Source: an uncultured Bacteroides sp. | Lineage (GTDB): Bacteria; Bacteroidota; Bacteroidia; Bacteroidales; Bacteroidaceae | Assembly: GCA_949292025.1 (NCBI GenBank) | Contig: CASEYC010000091.1 | Location: 1 to 43,393 of the forward strand | Direction of reading: 5' to 3' | DNA: 43,393 bases | Shown: piece by piece, positions 1-43,393 of the stretch | How positions within the stretch are numbered: the first letter of the stretch is position 1 | Layout of the letters: the number at the start of each line of letters is the position of its first letter | Notes under the pieces: model-generated | The model's database searches: none | What the model saw: the letters and a program-made list of their open reading frames with translations, nothing else | Told to the model about the DNA's origin: nothing | Translations under genes and position numbers: made by a program

Positions 1-144
1 CCAAATTTTCTAACTGATATCTGATACAACTGATACACTGATACGCCCAATCCTGCAAATCCGCCTTGTAACCCGTTGACCCCCAGTCCTGAATCATTTT
101 TTCTGAAATCCATACAAAAAATCTTCTCCCGACGCCCTCCGGAA

Positions 145-176
145 TTTGGCCATGCCAAACATAATGCCTACCTTTG
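145..176 (+). promoter_or_regulatory. Bacteroidetes-type promoter of the HU-like remnant
   Basis: TTTG at 145-148 and TACCTTTG at 169-176 are separated by 20 nt, an exact match to the Bacteroidetes sigma-ABfr consensus. It points at the short reading frame that begins at 242, about 60 nt beyond the expected transcription start. Confidence 0.6.
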
Positions 177-203
177 CTTCGTCAAGGCCAAGACACTGCG
201 AGC

Positions 204-230
204 ATTAACCATTAACCATTAACCACTAAA
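204..230. repeat. short tandem spacer repeat, TTAACCA units
   Basis: Tandem copies of an ATTAACC heptamer-like unit (attaaccattaaccattaa and on) lie in the leader just before the HU-like remnant. Spacer repeats of this simple kind recur at several gene starts in this window. No function is visible. Confidence 0.5.
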
Positions 231-241
231 ACCCATTGACT

Positions 242-388
242 ATGAGCTTCTGCAAGAAAACCTGCAACGAGAAATCCGGCGTCTACTATCCCAGCGCCGT
301 CACCGTGAAGAAAGACGGCCTGCGTGTAACCGGCAAAAAAAGAGCGTATTCATGTATCCTCTTCCCGTCCCGCCGTTATTTTCTGTAA
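242..388 (+). pseudogene. truncated HU-like DNA-binding protein (remnant)
   Basis: A 48-codon frame starts MSFCKKTCNEKSGVYYPSAV. This resembles the N-terminal start of the Bacteroidales HU-related proteins, which usually read like MxFYKKxxNEKxGxYYPxAVTVGKPV. After about residue 30 the resemblance stops and the frame ends in unrelated basic residues, so the beta-arm and dimerisation parts of a roughly 100-150 residue protein are missing. A perfect promoter lies upstream (145-176), so the remnant could still be transcribed. What is seen is the N-terminal similarity and the short length; the family call is from memory of such proteins. It could instead be an unrelated small peptide. Confidence 0.4.
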
Positions 389-428
389 AAAAACCTCTTC
401 CTGCCGACGCTCGTTGGGGATAAATCCC

Positions 429-436
429 TATCTTTG
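429..436 (+). promoter_or_regulatory. -7 element of the glyS promoter
   Basis: TATCTTTG matches TAnnTTTG exactly and lies 53 nt before the glyS start codon. No clear TTTG is present at the expected -33 distance. Confidence 0.5.
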
Positions 437-489
437 TGGCGTTTTTTTAGAAAGCATAGAAATCAAACCAGAAGATAGACAATCAGAAA

Positions 490-2031
490 ATGGCACAAGA
501 AGACGTTTTTAAGAAAATCGTCTCGCACTGCAAGGAATACGGCTTCGTCTTCCCCAGCAGCGAGATTTACGACGGATTGGGCGCTGTGTATGACTACGGT
601 CAGAACGGCGTGGAACTGAAGAACAACATCAAGCAATACTGGTGGCAAAGCATGGTGCTGCTGCACGAGAACATCGTGGGCATCGACTCCGCCATCTTCA
701 TGCACCCCACCATCTGGAAGGCCAGCGGACACGTGGACGCCTTCAACGACCCCCTCATCGACAACCGCGACTCGAAGAAGCGCTACCGCGCGGACGTGCT
801 CATCGAGGACCAGATAGCCAAGTATGACGAGAAAATCGCCAAGGAAGTGGCCAAGGCTGCCAAGAAATATGGCGACGCCTTCAACGAAGAGGAGTTCCGC
901 ACGACCAACGCCCGCGTCCTGGAGCACCAGCAGAAGCGCGACGCCCTGCACGAGCGCTACACCCAGGCGATGAACGCCGGTCCAGACCTGCAGGAGCTGC
1001 GCCAGATCATCCTGGACGAGGAAATCGTCTGCCCCATCAGCGGCACCCGCAACTGGACGGAGGTGCGCCAGTTCAACCTGATGTTCTCCACCGAGATGGG
1101 CAGCACCGCCGACGGCGCGATGAAGGTCTACCTCCGCCCCGAGACGGCGCAGGGCATCTTCGTCAACTACCTGAACGTGCAGAAGACGGGCCGCATGAAA
1201 ATCCCCTTCGGCATCGCGCAGATAGGCAAGGCCTTCCGCAACGAGATCGTGGCACGCCAGTTCATCTTCCGCATGCGCGAGTTCGAGCAGATGGAGATGC
1301 AGTTCTTCGTGAAGCCCGGCACCGAGCTGGAGTGGTTCAAGCAGTGGAAGGAGACGCGCCTCCGCTGGCACAAGGCCCTGGGCTTCGGCGACGACCACTA
1401 CCGCTACCACGACCACGAGAAGCTGGCCCACTATGCCAACGCCGCCACGGACATCGAGTTCCTGATGCCCTTCGGCTTCAAGGAGGTGGAGGGCATCCAC
1501 AGCCGCACGAACTTCGACCTCTCGCAACACGAGAAGTTCTCCGGCAAGAACATCAAGTACTTCGACCCCGAGACGAACGAGAGCTACACGCCCTACGTCA
1601 TCGAGACGTCCATCGGCGTGGACCGCATGTTCCTCAGCATCATGTGCGGCTCCTACTGCGAGGAGAAGCTGGAGAACGGCGAGACGCGCGTCGTCCTGAA
1701 GCTGCCCGCCGCCCTGGCTCCCGTCAAGCTGGCCGTGCTGCCGCTGGTCAAGAAAGACGGCCTGCCCGAGAAGGCGCGCGAAATCATCGACGAGCTGAAG
1801 TTCCACTTCAACTGCCAGTATGACGAGAAGGACAGCATCGGCAAGCGCTACCGCCGCCAGGACGCCATCGGCACGCCCTATTGCGTCACCGTGGACCACG
1901 ACACGCTCAATGACAACTGCGTCACCCTGCGCAACCGCGACACCATGCAGCAGGAGCGCGTGCCCATCAGCGAGCTGGACCACATCATCGCGGACCGCGT
2001 CAGCATCACGTCGCTGCTGAAGACGTTGTAA
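490..2031 (+). CDS. glyS: glycyl-tRNA synthetase, class II dimeric type
   Basis: Charges tRNA-Gly with glycine in the cytoplasm. The 513-residue single-chain form is the homodimeric (eukaryote/archaeal-like) enzyme and not the alpha2-beta2 type. Class II motif 2 is visible as AFRNEIVARQ near residue 248, followed by FRMREFEQMEMQFF. Motif 3 appears as SIGVDRMFLSIM near residue 374, and the C-terminal anticodon-binding domain follows (LAVLPLVKKDG through IADRVSI). The ATG at 490 gives the expected N terminus (MAQEDVFKKIVSHCKEYGF), and a TATCTTTG promoter element lies upstream. The FKBP lipoprotein gene follows closely on the same strand. Length and motifs are complete. Confidence 0.96.
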   Translation: MAQEDVFKKIVSHCKEYGFVFPSSEIYDGLGAVYDYGQNGVELKNNIKQYWWQSMVLLHENIVGIDSAIFMHPTIWKASGHVDAFNDPLIDNRDSKKRYRADVLIEDQIAKYDEKIAKEVAKAAKKYGDAFNEEEFRTTNARVLEHQQKRDALHERYTQAMNAGPDLQELRQIILDEEIVCPISGTRNWTEVRQFNLMFSTEMGSTADGAMKVYLRPETAQGIFVNYLNVQKTGRMKIPFGIAQIGKAFRNEIVARQFIFRMREFEQMEMQFFVKPGTELEWFKQWKETRLRWHKALGFGDDHYRYHDHEKLAHYANAATDIEFLMPFGFKEVEGIHSRTNFDLSQHEKFSGKNIKYFDPETNESYTPYVIETSIGVDRMFLSIMCGSYCEEKLENGETRVVLKLPAALAPVKLAVLPLVKKDGLPEKAREIIDELKFHFNCQYDEKDSIGKRYRRQDAIGTPYCVTVDHDTLNDNCVTLRNRDTMQQERVPISELDHIIADRVSITSLLKTL

Positions 2032-2060
2032 ATGAAGAATCAAGAATGTAGAATGAAGAG
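2032..2060. repeat. ATGAAGAAT-type spacer repeat between glyS and the FKBP gene
   Basis: The short spacer directly after the glyS stop is made of degenerate ATGAAGAAT/AGAATG units. Similar strings occur before the thioredoxin lipoprotein gene (about 32981-33018, minus strand) and inside the FAD/4Fe-4S gene (4444-4485). The repeat adds spurious in-frame ATGs, which makes the FKBP start ambiguous. Confidence 0.45.
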
Positions 2061-2067
2061 ATTGAGC

Positions 2068-2742
2068 ATGAAGAAATCATTCTTTATCCCCTTCCTCCTG
2101 GTGGCGTTGGCTTTCGCCTTCGCCGCCTGCGAGGAGACCACCGAGCCGGGCGCCTACGACAACTGGCGCGAGCGCAACGATGCCTTCATCGACTCCATCC
2201 GCACGGAGACGGGCGAGAACTACCTGGTGTGGCGCAATCCTGCCACCCGCGTCACGACCGACCTGGGACAGACGCCGATGGAGCTGGGCAAGCTCTACGC
2301 CATCGAGGTGCAGGACGGCGGAACCAGTGCGGGTTTGGAATATACCTATGCCAAGAAGCTGGTGGACAATCCCGACGGCACGCGCCTGCTGGCCACGGAC
2401 TACGTGGAGATGTTCTACCGGGGTACTTATATCAACGGCGTGGAGTTTGACGGCAATTTCGACGGCTACGGCGCGCTCGACCGGCAGCTTCCCCTCGACC
2501 CGGCGCAGATGAAGAATCCCACGGATTTCGACGAGCCTGCCACGATGAGCGTCAGCGGCATGATTGGCGGCGTCGAGTGGGTGTTGCTGCACGCACGCAC
2601 GGGCGAACGCTGGGTCATCTACGTGCCCTACAGCGTGGGTTATGGCGAGAGCGACTATTCGTCTATGTATTCTTCGTCCATCATCCCCGGCTGCTCTGCC
2701 CTGACGTTCGATTTCGTCATCGGGGACATTGTGGAGGATTGA
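2068..2742 (+). CDS. FKBP-type peptidyl-prolyl cis-trans isomerase lipoprotein
   Basis: Predicted periplasmic or outer-membrane-anchored proline isomerase of about 224 residues. The start at 2068 gives a clean lipoprotein signal peptide, MKKSFFIPFLLVALAFAFAA, with Cys21 as the lipidated residue; ATGs at 2032 and 2053 lie in a repeat-like spacer and would only add charged residues. The C-terminal half has the FKBP pattern: VEMFYRGTYINGVEFDGNF, then the MIGGVEWVLLHARTGERW core, IYVPYSVGYGE and the closing strand LTFDFVIGDI. The N-terminal 100 residues are family-specific and contain no obvious catalytic site. Probably cotranscribed with glyS. Isomerase activity is inferred from the fold. Confidence 0.85.
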   Translation: MKKSFFIPFLLVALAFAFAACEETTEPGAYDNWRERNDAFIDSIRTETGENYLVWRNPATRVTTDLGQTPMELGKLYAIEVQDGGTSAGLEYTYAKKLVDNPDGTRLLATDYVEMFYRGTYINGVEFDGNFDGYGALDRQLPLDPAQMKNPTDFDEPATMSVSGMIGGVEWVLLHARTGERWVIYVPYSVGYGESDYSSMYSSSIIPGCSALTFDFVIGDIVED

Positions 2743-2753
2743 ATACTGTTTTT

Positions 2754-3587
2754 TCAGGCGTGATAGCGCACCAGCCCTTCCATAGGGCTTTGCACCACCT
2801 GGCCGATGCGGATGCCCAACGAGGCGCCCGCCTCGGCCAGTATCTTTTTGTAGTGGTAGGCGATGGAGCCGCAGAAGTGTGCGTCGTGCGCCTGCCAGTC
2901 ATATTGCATCACGTTGCGCCGCAGGAAGTCGCGGAAGGCGTCCAGCACCAGGCGGTGTATGCCTTCGTCCTCCAGATGCTCCGCCAGGAAGGGGGAGAGG
3001 GAGGCGAGGAAGCGGTTGGGCAGGGGGCGTCGGTAGACGCGCTCGATGATGTCCGCCGGGGTGAGGGCGTATCGCTCGAGGAACTCCTCTTTCAGTCCCG
3101 GCGCCAGTTGGTTCTTCAGCAGGCTGCCCACCAAGAGCTTGCCCAATGCCGCGCCGCTGCCTTCGTCGCCGAGGATGAAGCCCAGGGGAGACACGTTCGC
3201 CACGATGTTTTCCCCGTCATAGCTGCACGAGTTGCTGCCCGTGCCCAGGATGCAGGCGATGCCCGCCTGGTGGCCGCAGAGCGCGCGCGCCGCGCCCAGC
3301 ATGTCCGAAGCCGCCTCCACATCCTCCGTTTCCGTGAATGCTTGTTTCAAGGCGCGCCTCACCCGTTCCGTCTGCGTGGGTATGCACCCCGCTCCATAGA
3401 AGCGGATGGTCTCCGGGCGTATGTCCTCCAGTTGCCGCGCCGCGTCTTCCGCCGCGTTGCGCAGTTCCTCGTCCGTCAGGAACACCGGGTTGATGCCCTC
3501 CGTCTTCGTCCGCCGGAGGATTTTCCCGTCTTCTGCCAGGCACCAGTCTGTCTTGGTGGAGCCGCTGTCTGCTATCAGTGTTTTCAT
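2754..3587 (-). CDS. BadF/BcrA-family sugar kinase (GlcNAc or MurNAc kinase-like)
   Basis: ASKHA-fold ATP-dependent kinase of 277 residues, the usual length for bacterial N-acetylglucosamine/N-acetylmuramic acid kinases. The phosphate-1 loop is DSGSTKTDW (residues 7-15), and ILGTGSNS (113-120) and LGDEGSG (139-145) are also typical of the family. The start at 3587 was chosen because it begins MKTLIADSGSTK; the longer frame upstream runs into a repeated palindrome. It lies on the same strand as, and downstream of, the FAD/4Fe-4S gene. Tannerella MurK belongs to this family and works with a sodium:solute symporter, and this window also carries namZ plus such a symporter. Substrate is inferred, not shown. 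Confidence 0.8.
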   Translation of the reverse strand: MKTLIADSGSTKTDWCLAEDGKILRRTKTEGINPVFLTDEELRNAAEDAARQLEDIRPETIRFYGAGCIPTQTERVRRALKQAFTETEDVEAASDMLGAARALCGHQAGIACILGTGSNSCSYDGENIVANVSPLGFILGDEGSGAALGKLLVGSLLKNQLAPGLKEEFLERYALTPADIIERVYRRPLPNRFLASLSPFLAEHLEDEGIHRLVLDAFRDFLRRNVMQYDWQAHDAHFCGSIAYHYKKILAEAGASLGIRIGQVVQSPMEGLVRYHA

Positions 3588-3604
3588 AAATGATAATGTA
3601 TCGG
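3588..3604 (-). promoter_or_regulatory. 17-nt leader motif, copy 1
   Basis: Read on the minus strand the motif is CCGATACATTATCATTT and abuts the ATG of the sugar kinase. Near-identical copies precede namZ (9695-9711, minus) and tldD (15364-15380, plus). Its role is unknown; a translational or RNA-level leader element is possible. Confidence 0.5.
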
Positions 3605-3623
3605 CGGTTTTTGGCGGGGATGT

Positions 3624-3715
3624 CGCGGATTTCACGGATAATGTTTTGTCGGTAAACGCTGGATTCCATTGGTCATATAAATAATAAATCCGTGAAATCC
3701 GCGTAATCCGCGCCT
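3624..3715. repeat. intergenic palindromic repeat, GCGGAT family, copy 1
   Basis: CGCGGATTTCACGGA at 3624-3638 is the exact inverse of TCCGTGAAATCCGCG at 3689-3703, with a 50-nt loop. The right arm continues to 3715, and that 27-nt arm (3689-3715) is identical to 31031-31057. It lies between two minus-strand genes, so the transcript from the FAD/4Fe-4S gene would fold here before the kinase gene. Confidence 0.85.
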
Positions 3716-3726
3716 AAACTAAATTT

Positions 3727-6600
3727 CTATTTCCCTCCCCCTTCAGTGCATTCGTCCACCAGATACGCAATCGACACATAGGGGATGCCGCTGTTGGTCG
3801 TCAGTCCGATTTCGCACGTGCGGCTGTTGCTGTAGCCCATTTGGATGTGGGCGGCCTCTATCTGCGGGCGCAGCTTGCGCAGGGCGTAGGCGTTCAGTTC
3901 GGGATGCGTGAAGCCGCGGTCGCCGGCGAAGGCGCAGCAGCCTATCTCCTCGGGCACCAAGACTTGTCCCGTGGTGCAGAGGCGGGCGAGTTTCACCAGC
4001 GTGTCGGCCAGGCCCATCTCGCGCGTGGAGCAGGTGATATGCACGGCCACGGGGCGGTCGGTAGGCTTGAACGTCAGGTGCGGGCGCAGGAAAGTGTAGA
4101 TGAACTCCGCCGGTTCGTAGAGCTTCATCCGGTGGATGGTCTGGCGCATCCGGTGCAGGCAGGGACTTTGGTCGCAGAGGACGGGGTAGCGGCCTTCCTC
4201 GCTCGCCCGCCACAGGGCGTCTTCCAGTTCCTTGCTCTTGCGGTCGGCTATGTCGGGCATGCCTTTGCTCTCCCAGATGGTGCCGCAGCAGAGGTTGCTC
4301 ATGTTTTCGGGGAAGATGACTTCATAGCCCGCCTTGCGCAGGAGGCTCATCATCTTGTTCACCAGCGGCTGCTCCACGGGCGACTTGCGGGCAAGGCCCA
4401 TCGTCTGGTTGATGCAGCTGGGGAAGTAAACCACCTTTTTATCGGATGCTTCATGCTGCATTCTTTGTTCTTCATGCTTCATTCTGAACGCCTTCGGCAT
4501 CGCGGGCGTCCATTGCGGTATGCCCAGCAGGTGGTGCAGGCCGCGGGTCAGCTTGCTCATCGCCGGTGTGCCGAGGATGGCGTGCGCCGTGTCCGCCAAG
4601 GTGAGCACGGGGCGCAGGGCGCTTTCGATGCCAGCGAGGTGTCGGGCGGCAAAGTCTCCCGTCTTATACCCCATGCTGTCGGGCGGCAAGAGCTGCTGGC
4701 GGACGTGGTGCGTCAGGTCGCCCGTGTTGATGCCCATCGGGCAGGACATGGAGCATAGGCCGTCGCCTGCACACGTCTGGTTGCCGGGATAGTAGTATTG
4801 CTTGACGAGCAAGGCCAGGCGTTCGGGATTCTCGCCGCTTTGGCGCAGGCGGGCTATCTCGCGCTGGATGACGATGCGCTGGCGCGAGGACAGCGTGAAG
4901 CCGCACGACACGCAGTTGACCTCGCAGAAGCCGCATTCGATGCACTTGTCCACTTTTTCCCACACGGGCGGCAGCGGCTTGAAGTGCTTCAGGTGGCACT
5001 GCGGGTCGTCGTTGAAGATGACGCCGGGATTGAGCAGGCCGTCCGGATCGAAGATGCGCTTCACTTCCTTCATGCACTCATACGCCTTGTCGCCCCATTC
5101 GTAGCGGACATACGGCGCCATGTTGCGGCCTGTGCCGTGTTCGGCTTTCAGCGAGCCGTCGTATTTGTCCACCACCAGCGTCTTGACGTCCTCCATCAGG
5201 TCGGCGTAGCGTTTCACCTCGGCTTCGCTGGAGAAGCTCTGGTTGAGGATGAAGTGGTAGTTGCCTTCCAAGGCGTGGCCGTAGATGCAGGCGTCGTCAT
5301 AGCCGTGGCGGGCGATGAGTTGTTGCAGGTCGGCGGTGGCTTCGGGCAGGTCGTCGATGTGGAAGGCCACGTCTTCGATGAGGCAGGTGGTGCCGGGGCG
5401 TCGCGTGCCGCCCACCGAGGGGAAGATGCCCGAACGGATGGCCCAGTATTGGCCATATTCCGCCGGGTCGTCTGTGAAGCGCACGGGGACGTAGGTGGAG
5501 AAAGCGGAAAGTGCCTCTGTGATGCGGGCAATGTGTTGCGAAAGCTCTTCCTTTGTCCTGCCTTTGGTTTCGGTCAGGACGGCGGTCAGGCCGGAAGCGT
5601 CAGGCACCTCGCTCTTGTATCTCAGGTAATGGGCATCGTCCACGGACGACAGGCTCTTGTAGTCCAGCAGTTCGGCGCTCTTCACCAGCCACTCGCCGCG
5701 GTCGTTCACCAGCTTCTTCAGGGCCACCACGGCGCGGCACGCTTCCTTGATGGTGGTGAAGTAGAGCATCGCGCTGGCTTTGAAGGGATAGTCGTATTCG
5801 GTCTTCATCGTCACCTGCGAGAGGAAGGCGAGGGTGCCTTCGCTGCCCACCATCAGGTGCGCGATGATGTCGAACGGGTCTTCGAAGCGCACGAACGGCA
5901 GCAGGTTGAGTCCTGTGACGTTCTTGATGGCGTATTTGTAGCGGATGCGTCCGGCCAGTTCTTCGTCGGCGCGGATGGCGTCGCGCAGGGCGCAGAGGCG
6001 TTGCAGGAAGTCGCGGTGGGTCACTTCGAACGACGCGCGGCTGACGGGGTCGCCCGTGTCCAGCACGGTGCCGTCCGCCAGGACGATGCGGGCGGAGAGC
6101 ATCATCTTGTCGCTGTTGGCGTGCGTGCCGCAGTTCATGCCCGAGGCGTTGTTCATCACGATGCCGCCCACCATTGCGCTCTTCACCGACGCCGGGTCGG
6201 GAGCGAACTTGCGTCCGTAGGGAGCCAGCAGCTCATTGACGCGCTGTCCGATGAGGCCGGGCTGCAGGGTGATTTGTTCGTGGTCGGGGCTGATGGTGTA
6301 TTGCTCCCAATGCTTGCCCGCCACGATGAGGATGGAGTCGCTGATGGCTTGTCCGGACAGGCTGGTGCCCGCCGCGCGGAAGGTGACGGGCAGCTTGTGG
6401 CGCGTGGCCAGGCGGAGCAGTTGGGACACTTCGTCCTCGTCCTTCGAGCGGATGACGATGTGCGGGATGAGGCGGTAGAATCCGGCGTCCGTGCCCCAGG
6501 CCAGGCGGCGCAGTTCGTCGGTATAGATGCGTTCCTGCGGGAAGAACGTCTGGACGTCGTGCAGGAATTTGATGTACGTGTCTTGCTTTGTCGTTGTCAT
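3727..6600 (-). CDS. FAD-linked dehydrogenase fused to a 4Fe-4S / CCG-domain reductase (YdiJ/GlcD-GlpC-like)
   Basis: A 957-residue fusion that probably oxidises a D-2-hydroxyacid (D-2-hydroxyglutarate, D-lactate or glycolate) and passes electrons to iron-sulfur centres at the membrane. The N-terminal FAD_binding_4 domain contains FRAAGTSLSGQAISDSI, and the FAD-oxidase C domain follows to about residue 530. Two cluster motifs, CIECGFCEVNC (near 550) and CAGDGLCSMSCPMG (near 608), precede two CCG domains (LCCGTIWES near 773; GCCAFAGDRGF near 890). The start at 6600 (MTTTKQDTYIKF) is preferred, since the longer frame begins inside a terminator hairpin. Residues about 707-720 (MKHEEQRMQHEASD) are encoded by a spacer-type DNA repeat. 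A weak -7 candidate (TACTTTTA) lies at 6627-6634. Confidence 0.88.
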   Translation of the reverse strand: MTTTKQDTYIKFLHDVQTFFPQERIYTDELRRLAWGTDAGFYRLIPHIVIRSKDEDEVSQLLRLATRHKLPVTFRAAGTSLSGQAISDSILIVAGKHWEQYTISPDHEQITLQPGLIGQRVNELLAPYGRKFAPDPASVKSAMVGGIVMNNASGMNCGTHANSDKMMLSARIVLADGTVLDTGDPVSRASFEVTHRDFLQRLCALRDAIRADEELAGRIRYKYAIKNVTGLNLLPFVRFEDPFDIIAHLMVGSEGTLAFLSQVTMKTEYDYPFKASAMLYFTTIKEACRAVVALKKLVNDRGEWLVKSAELLDYKSLSSVDDAHYLRYKSEVPDASGLTAVLTETKGRTKEELSQHIARITEALSAFSTYVPVRFTDDPAEYGQYWAIRSGIFPSVGGTRRPGTTCLIEDVAFHIDDLPEATADLQQLIARHGYDDACIYGHALEGNYHFILNQSFSSEAEVKRYADLMEDVKTLVVDKYDGSLKAEHGTGRNMAPYVRYEWGDKAYECMKEVKRIFDPDGLLNPGVIFNDDPQCHLKHFKPLPPVWEKVDKCIECGFCEVNCVSCGFTLSSRQRIVIQREIARLRQSGENPERLALLVKQYYYPGNQTCAGDGLCSMSCPMGINTGDLTHHVRQQLLPPDSMGYKTGDFAARHLAGIESALRPVLTLADTAHAILGTPAMSKLTRGLHHLLGIPQWTPAMPKAFRMKHEEQRMQHEASDKKVVYFPSCINQTMGLARKSPVEQPLVNKMMSLLRKAGYEVIFPENMSNLCCGTIWESKGMPDIADRKSKELEDALWRASEEGRYPVLCDQSPCLHRMRQTIHRMKLYEPAEFIYTFLRPHLTFKPTDRPVAVHITCSTREMGLADTLVKLARLCTTGQVLVPEEIGCCAFAGDRGFTHPELNAYALRKLRPQIEAAHIQMGYSNSRTCEIGLTTNSGIPYVSIAYLVDECTEGGGK
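4444..4485 (-). repeat. spacer-type repeat translated in frame inside the FAD/4Fe-4S gene
   Basis: On the minus strand this stretch reads as degenerate ATGAAGCATGAAGAA / AGAATGCAGCATGAA units, like the intergenic spacer after glyS (2032-2060). Its 42 nt are in frame and encode a Met/His/Glu-rich linker between the second cluster domain and the first CCG domain. Confidence 0.5.
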
Positions 6601-6686
6601 AAAACTACGTGATGAATTAGCGGGCGTAAAAGTACGCAATTTCGTCCGCGTGGTCAAGAGGGGAGGGCATCTAATTTTCAGGTAAC

Positions 6687-6728
6687 GAAAAACAGGCACC
6701 CAGATTTTCATCTAAGTGCCTGTTTTTC
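6687..6728. terminator. bidirectional terminator downstream of tRNA-Gly
   Basis: A perfect 13-bp stem (GAAAAACAGGCAC at 6687-6699 with GTGCCTGTTTTTC at 6716-6728) and a 16-nt loop. The stem base gives a T run on either strand. It lies just beyond the 3' end of the minus-strand tRNA and before the FAD/4Fe-4S gene start. Confidence 0.85.
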
Positions 6729-6733
6729 AGAAG

Positions 6734-6806
6734 AGCGGCAAGCGAGGTTCGAACTCGTGACCCTCAGCTTGGGAAGCTGATGCTCTACCAACTGAGCTAT
6801 TGCCGC
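6734..6806 (-). tRNA. tRNA-Gly (anticodon CCC)
   Basis: A 73-nt cloverleaf on the minus strand. The 7-bp acceptor stem is GCGGCAA/TTGCCGC with discriminator U. The D arm contains GCTCAGTTGGTAGAGC, the anticodon arm is TCAGC-TTCCCAA-GCTGA, and the T arm contains GGTTCGAACC-like GAGTTCGAACCTC. The loop places CCC at positions 34-36, so it reads GGG codons. CCA is not encoded. A perfect promoter lies upstream and a strong terminator downstream, so it is a single-gene unit. Confidence 0.95.
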
Positions 6807-6839
6807 ACTATGAAAGCATATCAATGATTGAATGCGCTG

Positions 6840-6872
6840 CAAAGATACGCAAAATCTTTTGAAATAAGCAAA
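6840..6872 (-). promoter_or_regulatory. promoter of tRNA-Gly
   Basis: On the minus strand TTTG (plus 6869-6872) is followed after 21 nt by TATCTTTG (plus 6840-6847), leaving about 33 nt to the mature 5' end of the tRNA. Both boxes match consensus. Confidence 0.75.
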
Positions 6873-6968
6873 TCTCTGTCCTTTTTTTAGTGGGCGATTT
6901 GTAAATGCTTGATATTCTTCGCAATATGTCTGCTTGTCTGCGGGTATGTTGCCGCCTGTGCCCGCAGC

Positions 6969-7034
6969 CTCTTGCGCCTTCGGGCGGCGGCTCTTGCGCC
7001 CGTGCTCGGCGGCTCTTGCGCCCTCAGGCGGGGA
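6969..7034. repeat. GC-rich 22-nt tandem repeat, locus A
   Basis: Three consecutive 22-nt units begin at 6969, 6991 and 7013, each starting CTCTTGCGCC and ending in a G/C-rich inverse half such as GGCGG. The block fills the gap between the symporter stop codon and the tRNA-Gly promoter. It belongs to the same family as 13504-13582, 27256-27333 and 34523-34609. Confidence 0.7.
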
Positions 7035-7062
7035 ATATGTCCGGATGGCCAGGCTGTGGAAG

Positions 7063-8508
7063 TCATCTTTTTTTGATGAGCAGGCAGAGTCCGGCCACCG
7101 TCAGCAGGGCGTTGATGAGCAGCAGCTCGAAGCTGATCTGGTAGCCGCCGAACCAAGCTTCGCTATGGCTTTTCAGCACGTAGCAGAGCAGGGGGGAGGC
7201 TACCGCCACGAGCGGCACCCAGCGGTCGCGCACGGGGCACCGGCAGGCCAGGCCGAAGATGAACATGCCCAGGATGGGACCGTAGGTGTACGACGCCAGA
7301 CTGTAGACGGCGTTGATGGCGCTGTCGTCGTTCAGCTCGTAGAAGACCACGATGACGATGACCATCAGCAGAGACATCACCACGTGCACCAGCTTGCGCG
7401 TCAGCGTCAGGTCGCGTTCGCCCTGTTTCTGGTCGGCCTGCAGGATGTCCACGGTGAACGAGGTGGTCAGTGCCGTCAGTGCCGAGCCGGCTGCGGAGTA
7501 GGCTGCGGCAATTAGCCCGATGATGAACACGATGCCGATGAACAGCGGGAACTCCTTGCTCCATGCCACTCGCCCGAAGAGGGCGTCGCCCGTGGCCCCT
7601 TCCGGCAGGCGGGCGTCGGCGTACATGTAGAGCAGGGTGCCCAGCACGAGGAAGAGTCCGATGACGAAGATTTGTACGAAGGCGCTCACCACCATGTTCT
7701 TCTGCGACTCGCGGAAGTTGCGGCAGCTCAGCGTGCGTTGCATCAGGTCCTGGTCCAGGCCCGTAGTGGCAATCACCATGAAGATACCCGCGATGAACTG
7801 CTTCCAGAAGTAGCGGCCGTCGTTGGGGTCGTCCAGGAAGAACACGCGGCTGGTGGGGTGGGCGGCCACGGCACCGGGCAATTCCGTCAAGCCCAGTCCC
7901 AGGTTATGGGCGATGTAGCCGATGCAGCACACCACGGACAGCACCAGGCACAGCGTCTTCAGCGCATCCGTCCAGATGAGCGACTTCACGCCTCCCCGGA
8001 AGGAATAGAGCCAGATGAGCGCCACGGTCAGCACCACGTTCACCGTGAAGGGCACGCCCAGCGGGCCGAACACCAGCGTCTGCAGCACCACGCACACCAC
8101 GAAGAAGCGCACCGATGCCCCCAGCATTTTCGACACGAAGAAGAACCACGCCCCCGTGCGGTAGGCAGACAGCCCGAAGCGGTGCTCCAGGTAGCCGTAG
8201 ATGCTCACGAGGTTCATCCGGTAGAAGGTGGGAATCAGCACCCATGCCACCAGCGCCGATCCTACGAAGAATCCCAGTACCATCTGCAGGTAGGCGTAGC
8301 CTCCCGCCTGCACCGCTCCCGGCACGGAGATGAACGTCACGCCCGAGATGCTGGCACCTATCATGGCTACCGTCACCATCAGCCACGATGACTTGCGCCC
8401 GCCGGTGAAGAAGCTCCGGTTGTCGGCCCTGCGGCCCGTTATCCACGAAAGAAGCAGAAGTAGGGCAAAGTAGCCCGCGATGGTGAGGAGTATAATCCAA
8501 GCAGTCAT
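7063..8508 (-). CDS. sodium:solute symporter (SSS family)
   Basis: Inner-membrane sodium-coupled uptake carrier of 481 residues with about 13 hydrophobic segments. The family pattern is clear in the N terminus (LSWITGRRADNRSFFTGGRK, then GASISGVTFISVPG), and the conserved core SAAGSALTALTTSF is the sodium-site region. It starts 12 nt after the namZ stop codon on the same strand, so the two form an operon. In Tannerella, MurT, the MurNAc carrier, belongs to the sodium:solute symporters; uptake of N-acetylmuramic acid or GlcNAc released by NamZ would fit. Substrate is an inference from position. Confidence 0.85.
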   Translation of the reverse strand: MTAWIILLTIAGYFALLLLLSWITGRRADNRSFFTGGRKSSWLMVTVAMIGASISGVTFISVPGAVQAGGYAYLQMVLGFFVGSALVAWVLIPTFYRMNLVSIYGYLEHRFGLSAYRTGAWFFFVSKMLGASVRFFVVCVVLQTLVFGPLGVPFTVNVVLTVALIWLYSFRGGVKSLIWTDALKTLCLVLSVVCCIGYIAHNLGLGLTELPGAVAAHPTSRVFFLDDPNDGRYFWKQFIAGIFMVIATTGLDQDLMQRTLSCRNFRESQKNMVVSAFVQIFVIGLFLVLGTLLYMYADARLPEGATGDALFGRVAWSKEFPLFIGIVFIIGLIAAAYSAAGSALTALTTSFTVDILQADQKQGERDLTLTRKLVHVVMSLLMVIVIVVFYELNDDSAINAVYSLASYTYGPILGMFIFGLACRCPVRDRWVPLVAVASPLLCYVLKSHSEAWFGGYQISFELLLINALLTVAGLCLLIKKR

Positions 8509-8520
8509 CAGGAGTGGGAT

Positions 8521-9690
8521 TTATTCATTATACAATAGGTAAGGTTTCCGTTGCGCCTTGAACCGCGCCACATCGTCCTGCCACGTGGCTTCAATCTCGT
8601 CTGCGCCCTTGCCTTCTTCTATCATCCGGCGCACGTAGGATACACCCATCAGCTTCTCGAAGAAGGAGGTGAAGAACTTGTCGCCCATCCCGAGGTTGCG
8701 GTAGGCGTCGATGAGGTAGCTGAGGTCGATGCCTTTCGTGCGCAGTTCGGCTTCGTCCAGGGTGCTGAGGTTGACGCCGTGGCAGAGCTTGTCGCGTTGC
8801 GGGGGATTCTTGGCGCCGGGCCGGCTGCGCGGGGTGAAGGTGTAGTCATAGCCCGTCATTCGCGGATGGCCGTACACCTGGAAGGGGAGATCCGTGCCGC
8901 GCCCCAGGCTGACGGGGGTTGCCTCGAAGTAGCAGAGCGAGGCGTAGAGGTAGACGGACTTCATGTCGGGCAGGTTGGGCGACGGGGGGATGGGCAGGCG
9001 GTATTCCGTCTGGTGCGTGTAGTTCAGGCAAGGGATGACGGTGACGTCGCACGTCCGTCCGCCGGGCAGCCAGCCTTCGCCGTTCACCATCAGGGCCAGT
9101 TCGCCCAGTGTCATCCCGTGCACGGTGGGGATGGGCAGCCAGCCCACGGCCGACTTGTGCTTCATGTCCAGGATGGGGCCGTCCACGTAGTGCCCGTTGG
9201 GGTTGGGGCGGTCAAGGATGAGCATCTGCTTGCCGTGTTCGGCGCAGACGTCCATCAGGCGGCACATCGAGGCGTAATAAGTATAGTAGCGCAGGCCCAC
9301 GTCCTGGATGTCCACGATGAGCAGGTCGAACTTTTGCATCGAGGCGACCGAGGGTTTGCCCAGCTTTCCATCGTAGAGGGAGAGGATGGGCACGCCCGTC
9401 TGCGGGTCCACCGAGCTGTTGACGTGTTCGCCCGCGTCGGCCTGCCCGCGGAAGCCGTGTTCGGGCGAGAAGATGGCGGTCACGTTGAAATGGTTCTCCA
9501 ACAGCACGTCCAGCAGGTGCTTGTCGCCTATCATGCCCGTGTGGTTGCTGAAGATGGCGATGCGCTTGTCCTGCAGCAGGGGGAAGTATTGGTCGGTGCG
9601 CTCGTCGCCGGGGATGACGCGCGCCTGTGCCGTGCCCAACAGGGTGGAGCACAGCAGCAGGGAGAGGAGGAAAAGTCGTGGATAGGTCAT
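8521..9690 (-). CDS. namZ: exo-beta-N-acetylmuramidase, NamZ/DUF1343 family
   Basis: Predicted secreted enzyme that removes terminal N-acetylmuramic acid from the non-reducing ends of peptidoglycan chains (GH171 family). The 389-residue protein begins with a signal peptide (MTYPRLFLLSLLLCSTLLGT, cleavage near AQA). The family signature IFSPEHGFRG has the Glu77-His78 pair that matches the proposed active-site residues, and QDVGLRYYTYYASM, LDRPNPNG and PTVHGMTLGELA are typical DUF1343 blocks. The following gene on the same strand, 12 nt away, is a sodium:solute symporter. A 17-nt leader motif and a large palindrome lie directly upstream. No murQ etherase is present in the window. Confidence 0.87.
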   Translation of the reverse strand: MTYPRLFLLSLLLCSTLLGTAQARVIPGDERTDQYFPLLQDKRIAIFSNHTGMIGDKHLLDVLLENHFNVTAIFSPEHGFRGQADAGEHVNSSVDPQTGVPILSLYDGKLGKPSVASMQKFDLLIVDIQDVGLRYYTYYASMCRLMDVCAEHGKQMLILDRPNPNGHYVDGPILDMKHKSAVGWLPIPTVHGMTLGELALMVNGEGWLPGGRTCDVTVIPCLNYTHQTEYRLPIPPSPNLPDMKSVYLYASLCYFEATPVSLGRGTDLPFQVYGHPRMTGYDYTFTPRSRPGAKNPPQRDKLCHGVNLSTLDEAELRTKGIDLSYLIDAYRNLGMGDKFFTSFFEKLMGVSYVRRMIEEGKGADEIEATWQDDVARFKAQRKPYLLYNE

Positions 9691-9694
9691 GGGA

Positions 9695-9711
9695 AAATGA
9701 TAATTTATCGG
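9695..9711 (-). promoter_or_regulatory. 17-nt leader motif, copy 2
   Basis: Minus-strand CCGATAAATTATCATTT ends 4 nt before the namZ ATG. It differs from the copies at 3588-3604 and 15364-15380 by one base each. Confidence 0.5.
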
Positions 9712-9720
9712 TGATGATTT

Positions 9721-9832
9721 TTAGACGCAGATGACGCGGATGACGCGGATGACGCAGATTCATTATCTTTATAAACTGATTATCTGCCATCTAAAATTAT
9801 AAATCTGCGTTATCCGCGTCATCTGCGTCTAA
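9721..9832. repeat. intergenic palindromic repeat, GCGGAT family, copy 2
   Basis: The left arm (9721-9760) is built of GACGCGGAT/GACGCAGAT 9-mers. The right arm (9802-9832) is its inverse with one 9-nt unit fewer. The flanks also match copy 1: the leader motif lies on the namZ side and a CTAAAnnATTAAATTCCTATTT-like tail lies near the stop codon of the upstream gene. The element therefore spans almost the whole 161-bp gap between the NSS transporter gene and namZ. Confidence 0.85.
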
Positions 9833-9851
9833 AGAATTAAATTCCTATTTG

Positions 9852-11216
9852 TCAAATCAGATGCAGCTCATTGATGAAGATGAAGGCGATGCCGATGGGT
9901 GCCACGAACTTCAGCAGGAAGACAATCAGGCCGTAGATGCGCAGGCGCAGGGTGCCGCGGTTGGTCAGCTCCTCGCGGACAATCTTCTTGTCCAGGAACC
10001 AGCCCGTGAACAGCGAGATGAAGAATCCGCCCAGCGGCATCATCAGCTTGGCCGTGATGAAGTCGAAGAAGTCGAACAGCGTCATGCCGAACAGCGTGTA
10101 GTCACTTCCGATGCCCAACGACAACGAACAGAGCGTGCCCAGCACGATGCAGCCTCCCGTCACCAGCCGGGCCGCCTTGACGCGGGACATGTTGAACTCC
10201 TCGTGCAGGTAGGCTGTCACCACTTCGTGCAGGGAGATGGTGGAGGTCAGCGCAGCCAGGGCCAGCAGAATGTAGAACATCACGGCCAGCAGCGCGGCGA
10301 TGAAGGGCACGTTGCCGAAAGCTTGCTGGAAGACGTTGGGCAGGGTGACGAACAGCAGGCCGGGGCCTGAATCGGGCTGGATGCCCACCGCGAAGGCGGC
10401 GGGGAAGATGATGAAGCCCGCCAGGATGGCCACCAGCGTGTCGATGACCGCCACGCTGAACGCCGTCTTCGGCAGGTTGGTGTCGGGCTTGAAGTAGGAG
10501 GCGTAGGTGCAGAGGCAGCCCATGCCCACGCTGAGCGAGAAGAATGCCTGCCCCATGGCGGCCAGCAGCACGCTGCCGTCCACCTTGCTGAAGTCGGGCT
10601 TCAGCAGGAACTCGATGCCGCTTCCCGCGCCGGGCAGCAGGATGGCGCAGACGGCCAGGATGAGCAGCAGGATGAAGAGGGCGGGCATCATCACCTTGGA
10701 CGATCGCTCAATGCCTTTCTCCACGCCTCTCACCACGATGAAGTGGGTCAGCAACAGGAAGACAATGGTCCACACTACGGGCAGCCACGGGTGGCTGACG
10801 AAGGAGTTGTAGAATTGCACGAAGTCATCCGGCCCCTTGTCCGCAAAGGTGCCGATGCCCGAATCCACCATGTACTCCAGCGTCCAGCCGGCCACCACGG
10901 AGTAATAGCTCAGGATGAGGAAGCCGGCCAATACGCCCATGCGCCCCACCCAGCGCCATTGCGTGCCGGGAGCCAGCTTCTGGTAGGCGCGGGCGGTGTT
11001 GGACTGCGAGCGGCGGCCGATGATGAACTCGGCCATCATGATGGGCGCGCCGAACAGCAGCACGCACCCCAGGTAGGTGAGGATGAAGGCAGCACCGCCG
11101 TATTCGCCCGTCATGTAGGGGAAGCGCCAGATGTTGCCCAAGCCCACCGCCGAGCCCGCAGAGGCGAGGATGACGCCCAGTTTGGTGCCGAAATTTGCTC
11201 TTTTGTTTGTTGTCAT
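9852..11216 (-). CDS. neurotransmitter:sodium symporter (NSS/SNF) family transporter
   Basis: Inner-membrane sodium-coupled carrier of 454 residues, most likely for an amino acid. The family signature is clear near the start, GVILASAGSAVGLGNIWRFP, with the unwound first helix that binds substrate and sodium. LFFSLSVGMGCL-like sequence (AFFSLSVGMGCLCTYASY) is the helix 6 signature. Start at 11216 (MTTNKRANFGTKLG) was chosen because it immediately precedes the conserved first helix; the longer frame runs through the promoter. A TACATTTG box lies at 11265-11272. It precedes namZ on the same strand, separated by a palindromic repeat, so cotranscription is uncertain. Confidence 0.88.
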   Translation of the reverse strand: MTTNKRANFGTKLGVILASAGSAVGLGNIWRFPYMTGEYGGAAFILTYLGCVLLFGAPIMMAEFIIGRRSQSNTARAYQKLAPGTQWRWVGRMGVLAGFLILSYYSVVAGWTLEYMVDSGIGTFADKGPDDFVQFYNSFVSHPWLPVVWTIVFLLLTHFIVVRGVEKGIERSSKVMMPALFILLLILAVCAILLPGAGSGIEFLLKPDFSKVDGSVLLAAMGQAFFSLSVGMGCLCTYASYFKPDTNLPKTAFSVAVIDTLVAILAGFIIFPAAFAVGIQPDSGPGLLFVTLPNVFQQAFGNVPFIAALLAVMFYILLALAALTSTISLHEVVTAYLHEEFNMSRVKAARLVTGGCIVLGTLCSLSLGIGSDYTLFGMTLFDFFDFITAKLMMPLGGFFISLFTGWFLDKKIVREELTNRGTLRLRIYGLIVFLLKFVAPIGIAFIFINELHLI

Positions 11217-11264
11217 GGTCCTGTGGTTTTCTTTCAATTTGTTATTAAAAGCAATAGAATCGTG

Positions 11265-11272
11265 CAAATGTA
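11265..11272 (-). promoter_or_regulatory. -7 element of the NSS transporter promoter
   Basis: TACATTTG on the minus strand lies 49 nt before the chosen start codon. No good TTTG is seen at the proper spacing. Confidence 0.45.
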
Positions 11273-11313
11273 GGAAATCTTCTGTATTTTTGGGGCGCAA
11301 TTCGTAATTTTTT

Positions 11314-11706
11314 ATGCGTATGCTGTACTTTATCAAGAAATACCCCCTCTCGTTGCTGGTGATACTGGCTGTGATTTACCTTTCTTTCTTCCGTCCGCCC
11401 AGCACGGAGTTGAGCACCATCCCTAATATAGATAAGGTGGTGCATGTGTGCATGTACTTCGGCATGTCCGGCATGTTGTGGCTGGAGTTCCTGCGGGCGC
11501 ACCGGCGGGACCACACGCCGTTGTGGCACGCCTGGGTGGGCGCGTTGCTCTGTCCCGTTCTGTTCAGCGGGGTGGTGGAGCTGTTGCAGGCCTATTGCAC
11601 CACCTACCGTGGCGGCGACTGGTGGGACTTTGCCGCCAACACGGCAGGGGCACTCTTGGCGTCGGGGGTGGCGCAGGTGGTGCGTAGAAGGTTCTTTATC
11701 GGGTAA
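11314..11706 (+). CDS. VanZ-like membrane protein
   Basis: Small integral membrane protein of 130 residues with four hydrophobic segments. The family pattern is FIKKYPLSLLVILAVIYLSF, then PNIDKVVHVCMYFGMSG and VELLQAYCTTYRGGDWWDFA, ending ANTAGALLA. VanZ-fold proteins have no agreed reaction; the founder gives low-level teicoplanin resistance. It is divergent from the NSS transporter and its 3' end overlaps the convergent murF gene by 11 bp, so no terminator separates the two. The start could also be the Met two codons downstream. Confidence 0.8.
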   Translation: MRMLYFIKKYPLSLLVILAVIYLSFFRPPSTELSTIPNIDKVVHVCMYFGMSGMLWLEFLRAHRRDHTPLWHAWVGALLCPVLFSGVVELLQAYCTTYRGGDWWDFAANTAGALLASGVAQVVRRRFFIG

Positions 11707-13021
11707 GCTCCTCCGCCACCGTGTTCAGGTGCATCCCGTTGGAGCCTTTTATCAGGATGGTCTTGCCCGTGGGGCGGTGTGCGTGCAGCTCGGCGATGAG
11801 GGCAGGGGCATCGGGATAGGTGGGATAGCGGTGGCGTGTGGCGGCGAATTGCGTGCCCACCAGCACCACGTCCTCGAATCCGCAGGCTTCCAGGTGGTCC
11901 ACTATCTCCTGGTGCAGGGCGGGGCTTTCGGCTCCCAGTTCGCGCATGTCTCCCAGTATCAGCATCTTGTGGCCGGCCTGCATCTTGTGGAAATTATCGA
12001 TGGCGGCCTTCATGCTGGTGGGGTTGGCGTTGTAGGCATCCACGATGAGGGTGTTGTCTGCCGTGCGCACCAGTTGCGAGCGGTTGTTGTGGGGGGCGTA
12101 TCCTTCCAAGGCCTGGTCAATCTGTTCGGCCGGGACATGGAAATAATGTCCCACGGTGATGGCGGCCAGTGCGTTGGGCAGGTTGTATTCTCCGATGAGG
12201 CGTGTCTGCACGGGGTGTGCCTCCGTGTCCCCTTCCGCTTTCCATTGCAAGGCTAGGCAGGGCGAGTTGCCGGTCATCTGCCCGCTGACGTACAGTCCTG
12301 CCTGCGTGCCGTAGCATACCTGTTTCAGGTCGTGCGCCATTTCTTTCAAGTACGGGTTGTCCTCGTGCACGAAGACCGTCGCCCCGCCTTTCTCCCGCAG
12401 GAAGTCGAACAGTTCGCCTTTGGTGCGGATGACGCCTTCGAAGGAGCCGAAGCCCTCCAGATGTGCCCGTCCCACGTTGGTGATGAGGCCGTAGTCCGGC
12501 TCGGCGATGTCCACCAGCTCGCGGATGTCGCCCGGGTGGCTGGCGCCCATCTCGATGACGGCCAGTTGGTGCTCGGGGCGCAGGCCCAGCAGGGTGAGGG
12601 GCACGCCGATGTGGTTGTTCTGGTTGCCTTGCGTGTAGTGCAGGGCGTATTTCCGGGAGAGGACGGCGGCCATCAGTTCCTTGGTGGTGGTCTTTCCGTT
12701 GGTGCCGGTGATGCCTATGACAGGGGTGCCCAATGCGCGGCGGTGGTGGCGTGCCAATCCTTGCAGGGCCTTCAGGCTGTCGTCCACCAGGAGGTAGCGC
12801 GCGTCGCCTTCGGGCAGGTACTTGGGATTGTCGATGACGGCGTATGCACAGCCGTCCTTCAGGGCTTGGGCGGCAAAGGCGTTGCCGTCGAACGTCTCGC
12901 CCCGGAGGGCGAAGAACAGGGAACCTGCGGGGCAACGGCGGCTGTCGGTGGTGACGCCCGTGGTTTGCAGGAATATCCGGTAGAGGGTGGTGAGGTCTGT
13001 CATTGTAGTCATATCAGTCAA
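11696..13021 (-). CDS. murF: UDP-N-acetylmuramoyl-tripeptide--D-alanyl-D-alanine ligase
   Basis: Cytoplasmic Mur ligase that adds D-Ala-D-Ala to the peptidoglycan precursor, with ATP. The 441 residues include the N-terminal UMT-binding domain (TTDSRRCPAGSLFFAL), Walker A GTNGKTTT (residues 106-113), the central NQNNHIGVPLTLL and IEMGASHPGDI, TNVGRAHLEGFGS, and the C-terminal DAYNANPTSM plus ILGDMRELG blocks. Start choice is open among Met at 13021, 13012 and 13003; MTDLTTLYRIFL at 13003 looks most like related proteins. The gene begins 8 nt after an XRE-type regulator gene, which suggests cotranscription. It stands apart from the main mur/dcw cluster, as is common for murF in this group. Confidence 0.93.
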   Translation of the reverse strand: MTDMTTMTDLTTLYRIFLQTTGVTTDSRRCPAGSLFFALRGETFDGNAFAAQALKDGCAYAVIDNPKYLPEGDARYLLVDDSLKALQGLARHHRRALGTPVIGITGTNGKTTTKELMAAVLSRKYALHYTQGNQNNHIGVPLTLLGLRPEHQLAVIEMGASHPGDIRELVDIAEPDYGLITNVGRAHLEGFGSFEGVIRTKGELFDFLREKGGATVFVHEDNPYLKEMAHDLKQVCYGTQAGLYVSGQMTGNSPCLALQWKAEGDTEAHPVQTRLIGEYNLPNALAAITVGHYFHVPAEQIDQALEGYAPHNNRSQLVRTADNTLIVDAYNANPTSMKAAIDNFHKMQAGHKMLILGDMRELGAESPALHQEIVDHLEACGFEDVVLVGTQFAATRHRYPTYPDAPALIAELHAHRPTGKTILIKGSNGMHLNTVAEELTR

Positions 13022-13029
13022 GTGGTTTG

Positions 13030-13341
13030 TTACATAAAGACAGGTGAGAAATTCATCCGCAGCGCATGGGCAATGCGCAGGAAACTGGACAATTGTATGT
13101 CAGTCTCCCCCTTTTCGATGCGGGCTATGTAGCTGCGGGCTGTCCCTGTCTTTTCGGCAAGTTCCTTTTGGGTCATTTTCAGTTCTTTGCGCCGATCGCG
13201 CAGAATGTTTCCATAATAATAGGCTTGTGCTTTCTCATCGAATGCCTTGCGGCTTTCGGTGCCTTCTTCTCCGTATTTCTCGTTGAGCAATTCGTCTGCA
13301 TTGTGCAGTTGCATCAGCTTGTTTTCGTCAAAGTGTATCAT
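13030..13341 (-). CDS. XRE-family regulator, HigA antitoxin-like, without a toxin partner
   Basis: A 103-residue protein with a helix-turn-helix in its C-terminal half (LKMTQKELAEKTGTARSYIA, then RIEKGETDIQLSSFLRIAHA). The preceding helical region (DEKAQAYYYGNILRDRRKE) is typical of the HigA-like antitoxins of RelE/HigB pairs. Those are normally 3' of a 100-120 residue toxin gene. Here the 368 nt upstream hold only promoters and a repeat, and the downstream gene is murF. It may therefore be an orphan antitoxin kept as a regulator, possibly of its own operon with murF. A good promoter precedes it (13363-13393). Confidence 0.8.
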   Translation of the reverse strand: MIHFDENKLMQLHNADELLNEKYGEEGTESRKAFDEKAQAYYYGNILRDRRKELKMTQKELAEKTGTARSYIARIEKGETDIQLSSFLRIAHALRMNFSPVFM

Positions 13342-13362
13342 TTGTATATCCTAATGGTGTTG

Positions 13363-13393
13363 CAAAGGTAACTAATTGGATACATTCGAGCAA
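13363..13393 (-). promoter_or_regulatory. promoter of the XRE regulator-murF unit
   Basis: Minus-strand TTGC (plus 13390-13393), 19 nt, then TACCTTTG (plus 13363-13370), 21 nt before the start codon at 13341. Confidence 0.6.
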
Positions 13394-13503
13394 GAAAGAA
13401 GTGTTTTTTCTATGACAGATATCCCTTTCCTCTTTATGGATTATAAGGGCATCCTTTTAGGGCTGATTTCCTGTTGTTTTATATGGTTTTGCTTGGCGGT
13501 ATC

Positions 13504-13582
13504 CCCGCCCGCGCTCGGCGGTACGCCCAAGCGTGCTTGGCGGTACGCCCGCCCGTGCTTAGGCGTGCTTCCGCCTAAACGC
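13504..13582. repeat. GC-rich 22-nt tandem repeat, locus B
   Basis: Units end or begin at 13524, 13546 and 13568 (22-nt step) and consist of alternating inverse halves, for example CCAAGCGTGCTTGG. CCGCCCGTGCTTAGGCG at 13549-13565 recurs exactly at 27282-27298. The block is the central part of the 368-bp gap between the divergent XRE and folP genes. The rest of that gap holds the two promoters and nothing else that I can recognise. Confidence 0.7.
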
Positions 13583-13678
13583 TGAAAATGAGGGGCATCG
13601 GCATGAAGAAATGCACATCGGATGCGGGCTTCCGATGAAAAAATCAAGCGCACAGGCATAGGGTAGTGCTTTTTTCCT

Positions 13679-13686
13679 TACTTTTG
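13679..13686 (+). promoter_or_regulatory. -7 element of the folP promoter
   Basis: TACTTTTG lies 23 nt before the folP ATG. The expected -33 TTTG is missing. Confidence 0.5.
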
Positions 13687-13709
13687 CAAGGACTAAGTGA
13701 AAACAGACT

Positions 13710-14567
13710 ATGCAGACAACCTATACAATCAATGTGAACGGCACGCTGATGGACCTTTCCACGCCCCGCGTGATGGGCATTGTCAACGTGACGCCCGATT
13801 CCTTCTTCGCGGGAAGCCGCACGCAGACGGAGGACGCCATCGCCCGCCGCGTGGAGCAACTCGTGGCGGAAGGAGCCGATATCCTTGACATTGGCGGCTA
13901 CTCGTCAAGACCGGGGGCGGCCGATGTATCGCCCGAAGAAGAATGTGAACGCCTGCGCCTCGGCCTTGGGGTCATCAGCCGGGTGTGTCCCGATGCCGTG
14001 GTGTCCGTCGATACCTTCCGGGCGGACGTGGCGCGGATGTGCGTGGAGGAGTATGGCGCGGCCATCATCAACGACATTTCGGGGGGCGAGCTGGACGCGG
14101 AAATGTTTCCCACCGTGGCCCGGCTGGGCGTTCCCTATGTCCTGATGCACATGCAGGGCACGCCGCAACACATGCAGGACGCTCCCCATTATGACGATGT
14201 GTTGCGTGATGTCTTCCTCTACTTTGCCCGCAAGGTGCAGCAGCTGCGCGACCTGGGGGAGAAGGACATCATCCTCGACCCCGGCTTCGGCTTCGGCAAG
14301 ACGCTGGAGGACAATTACACCCTGCTGGCGCACCTGGACGAGTTTCCCTCCGTCTTCGGCCTGCCCGTATTGGCCGGCGTGTCGCGCAAGTCGATGATAA
14401 CCAAGGTGCTGGGCATCACGCCTGCCGAAGCCCTGAACGGCACCAGCGTGCTGAACACCCTCTGCCTGACGAAAGGCGCCTCCATCCTGCGCGTGCACGA
14501 CGTGCGTCCTGCCGTGGAGGCCGTCCGGCTGGTGCAGGCGGCAGGCCGAAGCGTCACTAACCCCTAA
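13710..14567 (+). CDS. folP: dihydropteroate synthase
   Basis: Cytoplasmic folate enzyme joining dihydropterin pyrophosphate and p-aminobenzoate; the sulfonamide target. The 285 residues carry both family signatures: MGIVNVTPDSFFAGSRT (near residues 22-38) and DILDIGGYSSRPGA (near 58-71). IINDISGG, DPGFGFGKT and GVSRKSMI follow in order, so all loops of the TIM barrel are intact. The last codons (SVTNP-stop) are formed by a 14-nt tandem repeat that continues into the spacer before dacA. folP next to dacA is a usual Bacteroidetes arrangement. Confidence 0.95.
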   Translation: MQTTYTINVNGTLMDLSTPRVMGIVNVTPDSFFAGSRTQTEDAIARRVEQLVAEGADILDIGGYSSRPGAADVSPEEECERLRLGLGVISRVCPDAVVSVDTFRADVARMCVEEYGAAIINDISGGELDAEMFPTVARLGVPYVLMHMQGTPQHMQDAPHYDDVLRDVFLYFARKVQQLRDLGEKDIILDPGFGFGKTLEDNYTLLAHLDEFPSVFGLPVLAGVSRKSMITKVLGITPAEALNGTSVLNTLCLTKGASILRVHDVRPAVEAVRLVQAAGRSVTNP

Positions 14568-14592
14568 TCACTAACCCCTAATCACTACTCCC
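14554..14592 (+). repeat. 14-nt tandem repeat across the folP stop codon
   Basis: TCACTAACCCCTAA occurs at 14554-14567 and again at 14568-14581, with a partial third copy from 14582. The first copy encodes the folP C terminus and its stop; the others fill the 25-nt spacer before the GTG start of dacA. Confidence 0.8.
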
Positions 14593-15354
14593 GTGTTTTT
14601 CGCATTTGGCATAAAAGACCTCATAGACATCCTGCTGGTGGCCCTGCTGCTGTACTACACGTACAAGCTGATGAAGGCCTCCGGCTCCCTCAACGTGTTC
14701 ATCGGCATCCTGGTGTTCATCCTCCTTTGGCTGGTGGTGTCGCAGGTGCTGGAGATGAAACTGCTGGGCTCCATCTTCGACAAGCTGGTCAGTGTGGGCG
14801 TGCTGGCCCTCATCATCCTTTTCCAGGAGGAGATCCGCCGCTTCCTGCTGACGTTGGGCTCGCACCGGCACATCAAGAAGTTCGTCAACTTCTTCACGGG
14901 CAACAAACAGGCCGACGTCACCCACGAGGACATCATGCCCATCGTGATGGCCTGCGTCAGCATGGGCCGCCAGAAGGTGGGCGCACTGATAGTCATTGAG
15001 CACGACATGCCCCTGGACGACGTGGTGCGCACGGGCGATGTCATAGACGCCAACATCAACCAGCGGCTCATTGAGAACATCTTCTTCAAGAACAGCCCCC
15101 TGCATGATGGGGCGATGGTCATCAGCAAGAAGCGCATCAAGGCCGCGGGCTGCATCCTGCCCGTGTCCCACAACCTGGACATCCCCAAGGAATTGGGCTT
15201 GCGCCACCGTGCCGCGCTGGGCATCTCGCAGGTGTCCGATGCCCACGCCATCATCGTGTCCGAAGAGACGGGCGGCATTTCCGTGGCCTACAAGGGGCAG
15301 TTCCACCTGCGCCTCAATGCCGAGGGGCTGGAAAGCCTGCTGACGAAGCAGTAA
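14593..15354 (+). CDS. dacA: diadenylate cyclase, membrane-bound CdaA type
   Basis: Makes cyclic di-AMP from two ATP. The 253-residue protein has three N-terminal membrane helices (about residues 5-80) followed by a DAC domain. The catalytic motifs are present: DGA at 172-174 (NSPLHDGAMVI) and RHRAA at 204-208. The start is GTG at 14593, the only start that keeps the complete first helix (VFFAFGIKDLIDILL). It is translated 25 nt after folP and sits upstream of tldD. Cyclic di-AMP commonly controls potassium/osmolyte transport and cell-wall homeostasis; no CdaR-like regulator is seen beside it. Confidence 0.93.
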   Translation: MFFAFGIKDLIDILLVALLLYYTYKLMKASGSLNVFIGILVFILLWLVVSQVLEMKLLGSIFDKLVSVGVLALIILFQEEIRRFLLTLGSHRHIKKFVNFFTGNKQADVTHEDIMPIVMACVSMGRQKVGALIVIEHDMPLDDVVRTGDVIDANINQRLIENIFFKNSPLHDGAMVISKKRIKAAGCILPVSHNLDIPKELGLRHRAALGISQVSDAHAIIVSEETGGISVAYKGQFHLRLNAEGLESLLTKQ

Positions 15355-15363
15355 ATAGGAATC

Positions 15364-15380
15364 CCGATAAATCATCATTT
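15364..15380 (+). promoter_or_regulatory. 17-nt leader motif, copy 3
   Basis: CCGATAAATCATCATTT lies 17 nt before the tldD ATG in the spacer after dacA. It is the same motif as before the sugar kinase and namZ, here without an adjacent palindrome. Confidence 0.5.
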
Positions 15381-15397
15381 ACCTAATAGAGAAAACA

Positions 15398-16933
15398 ATG
15401 AACAGAAGAAACTTCCTGCGGACGGGAAGCCTGGCAGCCCTGGGGGCGTTGGCCGCACCGTCTTTGGCCATGCCCGCCTCCGTGCGCCGCGCGTTGGGCG
15501 GGGCAGAAGGCACGTCGCCCGTGGCCGCCGCTATGGCCCATTTCGGCGTGACCGAGGCCGACCTGAAAAAAGTGATGGCCGCCGCCCTGGAGAAAGGGGG
15601 CGACTATGCCGACTTGTACTTTGAACATACCTTCAACAACAGCGTGAGCCTGCTGGACGGCAAGGTGAGCAATTGCGGCTCGAACATCGACTTCGGCATG
15701 GGCGTGCGCGTTGTGGCGGGCGACCAGACGGGCTATGCCTATGTGGAGGGCGTCACCTTGGACGAGATGTTCCGTGCCGCCCGCACCGCCGCCCGCATTG
15801 CCACGTCCGGACAGTCTCACAAGCCCGTCGGCCTGACGGAGAAGGCCCTTCCCAAAAGCCGCTATGCCGTGACCCAGTCTTGGGAGGACATCAGTGTCAA
15901 GGTCAAAATCCCCTATCTGGAGAAGCTGAACGAGCGCATCTTTGCCCTCGACCCCCGCGTGCGCAAGGTGCAGGCGGCGTTGAGCGACAGCACGTCCCAC
16001 GTCCTCTTCTGCAATTCGCTGGGCGTGTCCTACTATGATTATCGTCCGATGGTGTCCTTCGCCGCTGTCTGCATCATGGAGGAGAACGGCCGGATGGAGA
16101 ACAATTATGCTTCGCGCTCCTATCGCCAGGGCTTTGAGTTCCTGACCGATGATGTTGTGGAGACCTTGGCCCGCGAGGTGGTGGACCGCACGTCCATCCT
16201 CTTCAAGGCCGTCAAGCCCAAGGGCGGCGAGATGCCCGTCGTGATGGGGGCAGGCGGCTCGGGCATCCTGCTGCACGAAGCCATCGGCCACGCTTTCGAG
16301 GCTGACTTCAACCGCAAGCGCACCTCCATCTTCTGTGACCTGCTGGGCAAGAAGGTCTGTGATGCGCACATCAACGTGGTGGACGACGGCACCATCCCCT
16401 TCAACCGCGGCTCGGTGAACTTCGATGACGAGGGGGTGGAAGGGCAGAAGACCTACATCGTCCGCGAGGGCATCCTCACCAGCTACCTGCACGACCGCAT
16501 CAGTGCCCGCCACTACGGCGTGGAGCCTACGGGCAACGGCCGCCGTGACACCTTCCGCAATGTCCCCATCCCCCGTATGCGCGCCACCTACATGGAGGCT
16601 GGCAATGTGAAGGAGGCCGACATCATCGCCTCCGTCAAGCAAGGCATCTTTGTGGACACCTTCACCAACGGGCAGGTGCAGATTGGCGCGGGCGACTTCA
16701 CCTTCTTCGTCAAGTCCGGCTACCTCATCGAGGACGGACGCCTGACGCAGCCCATCAAGGACATCAACATCATCGGCAACGGTCCCAAGGCTTTGGCGGA
16801 CATCACGATGGTGGCCTCCAACCCCAAGATTGACAACGGCACCTGGACCTGTGGCAAGGACGGGCAGTCCTGCCCCGTGACGTGCGGAATGCCTTCGGCC
16901 TTGGTCAGCAAACTGACGGTGGGCGGTGAATGA
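15398..16933 (+). CDS. tldD: TldD-type metallopeptidase with a twin-arginine signal
   Basis: Catalytic subunit of a TldD/TldE protease pair, which in enterobacteria trims unfolded peptides and matures microcin B17. The 511-residue protein has the zinc motif HEAIGH (His293, Glu294, His298; HExxxH) and a C-terminal Cys-rich stretch (GQSCPVTCG) that supplies the third ligand. Unlike the cytosolic Escherichia enzyme it begins MNRRNFLRTGSLAALGALAA, which is a Tat-type signal (RRNFLR plus hydrophobic stretch and AxA sites). The tldE partner follows after 27 nt and has no signal. Probable operon folP-dacA-tldD-tldE. Export through Tat is inferred. Confidence 0.88.
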   Translation: MNRRNFLRTGSLAALGALAAPSLAMPASVRRALGGAEGTSPVAAAMAHFGVTEADLKKVMAAALEKGGDYADLYFEHTFNNSVSLLDGKVSNCGSNIDFGMGVRVVAGDQTGYAYVEGVTLDEMFRAARTAARIATSGQSHKPVGLTEKALPKSRYAVTQSWEDISVKVKIPYLEKLNERIFALDPRVRKVQAALSDSTSHVLFCNSLGVSYYDYRPMVSFAAVCIMEENGRMENNYASRSYRQGFEFLTDDVVETLAREVVDRTSILFKAVKPKGGEMPVVMGAGGSGILLHEAIGHAFEADFNRKRTSIFCDLLGKKVCDAHINVVDDGTIPFNRGSVNFDDEGVEGQKTYIVREGILTSYLHDRISARHYGVEPTGNGRRDTFRNVPIPRMRATYMEAGNVKEADIIASVKQGIFVDTFTNGQVQIGAGDFTFFVKSGYLIEDGRLTQPIKDINIIGNGPKALADITMVASNPKIDNGTWTCGKDGQSCPVTCGMPSALVSKLTVGGE

Positions 16934-16960
16934 GTATAAATTGATAAACCGAAGAATCTT

Positions 16961-18280
16961 ATGATAAGCAAAGACAATAAATCCCTGGCCCAGTGGGCAA
17001 TGGACTTCGCCCTGAAGAATGGCGCGCAGGCTGCCAAACTGGTGCTCTACAACAACTCCAGCTCGTCCTTCGAGCTGCGCAACGCCAAGATGGACCGCCT
17101 GCAGCAGTCCACCGAGAACGGCCTTGGCATCAACCTCTATGTGGACGGGCGCTACGGCTCCTTCTCCACGAACCGGCTGGACAAGAAAGAATTGGAGAAG
17201 CTCATCCTGGGCGGCATCGAATCCACCCGCTACCTGGCCCCTGACGAGGCCCGCGCCTTGCCCGACCCCTCACGCTACTACAAAGGCGGGCTGCCCGACC
17301 TGCAACTGTTCGACAAGACCCTTTACGACATCCATCCCGACACGAAGGTGGACCTGGCCCGTGCCGCTGCCGAGGAGGCAATGGGAAAGGACGAGCGCAT
17401 CATCTCCGTGGATTCCTCCTACAGCGATGGTGAAAGTTCGTCCTACCGGCTCATCAGCAACGGCTTCGAGGGTGAGTCCTCCAGCACTTGGTTCTCCCTT
17501 TCCGCTTCTGTTTCTGTCAAAGGCGAGGGCGAGGCACGTCCTTCAGACGGGTGGAGCGACACGGCCCTCTTCCATGACAAACTGAAGACCACGGGCATCG
17601 GCACGCGCGCCCTGCAACGCGTCTTGCGCAAGTTGGGGCAAAGGAAGGCGGCCAGCGGACAATATACGCTGGTGGTGGACACGCTGGTGGCGGGCACGTT
17701 GTTCTCGCCGATGCTCGGTGCCATCTATGGCTCGGCCTTGCAGCAGCGCAACTCCTTCCTGCTGGACAAGCTGGGCACGAAGGTGGCTTCCGGCCTCTTC
17801 ACCCTGCGTGACGAACCGCACGTCATCGGTGCCAACGGCTCCCGCTACTTCGATGCGGAGGGCGTGGCCACCACGTCGCGGGCCGTCTTCGACCAAGGCG
17901 TGCTGAAGACCTATTATATAGACACATACAATGCCCGCAAGATGGGCGTGGAGCCTACCATCAGTTCGCCTTCGCGCCTGGTATTGACACCCGGCACGAA
18001 AGACCTGGACGGCTTGGTGGCCGATGTGCGGAAGGGCATCCTTGTCACGGGCTTCAACGGAGGCAACAGCAACAGCAGCACGGGCGACTTCTCCTATGGC
18101 ATCGAGGGTTTCCTCATCGAAGACGGCAAGCTGGTGCAGCCTGTCAATGAGATGAACGTCACGGGCAACATGCTGACGCTGTGGCAGTCGCTCGTGGCCG
18201 TGGGCAACGACCCGCAGCCCATCCGCTCGTGGCAGATACCATCGCTGGTGTTCGAGGGCGTCAGCTTCAGCGGGTTATAG
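16961..18280 (+). CDS. tldE: TldE/PmbA-like subunit
   Basis: Partner of TldD, 439 residues, with the same two-domain PmbA/TldD fold but no HExxxH motif, as expected for the non-catalytic subunit. Typical blocks are ENGLGINLYVDGRYGSFSTN near the N terminus, GANGSRYFDAEGVATTSRAV in the middle, and FNGGNSNSSTGDFSYGIEGF near the end. No signal peptide is visible (MISKDNKSLAQWAMDFALKN), in contrast to its partner. The 3' end overlaps the convergent lrgB gene by 6 bp. Confidence 0.88.
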   Translation: MISKDNKSLAQWAMDFALKNGAQAAKLVLYNNSSSSFELRNAKMDRLQQSTENGLGINLYVDGRYGSFSTNRLDKKELEKLILGGIESTRYLAPDEARALPDPSRYYKGGLPDLQLFDKTLYDIHPDTKVDLARAAAEEAMGKDERIISVDSSYSDGESSSYRLISNGFEGESSSTWFSLSASVSVKGEGEARPSDGWSDTALFHDKLKTTGIGTRALQRVLRKLGQRKAASGQYTLVVDTLVAGTLFSPMLGAIYGSALQQRNSFLLDKLGTKVASGLFTLRDEPHVIGANGSRYFDAEGVATTSRAVFDQGVLKTYYIDTYNARKMGVEPTISSPSRLVLTPGTKDLDGLVADVRKGILVTGFNGGNSNSSTGDFSYGIEGFLIEDGKLVQPVNEMNVTGNMLTLWQSLVAVGNDPQPIRSWQIPSLVFEGVSFSGL

Positions 18281-18970
18281 CAATCCCAGCCACCGCAGGA
18301 TGGTGGGCGTCAGCAGTGCCGTGAAGATGCCGTTCAGCGTCAGCCCCAGGCTGGCGAAGGCACCATACTTGCTGCTGACGTCCATCGCGGCGGAGGTGCC
18401 CACGGCATGAGCCGCCGTGCCCATCGAGAGGCCTTGCGCCATCGGGCTGCCCACATGGGTCAGTTTCAGGGTCTTGAAGCCCAGGATGCCGCCCAGCAGC
18501 CCTACGCACACCACCACGGCCGCCGTCAGCGACGGGATGCCGCCCAGCGATTGGGTCACTTCCATCGCGATGGGGGTCGTCACCGACTTGGGTGCCAGTG
18601 AGTAGATGATTTCCTCCGACGCGCCCATGGCCTTGGCAATGAGCACCACGGACACCACGCCCACCACGCAGCCTGCCAGTTGGGACAGCAGGATGGGCAG
18701 CAGTTGCTTCTTGATGGTCTCCAACTGGAGATAAAGGGGCACGCCCAGGGCCACCACGGCGGGCTTCAGCCAAAACTCGATGAGGCGGCCGCCTTCGCTG
18801 TAGGTTTCATAGCTGATGCCGGCTGTCTTCAGGAAGATGATGAGCACGGCAATGGCCAACAGAATGGGGTTGAGCAACATCAGCCCCGTTTTCTTTTGCA
18901 GTAGTTTGGCCAGGAAGAACACGCCGAAGGTGACGGCCAGCAGGAAAAATTCGTTTTCTAAGAAAGACAT
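18275..18970 (-). CDS. lrgB: LrgB family membrane protein
   Basis: A 231-residue inner-membrane protein of the LrgB/CidB (YohK) family with six or more hydrophobic segments. Characteristic stretches are LAPKSVTTPIAMEVTQSLGG and HAVGTSAAMDVS. The family was first described as antiholin-related in Staphylococcus; later work links LrgAB/PftAB to pyruvate or glycolate transport. It follows lrgA on the same strand after 19 nt, so they form an operon. The gene pair is divergent from pta-ackA. Confidence 0.9.
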   Translation of the reverse strand: MSFLENEFFLLAVTFGVFFLAKLLQKKTGLMLLNPILLAIAVLIIFLKTAGISYETYSEGGRLIEFWLKPAVVALGVPLYLQLETIKKQLLPILLSQLAGCVVGVVSVVLIAKAMGASEEIIYSLAPKSVTTPIAMEVTQSLGGIPSLTAAVVVCVGLLGGILGFKTLKLTHVGSPMAQGLSMGTAAHAVGTSAAMDVSSKYGAFASLGLTLNGIFTALLTPTILRWLGLL

Positions 18971-18989
18971 AAGACAGGATGGTTAGCGG

Positions 18990-19337
18990 TTAATGGTGAG
19001 TGTTTATTTTCCGCGCCAGTTGGTGCACCCAGCCCGTCACGACCAGCACCAGCAGCGTGCTGACCACGGTGGCCGTCACGATGGGCCAGAACTCAGCCCG
19101 AATGATGTCGAAGTAGAGCATCAACGCCACGCCGGGCGGCACGAAAAAGAATCCAAGGTTGGCAACGAGGAAGTCGGACATCCCCTGCACCCATTGCAGC
19201 TTAATCCAACCCAACTTGAGAAACAGGGTGAGCAACAGCATCCCGATGATGCTGGACGGCAGTTTGACGCCCGTCAGCCAGACAATCAGCTCACCCAACG
19301 CGAGGCATCCGAAGAGGATGGCACATTGACGAATCAT
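18990..19337 (-). CDS. lrgA: LrgA/CidA family membrane protein
   Basis: A 115-residue, four-helix membrane protein with the family pattern LGELIVWLTGVKLPSSIIGM near residues 17-36 and FFVPPGVALM later. It is the small partner of LrgB and is encoded just upstream. A TACCTTTG box lies at 19391-19398, 53 nt before the start. Role as antiholin-like or as part of a small-organic-acid carrier cannot be decided from sequence. Confidence 0.88.
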   Translation of the reverse strand: MIRQCAILFGCLALGELIVWLTGVKLPSSIIGMLLLTLFLKLGWIKLQWVQGMSDFLVANLGFFFVPPGVALMLYFDIIRAEFWPIVTATVVSTLLVLVVTGWVHQLARKINTHH

Positions 19338-19390
19338 AATCTCTTAGGTTTCAATCTTTACTAAAAACAGGTTGTCTCTGAAAACGGGCG

Positions 19391-19398
19391 CAAAGGTA
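19391..19398 (-). promoter_or_regulatory. -7 element of the lrgAB promoter
   Basis: TACCTTTG on the minus strand; no TTTG at the -33 distance. Confidence 0.45.
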
Positions 19399-19580
19399 CA
19401 TATTCTTTCCGTTGGCTGGTGCGTTTTGGGCCGTTTTTTCAGGGTTTGGCGCAAGGAAGTGACTGTATACGTTCAAGGGTATGACTGTTTGTGGCGTTTA
19501 ATTTGTGGACAAGTATTCTTCAGACTGTTAAATTTTCCAATAATGGCAAACAGGAAGCAATATTGCGCTTCGTTTTGCTA

Positions 19581-19609
19581 TTTGTATCTATCAAAATTAT
19601 GTACTTTTG
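19581..19609 (+). promoter_or_regulatory. promoter of pta-ackA
   Basis: TTTG at 19581-19584 and TACTTTTG at 19602-19609, with a slightly short 17-nt spacer. Confidence 0.5.
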
Positions 19610-19672
19610 CAGGGTGGAGGCATGGTATGCGCTCTACGGATTTAGAATTCATATACATATTATTATATAATC

Positions 19673-20689
19673 ATGCAGAGGTTAATTAATGAAATCGTTG
19701 CGCGCGCCAAAGCGAACCGCCAACGCATTGTTCTTCCGGAAGGCACGGAAGAACGCACATTGAAAGCTGCCAACCTGGTATTGACAGAAGGAATTGCCGA
19801 CCTGATTTTGCTGGGCAACCCGGATGAAATCCATGCCTGCGCCAAAGAGTGGGGCTTGGGCAACATTGACAAGGCCACCATCATCGACCCGGATAACAAT
19901 CCCCGCGCGGAAGAATACGCACAACTGTTGTGCGAACTGCGCAAAAAGAAAGGCATGACCATTGAGGAAGCCCGCGAACTGGTGCATAATCCCTTGTACT
20001 TGGGCTGCCTGATGATCAAGAACGGCGATGCCGACGGCCAGTTGGCCGGTGCCCGCAACACGACGGGCAACGTGCTGCGCCCCGCCTTGCAGATCATCAA
20101 GACGTCTCCGGGCATCACGTGTGTTTCTGGTGCCATGTTGTTGCTGACCCATGCGCCCGAGTATGGTAAGAACGGCATTTTGGTGATGGGCGACGTGGCC
20201 GTAACGCCCGTGCCCGACGCACACCAGCTGGCTGAGATTGCCGTCAGCACGGCACGTACGGCGCAGGCCGTTGTCGGCATCGACCCGAAAGTGGCCCTGT
20301 TGAGCTTCTCCACGAAAGGTTCTGCCAAGCATGAGGTGGTGGACAAGGTGGTGGAAGCCTTGAAGATTGCCAAGGAAATGGCTCCGGACATCGCCATCGA
20401 TGGTGAATTGCAGGCCGATGCCGCCCTCGTGCCCGAGGTGGGCGCCAGCAAGGCTCCGGGTTCGGCCATCGCCGGACATGCCAACGTGCTGGTGGTGCCG
20501 TCGCTCGAGGTAGGTAACATCTCCTACAAACTGGTGCAACGCTTGGGACACGCCGATGCCGTCGGCCCCATCCTGCAAGGCATTGCCCGTCCGGTGAACG
20601 ACCTGTCGCGCGGCTGTTCCATTGAGGATGTCTACCGCATGATAGCCATCACGGCCAACCAGGCCATCGCCGCCAAAAACCAGAAATGA
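19673..20689 (+). CDS. pta: phosphate acetyltransferase
   Basis: Converts acetyl-CoA and phosphate to acetyl phosphate in the acetate overflow pathway. The 338 residues make only the PTA_PTB catalytic domain, without the N-terminal P-loop/DRTGG regions of the long enterobacterial form. Recognisable blocks are RIVLPEGTEERTLKAAN near the N terminus, GCLMIKNGDADGQLAGARNT, and the late stretch SAIAGHANVLVVPSLEVGN. ackA starts 20 nt downstream. A Bacteroidetes promoter lies 63 nt upstream and the leader is AT-rich. Confidence 0.95.
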   Translation: MQRLINEIVARAKANRQRIVLPEGTEERTLKAANLVLTEGIADLILLGNPDEIHACAKEWGLGNIDKATIIDPDNNPRAEEYAQLLCELRKKKGMTIEEARELVHNPLYLGCLMIKNGDADGQLAGARNTTGNVLRPALQIIKTSPGITCVSGAMLLLTHAPEYGKNGILVMGDVAVTPVPDAHQLAEIAVSTARTAQAVVGIDPKVALLSFSTKGSAKHEVVDKVVEALKIAKEMAPDIAIDGELQADAALVPEVGASKAPGSAIAGHANVLVVPSLEVGNISYKLVQRLGHADAVGPILQGIARPVNDLSRGCSIEDVYRMIAITANQAIAAKNQK

Positions 20690-20709
20690 CACACTATAAT
20701 CTGATAGAC

Positions 20710-21906
20710 ATGAAAGTATTAGTATTGAACTGCGGCAGTTCGTCCATCAAGTACAAGTTGTTTGACATGGACCACAAAGCCGTCATTGCCCAAGGAGGCA
20801 TCGAGAAAATCGGTTTGAAGGACTCGTTCCTGAAGTTGACCTTGCCCAACGGCGAGAAGAAAATCCTGGAGAAGGACATCCCTGAGCACACGGCCGGTGT
20901 GGAATTCATCCTGCAGACGCTGACCGGCGCCGAGTATGGCGTGGTGAAGTCTATGGACGAAATCGACGCTGTGGGCCACCGCATGGTGCACGGCGGCGAA
21001 AAGTTCAGCCAGTCCGTCCTGCTGACGCCGGAGGTGCTGGCCGCCTTCGAAGCCTGCAACGACTTGGCTCCTTTGCACAATCCTGCCAATCTGAAGGGTG
21101 TGCACGCCATTTCGGCCATCCTGCCTAACGTGCCTCAGGTGGGCGTGTTTGACACCGCCTTCCACCAGACCATGCCCGACTACGCCTACATGTATGCCGT
21201 GCCCTACGAACTGTATCAGAAGTACGGCGTCCGCCGCTACGGCTTCCACGGCACGTCCCACCGCTATGTGTCGAAGCGCGTGTGCGAGTTCTTGGGCGTT
21301 GACCCTGCCGGCAAGCGCATCATCACTTGCCACATCGGCAACGGCGGCTCCATCACGGCCATCAAGGACGGCAAGAGCGTGGACACCAGCATGGGTCTCA
21401 CCCCGCTGGAGGGCCTGATGATGGGCACCCGCAGCGGTGACATCGACGGCGGTGCCGTGACCTACATCATGGAGAAGGAAGGACTGGATGCTGCCGGCAT
21501 GTCCAACCTGCTGAACAAGAAGAGCGGCGTGCTGGGCATCTTCGGCGAGTCGAGCGACATGCGTGACTTGGAGTCCGCAGCCGCCGCTGGCAACCAACGT
21601 GCCCTCTTGGCCGAGCGCATGTACTTCTACCGCATGAAGAAGTACATCGGCTCGTATGCCGCCGCCTTGGGGGGCGTGGACATTATCGTCTTCACCGGCG
21701 GTGTGGGCGAGAACCAGGCTTCCGCCCGCTGGGCCGCCTGCGAGGGGTTGGAGTTCATGGGCGTCAAGCTGGATGCCGAGAAGAACAAGGTGCGCGGCGA
21801 GGAAGCCGTCATCTCCACCGATGATTCCCAGGTGAAGGTCGTTGTCATCCCGACGGATGAGGAACTGATGATTGCATCGGACACGATGGACATCCTGAAG
21901 AAGTAA
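20710..21906 (+). CDS. ackA: acetate kinase
   Basis: Makes ATP and acetate from acetyl phosphate. The 398-residue ASKHA-fold enzyme starts MKVLVLNCGSSSIKYKLF (phosphate-1 site), and has VGHRMVHGG, FDTAFHQTMP and RRYGFHGTSHRYV (catalytic His), then GNGGSITAIKDGKSVDTSMG and the late FTGGVGEN. The start at 20710 is preferred over the in-frame upstream ATG because it begins exactly with the conserved strand. Forms an operon with pta and is followed by a strong hairpin terminator. Confidence 0.96.
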   Translation: MKVLVLNCGSSSIKYKLFDMDHKAVIAQGGIEKIGLKDSFLKLTLPNGEKKILEKDIPEHTAGVEFILQTLTGAEYGVVKSMDEIDAVGHRMVHGGEKFSQSVLLTPEVLAAFEACNDLAPLHNPANLKGVHAISAILPNVPQVGVFDTAFHQTMPDYAYMYAVPYELYQKYGVRRYGFHGTSHRYVSKRVCEFLGVDPAGKRIITCHIGNGGSITAIKDGKSVDTSMGLTPLEGLMMGTRSGDIDGGAVTYIMEKEGLDAAGMSNLLNKKSGVLGIFGESSDMRDLESAAAAGNQRALLAERMYFYRMKKYIGSYAAALGGVDIIVFTGGVGENQASARWAACEGLEFMGVKLDAEKNKVRGEEAVISTDDSQVKVVVIPTDEELMIASDTMDILKK

Positions 21907-21939
21907 CCTCCTATATTATAATAAGGAGGCAAGCACGTC

Positions 21940-21999
21940 GAGGGGCTGTGCTTGTCCCGGTTGCCGGAACTGTCCGGGCCGGGACGGGCGCAGCCCCTC
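21940..21999 (+). terminator. terminator of pta-ackA
   Basis: A 21-nt left arm (21940-21960) pairs with 21979-21999; 18 positions are Watson-Crick and three are G-U. The sequence TTCTTAT follows. Confidence 0.8.
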
Positions 22000-22024
22000 T
22001 TCTTATGTCCCGGCGGGGAGGCTT

Positions 22025-22046
22025 AACAGAACCGTAACAGACCCGT
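22025..22046 (+). promoter_or_regulatory. two 11-bp direct repeats upstream of susC
   Basis: AACAGAACCGT (22025-22035) is followed directly by AACAGACCCGT (22036-22046). Perfect 11-bp phasing is typical of sites for OmpR/PhoB-family dimers. A degenerate box, TACTTTGC, follows at about 22094 and a further TAAC-rich stretch (GTAACTGTTAAC) at 22078-22089. No consensus -7 box is present, in keeping with activator dependence; this is inference. Confidence 0.45.
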
Positions 22047-22122
22047 ATATGAAATGAAAATATGTTGAAATCCCCATGTAACTGTTAACATCTTACTTTG
22101 CAGCCGAAATAATGCTTGCAGT

Positions 22123-25100
22123 ATGAAAAGGAAATTCTATTTAGTAAGATGTGTGTTATGCCTGTCTATGGGGCTGCTGACTGTCGGCACACCCACATGG
22201 GCTATGGGCGATAAACGTCCTGCCGCTTCTGTGGATCAGGTTCGCGCCAAGATTCAAGTGAAGGGCCAGGTGGTGGATGTCACCGGTGAACCCCTGCCGG
22301 GTGCCTCGGTGCTTGAACCTGCCACAGGTAACGGAGCTATTACGGACATTGACGGCAATTTCGCCGTGTCTGTGTCGGCTGACGCTGTGCTTGAAGTCAG
22401 TTTTGTGGGCTTCAGTACCCAGCAGGTTTCAGTTGCGGGTCGCAGAGAACTGAAAATTGTGCTTGAGGAAGATGACAACACCTTGGGCGAGGTCGTGGTC
22501 GTGGGATACGGCATCCAGAAGAAGGTGAACCTCTCCGGCTCGGTGGACCAAATCAACGCCAAGGACCTGGAGAAACGCCCCATCTCAGACCTGTCCCGCG
22601 GCTTGCAGGGCATGATTCCCAACCTCAACATCGACTTCACCAGTGGCGAGCCGGGCCAGGCCGCCAACATCAACATCCGTGGTGAGGCCTCCATCAACGG
22701 CGGCAGCCCCCTCATCCTGATTGACGGCGTGGCCGCCGATGCCGAGGAGATGAACCGCCTCCTCCCCGAGGACATCGAGAGCCTGTCCGTGCTGAAAGAC
22801 GCTTCGTCCGCCGCCATCTATGGTGCGCGCGCCGCCTTCGGCGTCATCCTCATCACCACCAAGCAAGGCTCGGGCGACCGGGTGCAGGTCAGCTACAACA
22901 ACAACTTCGGCTGGAAACGCCCGTCAATGCTGACCGAGAAGACCTCCGACCCCTACATCTACCTGAAGCTGAAGAACATCGCCGTGCTCAACACTCCCTG
23001 GAGCTCGGGCCACGTCACCAGCGACGAGCGCCTGGAGTGGGCGCGCCAACGTTCGGACAACCCCGACGGGACGCCGGCCGTCCGCCTCAATCCCCTGGAC
23101 GAGACCTTGTGGGAATACATGGGCAACCGCGACTGGACCAGCTACTACCTGAACCGCAGCACCTTCAACCAGACGCACCAGGTGTCCGTGTCCGGTGCCA
23201 CGGAGAAGACCCGCTTCTACCTGTCCGGCGGCTTCGATGACGAGGACGGCCTGTTCTCCGGCATCGCCAAGAACGACAAATATCGCCGCTACAGTATGCG
23301 CAGTAAGGTCAGCTATGATGCTTGGGACTGGCTGACGCTCTCCAACAACACCTCCTACGTGGTGACGGAGCGCAAGAAGCCCAGTTATTATAACATCTCC
23401 TCCTTCTTCGACCTGGAACCCCACGACATGGACCGCAACCCCGACGGCACGTGGGCCAGCGGCGAATTGGGAACGGCCCTGGCGCAGCTGGTGGACGGCG
23501 GCGAGGAGAAGACCACCTACGGCCGCCTGCAGAGCACCTTCTCCGGTGAACTGAAGTTTTGGGAACGGATGCTGGTCATCAACGCCAACTTCACCTTCAT
23601 GAAGGGGCACGAGGAATATGACTGGTACAAGACCCCCTACAGCCTGGGCTATGGTCCCAATGACATCCGCGAGCAGGGCGAAAGCCGTGCCTACAAGGGC
23701 AGCACAGATGACCTCTACACTGTGCTCGAACTCTATGGCACCTTCAACAAGCTCTTCGGCGACCGCCACCAGGTGACGGCCATCCTCGGCTTCAACCAGG
23801 AATACAACCGCTCAGACAACTTCACGGCTGACCGCTATGACATCATTTCCAACAGCCTGCCCTCCATTGGCCTGTCGTCCGGCGTGCAATATGTGGATGA
23901 AACGTTTAAGGACTGGGCCATCCGCGGCCTCTTCTTCCGCGCCAACTACTCGTATGACAGCCGCTACATCTTCGAGGTGAACGGCCGCTACGACGGCACG
24001 TCACGCTTCCCGAAGAACAAACGGTTCGGCTTTTTTCCTTCAGGTTCGATGGCTTGGCGTGTGGACAGCGAGCCTTTCTTTAAGGAGTCTCGTCTGACGG
24101 ATGTTTTCTCGCAGTTCAAGCTACGTGCGTCCTACGGCTCGCTGGGCAATCAGCTGGTGAGCGAATACGGCTACATCCCCTACATGAGCTCGCAGTTGGG
24201 CAGTTACTTGGTGGACGGCGAGTTGCAGCAGACCGTTACCGCCCCCGGCCTCGTGTCGTCCGACTATACGTGGGAGCAGGTGCAGACCGTCAACGGCGGC
24301 ATCGACTTGGGCTTCCTGCGCAACAAACTGACCGTGACTTTCGACTTCTACCGCCGCGATACCAAGGGCATGCTGACTCTTGGGCGTGAGCTGCCCGGCG
24401 TGCTGGGCAAGGAAGAGCCGCAGGAGAACGCCGCCAATCTGAAGACGCGCGGCTGGGAACTCTCCATCGGTTACCAGGACAACTTCTTCTTGGCCGGCAA
24501 GCCCTTCAACTGGGGCACCCGCTTCGTCCTCTCCGACAGCCGCACGTGGATTACCAAGTTCGACAATCCCACCAAGAACCTGACGCAGTATTATGAAGGG
24601 CAGGAGATTGGCGAGATTTGGGGCTTGCAGAGCGACGGCTTCTTCCGTAGCGCCGAAGAGATTGCCGCCTTGGACGAGACGGAAATCATCCCTTGGGGCG
24701 CCTTGGAAATCGTGGAAGGCTGGCCTAAGTACAAGGACCTGAACGGCGACCACCGCATCACCAAAGGCACCACGGTGGACAATCCCGGCGACCTGAGCGT
24801 CATCGGCAACTCCGCCCCGCGCTTCCGCTTCGGCCTGAACCTCAATGCCGAGTGGAACGGGTTTGACGTGGCCGTCTTCCTGCAAGGCATCGGCAAGCGC
24901 GACTTCTATCCGCAGAGCTTCCTCTACTGGGGCTTCTACCAACAGCCGTACAGCGGCGGACAGGTACACACCTTCGACTTCTACCGTCCCACCACGGACA
25001 GTGATGTCGAGATGGCCAAGCACTCGCAGTCCTACATCGCTGCCGGACTGGCCAACCAGAACCTCAACGCCAAGTTCCCCGTGCTCCAGTCCTGGCTGGC

Positions 25101-25404
25101 CGACAAGAACCTGGGTACCCGCATCGACCAAGCCATGGGCTTGGCCATTCCCCAGACCGGTTACATGCTGAACGCTTCCTACCTGCGCATCAAGAATATC
25201 ACTATCGGCTACACCCTGCCGCAAGAGTGGACACGCAAGTTCCGCCTGAACCGCGTGCGCCTCTACGTCAGTGCCGACAATCTCTTTGAGTGGAGTGGCG
25301 TGAAGCCCTTCTTTGACCCTGAGTCTATCACGGACACATCCACCTTCGGCTACGTTTACCCCTTCAGCCGCCAGTATTCCTTCGGACTTAATGTAACATT
25401 CTAA
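22123..25404 (+). CDS. SusC/RagA-family TonB-dependent outer-membrane transporter
   Basis: Outer-membrane barrel of 1093 residues that imports a ligand captured with its SusD partner, powered by TonB. After a signal peptide (cleavage near TPTWA-MG) comes a carboxypeptidase-regulatory-like domain (about residues 46-115, KGQVVDVTGEPLPGASV), the TonB box EVVVVGYG (123-130), a plug (PLILIDGVAADA, LKDASSAAIYGARAAFGVIL) and the long beta-barrel ending in FGLNVTF. No N-terminal STN domain is present, so anti-sigma coupling is unlikely. The SusD gene follows after 17 nt, then three phosphohydrolases instead of glycosidases. Confidence 0.95.
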   Translation: MKRKFYLVRCVLCLSMGLLTVGTPTWAMGDKRPAASVDQVRAKIQVKGQVVDVTGEPLPGASVLEPATGNGAITDIDGNFAVSVSADAVLEVSFVGFSTQQVSVAGRRELKIVLEEDDNTLGEVVVVGYGIQKKVNLSGSVDQINAKDLEKRPISDLSRGLQGMIPNLNIDFTSGEPGQAANINIRGEASINGGSPLILIDGVAADAEEMNRLLPEDIESLSVLKDASSAAIYGARAAFGVILITTKQGSGDRVQVSYNNNFGWKRPSMLTEKTSDPYIYLKLKNIAVLNTPWSSGHVTSDERLEWARQRSDNPDGTPAVRLNPLDETLWEYMGNRDWTSYYLNRSTFNQTHQVSVSGATEKTRFYLSGGFDDEDGLFSGIAKNDKYRRYSMRSKVSYDAWDWLTLSNNTSYVVTERKKPSYYNISSFFDLEPHDMDRNPDGTWASGELGTALAQLVDGGEEKTTYGRLQSTFSGELKFWERMLVINANFTFMKGHEEYDWYKTPYSLGYGPNDIREQGESRAYKGSTDDLYTVLELYGTFNKLFGDRHQVTAILGFNQEYNRSDNFTADRYDIISNSLPSIGLSSGVQYVDETFKDWAIRGLFFRANYSYDSRYIFEVNGRYDGTSRFPKNKRFGFFPSGSMAWRVDSEPFFKESRLTDVFSQFKLRASYGSLGNQLVSEYGYIPYMSSQLGSYLVDGELQQTVTAPGLVSSDYTWEQVQTVNGGIDLGFLRNKLTVTFDFYRRDTKGMLTLGRELPGVLGKEEPQENAANLKTRGWELSIGYQDNFFLAGKPFNWGTRFVLSDSRTWITKFDNPTKNLTQYYEGQEIGEIWGLQSDGFFRSAEEIAALDETEIIPWGALEIVEGWPKYKDLNGDHRITKGTTVDNPGDLSVIGNSAPRFRFGLNLNAEWNGFDVAVFLQGIGKRDFYPQSFLYWGFYQQPYSGGQVHTFDFYRPTTDSDVEMAKHSQSYIAAGLANQNLNAKFPVLQSWLADKNLGTRIDQAMGLAIPQTGYMLNASYLRIKNITIGYTLPQEWTRKFRLNRVRLYVSADNLFEWSGVKPFFDPESITDTSTFGYVYPFSRQYSFGLNVTF

Positions 25405-25421
25405 AACAACGGACAGACACT

Positions 25422-27221
25422 ATGAGACAAAAGATACATACCCTCGTGGCCTTGTCGGCCTCCTTGCTGCTGGGCACTTCGTGCAACGACTCCTTCATGG
25501 ACCGGCAGCCCCACACGGAAATCGGTGTGGAGAGCTACTTCAATACCGAACGCGACTTGCAGATGTACTGCTACGGCCTGATGAACACGCCGGGCTACAG
25601 CTACAATTCGGACCAGGGCACCGATGACCAGGCCACTACCGACATGGTGCTCATCAAGAACATCATGGCCTCGCCCAACCCCACCTCCGTCACCATAGAC
25701 GCCGGGTGGGACTGGGAGCGCCTCTACGACATCAACTTCTTCCTGGCCAACTGCGAGCGTGCCAACGTCACGCCCGAAGTGCTGGCCCACTACCAAGGCG
25801 TGGCGCGCTACTACCGCGCCGCCTTCTACATGGACAAGGTGAAGACCTACTCCGACGTGCCTTGGTATGACAAGGTGCTGACCACCGACGACCCCGACCT
25901 CTACAAGGCCCGCGACAAGCGCGAGGTGGTGGTGCAGCACATCTTCGAGGACTACGAGTTTGCCGCCCAGAATGTGCAGACCGGCCAACCCAAGGGTGCC
26001 ATAGACAAGTGGATTGTCCTTGCCACGCTGGCCCGCCATGCCCTTTACGAAGGCACTTACCGCAAGTATCACCCCGAGCTGGCATTGGAAGCCACGGCCG
26101 ACGAATTCCTGCGCAAGGCCGCCGATGCCGCTTGGCAAATCATGCAGGAGGGCGGTTTCAGCATCTACAACACCGGCAACCCCTACGAGGACTACTATAC
26201 GCTGTTCAACAGTCAGGACCTCACCACCAACCCGGAGATGATCCAGGCCCGCTACTACGAGAACGACATTGCCGAGAACGGCTTCTGGGCCTACATGTTT
26301 GGCAGCTACATCCCTTGCCCCACGAAAGACTTGGTGCAGGCCTACCTGATGGCCGACGGCTCGTACTACTCCTCGCAACCGGGCTACCAGACCAAGCAAT
26401 TCGTCGAGGAGTTTCAGAACCGTGACCCTCGCATCTACCAGACGCTGGCCTATCCCGGCTGGGAGCTGATATACACCGGGACCTACGCCACCGGCGCCGG
26501 CATCTACGTGCAGGAGCTGAGCAAAAACTTCTCCGGCTACCACCAGATCAAGGGATTCATCAACAGCAAGGACGAGAGCTACTACATGGGCATCGACTTC
26601 CCCGTCATCCGTTACGCCGAAGTGCTGCTGACCTACGCCGAGGCCAAGGCCGAGCTGGGCGAACTGACGCAGGATGTGCTGGACGAGACCATCAACGTGC
26701 TGCGCGACCGCGCCGGTATGCCCCATCTGACGATGAACCCGCCTGTCGACCCTGTGATGCAGGCCGCCTTCCCCGGCGTGGAATCCACGCTGCTCGAAAT
26801 CCGTCGCGAACGCCGCGTCGAACTGGTGTTCGAGGGATTCCGCTTCGACGACCTCATGCGCTGGCACGCCGGCAAGTTGTTGGAGAAGGAGCCGGAAGGG
26901 CTCTATTTCCCCAGCCTGGGCAAGTTTGACCTGACGGGCGACGGCATTGAGGACATCTACCTCATCCCCTCCAGCGAGGACATCCCCGCCGAGGAAGACA
27001 AGGAGACCAACGCCTTGGGCAAGAAACTGGCTTACTACCGCACGGGCACCATCGACGACCAGAACGCAACCGTCTACCTCACCGAGGGAGACCACGGGGT
27101 GATATTGACCATCAAGGACATGGGCACGTTCGAGGAACCAAAGTTCTACTACCGTCCCATCCCGAACCACGAGATGGAACTGAATCCCAACCTGGGTCCG
27201 CAACTCTTCGGCTGGGAGTGA
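25422..27221 (+). CDS. SusD/RagB-family surface lipoprotein
   Basis: Ligand-binding lid of the SusC channel, 599 residues. The signal peptide ends in LLGTSC with Cys21 as the lipidated residue, followed by NDSFMDRQPHTEIGVESYFN, typical of RagB/SusD N termini. TPR-like helices (for example YRAAFYMDKVKTYSDVPWYD) and the C-terminal block FPVIRYAEVLLTYAEAKAEL and IRRERRVELVFEGFRFDDLM are complete. Ligand cannot be read from sequence; the neighbouring phosphatases hint at a phosphorylated compound. A nested hairpin follows the stop codon. Confidence 0.95.
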   Translation: MRQKIHTLVALSASLLLGTSCNDSFMDRQPHTEIGVESYFNTERDLQMYCYGLMNTPGYSYNSDQGTDDQATTDMVLIKNIMASPNPTSVTIDAGWDWERLYDINFFLANCERANVTPEVLAHYQGVARYYRAAFYMDKVKTYSDVPWYDKVLTTDDPDLYKARDKREVVVQHIFEDYEFAAQNVQTGQPKGAIDKWIVLATLARHALYEGTYRKYHPELALEATADEFLRKAADAAWQIMQEGGFSIYNTGNPYEDYYTLFNSQDLTTNPEMIQARYYENDIAENGFWAYMFGSYIPCPTKDLVQAYLMADGSYYSSQPGYQTKQFVEEFQNRDPRIYQTLAYPGWELIYTGTYATGAGIYVQELSKNFSGYHQIKGFINSKDESYYMGIDFPVIRYAEVLLTYAEAKAELGELTQDVLDETINVLRDRAGMPHLTMNPPVDPVMQAAFPGVESTLLEIRRERRVELVFEGFRFDDLMRWHAGKLLEKEPEGLYFPSLGKFDLTGDGIEDIYLIPSSEDIPAEEDKETNALGKKLAYYRTGTIDDQNATVYLTEGDHGVILTIKDMGTFEEPKFYYRPIPNHEMELNPNLGPQLFGWE

Positions 27222-27255
27222 TCGGGCGGGTATGTCCCGGCGTTTGCTTACCCAT

Positions 27256-27333
27256 GCCCGCGCCCTTGCTCTGGCGAGCCTCCGCCCGTGCTTAGGCGAG
27301 CACCTAAGCACGCTTAGCGCCTCGCCAGAGCAA
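27256..27333. repeat. GC-rich repeat, locus C, with nested hairpins after susD
   Basis: TTGCTCTGGCGAG (27266-27278) and CTCGCCAGAGCAA (27321-27333) are a perfect 13-bp inverted pair. Inside, GTGCTTAGG (27288-27296) and CCTAAGCAC (27303-27311) form a second perfect 9-bp stem with a 6-nt loop. CCGCCCGTGCTTAGGCG at 27282-27298 is identical to 13549-13565. It could end or weaken transcription from susCD; there is no T tract. Confidence 0.8.
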
Positions 27334-27337
27334 AGCC

Positions 27338-27368
27338 CTTGATAATAAGGCGGAAAAGATTATATTTG
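27338..27368 (+). promoter_or_regulatory. promoter of the calcineurin-like phosphoesterase gene
   Basis: CTTG (27338-27341), 19 nt, TATATTTG (27361-27368), located directly after the susD hairpin. The phosphatase genes may therefore be transcribed apart from susCD. Confidence 0.6.
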
Positions 27369-27404
27369 CAGTGTAAAAAATGATTTATATTAATTAGTTT
27401 GACA

Positions 27405-28313
27405 ATGAAAAGAAAAAATCTCCTGAAATGGTCGGCCCTGTGCTGCCTGACCGTCCTGTTGGCCTCTTGCGGCACGGCGGGAAAAGAAAACCAATCCGCA
27501 CAACCCGCCACGAAACTGACCTTCGCCTACCTGACCGACGTGCACCTGAACAAGGACAATGCGGGCAACGGCAATGAAGGCTTGCGCAAAGCCCTGAAGG
27601 CAGCCGTGGACAACGGTGCTGAGTTCGTGATGTTTGGCGGCGACAACGCCGACACCGACCATCTGGGCGAGGCCGAAACCACAGCCGACACCCTGCACGC
27701 CCGCTTCGTCCGTCTGGTGGAGGAAGCCGGGTTGCCCGCCTACTACACCATCGGCAACCACGACCGCTTCTACCGCTCCGAAGGCCAGCCGGACACGCTG
27801 GGCTTCAAGATGTTCGAGAAGCACTACGGCCCCACCTATCGGTCCTTCACCCAGAAAGGCGTGCACTTCGTCATCCTCAACGCCCTCTATCCGCAGGGCG
27901 ATGATGCTCCCTACAACGTGGGTGCCGAGCAGCTGGAGTGGCTGAAGGCCGACCTGGACACCGTGGCCCGCGAGACGCCCGTCATCGTGTCCATCCACGT
28001 GCCCATGCTCTCGCTCTACTATCCCGTGGTGGATGGCAGCATGAAGGCTTGGGACATGATAGCCGACACCAAGGCCGTGGTGGATGTCTTGAAGGAACAC
28101 AACACGCAGCTTGTCCTCCAGGGCCACCAGCACATCTATGAGCAGATTCAGGAGCGCGACCTGTGGTTTGTTACCGCCGGTGCCGTGTCCGCCTATTGGT
28201 GGCAAGGCGCATTCCTGACCACCGAAGAGGGCCTCTTGCTGGTCAAGGTGGACGAGAACAATCGCGTCACGTGGGAATACGTGGACTATGGTTGGGATGT
28301 GGAGAAGAACTAA
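27405..28313 (+). CDS. calcineurin-like metallophosphoesterase lipoprotein
   Basis: Predicted cell-envelope phosphomono- or diesterase of 302 residues. The start at 27405 gives a lipoprotein signal with LLASC (Cys22); the longer frame only adds a TTG start. Metal ligands of the family are visible: DVH (Asp45, His47), GGDN (Asp80), GNHD (Asn118-His119-Asp120), SIHVPM and GHQH. The C-terminal part (VTAGAVSAYWW...EGLLLVKVDENN) resembles secreted phosphoesterases of the CpdA-like group. It lies between susD and a PHP-domain gene that starts 19 nt later. Substrate unknown. Confidence 0.88.
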   Translation: MKRKNLLKWSALCCLTVLLASCGTAGKENQSAQPATKLTFAYLTDVHLNKDNAGNGNEGLRKALKAAVDNGAEFVMFGGDNADTDHLGEAETTADTLHARFVRLVEEAGLPAYYTIGNHDRFYRSEGQPDTLGFKMFEKHYGPTYRSFTQKGVHFVILNALYPQGDDAPYNVGAEQLEWLKADLDTVARETPVIVSIHVPMLSLYYPVVDGSMKAWDMIADTKAVVDVLKEHNTQLVLQGHQHIYEQIQERDLWFVTAGAVSAYWWQGAFLTTEEGLLLVKVDENNRVTWEYVDYGWDVEKN

Positions 28314-28332
28314 TCACTATTAATTATTGACA

Positions 28333-29460
28333 ATGAGAAACAAGAGTATCATCTTGGCAGCGGCGTTGCTCGCTGCCTCGGCCGGCTGGACAGGCGCGTC
28401 CGCCCAGCAGGGCCAAGACCTGCCCGACCGCGTGAAGATGGGGCAGGAGAGAGTGAAAGTGCGCAAGGAAATCCGCCTGCCGCAAGTGGCCGGCTACGCC
28501 CTGTTGAAGTGTGACCTGCACATCCACACCATATTTTCGGACGGCATCGTGTGGCCGTCTCTCCGGGTGCGCGAGGCGTGGGAAGAAGGCTTGGACGCCA
28601 TCGCCCTGACCGACCACGTCGAGGGGCAGCCCGCCCGCGAAGGCGTGCAGAAGGGTGACCTGGACCTGGCCTGCAAGAACGCCGAGGAAGAGGCCGACCG
28701 CCGCGACATTATCCTGATAAAGGGGGCCGAAATCACCCGTTCCATGCCTCCCGGCCACCTCAACGCCCTTTTCCTGAACGATGTGGACGCCTTGCAGCAG
28801 GAGGACGTGACGGATGCCTTGAAGGCTGCCAAGAAGCAGGGCGCGTTCATCTTCTGGAACCATCCGGGCTGGAATGTCAAGGAGGTGAAGTGGCACGACC
28901 TGCATGAACAGCTTTGGAAGGAAGGCCTCCTGAATGGCATCGAGGTGTACAACGAGTTCGAATGGTATCCCAAAGCCTTGGAGTGGGCCAAGGAGAAGAA
29001 CCTCACCCTGGTGGCCAACACCGATGTGCACGATGTCATCGAGCGTCTGTACGACAAGCGTTATGCCTCCCACCGACCTCTGACGCTGGTGATGGCCAAG
29101 GAGAAGAGTGCCGCCGCCATCAAGGAAGCGCTCTTTGCCGGCCGCACCCTCATCTGGTTCTATGACACGCTGGTGGGCAAAGCCGATTACTTGGAGGAGT
29201 TCTTCCGGGCGGCCGTGCAGGTGGAGACCCCTCATCACGTGACGGACGCCTATGCTTACCTGACGGTGAAGAACACCTGCGATGTCCCCTTCACACTTCA
29301 GGCTGAAGATGCTCCCCAAGGCTATCCCGCTTCCATCGTGTTGCCCGCCGGGGCATCGGTGGTGGTCAGCGTGCCGAAGGACGGGGCCGGCCATGTCTCC
29401 TACACGGTGACCAACCTGCTCACCGCCTACGGGCAAGGCGTGGAAGTTTCATTGTTTTAA
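28333..29460 (+). CDS. secreted PHP-domain phosphoesterase
   Basis: A 375-residue exported protein (signal peptide to about GASAQ, residue 25). The PHP metal-binding motifs are DLHIHTIFSDG (residues 61-71), LTDHVE (92-97), the central Glu in IKGAEITR, WNHPG and NTDVHD, so the trinuclear site appears complete. The last ~90 residues (VETPHHVTDAYAYLTVKNTC and on) look like a small beta-sandwich, which PHP proteins of polymerases or histidinol phosphatase lack. The ATG at 28333 is preferred over an in-frame TTG six bases upstream. Likely cotranscribed with the preceding phosphoesterase. Related secreted PHP proteins are annotated as phosphotransferases or phosphoesterases without known substrates. 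Confidence 0.87.
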   Translation: MRNKSIILAAALLAASAGWTGASAQQGQDLPDRVKMGQERVKVRKEIRLPQVAGYALLKCDLHIHTIFSDGIVWPSLRVREAWEEGLDAIALTDHVEGQPAREGVQKGDLDLACKNAEEEADRRDIILIKGAEITRSMPPGHLNALFLNDVDALQQEDVTDALKAAKKQGAFIFWNHPGWNVKEVKWHDLHEQLWKEGLLNGIEVYNEFEWYPKALEWAKEKNLTLVANTDVHDVIERLYDKRYASHRPLTLVMAKEKSAAAIKEALFAGRTLIWFYDTLVGKADYLEEFFRAAVQVETPHHVTDAYAYLTVKNTCDVPFTLQAEDAPQGYPASIVLPAGASVVVSVPKDGAGHVSYTVTNLLTAYGQGVEVSLF

Positions 29461-29485
29461 CGGACAATAAGGACAGAGGTAGGCC

Positions 29486-29513
29486 GAAAATGCCTACCTT
29501 TGTTCGCATTTTC
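29486..29513 (+). promoter_or_regulatory. alkaline phosphatase promoter inside an inverted repeat
   Basis: TACCTTTG (29495-29502) is a perfect -7 box. It is flanked by GAAAATGC (29486-29493) and GCATTTTC (29506-29513), an exact 8-bp inverted pair with a 12-nt centre. No TTTG -33 box is seen. The palindrome may be an operator. Confidence 0.5.
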
Positions 29514-29561
29514 ACGGACGTGGACAATAACTTTCATTTCAAACCATAAACATTTGCAGTT

Positions 29562-30962
29562 ATGAAGAGACTGACCTATCTTTTGTTTTTCGTCCTGCTG
29601 GCGGTGACAGCCCAAGCCCAGCGGGCCAAGTATGTGTTCTATTTCATTGGCGACGGCATGGGCCTGAACCAGGTGAACACCACGGAGATGTATCTGGGCG
29701 AACAGGATGGCCGCATCGGCATTGCCTCCCTGACTTTCGCCTCGTTCCCCGTGGCCGGCATGGCAACTACTTATTCCGCCACCAACTCCATCACCGACTC
29801 GGCGGCAGGCGGCACGGCCTTGGCCACCGGTTCAAAGACCTACAACGGTGCCATCGGCGTGAACACGGACAAGGAAACCGTGATGAGCGTGGCCGAGCGT
29901 GCCAAGCGTTCCGGCAAGAAAGTGGGTGTGACCACCAGCGTCAGCGTGGACCACGCAACGCCCGCTTCCTTCTACGCCCATCAGCCGGACCGAAACATGT
30001 ATTATGAAATTGCCCAGGATATGCTGAAGGCAGGCTTCGACTTCTATGCCGGCGGCGGTTTCCTGAAGCCGGACAAGACCTTTGACGGCAAGGACGCTCC
30101 CAGCATCTTCCCGCAAATCGAGGAGGCCGGTTACACGTTGGCCCGTGGCGTGGAGGAGTATGAGGCCAAGTGTGACGATGCCGACAAGATGGTGCTGATT
30201 CAGGAGGAAGGTGCCGACCCGTCGTGCCTGCCCTACGCCATCGACCGCGAGGAAAGCGACTTGACGCTGAAGCAAATCACCGAGAGTGCCATCGACTTCC
30301 TGATGAAGGATAACAACAAGGGCTTCTTCCTGATGGTGGAAGGCGGAAAGATTGACTGGGCCTGCCACAACAACGATGTTGGCACGGTGGTCCGCGAAGT
30401 GCTGGATTTGGATGCTGCGGTCAAAGTGGCTTACGAGTTCTACAAGAAGCACCCGAAGGAAACGCTCATCGTCATCACCGCCGACCACGAGACCGGTGGC
30501 CTGGGCATGGGATACGATGGTTATACACTGGCCTTGAAATCGTTGGCCAACCAGGATAACTCGCAGGAAACCTTGTCTCGTGCCATCACTGACCTGCGTA
30601 AAAATGCGGGCCATAAGGCAACGTGGGAAGAAGCAAAGGCCCTGCTGGCCGATAAGATGGGCTTCTGGGAAGAACTGCCCTTGAGCTGGGAGCAGGAACG
30701 TCTGTTGCACGATGTCTATCAGGAATCTTTTGTGGAGAACCACGTGGAGTTTGCCGAGAGCATGTACGCCAAGACCGAGCCGTTGGCCGCTGCCGCCCGC
30801 AAGGTAATGAGCCAGTTGGCGTTGGTTGGCTGGACGTCGGGCGACCACACGGCCGAGTATGTGCCTGTCTTCGCCATCGGTGCCGGATCCAAGGCGTTCT
30901 TCGGCAAGATGGACAATACGGACATCCCCAAGCGCATCGCCAAGGCGGCCGGTTACAAATAA
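29562..30962 (+). CDS. alkaline phosphatase
   Basis: Secreted metal-dependent phosphomonoesterase of 466 residues with a signal peptide (cleavage near TAQAQ). The PhoA-type active site is visible: Asp31 in FIGDGMG, nucleophile Ser80 in TDSAAGGTALATG, SVDHATPASFYAH, EGGKIDWACHNND and ITADHETGG, and the last metal His in SGDHTAEYVPVFA. All zinc and magnesium ligands appear kept. It ends the phosphatase group after susCD, has its own -7 element, and is followed by a large palindrome. Role: phosphate release in the periplasm or at the surface. Confidence 0.93.
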   Translation: MKRLTYLLFFVLLAVTAQAQRAKYVFYFIGDGMGLNQVNTTEMYLGEQDGRIGIASLTFASFPVAGMATTYSATNSITDSAAGGTALATGSKTYNGAIGVNTDKETVMSVAERAKRSGKKVGVTTSVSVDHATPASFYAHQPDRNMYYEIAQDMLKAGFDFYAGGGFLKPDKTFDGKDAPSIFPQIEEAGYTLARGVEEYEAKCDDADKMVLIQEEGADPSCLPYAIDREESDLTLKQITESAIDFLMKDNNKGFFLMVEGGKIDWACHNNDVGTVVREVLDLDAAVKVAYEFYKKHPKETLIVITADHETGGLGMGYDGYTLALKSLANQDNSQETLSRAITDLRKNAGHKATWEEAKALLADKMGFWEELPLSWEQERLLHDVYQESFVENHVEFAESMYAKTEPLAAAARKVMSQLALVGWTSGDHTAEYVPVFAIGAGSKAFFGKMDNTDIPKRIAKAAGYK

Positions 30963-30982
30963 CGGGCAAACCGATATAAGTC

Positions 30983-31057
30983 AGGCGCGGATTACGCGGA
31001 TTCCACGGATTCTTTCCCTTATGGGTTTATTCCGTGAAATCCGCGTAATCCGCGCCT
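30983..31057. repeat. intergenic palindromic repeat, GCGGAT family, copy 3
   Basis: Left arm 30983-31009 and right arm 31031-31057 are 27-nt inverse copies with one mismatch and a 21-nt loop. The right arm is identical to 3689-3715. It sits between the convergent alkaline phosphatase and lpxH-like genes and could serve both as terminator, though it has no T tract. Confidence 0.9.
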
Positions 31058-31069
31058 CTTTTCGTGTCG

Positions 31070-31834
31070 TTACAACTGCGTTTCTCCTTCGATGTAGTTT
31101 TCCAGGAAGAGGTGTTCCCCGTCGAACACGGCATAGGAGAAGAAGTTGATCCAGTCGCCCAGGATGACCACGCGCGATGTGGCGTTCAGCATCAGGTCCA
31201 GCTCGATGTGGCGGTGTCCGTAGATGAAGTAGTTGATGTCCGGGTGCGTCTTCAGGTAGTCCTTGGTGTAGAGCACCAGCGGCTCTTTGTCCTCACCCAT
31301 GTAGTCCGGGTCCTTGCCGTCCACGCGCTTCAGGCGGCTGTGCTTGGCCCAGTTCAAGCCCAAAGCTACGCTCCAGCGGGGATGCAGGGCAGAGAATAGG
31401 CGTTGCATCGTGCGGCTGTGGAACAGCAGGCGCAGCAGTTTGAAGCCCGCGTCGGGGTCGCCCAGGCCGTCGCCGTGGGCCAGGTAGAACTCCTTGCCGC
31501 AGATTTCGGTGGTCAATGCCTCGCGGTGCAAGATGACGCCGCACTCCTTCTCCAGGTAGTCGCCGCACCAAATGTCGTGGTTACCGATGAAGAAATGCAC
31601 TTCCACCCCGAGGTCCGTCAGCTCGGACACCTTGCCCAGGAAGCGCGTGTAGCCCTTGGGCACGACGGTCTTGAACTCGTACCAGAAGTCGAACATGTCG
31701 CCCAGCAGGTAGACGGCCGAAGCCTTGTGCTTGATGCTGTCCAGGAAGCGGACCAGGCGACGTTCCTGCGTCCGTCCGTGGGGGATGGCGAGCGAGCCCA
31801 GATGGGCATCGGAGAGGAAGTAGACGTTCTTCAT
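31070..31834 (-). CDS. lpxH: UDP-2,3-diacylglucosamine diphosphatase (LpxH-like)
   Basis: Calcineurin-fold hydrolase of the lipid A pathway that makes lipid X from UDP-diacylglucosamine. The 254 residues include SDAHLG (Asp9, His11), LGDMFDFWYEF (Asp46), FIGNHDIW (Asn85-His86-Asp87), LAHGDGLG, and FIYGHRHIE, the order typical of LpxH. Closely related proteins of the same fold differ in substrate, so the exact enzyme is likely but not certain. It starts 12 nt after the stop codon of the thioredoxin lipoprotein gene, in one operon with it and the DUF59 gene. Confidence 0.85.
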   Translation of the reverse strand: MKNVYFLSDAHLGSLAIPHGRTQERRLVRFLDSIKHKASAVYLLGDMFDFWYEFKTVVPKGYTRFLGKVSELTDLGVEVHFFIGNHDIWCGDYLEKECGVILHREALTTEICGKEFYLAHGDGLGDPDAGFKLLRLLFHSRTMQRLFSALHPRWSVALGLNWAKHSRLKRVDGKDPDYMGEDKEPLVLYTKDYLKTHPDINYFIYGHRHIELDLMLNATSRVVILGDWINFFSYAVFDGEHLFLENYIEGETQL

Positions 31835-31846
31835 ATCGCTTGCTCG

Positions 31847-32980
31847 TTATTTAAACAATTCGTCCAGGTATTCGTAGAAGGCCGGGTCTTCGCCCACCAC
31901 TACCTTCGCAATCTTGCCTTCGGGGTCCACGACAATCTTCGTGGGATAACCCTGTATGGCATAGAGGATGCTGACATCGGGGTCGCCGGCGTTGCGCACG
32001 TGCAGCCAGGGCAATTCATGCTTCTCCACGGCGGCCTTCCATTTCTCCTCCGTGTCGCGGCAATCGATGCCCAGGATTTCCAGCTTGCCCTTGTACTTTT
32101 CGTAGTACTTCTTCATATCGGGGATGCCCTTGATGCACCAGCCGCACCAGCTTCCCCAAAAGTCCAACACAACGTATTTGCCGCGCAGGGACGAGAGGGC
32201 GAGAGGCTGGCCGTTCAGGTCGTTCAGGGTGAAGTCGGGGGCGGGGAGTCCTTCCTTGATCTTGGCTTCGGCTTCCTTGCGGGCCTTTATCTTCTTCACC
32301 TGCGCATCCATATATTGGTAGAGCACGGCGAATGCGCCGTTTTTGGCTTTGTCGCCCAGCAGGGACAGGGCTTCTTCCATCCGGCTTCCGGATTGGGAGG
32401 CCAGGAAAACGGAGGCATCCTCGTCCGGATGTTGGCGAATATAATCGATGTGCAGAGCCATCGCCTGTTGTCCCAACGCCTGTATTTGTGCGGTGATGGT
32501 GGAATCTTCCGGGAGGTCTGTCGGGTCTATGTCTCTGCGTTTCTTCAGGATGGTCTGGAGGGAGTCGATGGTGGGTTGCCACGTCTTTTCGGCTTCGTTG
32601 AGGGAGGCATAGAGGTCACTGCCTTCCACGCTGTAATCTTCCATGGAACCGTTTACCGTCAGCACGTCGCCGGGAAGAGCCACGACGTGTATGCTATGCC
32701 TCATGTCCAGGGCCTTGTTTCCAGTAGGTTTTGCGTAGATGCTCACTTGCAGGGGCAGCGTGTCGGCCTGCAATTCCAGGTTGAATTTGCCTTGCTGCAT
32801 GACGATGGTGTCTGCTATCCTCGGGCTGTTCTCAACGGGAGGCATGGCGAGTATATTGACCAGCAGTGTGTCGCTCTCCACCCCCGTCAGCGTGCCGCTG
32901 ATGGTGGTTCCCTTCTGTGCGGGTTGGCAGGCGCAAAGCAGTGCAGCCCCGACCAGTCCCATAAGTGTTACTTTTTTCAT
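31847..32980 (-). CDS. thioredoxin-like (TlpA/DUF4369) lipoprotein
   Basis: Envelope disulfide reductase-like protein of 377 residues. The signal peptide MKKVTLMGLVGAALL leads to CACQ, with Cys18 as the probable lipid site. The N-terminal part (about 25-130, TTISGTLTGVESDTLLVN) is a DUF4369-type beta domain. A helical middle region follows, then a TlpA-like thioredoxin domain from about 245 with APDFTLNDLNG, the redox motif Cys279-Gly-Trp-Cys282, and the cis-Pro in GYPTKIVVD. The start at 32980 was chosen for the signal; upstream codons come from an ATGAAGAATG spacer repeat. Substrate unknown. Confidence 0.87.
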   Translation of the reverse strand: MKKVTLMGLVGAALLCACQPAQKGTTISGTLTGVESDTLLVNILAMPPVENSPRIADTIVMQQGKFNLELQADTLPLQVSIYAKPTGNKALDMRHSIHVVALPGDVLTVNGSMEDYSVEGSDLYASLNEAEKTWQPTIDSLQTILKKRRDIDPTDLPEDSTITAQIQALGQQAMALHIDYIRQHPDEDASVFLASQSGSRMEEALSLLGDKAKNGAFAVLYQYMDAQVKKIKARKEAEAKIKEGLPAPDFTLNDLNGQPLALSSLRGKYVVLDFWGSWCGWCIKGIPDMKKYYEKYKGKLEILGIDCRDTEEKWKAAVEKHELPWLHVRNAGDPDVSILYAIQGYPTKIVVDPEGKIAKVVVGEDPAFYEYLDELFK

Positions 32981-33018
32981 TGCATTCTTCCTTATTAATG
33001 ATTCATTCTTCATTTTTT

Positions 33019-33330
33019 TCAGAGGAATCCCAGCTCCAGCTTCGCTTCCTCGCTCATCATGTCCTTGTCCCATTCCGGCTCGAACACCAGGTTGACGGTG
33101 GCGGTCCGGACGCCCTCGATGGACTCCAGCTTCTGGCGCACGTCTTCCATGATGAACTCCGCCGCAGGGCAGTTGGGGGCGGTCAGCGTCATGTCCACGC
33201 TGATGTCGAAGTCGTCCGTCACGTCTATCTTGTAGATGAGGCCCAGGTTGTAGACATCCACGGGGATTTCGGGGTCGTACACCGTCTTCAGCATGGCCAC
33301 GATTTTCTCTTCTATCTCAAATTTCGTCAT
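33019..33330 (-). CDS. DUF59/MIP18-family iron-sulfur assembly protein
   Basis: A 103-residue cytoplasmic protein of the SufT/PaaD-like family. The pattern EEKIVAMLKTVYDPEIPVDV, YNLGLIYKIDV and LTAPNCPAAEFI (conserved Cys) is complete. Members help insert Fe-S clusters into target proteins. Start at 33330 (MTKFEIEEK) places it 27 nt after a perfect promoter. It leads the operon with the thioredoxin lipoprotein and lpxH, a mixture with no obvious shared pathway. Confidence 0.88.
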   Translation of the reverse strand: MTKFEIEEKIVAMLKTVYDPEIPVDVYNLGLIYKIDVTDDFDISVDMTLTAPNCPAAEFIMEDVRQKLESIEGVRTATVNLVFEPEWDKDMMSEEAKLELGFL

Positions 33331-33357
33331 AGTTGTCTTATCTGTTGGTTTGAATGG

Positions 33358-33388
33358 CAAAACTAAAGATTTTTAGTGAATTGACAAA
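33358..33388 (-). promoter_or_regulatory. promoter of the DUF59-thioredoxin-lpxH operon
   Basis: Minus-strand TTTG (plus 33385-33388), 19 nt, TAGTTTTG (plus 33358-33365); both boxes match consensus. Confidence 0.75.
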
Positions 33389-33483
33389 ACAGACGGGCGG
33401 CTTTGTTTAAGCCACGGATTAAATCGTGTACCCAAGGCATCTGTGGTGTCCTCACATTCAGAAGGTTTTATTGCTGGTTGTTG

Positions 33484-33708
33484 TCATTTCCATAGCAACC
33501 GGCTTGTGAAGCTCCAGAAGGGATATTTGAGCCACAGGCGTTTCCCCTCATGCAGTTTCATCTTTTGGATAAACACATAGTCAATCACAGGCCGGTAAAG
33601 CAGCAGAAACACAAGCAGTGCAGCAATGGGCTCCTTTTTGTAATAGCCTACGTAGAGTAGGAAGGCAATGCCTAATAACAAAAGTAGATAATACAATGTT
33701 CTCATCAT
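33484..33708 (-). CDS. small membrane protein of unknown function
   Basis: A 74-residue protein with two hydrophobic segments (YYLLLLLGIAFLLYVGYY and PIAALLVFLLLYRPVIDYVF) and a basic C terminus (KLHEGKRLWLKYPFWSF). Not recognised. Length, codon use and an AT-rich leader fit a real gene; codon use is less GC-rich than its neighbours. It stands alone between the DUF59 promoter and radC. Confidence 0.65.
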   Translation of the reverse strand: MMRTLYYLLLLLGIAFLLYVGYYKKEPIAALLVFLLLYRPVIDYVFIQKMKLHEGKRLWLKYPFWSFTSRLLWK

Positions 33709-33753
33709 GTTATTTCAAATTTTAAAACATTTTAAATATACAGGTGGCCTTGT

Positions 33754-34440
33754 TTACAGTCGCCCCTCGTCGTTGAAACTATAATATGCGCCGTCGGTCA
33801 CGATGACGTGGTCCAGCACGTGGATGTTCATCAGCCGGGCGGCATCGCGCACGGCCTGGGTCAGGCGGGCATCGTCCGGGCTGGGTTGCGTGTTGCCCGA
33901 AGGGTGGTTGTGCACCAAGGCCAGTTGCGTGGCGCGTGCCAGGAGAGCCTCACGCAGGATGGTGCGCACGTCCGCCGTGGTCTGGTCCAAGCCGCCACGG
34001 CTGATGCGCACCTTGTCGATGACGCGCGCGGCCTGGTTGAGCAGCAGCACCCAAAATTCCTCCGTGGCGAGGTCGCACAGCAGGGGGTGGAACAGTTCGT
34101 AGATGTCCCGCGACGAGCGGACGGCGGGGCGTTCGGGCCGTTCCTGCAGCGTGCGCCGCTTGCCCAGTTCCAGGGCGGCCATGATGCTGATGCTCTTGGC
34201 GGGACCCAGGCCCTTGAAGCGGGCGAAGTCGCGCACCTGCCACTTGCCCAGACGGTGCAGGTTGTTGCCCGCCTCGGCCAGCACGCGCTGCATCAGGGAG
34301 ACGGCGCTCTCCTCCGTGTTGCCCGACCCGATGAGGATGGCCAGCAGTTCGGCGTCGGTCAAGGCTTCGGCGCCCTTCTGCATCATTTTCTCGCGCGGGC
34401 GGTCTTCCTCGGCCCATTGGTTAATGTTGAGTTTATTCAT
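33754..34440 (-). CDS. radC: RadC/JAB-domain protein
   Basis: A 228-residue protein of the RadC family. The N-terminal half has a helix-hairpin-helix-like region (FARFKGLGPAKSISIMAALE), and the C-terminal JAMM metal-binding motif is HNHPSGNTQPSPDD near residues 176-189. The preceding Glu is in TEEFWVLLLN. Despite the name, a repair role is doubtful and no biochemical function is agreed. All catalytic ligands seem kept. A GC-rich repeat block lies upstream of its start. Confidence 0.92.
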   Translation of the reverse strand: MNKLNINQWAEEDRPREKMMQKGAEALTDAELLAILIGSGNTEESAVSLMQRVLAEAGNNLHRLGKWQVRDFARFKGLGPAKSISIMAALELGKRRTLQERPERPAVRSSRDIYELFHPLLCDLATEEFWVLLLNQAARVIDKVRISRGGLDQTTADVRTILREALLARATQLALVHNHPSGNTQPSPDDARLTQAVRDAARLMNIHVLDHVIVTDGAYYSFNDEGRL

Positions 34441-34522
34441 TGGTTGTCAGGATTTATCTAAAGGTCATTTCTTAGGGATAACGATTCGTAACAAGCTGGT
34501 TTCCAGTGACCCTGTCCAGGTA

Positions 34523-34609
34523 TGCCTGCGAGCGTGCTTAGGCATGCCTGCGTCCGTGCTTTCGGGCTGCTGCGCCCGCGCTTGCAGGTACGCCTAAGCG
34601 CAGCGCGGG
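34523..34609. repeat. GC-rich 22-23 nt tandem repeat, locus D
   Basis: Units start at 34523 (22 nt), 34545 (23 nt) and 34568 (23 nt), each beginning TGC and carrying a GCGnnCGnGCTT core, followed by an inverse tail (CGCCTAAGCGC). The block lies between the radC start and the glycosyltransferase stop codon. Confidence 0.65.
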
Positions 34610-34645
34610 ATGTCCGCTGGGCAGGCTATGGGGCGATGTCCTTAT

Positions 34646-35635
34646 TTATTTATAAAAATTATGCTTGAACGCCTCGAACTCGTCCTTGCCCCGCACGCAA
34701 CGCCTCCACCAGGCGCGCCAGAAGCCCGTGCCGTAGCCGATGAGTTGCACGTAGGCTGCCGCCACGGACAGCAGGCCGATGCGCAGGCTGCGGTTCCGGA
34801 CCGTGCTATCTGTGCACACCAGCAAAGCGTAGAGCACCAGCGGCGCCAGCGACCAGGGGCACACCGCCGTGCCAAGCAGCAGCACCGCCGTGCCCAGGGT
34901 GAACGCGCCGGGCAGCAGATGGACCACCTTCAGCGAGTCGGGGTATTTCTTGTAGAGGTTGATGCGCGCGATGCCCGAGTTGTGCACCTGCTTGAAAAAC
35001 TTACGCAGGTCCGTCCGCCGCTTGTGCCACACCCACGCTTCGGGGAACAGCCGGCAGCGGTAGCCCCCGCGAAAGATGCGGATGCTGAAGTCGATGTCCT
35101 CGCCGAAACGCATCCGGGAAAAGCCGCCCAAGGCCCGGTAGACCTCGCGCCGCACGCCCATGTTGAAGCTGCGCGGATAGAACTTGTCCATCTTCTTCTT
35201 CCCGCCGCGGATGCCGCCCGTGGTGAAAAACGACGTCATGGAGTAGTTGATGGCCTTCTGCATCGGGGTGAACGACGGGTGCGCCCGGTCCGGCCCGCCG
35301 AAGGCGTCGCACGGCTCGCGCTGCAGTTCGCGGTCGATGGCCTCCAGGTAGCCCGGCGGCACGATGCAGTCCGAGTCCAGGATGAGGAGGTAGTCGCCTT
35401 GCGCCCGTTCGGCGGCATAGTTGCGGGTCTGTCCGGGGCCGGAGTTGGGTTTGGTGAAGTAGCGCAGGTCCAGCAGGCCGGCGTAGCGGTCCGCCACGTC
35501 GCGGCAGGGCAGTGACGAGCCGTCGTCCACCACGATGACCTCGAAGTCGCGCCGGGTCTGCTCCGTGAGGCTCTGCAGCAGTTCGTCCACTTCGTCGGGA
35601 CGGTTGTAGACGGGGATGAGGAAGGAGTATTTCAT
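34646..35635 (-). CDS. family 2 glycosyltransferase with C-terminal membrane segments
   Basis: Inverting GT-A sugar transferase of 329 residues, probably for a surface glycan. The N-terminal Rossmann-like half begins YSFLIPVYNRPDEVDELLQS with VIVVDDGSS, TRNYAAERAQGDYLLILDSD (the DXD motif is DSD), and GGFSRMRFGEDIDFSIRIF. The second half carries two or three hydrophobic helices (LLPGAFTLGTAVLLLGTA, LAPLVLYALLVC). The start at 35635 begins directly with the conserved strand; a TATCTTTG box lies 27 nt upstream. No other glycan genes are adjacent, so its product is unknown. Confidence 0.88.
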   Translation of the reverse strand: MKYSFLIPVYNRPDEVDELLQSLTEQTRRDFEVIVVDDGSSLPCRDVADRYAGLLDLRYFTKPNSGPGQTRNYAAERAQGDYLLILDSDCIVPPGYLEAIDRELQREPCDAFGGPDRAHPSFTPMQKAINYSMTSFFTTGGIRGGKKKMDKFYPRSFNMGVRREVYRALGGFSRMRFGEDIDFSIRIFRGGYRCRLFPEAWVWHKRRTDLRKFFKQVHNSGIARINLYKKYPDSLKVVHLLPGAFTLGTAVLLLGTAVCPWSLAPLVLYALLVCTDSTVRNRSLRIGLLSVAAAYVQLIGYGTGFWRAWWRRCVRGKDEFEAFKHNFYK

Positions 35636-35661
35636 TTTTGGATATATTGCTTGTCGGGGGA

Positions 35662-35669
35662 CAAAGATA
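35662..35669 (-). promoter_or_regulatory. -7 element of the glycosyltransferase promoter
   Basis: TATCTTTG on the minus strand, 26 nt before the start codon; no clear -33 box. Confidence 0.5.
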
Positions 35670-35764
35670 CGGGTTTGCACGCTTATCTTGTCTGACTCTC
35701 CTCGTTTTTTGCGGTGCGGACAGAAAAAAACGGTGACTGGGCGGCACAATGATTAAAAAAGTCA

Positions 35765-35772
35765 TATATTTG
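35765..35772 (+). promoter_or_regulatory. -7 element of the C10 peptidase promoter
   Basis: TATATTTG, about 60 nt before the peptidase ATG; no TTTG at the -33 distance. Confidence 0.5.
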
Positions 35773-35831
35773 CAAAACATATTAACGTAAGTCCGGGCTT
35801 GTGCCCGGGCTGTAATCATACCTATTTATAT

Positions 35832-37628
35832 ATGCGATATTCTATCTTGGGAATGCTCCTCTTCTTCGTGGGGTGGGCGTTTGCGGGAAATGTCACGGAG
35901 CAACAGGCCCGCCGGGTGGCGGTGGCTTTTTTTCAGTCGGCTCCACAGACCCGCGTTTCCGAATCGGACCTCCGGCTGGTCCGCGACAGTGAAGGCACGT
36001 TGACGCGCTCCGGTGGTGCGGCTCCGGCTTACTATGTGTTTGACAATGCGTCCGGTGGCGGCTTCGTCATCGTGTCCGGCGACGATGTGGCCAGCCCCGT
36101 GCTGGGCTATTCGTTCACGGAAGAATTTCCGCAGGGCACGTTGCCGCCCAACGTGCAAGACTGGCTGGACGGCCTGCGCGAGGAAATCAACGCGGCCCGG
36201 CGCGGCGGGGTGCTGCCCGAGGAGGCCGTGACCCGCGCTTGGCAGGATACCCGGTCGGGCGATGTGGTGGTGGACTTGGAAACCGCCCGTTGGGACCAAG
36301 GCGACCCCTACAACCAGCTCTGTCCCATCTACAGCGGCCAGCGCACTTATACGGGATGCACCGCCACGGCGTTGGCCATCATTATGCGCTACCACCAATG
36401 GCCGGAGAAAGGCGTGGGCACGCTTCCCGCATATATTACGGAATCCTTTTACATCCGCATACCGGCACTGCCACTGGGACACGCCTACGACTGGGACAAT
36501 ATGCCCCTGGACTATGGACCCAGATCCACCGCTGAACAAGAAGAGGCGGTAGCCACGCTGATGCGCGACTGTGGCTATATGCTGGAGTCGGACTACGGCA
36601 CGAACGCCAGCGGGGGAACCGGGGCATACGTGGATGCCGTCCTCCGGGTGGCCGAATACATGGGTTACGACAAGGCGATACGCTGCGAGATGCGCGACTC
36701 GTATACCTCCGGCGAATGGTACGACCTGATGCAGGCCGAACTGGACAGCCGCCGCCCGGTCCTGTACACCGGTTCGAGCGAAGGGGGTGGCCATGCCTTT
36801 GTGCTGGATGGCTATACCACCGACAATTACTATTCCGTCAACTGGGGTTGGAGTGGCTATTGCAACGGCTACTTCCTGCTGTCCGCCCTCGACCCCGAAG
36901 GGCAAGGAGCCGGTGGCGGTTCTGGTTCTTACAACTATGGTCAAGTGGCTGTGGTCGGCATGCAGAAAGATCAGGGGGGAGAGTACGTGGAGAATATCCG
37001 TTTCAGTCCCAACGAGATAGACGGGGTCATGTACAACGGATTCATCATCCAGGGCACCGTCAGCCAGAATACGCCTTTCACCTTTGGAGCCGGACTGTTC
37101 ACCAACATGAGCGCACAGTCCTTCACTGGCGAGATCCTATTTGCCGTGGCCGACAAGACCGGGCAGATTGTGGAAGAATTGGCAGTAACCCCGCTGGAAG
37201 AGGTGGAACCTTTCTATGGCGTTTACATCAAGCTGGGAGCTTCCCTGACCGTTACCGTTCCCATTGAGAAAGGCTATCGCCTCTGTGCCTATTTCCGCAG
37301 TGAGAAGACGCCGGAGTGGACGCTGATCCGGGGCAACGATGAGGAGGGCTGTGTGTGGGAGTACATCTTGCTGGACGAATACACCATCGAGCAGAGCACT
37401 TCGTTCACCTATAACAAGAACGACCGCAAGATATATCTCACCGTGAGCAACGGCATCAACGTTTCTCTGGCGGATGCCAACGGCAAGGACTACGACCGGG
37501 TAATCCGCCGCGAGGGCACGTTGGTCACTGTCAATGCCATCCTCTTGCCCGCGGGCACCTATACGCTGACTTTGCAGCGCGGCGGCGAGCAGAAAGACCT
37601 GCGCTTCACGATAGGCAAGGCCCAATGA
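35832..37628 (+). CDS. C10 family cysteine peptidase (streptopain-like)
   Basis: Secreted papain-fold protease of 598 residues with a signal peptide (MRYSILGMLLFFVGWAFAG). Residues about 20-120 form a Spi-type inhibitory prodomain (VTEQQARRVAVAFFQS, PAYYVFDNASGGGFVIVSGD). The catalytic pair is Cys176 in TYTGCTATALA and His321 in GGGHAFVLDGY, with the oxyanion Trp in VNWGWSGYCNGYF. About 200 C-terminal residues form beta-rich domains with no recognised family. The start at 35832 is set by the signal peptide. A BACON-domain lipoprotein gene follows after 44 nt and is probably cotranscribed. Confidence 0.92.
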   Translation: MRYSILGMLLFFVGWAFAGNVTEQQARRVAVAFFQSAPQTRVSESDLRLVRDSEGTLTRSGGAAPAYYVFDNASGGGFVIVSGDDVASPVLGYSFTEEFPQGTLPPNVQDWLDGLREEINAARRGGVLPEEAVTRAWQDTRSGDVVVDLETARWDQGDPYNQLCPIYSGQRTYTGCTATALAIIMRYHQWPEKGVGTLPAYITESFYIRIPALPLGHAYDWDNMPLDYGPRSTAEQEEAVATLMRDCGYMLESDYGTNASGGTGAYVDAVLRVAEYMGYDKAIRCEMRDSYTSGEWYDLMQAELDSRRPVLYTGSSEGGGHAFVLDGYTTDNYYSVNWGWSGYCNGYFLLSALDPEGQGAGGGSGSYNYGQVAVVGMQKDQGGEYVENIRFSPNEIDGVMYNGFIIQGTVSQNTPFTFGAGLFTNMSAQSFTGEILFAVADKTGQIVEELAVTPLEEVEPFYGVYIKLGASLTVTVPIEKGYRLCAYFRSEKTPEWTLIRGNDEEGCVWEYILLDEYTIEQSTSFTYNKNDRKIYLTVSNGINVSLADANGKDYDRVIRREGTLVTVNAILLPAGTYTLTLQRGGEQKDLRFTIGKAQ

Positions 37629-37672
37629 TGAAAGCAGGGAGATTATTCACCTTTATTTAATGAATGATGATT

Positions 37673-39100
37673 ATGAAGAAATATAGTTGGATGCTGCTGG
37701 CCGGCCTGTTCATTGGGCTGGCGGCTTGTTCGGACGACAAGAATAACGATACGCCCGCGCAGACACCGAGCATCACCGTGGAAGAAGAATGGGAATCCGG
37801 CCAAATCCTGTTTGGGAGCACGACCGGCAGCCAAGTGGTACATTTCACCACGAACGTGGCCTGGACAGCCGAGGCCGACCAGGAATGGTGCAAAGTGCAG
37901 CCCACATCGGGTAATGCGGGCGACGTGTCTGTGACCATCACGCTGGAGGAGAACACAGGGTATGACGAACGCAACGCCTCCTTTGTGCTGACGGCAGGCA
38001 CGGCCAAGAAGAGTTTCAAGATTGTGCAGAAGCAGAAAGACGCCTTGATGGCCACCTCCAGTACCGTGGAAATGGACGCCGCGGGCGGGAACTTTACTGT
38101 AGAGATGCAGAGCAACCTTTCGTTTGATTATGAGATAGACGGCGCTGCAACAACTGCATGGATTGCCCCTGTGGAGACCAAGGGCTTGACCACAACGCGC
38201 CTGCAATTCAGCGCGCAGCCCAATGACACCGGGGAGAAACGCGAGGGGAAAATCGTGTTCCGCGCCGGCGAGCTGAGCGAAACGGTGACGGTCTATCAGG
38301 CGGCAGCCGACACGTCCACGCCCACGCTGGTGCTGACCCAGAATGAATACACCGTGGGCAGCGACGGCGAGGAGATTGTCATCGAACTGAAGAGCAATGT
38401 GGAGTATGAAATGGTCATGCCCCAGGAAGCCGACTGGCTCAGCGAGGTGGTCACGCGCTCCATGTCCACCTATACCCGCCGGATACTGGTAGCGCCCAAT
38501 GACGGCTACGACTTGCGCGAGGCGGACATCCATTTTGTCAACGAGAGCGAGGGCATAGACGAGGTGGTGCACATCATCCAGGTGCAGAAAGACGCCATCT
38601 TGGTGGCCAAGCAATCCTATCCCGTGGGGGCGGAAGCCGGCCAGTTGGATTTTGTGGTCAACACGAATGTGGATTTTGAGGTTTCCGTGTCGGCCGGTTG
38701 GATCCGGCAGGCGCCGCAGACGCGCGGGCTGGTCGAAGTTCCTTTGAGCTTCATCTACGATGCCAATACGGGCGGGGAGCCCCGCGAGGCTGTCATCAAG
38801 CTGTCGGCAGAGGGCGTAGAGCAATCTGTCACGGTGTTGCAGGAAGGCGAGAAAGTAATCAGCCGGGTCAGCATCGTGCATAGTGGACTGACCTTCACGG
38901 CCCCCCTGATTACCGGTTCGTTCTTTGCCGACGGGGTCATCTCTTGGGGCGATGGCACCAGCGAGGAATACAGCGAGGAGGCTTCCCACACCTATCAGGA
39001 TGAGAACGCACATACCGTGGTGATAGAATCCGTGGGCGCCGAGGAAATCACCCTGCCTGACCTGGTAGGCGTTTCCGAAATAGACTTGTCTGGCTTCTGA
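37673..39100 (+). CDS. multi-BACON-domain lipoprotein
   Basis: Envelope lipoprotein of 475 residues; signal MKKYSWMLLAGLFIGLAA with Cys19 followed by SDDKNND, which fits surface export. Four repeated beta-sandwich units of roughly 90 residues (about 35-405) show BACON marks such as NVAWTAEADQEWCKVQPTSG and AGWIRQAPQT, ending in strands like SFKIVQKQKDA and SVTVLQEGEK. The tail (410-475) contains a PKD-like SWGDGTSEEYSEEASHTYQ stretch. BACON domains bind mucin or carbohydrate or act as spacers. The position after a C10 protease suggests a partner, substrate or anchor; this is inference. ATGs at 37664 and 37667 are alternatives. Confidence 0.85.
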   Translation: MKKYSWMLLAGLFIGLAACSDDKNNDTPAQTPSITVEEEWESGQILFGSTTGSQVVHFTTNVAWTAEADQEWCKVQPTSGNAGDVSVTITLEENTGYDERNASFVLTAGTAKKSFKIVQKQKDALMATSSTVEMDAAGGNFTVEMQSNLSFDYEIDGAATTAWIAPVETKGLTTTRLQFSAQPNDTGEKREGKIVFRAGELSETVTVYQAAADTSTPTLVLTQNEYTVGSDGEEIVIELKSNVEYEMVMPQEADWLSEVVTRSMSTYTRRILVAPNDGYDLREADIHFVNESEGIDEVVHIIQVQKDAILVAKQSYPVGAEAGQLDFVVNTNVDFEVSVSAGWIRQAPQTRGLVEVPLSFIYDANTGGEPREAVIKLSAEGVEQSVTVLQEGEKVISRVSIVHSGLTFTAPLITGSFFADGVISWGDGTSEEYSEEASHTYQDENAHTVVIESVGAEEITLPDLVGVSEIDLSGF

Positions 39101-39113
39101 CCAGAGAAAAAAA

Positions 39114-39145
39114 TCCCCGGGCGCGCCTCACGGCGCACCCGGGGA
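39114..39145. terminator. terminator between the BACON gene and efp
   Basis: A 14-nt inverted pair (39114-39127 and 39132-39145, one mismatch) with a 4-nt loop. A run of seven A precedes it on the plus strand, giving a T tract for the minus-strand efp transcript. Confidence 0.8.
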
Positions 39146-39197
39146 AACAGTCTAATCTTTCACTTTTTTGTTATGCCATTATTTTTAAGGTTTCATG

Positions 39198-39764
39198 TTA
39201 TGCTTTCACGCGGCTGACGTAGGAACCGTCGCGCGTGTCGATTTCGATCATCTCGCCTTCGTTGATGAAGAGAGGCACGCGAACCGTGGCGCCGGATTCC
39301 ACCGTGGCAGGCTTCAGCGTGTTGGTGGCCGTGTCGCCTTTCAGGCCCGGTTCGGTGTAAGTCACCTTCATCTGAACCTTGACGGGTACTTCGGCATAGA
39401 GCACGGTCTCCGTGGAGGCGTCGGACACGACATCCACCACCATGCCTTCCAGCAGGAAGTCCACGCCGTTGATGAGGTTATGACCGATGGGGATTTGTTC
39501 GAAGGTCTCCTGGTTCATGAAGATGTAGTCTTCGCCTTCCTTATACAGATACTGGTGCGGGCGGCGTTCCACACGCACGTCTTCCAGCTTCTCGCCGATG
39601 TTGAAGCGACGCTCCAGCACGTAGCCGTTCACCACGTCTTTCAGCTTGGTGCGCATGAAGGTGTTGCCTTTGCCGGGTTTCACATGCAGGAAGTCGATGC
39701 AGAAGTAGAGTTTGCCGTCCATGCGGATGGCAGTTCCGATTTTAATGTCTTGAGCATTAATCAT
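39198..39764 (-). CDS. efp: translation elongation factor P
   Basis: Relieves ribosome stalling at polyproline. Its 188 residues give the full three-domain EF-P. The domain I loop reads HVKPGKGNTFMRTKLKD, with Lys32 at the position that is modified in other bacteria. The C-terminal signature region is KGDTATNTLKPATVESGATV. No modification gene (epmA, earP or ymfI) is near. It is divergent from rpmH with back-to-back consensus promoters, and a terminator follows. Confidence 0.95.
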   Translation of the reverse strand: MINAQDIKIGTAIRMDGKLYFCIDFLHVKPGKGNTFMRTKLKDVVNGYVLERRFNIGEKLEDVRVERRPHQYLYKEGEDYIFMNQETFEQIPIGHNLINGVDFLLEGMVVDVVSDASTETVLYAEVPVKVQMKVTYTEPGLKGDTATNTLKPATVESGATVRVPLFINEGEMIEIDTRDGSYVSRVKA

Positions 39765-39839
39765 ACGTTATTCTATATTATTATGTTAGTATTGTCCGTT
39801 TCCGGAAGCGGGCGATGGACTTTGTCCGCTTTTCGGCTG

Positions 39840-39871
39840 CAAAAGTAATGCAAATCAGTAAAAAACGCAAA
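39840..39871 (-). promoter_or_regulatory. efp promoter
   Basis: Minus-strand TTTG (plus 39868-39871), 20 nt, TACTTTTG (plus 39840-39847). Confidence 0.75.
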
Positions 39872-39897
39872 AGATTTGAGAGAAAATGAGTTATCCC

Positions 39898-39929
39898 TTT
39901 GGTTATTTCGCGAAAACTCCCTACTTTTG
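39898..39929 (+). promoter_or_regulatory. rpmH promoter
   Basis: TTTG (39898-39901), 20 nt, TACTTTTG (39922-39929). Divergent from the efp promoter with only 26 nt between their -33 boxes. Confidence 0.75.
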
Positions 39930-39972
39930 CAGCCCGAATTGCAGAGAATAATAACATAAAAAAGATACAGCA

Positions 39973-40134
39973 ATGAAAAGAACATTCCAACCCTCCAACA
40001 GAAAGAGAAGAAACAAGCACGGTTTCCGTGAGAGAATGGCCACTGCCAATGGCCGTCGCGTATTGGCTGCCCGTCGCGCCAAAGGCCGCAAGAAGCTGAC
40101 CGTATCCGACGAATACAACGGCGTGAAGGCATAA
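39973..40134 (+). CDS. rpmH: 50S ribosomal protein L34
   Basis: A 53-residue basic ribosomal protein, [20 protein letters not shown], then [20 protein letters not shown] and a short acidic tail. The core is the universal L34 sequence; the tail of about nine residues is common in Bacteroidetes. It has a consensus promoter and its own terminator, and is not next to rnpA or dnaA as in many other phyla. Confidence 0.97.
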
Positions 40135-40162
40135 GCGCGGAATCCGCCTGAACAAGACAAGA

Positions 40163-40206
40163 GCCGCCCGGCATCGCAGTGAGTGCAGTGCCGGGCGGCT
40201 TTTTTG
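40163..40206 (+). terminator. rpmH terminator
   Basis: GCCGCCCGGCA (40163-40173) pairs perfectly with TGCCGGGCGGC (40189-40199), followed by seven T. Confidence 0.92.
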
Positions 40207-40208
40207 CG

Positions 40209-40240
40209 TTAACCTAACCTTAACGTAACCTTAACCTTCC
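40209..40240 (+). promoter_or_regulatory. three 11-bp direct repeats (OmpR/PhoB-type operator)
   Basis: TTAACCTAACC (40209-40219), TTAACGTAACC (40220-40230) and TTAACCTTCC (40231-40240) are phased at exactly 11 bp. The third covers the -33 position of the TATCTTTG promoter at 40258-40265, where TTTG is absent. This arrangement is usual for activation by OmpR/PhoB-family response regulators. Confidence 0.55.
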
Positions 40241-40257
40241 GCCTCCCCAAGCCGCCC

Positions 40258-40265
40258 TATCTTTG
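40258..40265 (+). promoter_or_regulatory. -7 element of the DUF3836-like gene
   Basis: TATCTTTG, 63 nt before the start codon, 17 nt after the 11-bp repeats. Confidence 0.55.
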
Positions 40266-40328
40266 CAGTGTCAAAAGGACAAAGAAGTAAAACAAAAATA
40301 GTATAAACCCATTAAAACCAGTACGATT

Positions 40329-40814
40329 ATGAAAACTTTAGTCATGTCATTTGTCATTGCAGCCGCCGGATTGTTCAACAGCGCATTTGCCGGAAACACA
40401 GTTCAACAACGCTTCGCCTACAACACCGATACGGACAGCACGGGCGCCGAGATGCAGTATGTATATAAGGTGTCCGCGGACGGCCAGTACCTCCGCCACC
40501 ACCTGCAATACCGCTGCACCTACGACAGCCAACGCAGACTTTTGACGAAGGAAATCCTTCGCTGGGACGCCGCTTCCGCCAAGTATTGCCCCGCCTACGC
40601 CCTGCACTATGCCTACGAGGGCGATGCCGTCACCGTGGAGTGCGCCCTTTGGAGCCGGCACGACCAGGCTTATACGGATGTCCGCGAGAAGGCCGTCTAT
40701 GCCGCCGATGCCCTGGGATTAACCTACCAGGCTTACGAATACGATGCCGATGCGGACGCCTGGCGCCTGACCGGGGAGCACGAGGTGGATGCCGCGCTGC
40801 TGGCAGAGAGATAA
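40329..40814 (+). CDS. small secreted protein, DUF3836-like
   Basis: A 161-residue protein with a signal peptide (MKTLVMSFVIAAAGLFNSAFA). The mature part is rich in Tyr and short beta repeats, with YKVSADGQYLRHHLQYRCTY, LLTKEILRWDAASAKYCPAY and EYDADADAWRLTGEHEVDA. This layout matches the small exported DUF3836-type proteins of Bacteroidales as I remember them; function is unknown. An 11-bp repeat operator precedes its promoter and a histidine kinase gene follows after 84 nt with its own promoter, so the protein may be a target of that kinase's regulator. Confidence 0.7.
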   Translation: MKTLVMSFVIAAAGLFNSAFAGNTVQQRFAYNTDTDSTGAEMQYVYKVSADGQYLRHHLQYRCTYDSQRRLLTKEILRWDAASAKYCPAYALHYAYEGDAVTVECALWSRHDQAYTDVREKAVYAADALGLTYQAYEYDADADAWRLTGEHEVDAALLAER

Positions 40815-40843
40815 GCCACTGTATAAAAATAGGAGAGGGATTC

Positions 40844-40875
40844 CTTGGCGCGGGCCGGGGAATCCTTTATTTTTG
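40844..40875 (+). promoter_or_regulatory. promoter of the histidine kinase gene
   Basis: CTTG (40844-40847), 20 nt, TATTTTTG (40868-40875). The transcript would have a very short leader of about 17 nt. Confidence 0.6.
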
Positions 40876-40886
40876 CACCGCTAATG

Positions 40887-40892
40887 AAGGAG
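40887..40892 (+). promoter_or_regulatory. Shine-Dalgarno site that sets the kinase start
   Basis: AAGGAG lies 6 nt before the ATG at 40899. Strong Shine-Dalgarno sites are unusual in this window, and this one favours 40899 over the in-frame ATG at 40884. Confidence 0.6.
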
Positions 40893-40898
40893 TATCCG

Positions 40899-43133
40899 AT
40901 GAAGACAAAGACAATGATATTGCTTTCGGTATGCGCGTTGGTCGTCCTTTGCCAAGGAATAGGGGCGGGATATGCCTATCATTCGTTGAAAGAAAAAGCC
41001 GATGTGTCGCTGAAGGCCGCTTTCCGGAAGGCATTTGACACGTTGGTGGACGAACAGGTCAATGCCTTGCCCTATCCCGACGGCACCGTCACCCACCTGA
41101 TTTATACGCCTGCCGACTCTCTTTACCGGCAGGACGAAGAACTGTTCAGCTTCTATACCTCCCAGCAGACGTCTGCCATCCTGCAAGATGCCTATGGGCA
41201 GCCGGAAATGTCGCTCGACTCCCTGCGCCGGAGGTTGGAGAGCGAACTGCACTATGACGGCGTGGAGGGCGAGGTCAGCATCCGAAAGTTCAATGCCCGC
41301 ACAGGAGAAACCTTGCAATGCGTGCCCGATGCGTCCGAAAACCGCGCTCCCGGCCTGCACGTCTCTTCTGAACCTGCTTATTTGCACGAAGCCAAAGGCA
41401 CAGCGGTGGAAGCACGGCTCGTCCAGCCCTTCTACAAGGGATACATGGGGCGGATGCTCTTGTTCTATGCGATGACATTGCTGCTTGCCTTGGCAGTCAT
41501 CATTCCTTTTGTCGTCCGTATGCGCAGGTTGCAGCGGGAGCAAGCGGCCATCGACGGGCAGCGGCGTGAGTTTTATGGACAGGCCAAGGAGATGGAAATG
41601 CCTGTCCGCCGGATGAAGGACGATTTGGACGCCGCCCGGTGGACGCAAGCCCGCGAGACGGCGCAACGGTTGCTGACCGCCACGGAAGCGACCTTGACGC
41701 ACGCCAAGCAGAAGGATGCCCGGGCACATCGGAGCCGTCCGGCCGCTTCCCTCTGTTGGCTGGGGCTTGCCTTGGTCAGCTCTCTGCTACTGACTTTTCT
41801 TTGGAGCAACTATATCTACCGGGAGCAACGCTTGGCGATGGCGCACGAGGTGCAGGTCTGCTTCGAGGAGGCGTTCGTGAGCGAAAGTGCCCACCGTTAT
41901 CAACGCCTGGTAGACTCCCTGCCTGAACACCCGCGGGCCCGGACGGCCACGGACTTCTGCTACCGGCAGACCGACACCTTGTTGAAGCGGGGGGACAGCA
42001 TTTGGATAGGCATGGCGTTCGTCCGGCGGGGCGGTATGAACATGGAGGAAAATGCCCGCGTCCGTCGTGCTTACAACAATCAGGAGATTTTCAAAGATGC
42101 CGGTGTCCCTTATGTGCCGCTGGACAGCGTGATGATGGATTCGTTTTTTAATGTGCGTTTGCGGGCGGCGGGGTTGCCGGCGGGGCATATCCGCTTGTCC
42201 GACAAGGCTGCCGGAAACATCATCGGGCAAGGGGCAGGTATGTTGCACACCTTTGGGCAGGATATGGTTACTCGGCCCGTGGCCGTGACCACTGACCGAA
42301 CACGGTGGATGGAAGGCATCGTGCCTTTCCCTGAGACTTTTATTCTCCAATCGGTGTGGTATCTGTTTGTGGCCTTGCGTCTTATCTCCCTGTTGACCTT
42401 GGCTTGCATCGTGGGTTTGTGGTACGTGGGGCGGCGTTTGCGCAAGCTGGGGCAATTCCGCGAAGACTTCACCTACTCCATGATACACGACATGAAGTCA
42501 CCCCTGCAATCCGTCCTGATGGGCGCCCAAATCCTGTCGAGCGGTCGCCTGCCCGAAGGCTCGGAGAAGGCCGTCCGCATCCGCCAAGCCATGACCGACG
42601 AGTGCGACCACCTGCTGACCCTCTCCAACCGTGTAGTCACCCTGACGCAGATGGAGCGCGGCGAACTGGAATTGCACCGGACGGATATCCCTTTGCGCCC
42701 GCTGCTGGAAGACCTGGCCGCCAAGTTCCGCCTGAAGGCTCCGAAGCCCGTCTCCTTCGACATTGCCTGCGACAAGGACTTGCTGGTGAATGCCGATGCC
42801 TTCTGCCTGCGCGAGGTGCTTTCCAACCTGATAGACAATGCCATCAAGTACTCCCGCGAGGAGGTGTCCATCCGGCTTTCTGCTGAACTGGGAGCGGACG
42901 GGAGCATGTGTATCTGTGTGCGCGACAACGGTATCGGTATTCCTCTGCGTGAACAGCAACGCATCTTCGGCAAGTTCGAGCGCGTGGCATCGGGCAGCCG
43001 TACCACGGGGGCTTCCGGCTTCGGCTTGGGATTGAACTTCGTGTGGCAAGTGGTGCGGGCGCACGGCGGCAGGGTGGAGGTGCGGAGCGACGGGCGCAGC
43101 TATAGCGAGTTTAGGGCGACTCTTCGTTTCTAA
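40899..43133 (+). CDS. sensor histidine kinase with duplicated sensor and a degenerate internal DHp domain
   Basis: Membrane histidine kinase of 744 residues. First module: helix about 6-26, extracytoplasmic region 27-185, helix 186-207, then a cytoplasmic helical stretch 222-274 (EFYGQAKEMEMPVRRMK). Second module: helix 285-305, extracytoplasmic 306-482, helix 484-510, then a true DHp with His530 (SMIHDMKSPL) and a catalytic domain with N box NLIDNAIKYS (643-652), G1 DNGIGIP (676-682) and G2 GFGLGLN (707-713). KEMEMPV (230-236) aligns with HDMKSPL (530-536), so Lys230 replaces the His and the first module has no ATPase domain. Sensor halves also resemble each other (SLDSLRRRLESEL versus PLDSVMMDSFFNV). 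No response regulator gene is seen in the window. Confidence 0.88.
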   Translation: MKTKTMILLSVCALVVLCQGIGAGYAYHSLKEKADVSLKAAFRKAFDTLVDEQVNALPYPDGTVTHLIYTPADSLYRQDEELFSFYTSQQTSAILQDAYGQPEMSLDSLRRRLESELHYDGVEGEVSIRKFNARTGETLQCVPDASENRAPGLHVSSEPAYLHEAKGTAVEARLVQPFYKGYMGRMLLFYAMTLLLALAVIIPFVVRMRRLQREQAAIDGQRREFYGQAKEMEMPVRRMKDDLDAARWTQARETAQRLLTATEATLTHAKQKDARAHRSRPAASLCWLGLALVSSLLLTFLWSNYIYREQRLAMAHEVQVCFEEAFVSESAHRYQRLVDSLPEHPRARTATDFCYRQTDTLLKRGDSIWIGMAFVRRGGMNMEENARVRRAYNNQEIFKDAGVPYVPLDSVMMDSFFNVRLRAAGLPAGHIRLSDKAAGNIIGQGAGMLHTFGQDMVTRPVAVTTDRTRWMEGIVPFPETFILQSVWYLFVALRLISLLTLACIVGLWYVGRRLRKLGQFREDFTYSMIHDMKSPLQSVLMGAQILSSGRLPEGSEKAVRIRQAMTDECDHLLTLSNRVVTLTQMERGELELHRTDIPLRPLLEDLAAKFRLKAPKPVSFDIACDKDLLVNADAFCLREVLSNLIDNAIKYSREEVSIRLSAELGADGSMCICVRDNGIGIPLREQQRIFGKFERVASGSRTTGASGFGLGLNFVWQVVRAHGGRVEVRSDGRSYSEFRATLRF

Positions 43134-43173
43134 AACCGCTTGGAAAACTTGTCGAAGCCGCTTGAAAACTTCA

Positions 43174-43253
43174 TTTCTAGGCTGAAAATGTATATTTCTA
43201 GGCTGGAAATATACATTCTTAGGCTGGAAATATGTATTTCTAGCCTAGAAATC
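43174..43253. repeat. 21-bp tandem repeat after the histidine kinase gene
   Basis: Four units begin at 43174, 43195, 43216 and 43237. The first three are TTTCTAGGCTGnAAATrTr-like 21-mers; the last becomes the perfect palindrome ATTTCTAGCCTAGAAAT (43236-43252). The surrounding sequence has no gene. No spacers of different sequence, so not CRISPR. Confidence 0.8.
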
Positions 43254-43316
43254 AGGGCTGACGCATTACTTAATAGACTGAGAATCAAATCATGTTAAAT
43301 AAATTTAGTGATAAGC

Positions 43317-43347
43317 TTTATTTATAATTGCTATTTTTATACTTTTG
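43317..43347 (+). promoter_or_regulatory. promoter of the gene at the window edge
   Basis: TTTA (43317-43320), 19 nt, TACTTTTG (43340-43347), 30 nt before an ATG at 43378. Confidence 0.5.
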
Positions 43348-43377
43348 CCCATATATCACGTTTAAAAAAAGCAGCCA

Positions 43378-43393
43378 ATGGAAATCATCTCAA
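43378..43393 (+). CDS. first codons of a gene running off the window
   Basis: ATG at 43378 opens MEIIS before the end of the sequence. The only support is position downstream of a good promoter and an A-rich leader (gtttaaaaaaagcagcca). Product cannot be named. Confidence 0.4.

Follow-up and report, generated by a model that had tools for sequence, protein, structure and literature searches.

Can one histidine kinase chain carry two complete sensor modules with a dead DHp domain between them, and if so, which output would such a protein serve? The question is raised by a gene near the end of contig CASEYC010000091.1 from an uncultured Bacteroides sp.; the whole stretch of 43,393 nucleotides that was analysed is called the window here. 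The initial annotation had placed the kinase at 40899-43133, and had picked out K230 and H530. These coordinates and residue numbers proved correct, the open reading frame having 744 residues, and the kinase reads as follows.

40899..43133, + strand: tandem-sensor histidine kinase, 744 aa (ORF, Pfam, hydropathy, family comparison)
40905..40979, + strand: TM1, residues 3-27 (hydropathy)
40980..41441, + strand: extracytoplasmic sensor 1, residues 28-181 (homology with sensor 2 and with the sensors of single-module kinases)
41442..41531, + strand: TM2, residues 182-211 (hydropathy)
41571..41714, + strand: relic DHp hairpin, residues 225-272 (profile comparison, conserved residues)
41586..41588, + strand: K230, at the position of the phospho-acceptor His (alignment of 37 members)
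41739..41807, + strand: TM3, residues 281-303 (hydropathy)
41808..42335, + strand: extracytoplasmic sensor 2, residues 304-479 (profile comparison)
42336..42401, + strand: TM4, residues 480-501 (hydropathy)
42432..42668, + strand: active DHp, residues 512-590 (HisKA at 521-588)
42486..42488, + strand: H530, predicted phospho-acceptor (37 of 37 members)
42804..43127, + strand: HATPase_c catalytic domain, residues 636-743 (Pfam)

Homology and spread of the tandem layout

Hydropathy and sequence give the chain order TM1-sensor 1-TM2-relic DHp-TM3-sensor 2-TM4-DHp-CA. Pfam finds one HisKA domain (521-588, PF00512, E 8.8e-6; its 26.1 bits lie just below the cut-off of 26.9) and a single copy of HATPase_c (636-743), and nothing in the first half of the protein rises over the Pfam cut-off. 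Since the sole HisKA match is that at 521-588, the inner relic DHp is invisible to Pfam. HisKA was matched at E ≤ 0.1 in all 26 tandem members scanned, and a search of residues 1-517 for relatives of solved structure gave none up to E 1. The single-module HDMK[ST]P kinases of Bacteroidaceae, which go with an OmpR-type regulator, resemble the window kinase in sensor module, H box and catalytic domain. They have one sensor and two helices, however, whereas the window kinase has four helices and two homologous sensors. As its H, N and G boxes are present and the single-sensor layout and the adjacent regulator are not, it is classed, on sequence features, as a variant of the HisKA sensor kinases.

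Profiles were compared for module 1 (22 rows), module 2 (21 rows) and single-module kinases from relatives (27 rows, of HDMK and HELK types, HELKTP kinases included), near-duplicates at 85% identity having been removed from 33, 33 and 30 rows respectively. Module 1 (residues 1-290) matched the single-module kinases over 269 columns with E 1.8e-23, and the alignment spans the sensor, TM2, the juxtamembrane stretch and both DHp helices. Between the two modules E was 3.4e-15, and between module 2 and the single-module kinases 8.6e-57; the reversed-profile controls gave E 0.029, 0.1 and 0.073. The cytoplasmic part of module 1 alone scored 46.1 against the single-module DHp profile, both helices being covered, while the best of 100 column shuffles reached 16.3. 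The extracytoplasmic part scored 46.8 with the single kinases and 56.9 with module 2, whereas the highest values from 60 shuffles each were 15.4 and 17.1, respectively. The relic hairpin is 14 columns shorter than an active DHp, which appears as one deletion in the alignment to the single kinases. When the relic was compared with the module-2 DHp alone it scored only 22.0, and one of 100 shuffles reached 21.0. It is through ordinary kinases, and not through the neighbouring module-2 DHp, that the relic is recognised.

Judged by these profiles, residues 1-280 make up an entire sensor module that shares homology with ordinary single-module kinases, and residues 225-272 are a DHp relic that carries the 14-column deletion and has lost its histidine. 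Several earlier proposals are thereby borne out. The initial annotation had described two sensor modules with one ATPase domain, in agreement with the four predicted helices, the one HATPase_c and the homology of the modules. It had likened 222-274 to a DHp with Lys230 in place of His, and had suggested comparing the first half with the second by profile; the likeness and the similarity are both present, the latter in the extracytoplasmic regions as well. Its residue pairings also hold in the alignment: LDS at 106-108 is in register with LDS at 408-410, and the pre-DHp and H-box stretches (KEMEMPV at residue 230, HDMKSPL at residue 530) are in register up to P235/P535. It had further offered an ancient tandem duplication or a fusion of two kinase genes as the origin. 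Module 1 is nearer to ordinary kinases (1.8e-23) than to module 2 (3.4e-15), a result that would fit either a one-gene duplication or a fusion of two paralogues.

The layout recurs in 35 proteins from 24 of 158 genomes of the genus, several of them encoded side by side, and two further tandem proteins from Phocaeicola bring the total to 37; eight more genomes of the genus gave weak partial matches only. Among the named carriers are Bacteroides cellulosilyticus, oleiciplenus, timonensis, stercorirosoris, salyersiae and nordii, and Phocaeicola coprophilus. In wider draws, for which the best three candidates per genome were scored, a full-length match was found in 6 of 399 genomes of the family (two of another genus) and in 1 of 393 of the order, namely the window genome. 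Among the best 5000 records of a plasmid search, none covers 80% of the query. In a draw of 61 genomes only G002 had carried the layout besides the window genome, and this rarity was a sampling effect, as the 24 carriers among the 158 genomes show. A one-off artefact of gene prediction or assembly is ruled out by the 37 proteins, among them records of named isolates. Because the genomes are akin, counts across them are not independent.

Whether the first His is always lost, as the initial annotation had asked, can be answered from the 37 members: the position of Lys230 holds E in 22, K in 12 and G in 3, and never His. With one catalytic domain in the chain, the description of a first module devoid of both ATPase and phospho-acceptor is upheld. 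The second module keeps its boxes. H, D, K, S and P of the HDMKSP box, H530 included, and N643 and N647 are found in 37 of 37, and D676, G678, G680, F690, G707, G709 and G711 in all 36 members that extend that far. In a tree of 70 cores, 32 tandem kinase cores form one clade (support 100/99), and a wider clade of 53 cores takes in tandem and single-module HDMK[ST]P kinases (100/99). The tree does not settle the sister group of the tandem clade and was flagged for long branches, one such join involving the branch that holds this clade. Since the tandem cores form one clade, the His was probably lost in one inherited event. Four proteins (L077_6432, L078, L105 and L107) enter the counts on 37 and the identity table used below, and stand outside the profiles and the tree.

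Candidate regulator, DUF3836 genes and putative operator

PF00072, the response-regulator receiver, had no match on the window contig, C91, which stops 260 bp past the kinase gene, and an adjacent cognate regulator on this contig was rejected. One of the 37 tandem kinases has a regulator within 1 kb and 8 have one within 5 kb, whereas 40 of 62 single-module kinases have one within 300 bp. A flank of 1 kb on both sides is available for 33 of the 37, the other four being short on one side, and the regulator profile, home-made from four proteins, may miss distant regulators. By these counts the tandem kinases appear to be orphan kinases. In several large-genome species, an OmpR-type regulator is found inside the tandem-kinase cluster, and the regulator homologue of one such locus, L076, has a PF00072 receiver and a PF00486 (Trans_reg_C) domain. 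Of the 24 tandem genomes, 14 were searched, and 13 of these have a homologue with 58-100% identity; the exception is G002, a genome 63% complete.

In the window genome, the regulator of this clade is encoded on contig C34 (64% identity; the next regulators have 41-42%), where its neighbours are the gene of a single-module HDMKTP kinase and one for a DUF3836 protein. The H box was read in six of the 35 HATPase matches of this genome, and is of HDMK type in four (C91, C34, C76 and C113) and of HELK type in two. Four HDMK-type kinases for one clade regulator suggest that several kinases may converge on it. The clusters L076, L077 and L081 contain two or three tandem kinases apiece, every one of which has a DUF3836 gene no more than 1 kb away; a membrane protein of about 180 aa is encoded there as well.

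The gene directly upstream of the window kinase encodes a secreted DUF3836 protein and is itself preceded by a repeat element.

40209..40237, + strand: putative operator, three 11-bp direct repeats TTAACCTAACC/TTAACGTAACC/TTAACCT (motif pattern, repeat finder)
40258..40265, + strand: putative −7 box TATCTTTG (TAnnTTTG), offset 27 from the third repeat (sequence motif)
40329..40814, + strand: DUF3836 secreted-protein gene, 161 aa, under the putative operator (PF12930, E 4.1e-23)

Of the 37 tandem kinases, 19 have a DUF3836 gene no more than 1 kb away, versus 6 of 62 single-module kinases; the other 18 tandem kinases have none at this distance, with four of the 37 short of flank on one side. DUF3836 is found in 129 of 158 genomes, most of which are without tandem kinases, so that it was rejected as a one-to-one marker of these kinases.

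The first two copies of the window repeat were reported by the repeat finder at a spacing of 11, and the third was seen by eye and by the pattern; in shuffled sequences the chance expectation is zero. The strict motif, TTAACCTAAnnWTAACnnnnnnWTAAC (three direct repeats with a period of 11), precedes DUF3836 genes in 30 of 38 distinct upstream regions and a looser form in 33 of 38. In all 30 regions with the strict motif, TAnnTTTG, which we take to be the Bacteroides −7 box, stands at offset 27. This triple repeat upstream of most of the DUF3836 genes read is new here. A second group of DUF3836 genes, with upstream regions like one another, has no triple repeat (L079 11494, L080 17359, L083 699, L093 2261 and L110 20317) and may be under another control.

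With up to two mismatches the window genome has four sites, and the reversed pattern gives 0. One precedes the DUF3836 gene that neighbours the window kinase, one is at the locus of the C34 kinase and regulator, one lies on C41 before a third DUF3836 gene, and one on C113, 44 bp from the ORF of a further HDMKTP kinase. The gene for a 197-aa membrane protein is under the C113 putative operator. Allowing one mismatch, sites occur in 43 of 158 genomes, with zero in every genome for the reversed control: 24 of 24 tandem genomes have them, as do 19 of 134 others, an association for which the Fisher value of 5e-17 is an overstatement, the genomes being related. As the operator is present in those 19 genomes without tandem kinases, the regulon would be wider than the tandem kinases. 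One genome free of tandem kinases, G123, has six operator sites on its contig C24.

A site lies no more than 5 kb from the clade regulator in 10 of 13 genomes. Among 50 sites in 14 genomes, 25 are near the regulator or a tandem kinase and 25 near neither; the latter include that on C41 and one on contig C1 of G061, both before DUF3836 genes. We read 34 operator loci: all four in the window genome, plus 30 from the search of 158 genomes. The coded motif is carried by 33 of the 34, and TAnnTTTG follows in all 33, in 32 cases at offset 27 and in the remaining one at 28. Two overlapping registers are seen at one of the loci read. On the same strand downstream, a DUF3836 gene is present at 23 of the 34 loci, and none was seen at 11. 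A repeat spacing of about 11 bp is typical of PhoB/OmpR-class sites, and direct repeats of this kind at a fixed promoter distance, as found here, are a trait of OmpR/PhoB-type regulons. From the linkage we infer that the regulator may bind the 11-bp repeats. The kinase family appears to control small secreted-protein genes via a common DNA switch.

Proposed signal path and alternatives

The reading that fits best, and that we hold to be probable, is that of an orphan kinase with two inputs coupled by the relic, which would feed the C34-type regulator and through it switch on DUF3836 genes. Two homologous extracytoplasmic sensors lie one after the other in a single chain, with the output machinery in module 2 only. 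The relic, presumably no longer phosphorylated, would persist as a short helical hairpin that transmits movement of TM2 to TM3, and sensor 1 would thereby modulate sensor 2 and the kinase. As the deletion of 14 columns equals two heptads, the hairpin could keep its register. H530 would be autophosphorylated and the phosphate handed to the OmpR-type regulator encoded on C34; this regulator would bind the three 11-bp repeats before the −7 promoter and turn on the DUF3836 secreted-protein genes, whose products may be the output and perhaps a feedback signal. A bolder form of this reading, in which the relic is a working histidine-free coupler two heptads shorter, several tandem kinases together with ordinary ones converge on one regulator, and the secreted DUF3836 proteins may be sensed by the neighbouring kinases, is tentative and on balance doubtful.

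The C34 regulator has its own adjacent kinase, and the window kinase could therefore be a phosphatase or serve another regulator. That the tandem kinase might act mainly as a phosphatase or brake on a regulator activated by the single-module kinase of C34, to which this regulator is next in the window genome, seems unlikely to us. The catalytic boxes of the tandem kinases are intact. Moreover, the regulators of G120, G140 and G144 have no kinase in the approximately 1.5 kb read on each side, so that an orphan kinase would be needed there for activation.

It is also conceivable that only the second half signals and that module 1, left over from a gene fusion, is decaying and has no function of its own. 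From TM1 to the relic, mean pairwise identity is 0.33-0.45, far below that of the DHp (0.68) and CA (0.62; table without two fragments, L088 and L089). The relic has lost its His and part of the hairpin, hydropathy misses TM3 in L072, L105 and L107, three of the 37 members, and the weak partial matches in G154 and G167, which contain stop codons, could be remnants. However, the output half includes sensor 2, and this sensor (0.33) is no better conserved than sensor 1 (0.39). Of the 36 members whose N-terminus is present, 33 show all four helices by hydropathy, and Y226, W248, L266 and A269, as well as Q221 just before the relic, are invariant in 37 of 37. The matched stretch is free of stops in all 35 tandem rows. 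dN/dS is 0.17 and 0.12 for sensor 1 and 0.06 and 0.15 for the relic (two comparisons, with few sites in the first), values that indicate purifying selection on the relic. We regard a leftover without function as quite improbable. The last alternative, that 222-274 is an ordinary linker between the sensors and resembles a DHp by chance, in keeping with the missing Pfam match and the near-shuffle score against the module-2 DHp, is largely refuted by the shuffle-controlled match of both helices to ordinary kinases and by the co-linearity of the full module with them, and we consider it extremely unlikely.

How does the proposed path compare with known systems? RprX/RprY of Bacteroides and Porphyromonas consists of a membrane kinase and an OmpR-type regulator, like the pair proposed here, and RprX, unlike the tandem kinase, is a single-module kinase. 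BvgS/EvgS and TodS resemble the tandem kinase in taking more than one sensory input per kinase; unlike in the tandem kinase, no relic DHp with a further pair of membrane helices is known to lie between their sensors. In DivL and other pseudo-histidine kinases, a DHp without phospho-acceptor His serves signalling, as is proposed for the relic. In these proteins the whole kinase is a pseudo-enzyme that acts on another kinase. The tandem kinase differs from them in that the shrunken DHp is part of the chain of a kinase whose output is intact. Pseudo-histidine kinases such as DivL are the subject of PMC4211667 and PMC9430884. Among literature listings and the opening lines of abstracts, with few subscription journals represented, we found no description of a kinase with a tandem sensor and a relic DHp, and those on DUF3836, pseudo-DHp, two-sensor and dual-sensing systems held nothing on the tandem layout.

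A family that keeps a DHp hairpin free of phospho-acceptor in the middle of its signalling path, under purifying selection, offers a natural test of how signals pass through kinases. With a His-free hairpin retained in that path, the mechanical and the chemical jobs of a DHp would be separable. The DUF3836 promoters may serve as a ready reporter, and the C34-type protein is a named candidate regulator. Input, coupling and output could thus be addressed in culturable gut Bacteroides, e.g. B. cellulosilyticus, a carrier of tandem kinases.

Neighbouring sequence features

Just past the kinase the contig stops inside an apparent insertion sequence (43243-43393). By eye, its outer end is CAGGGCTGACGCATTACT, the inverse of which is found on contig C41 of the window genome (G000; positions 1-160), and it is flanked by a 10-bp duplication, GCCTAGAAAT, that is present as a single copy in the relative G002. 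A second DUF3836 gene with an operator lies on the far side, on C41; the gene order before the insertion was therefore probably DUF3836-kinase-DUF3836. In G002 the DUF3836 gene follows the kinase on its downstream side, and with respect to the putative EF-P gene the block has the opposite orientation (window 40206-43252 versus L041 7341-10452). Either a rearrangement between DUF3836 copies or a misassembly would account for this.

Right after the kinase, at 43160-43252, there are three imperfect, partly palindromic repeats with a spacing of 21 bp, which are nearly identical in G002. Farther upstream, 35799-39100 of the window encodes a C10-family cysteine protease with an inhibitor prodomain, followed by a BACON-domain protein.
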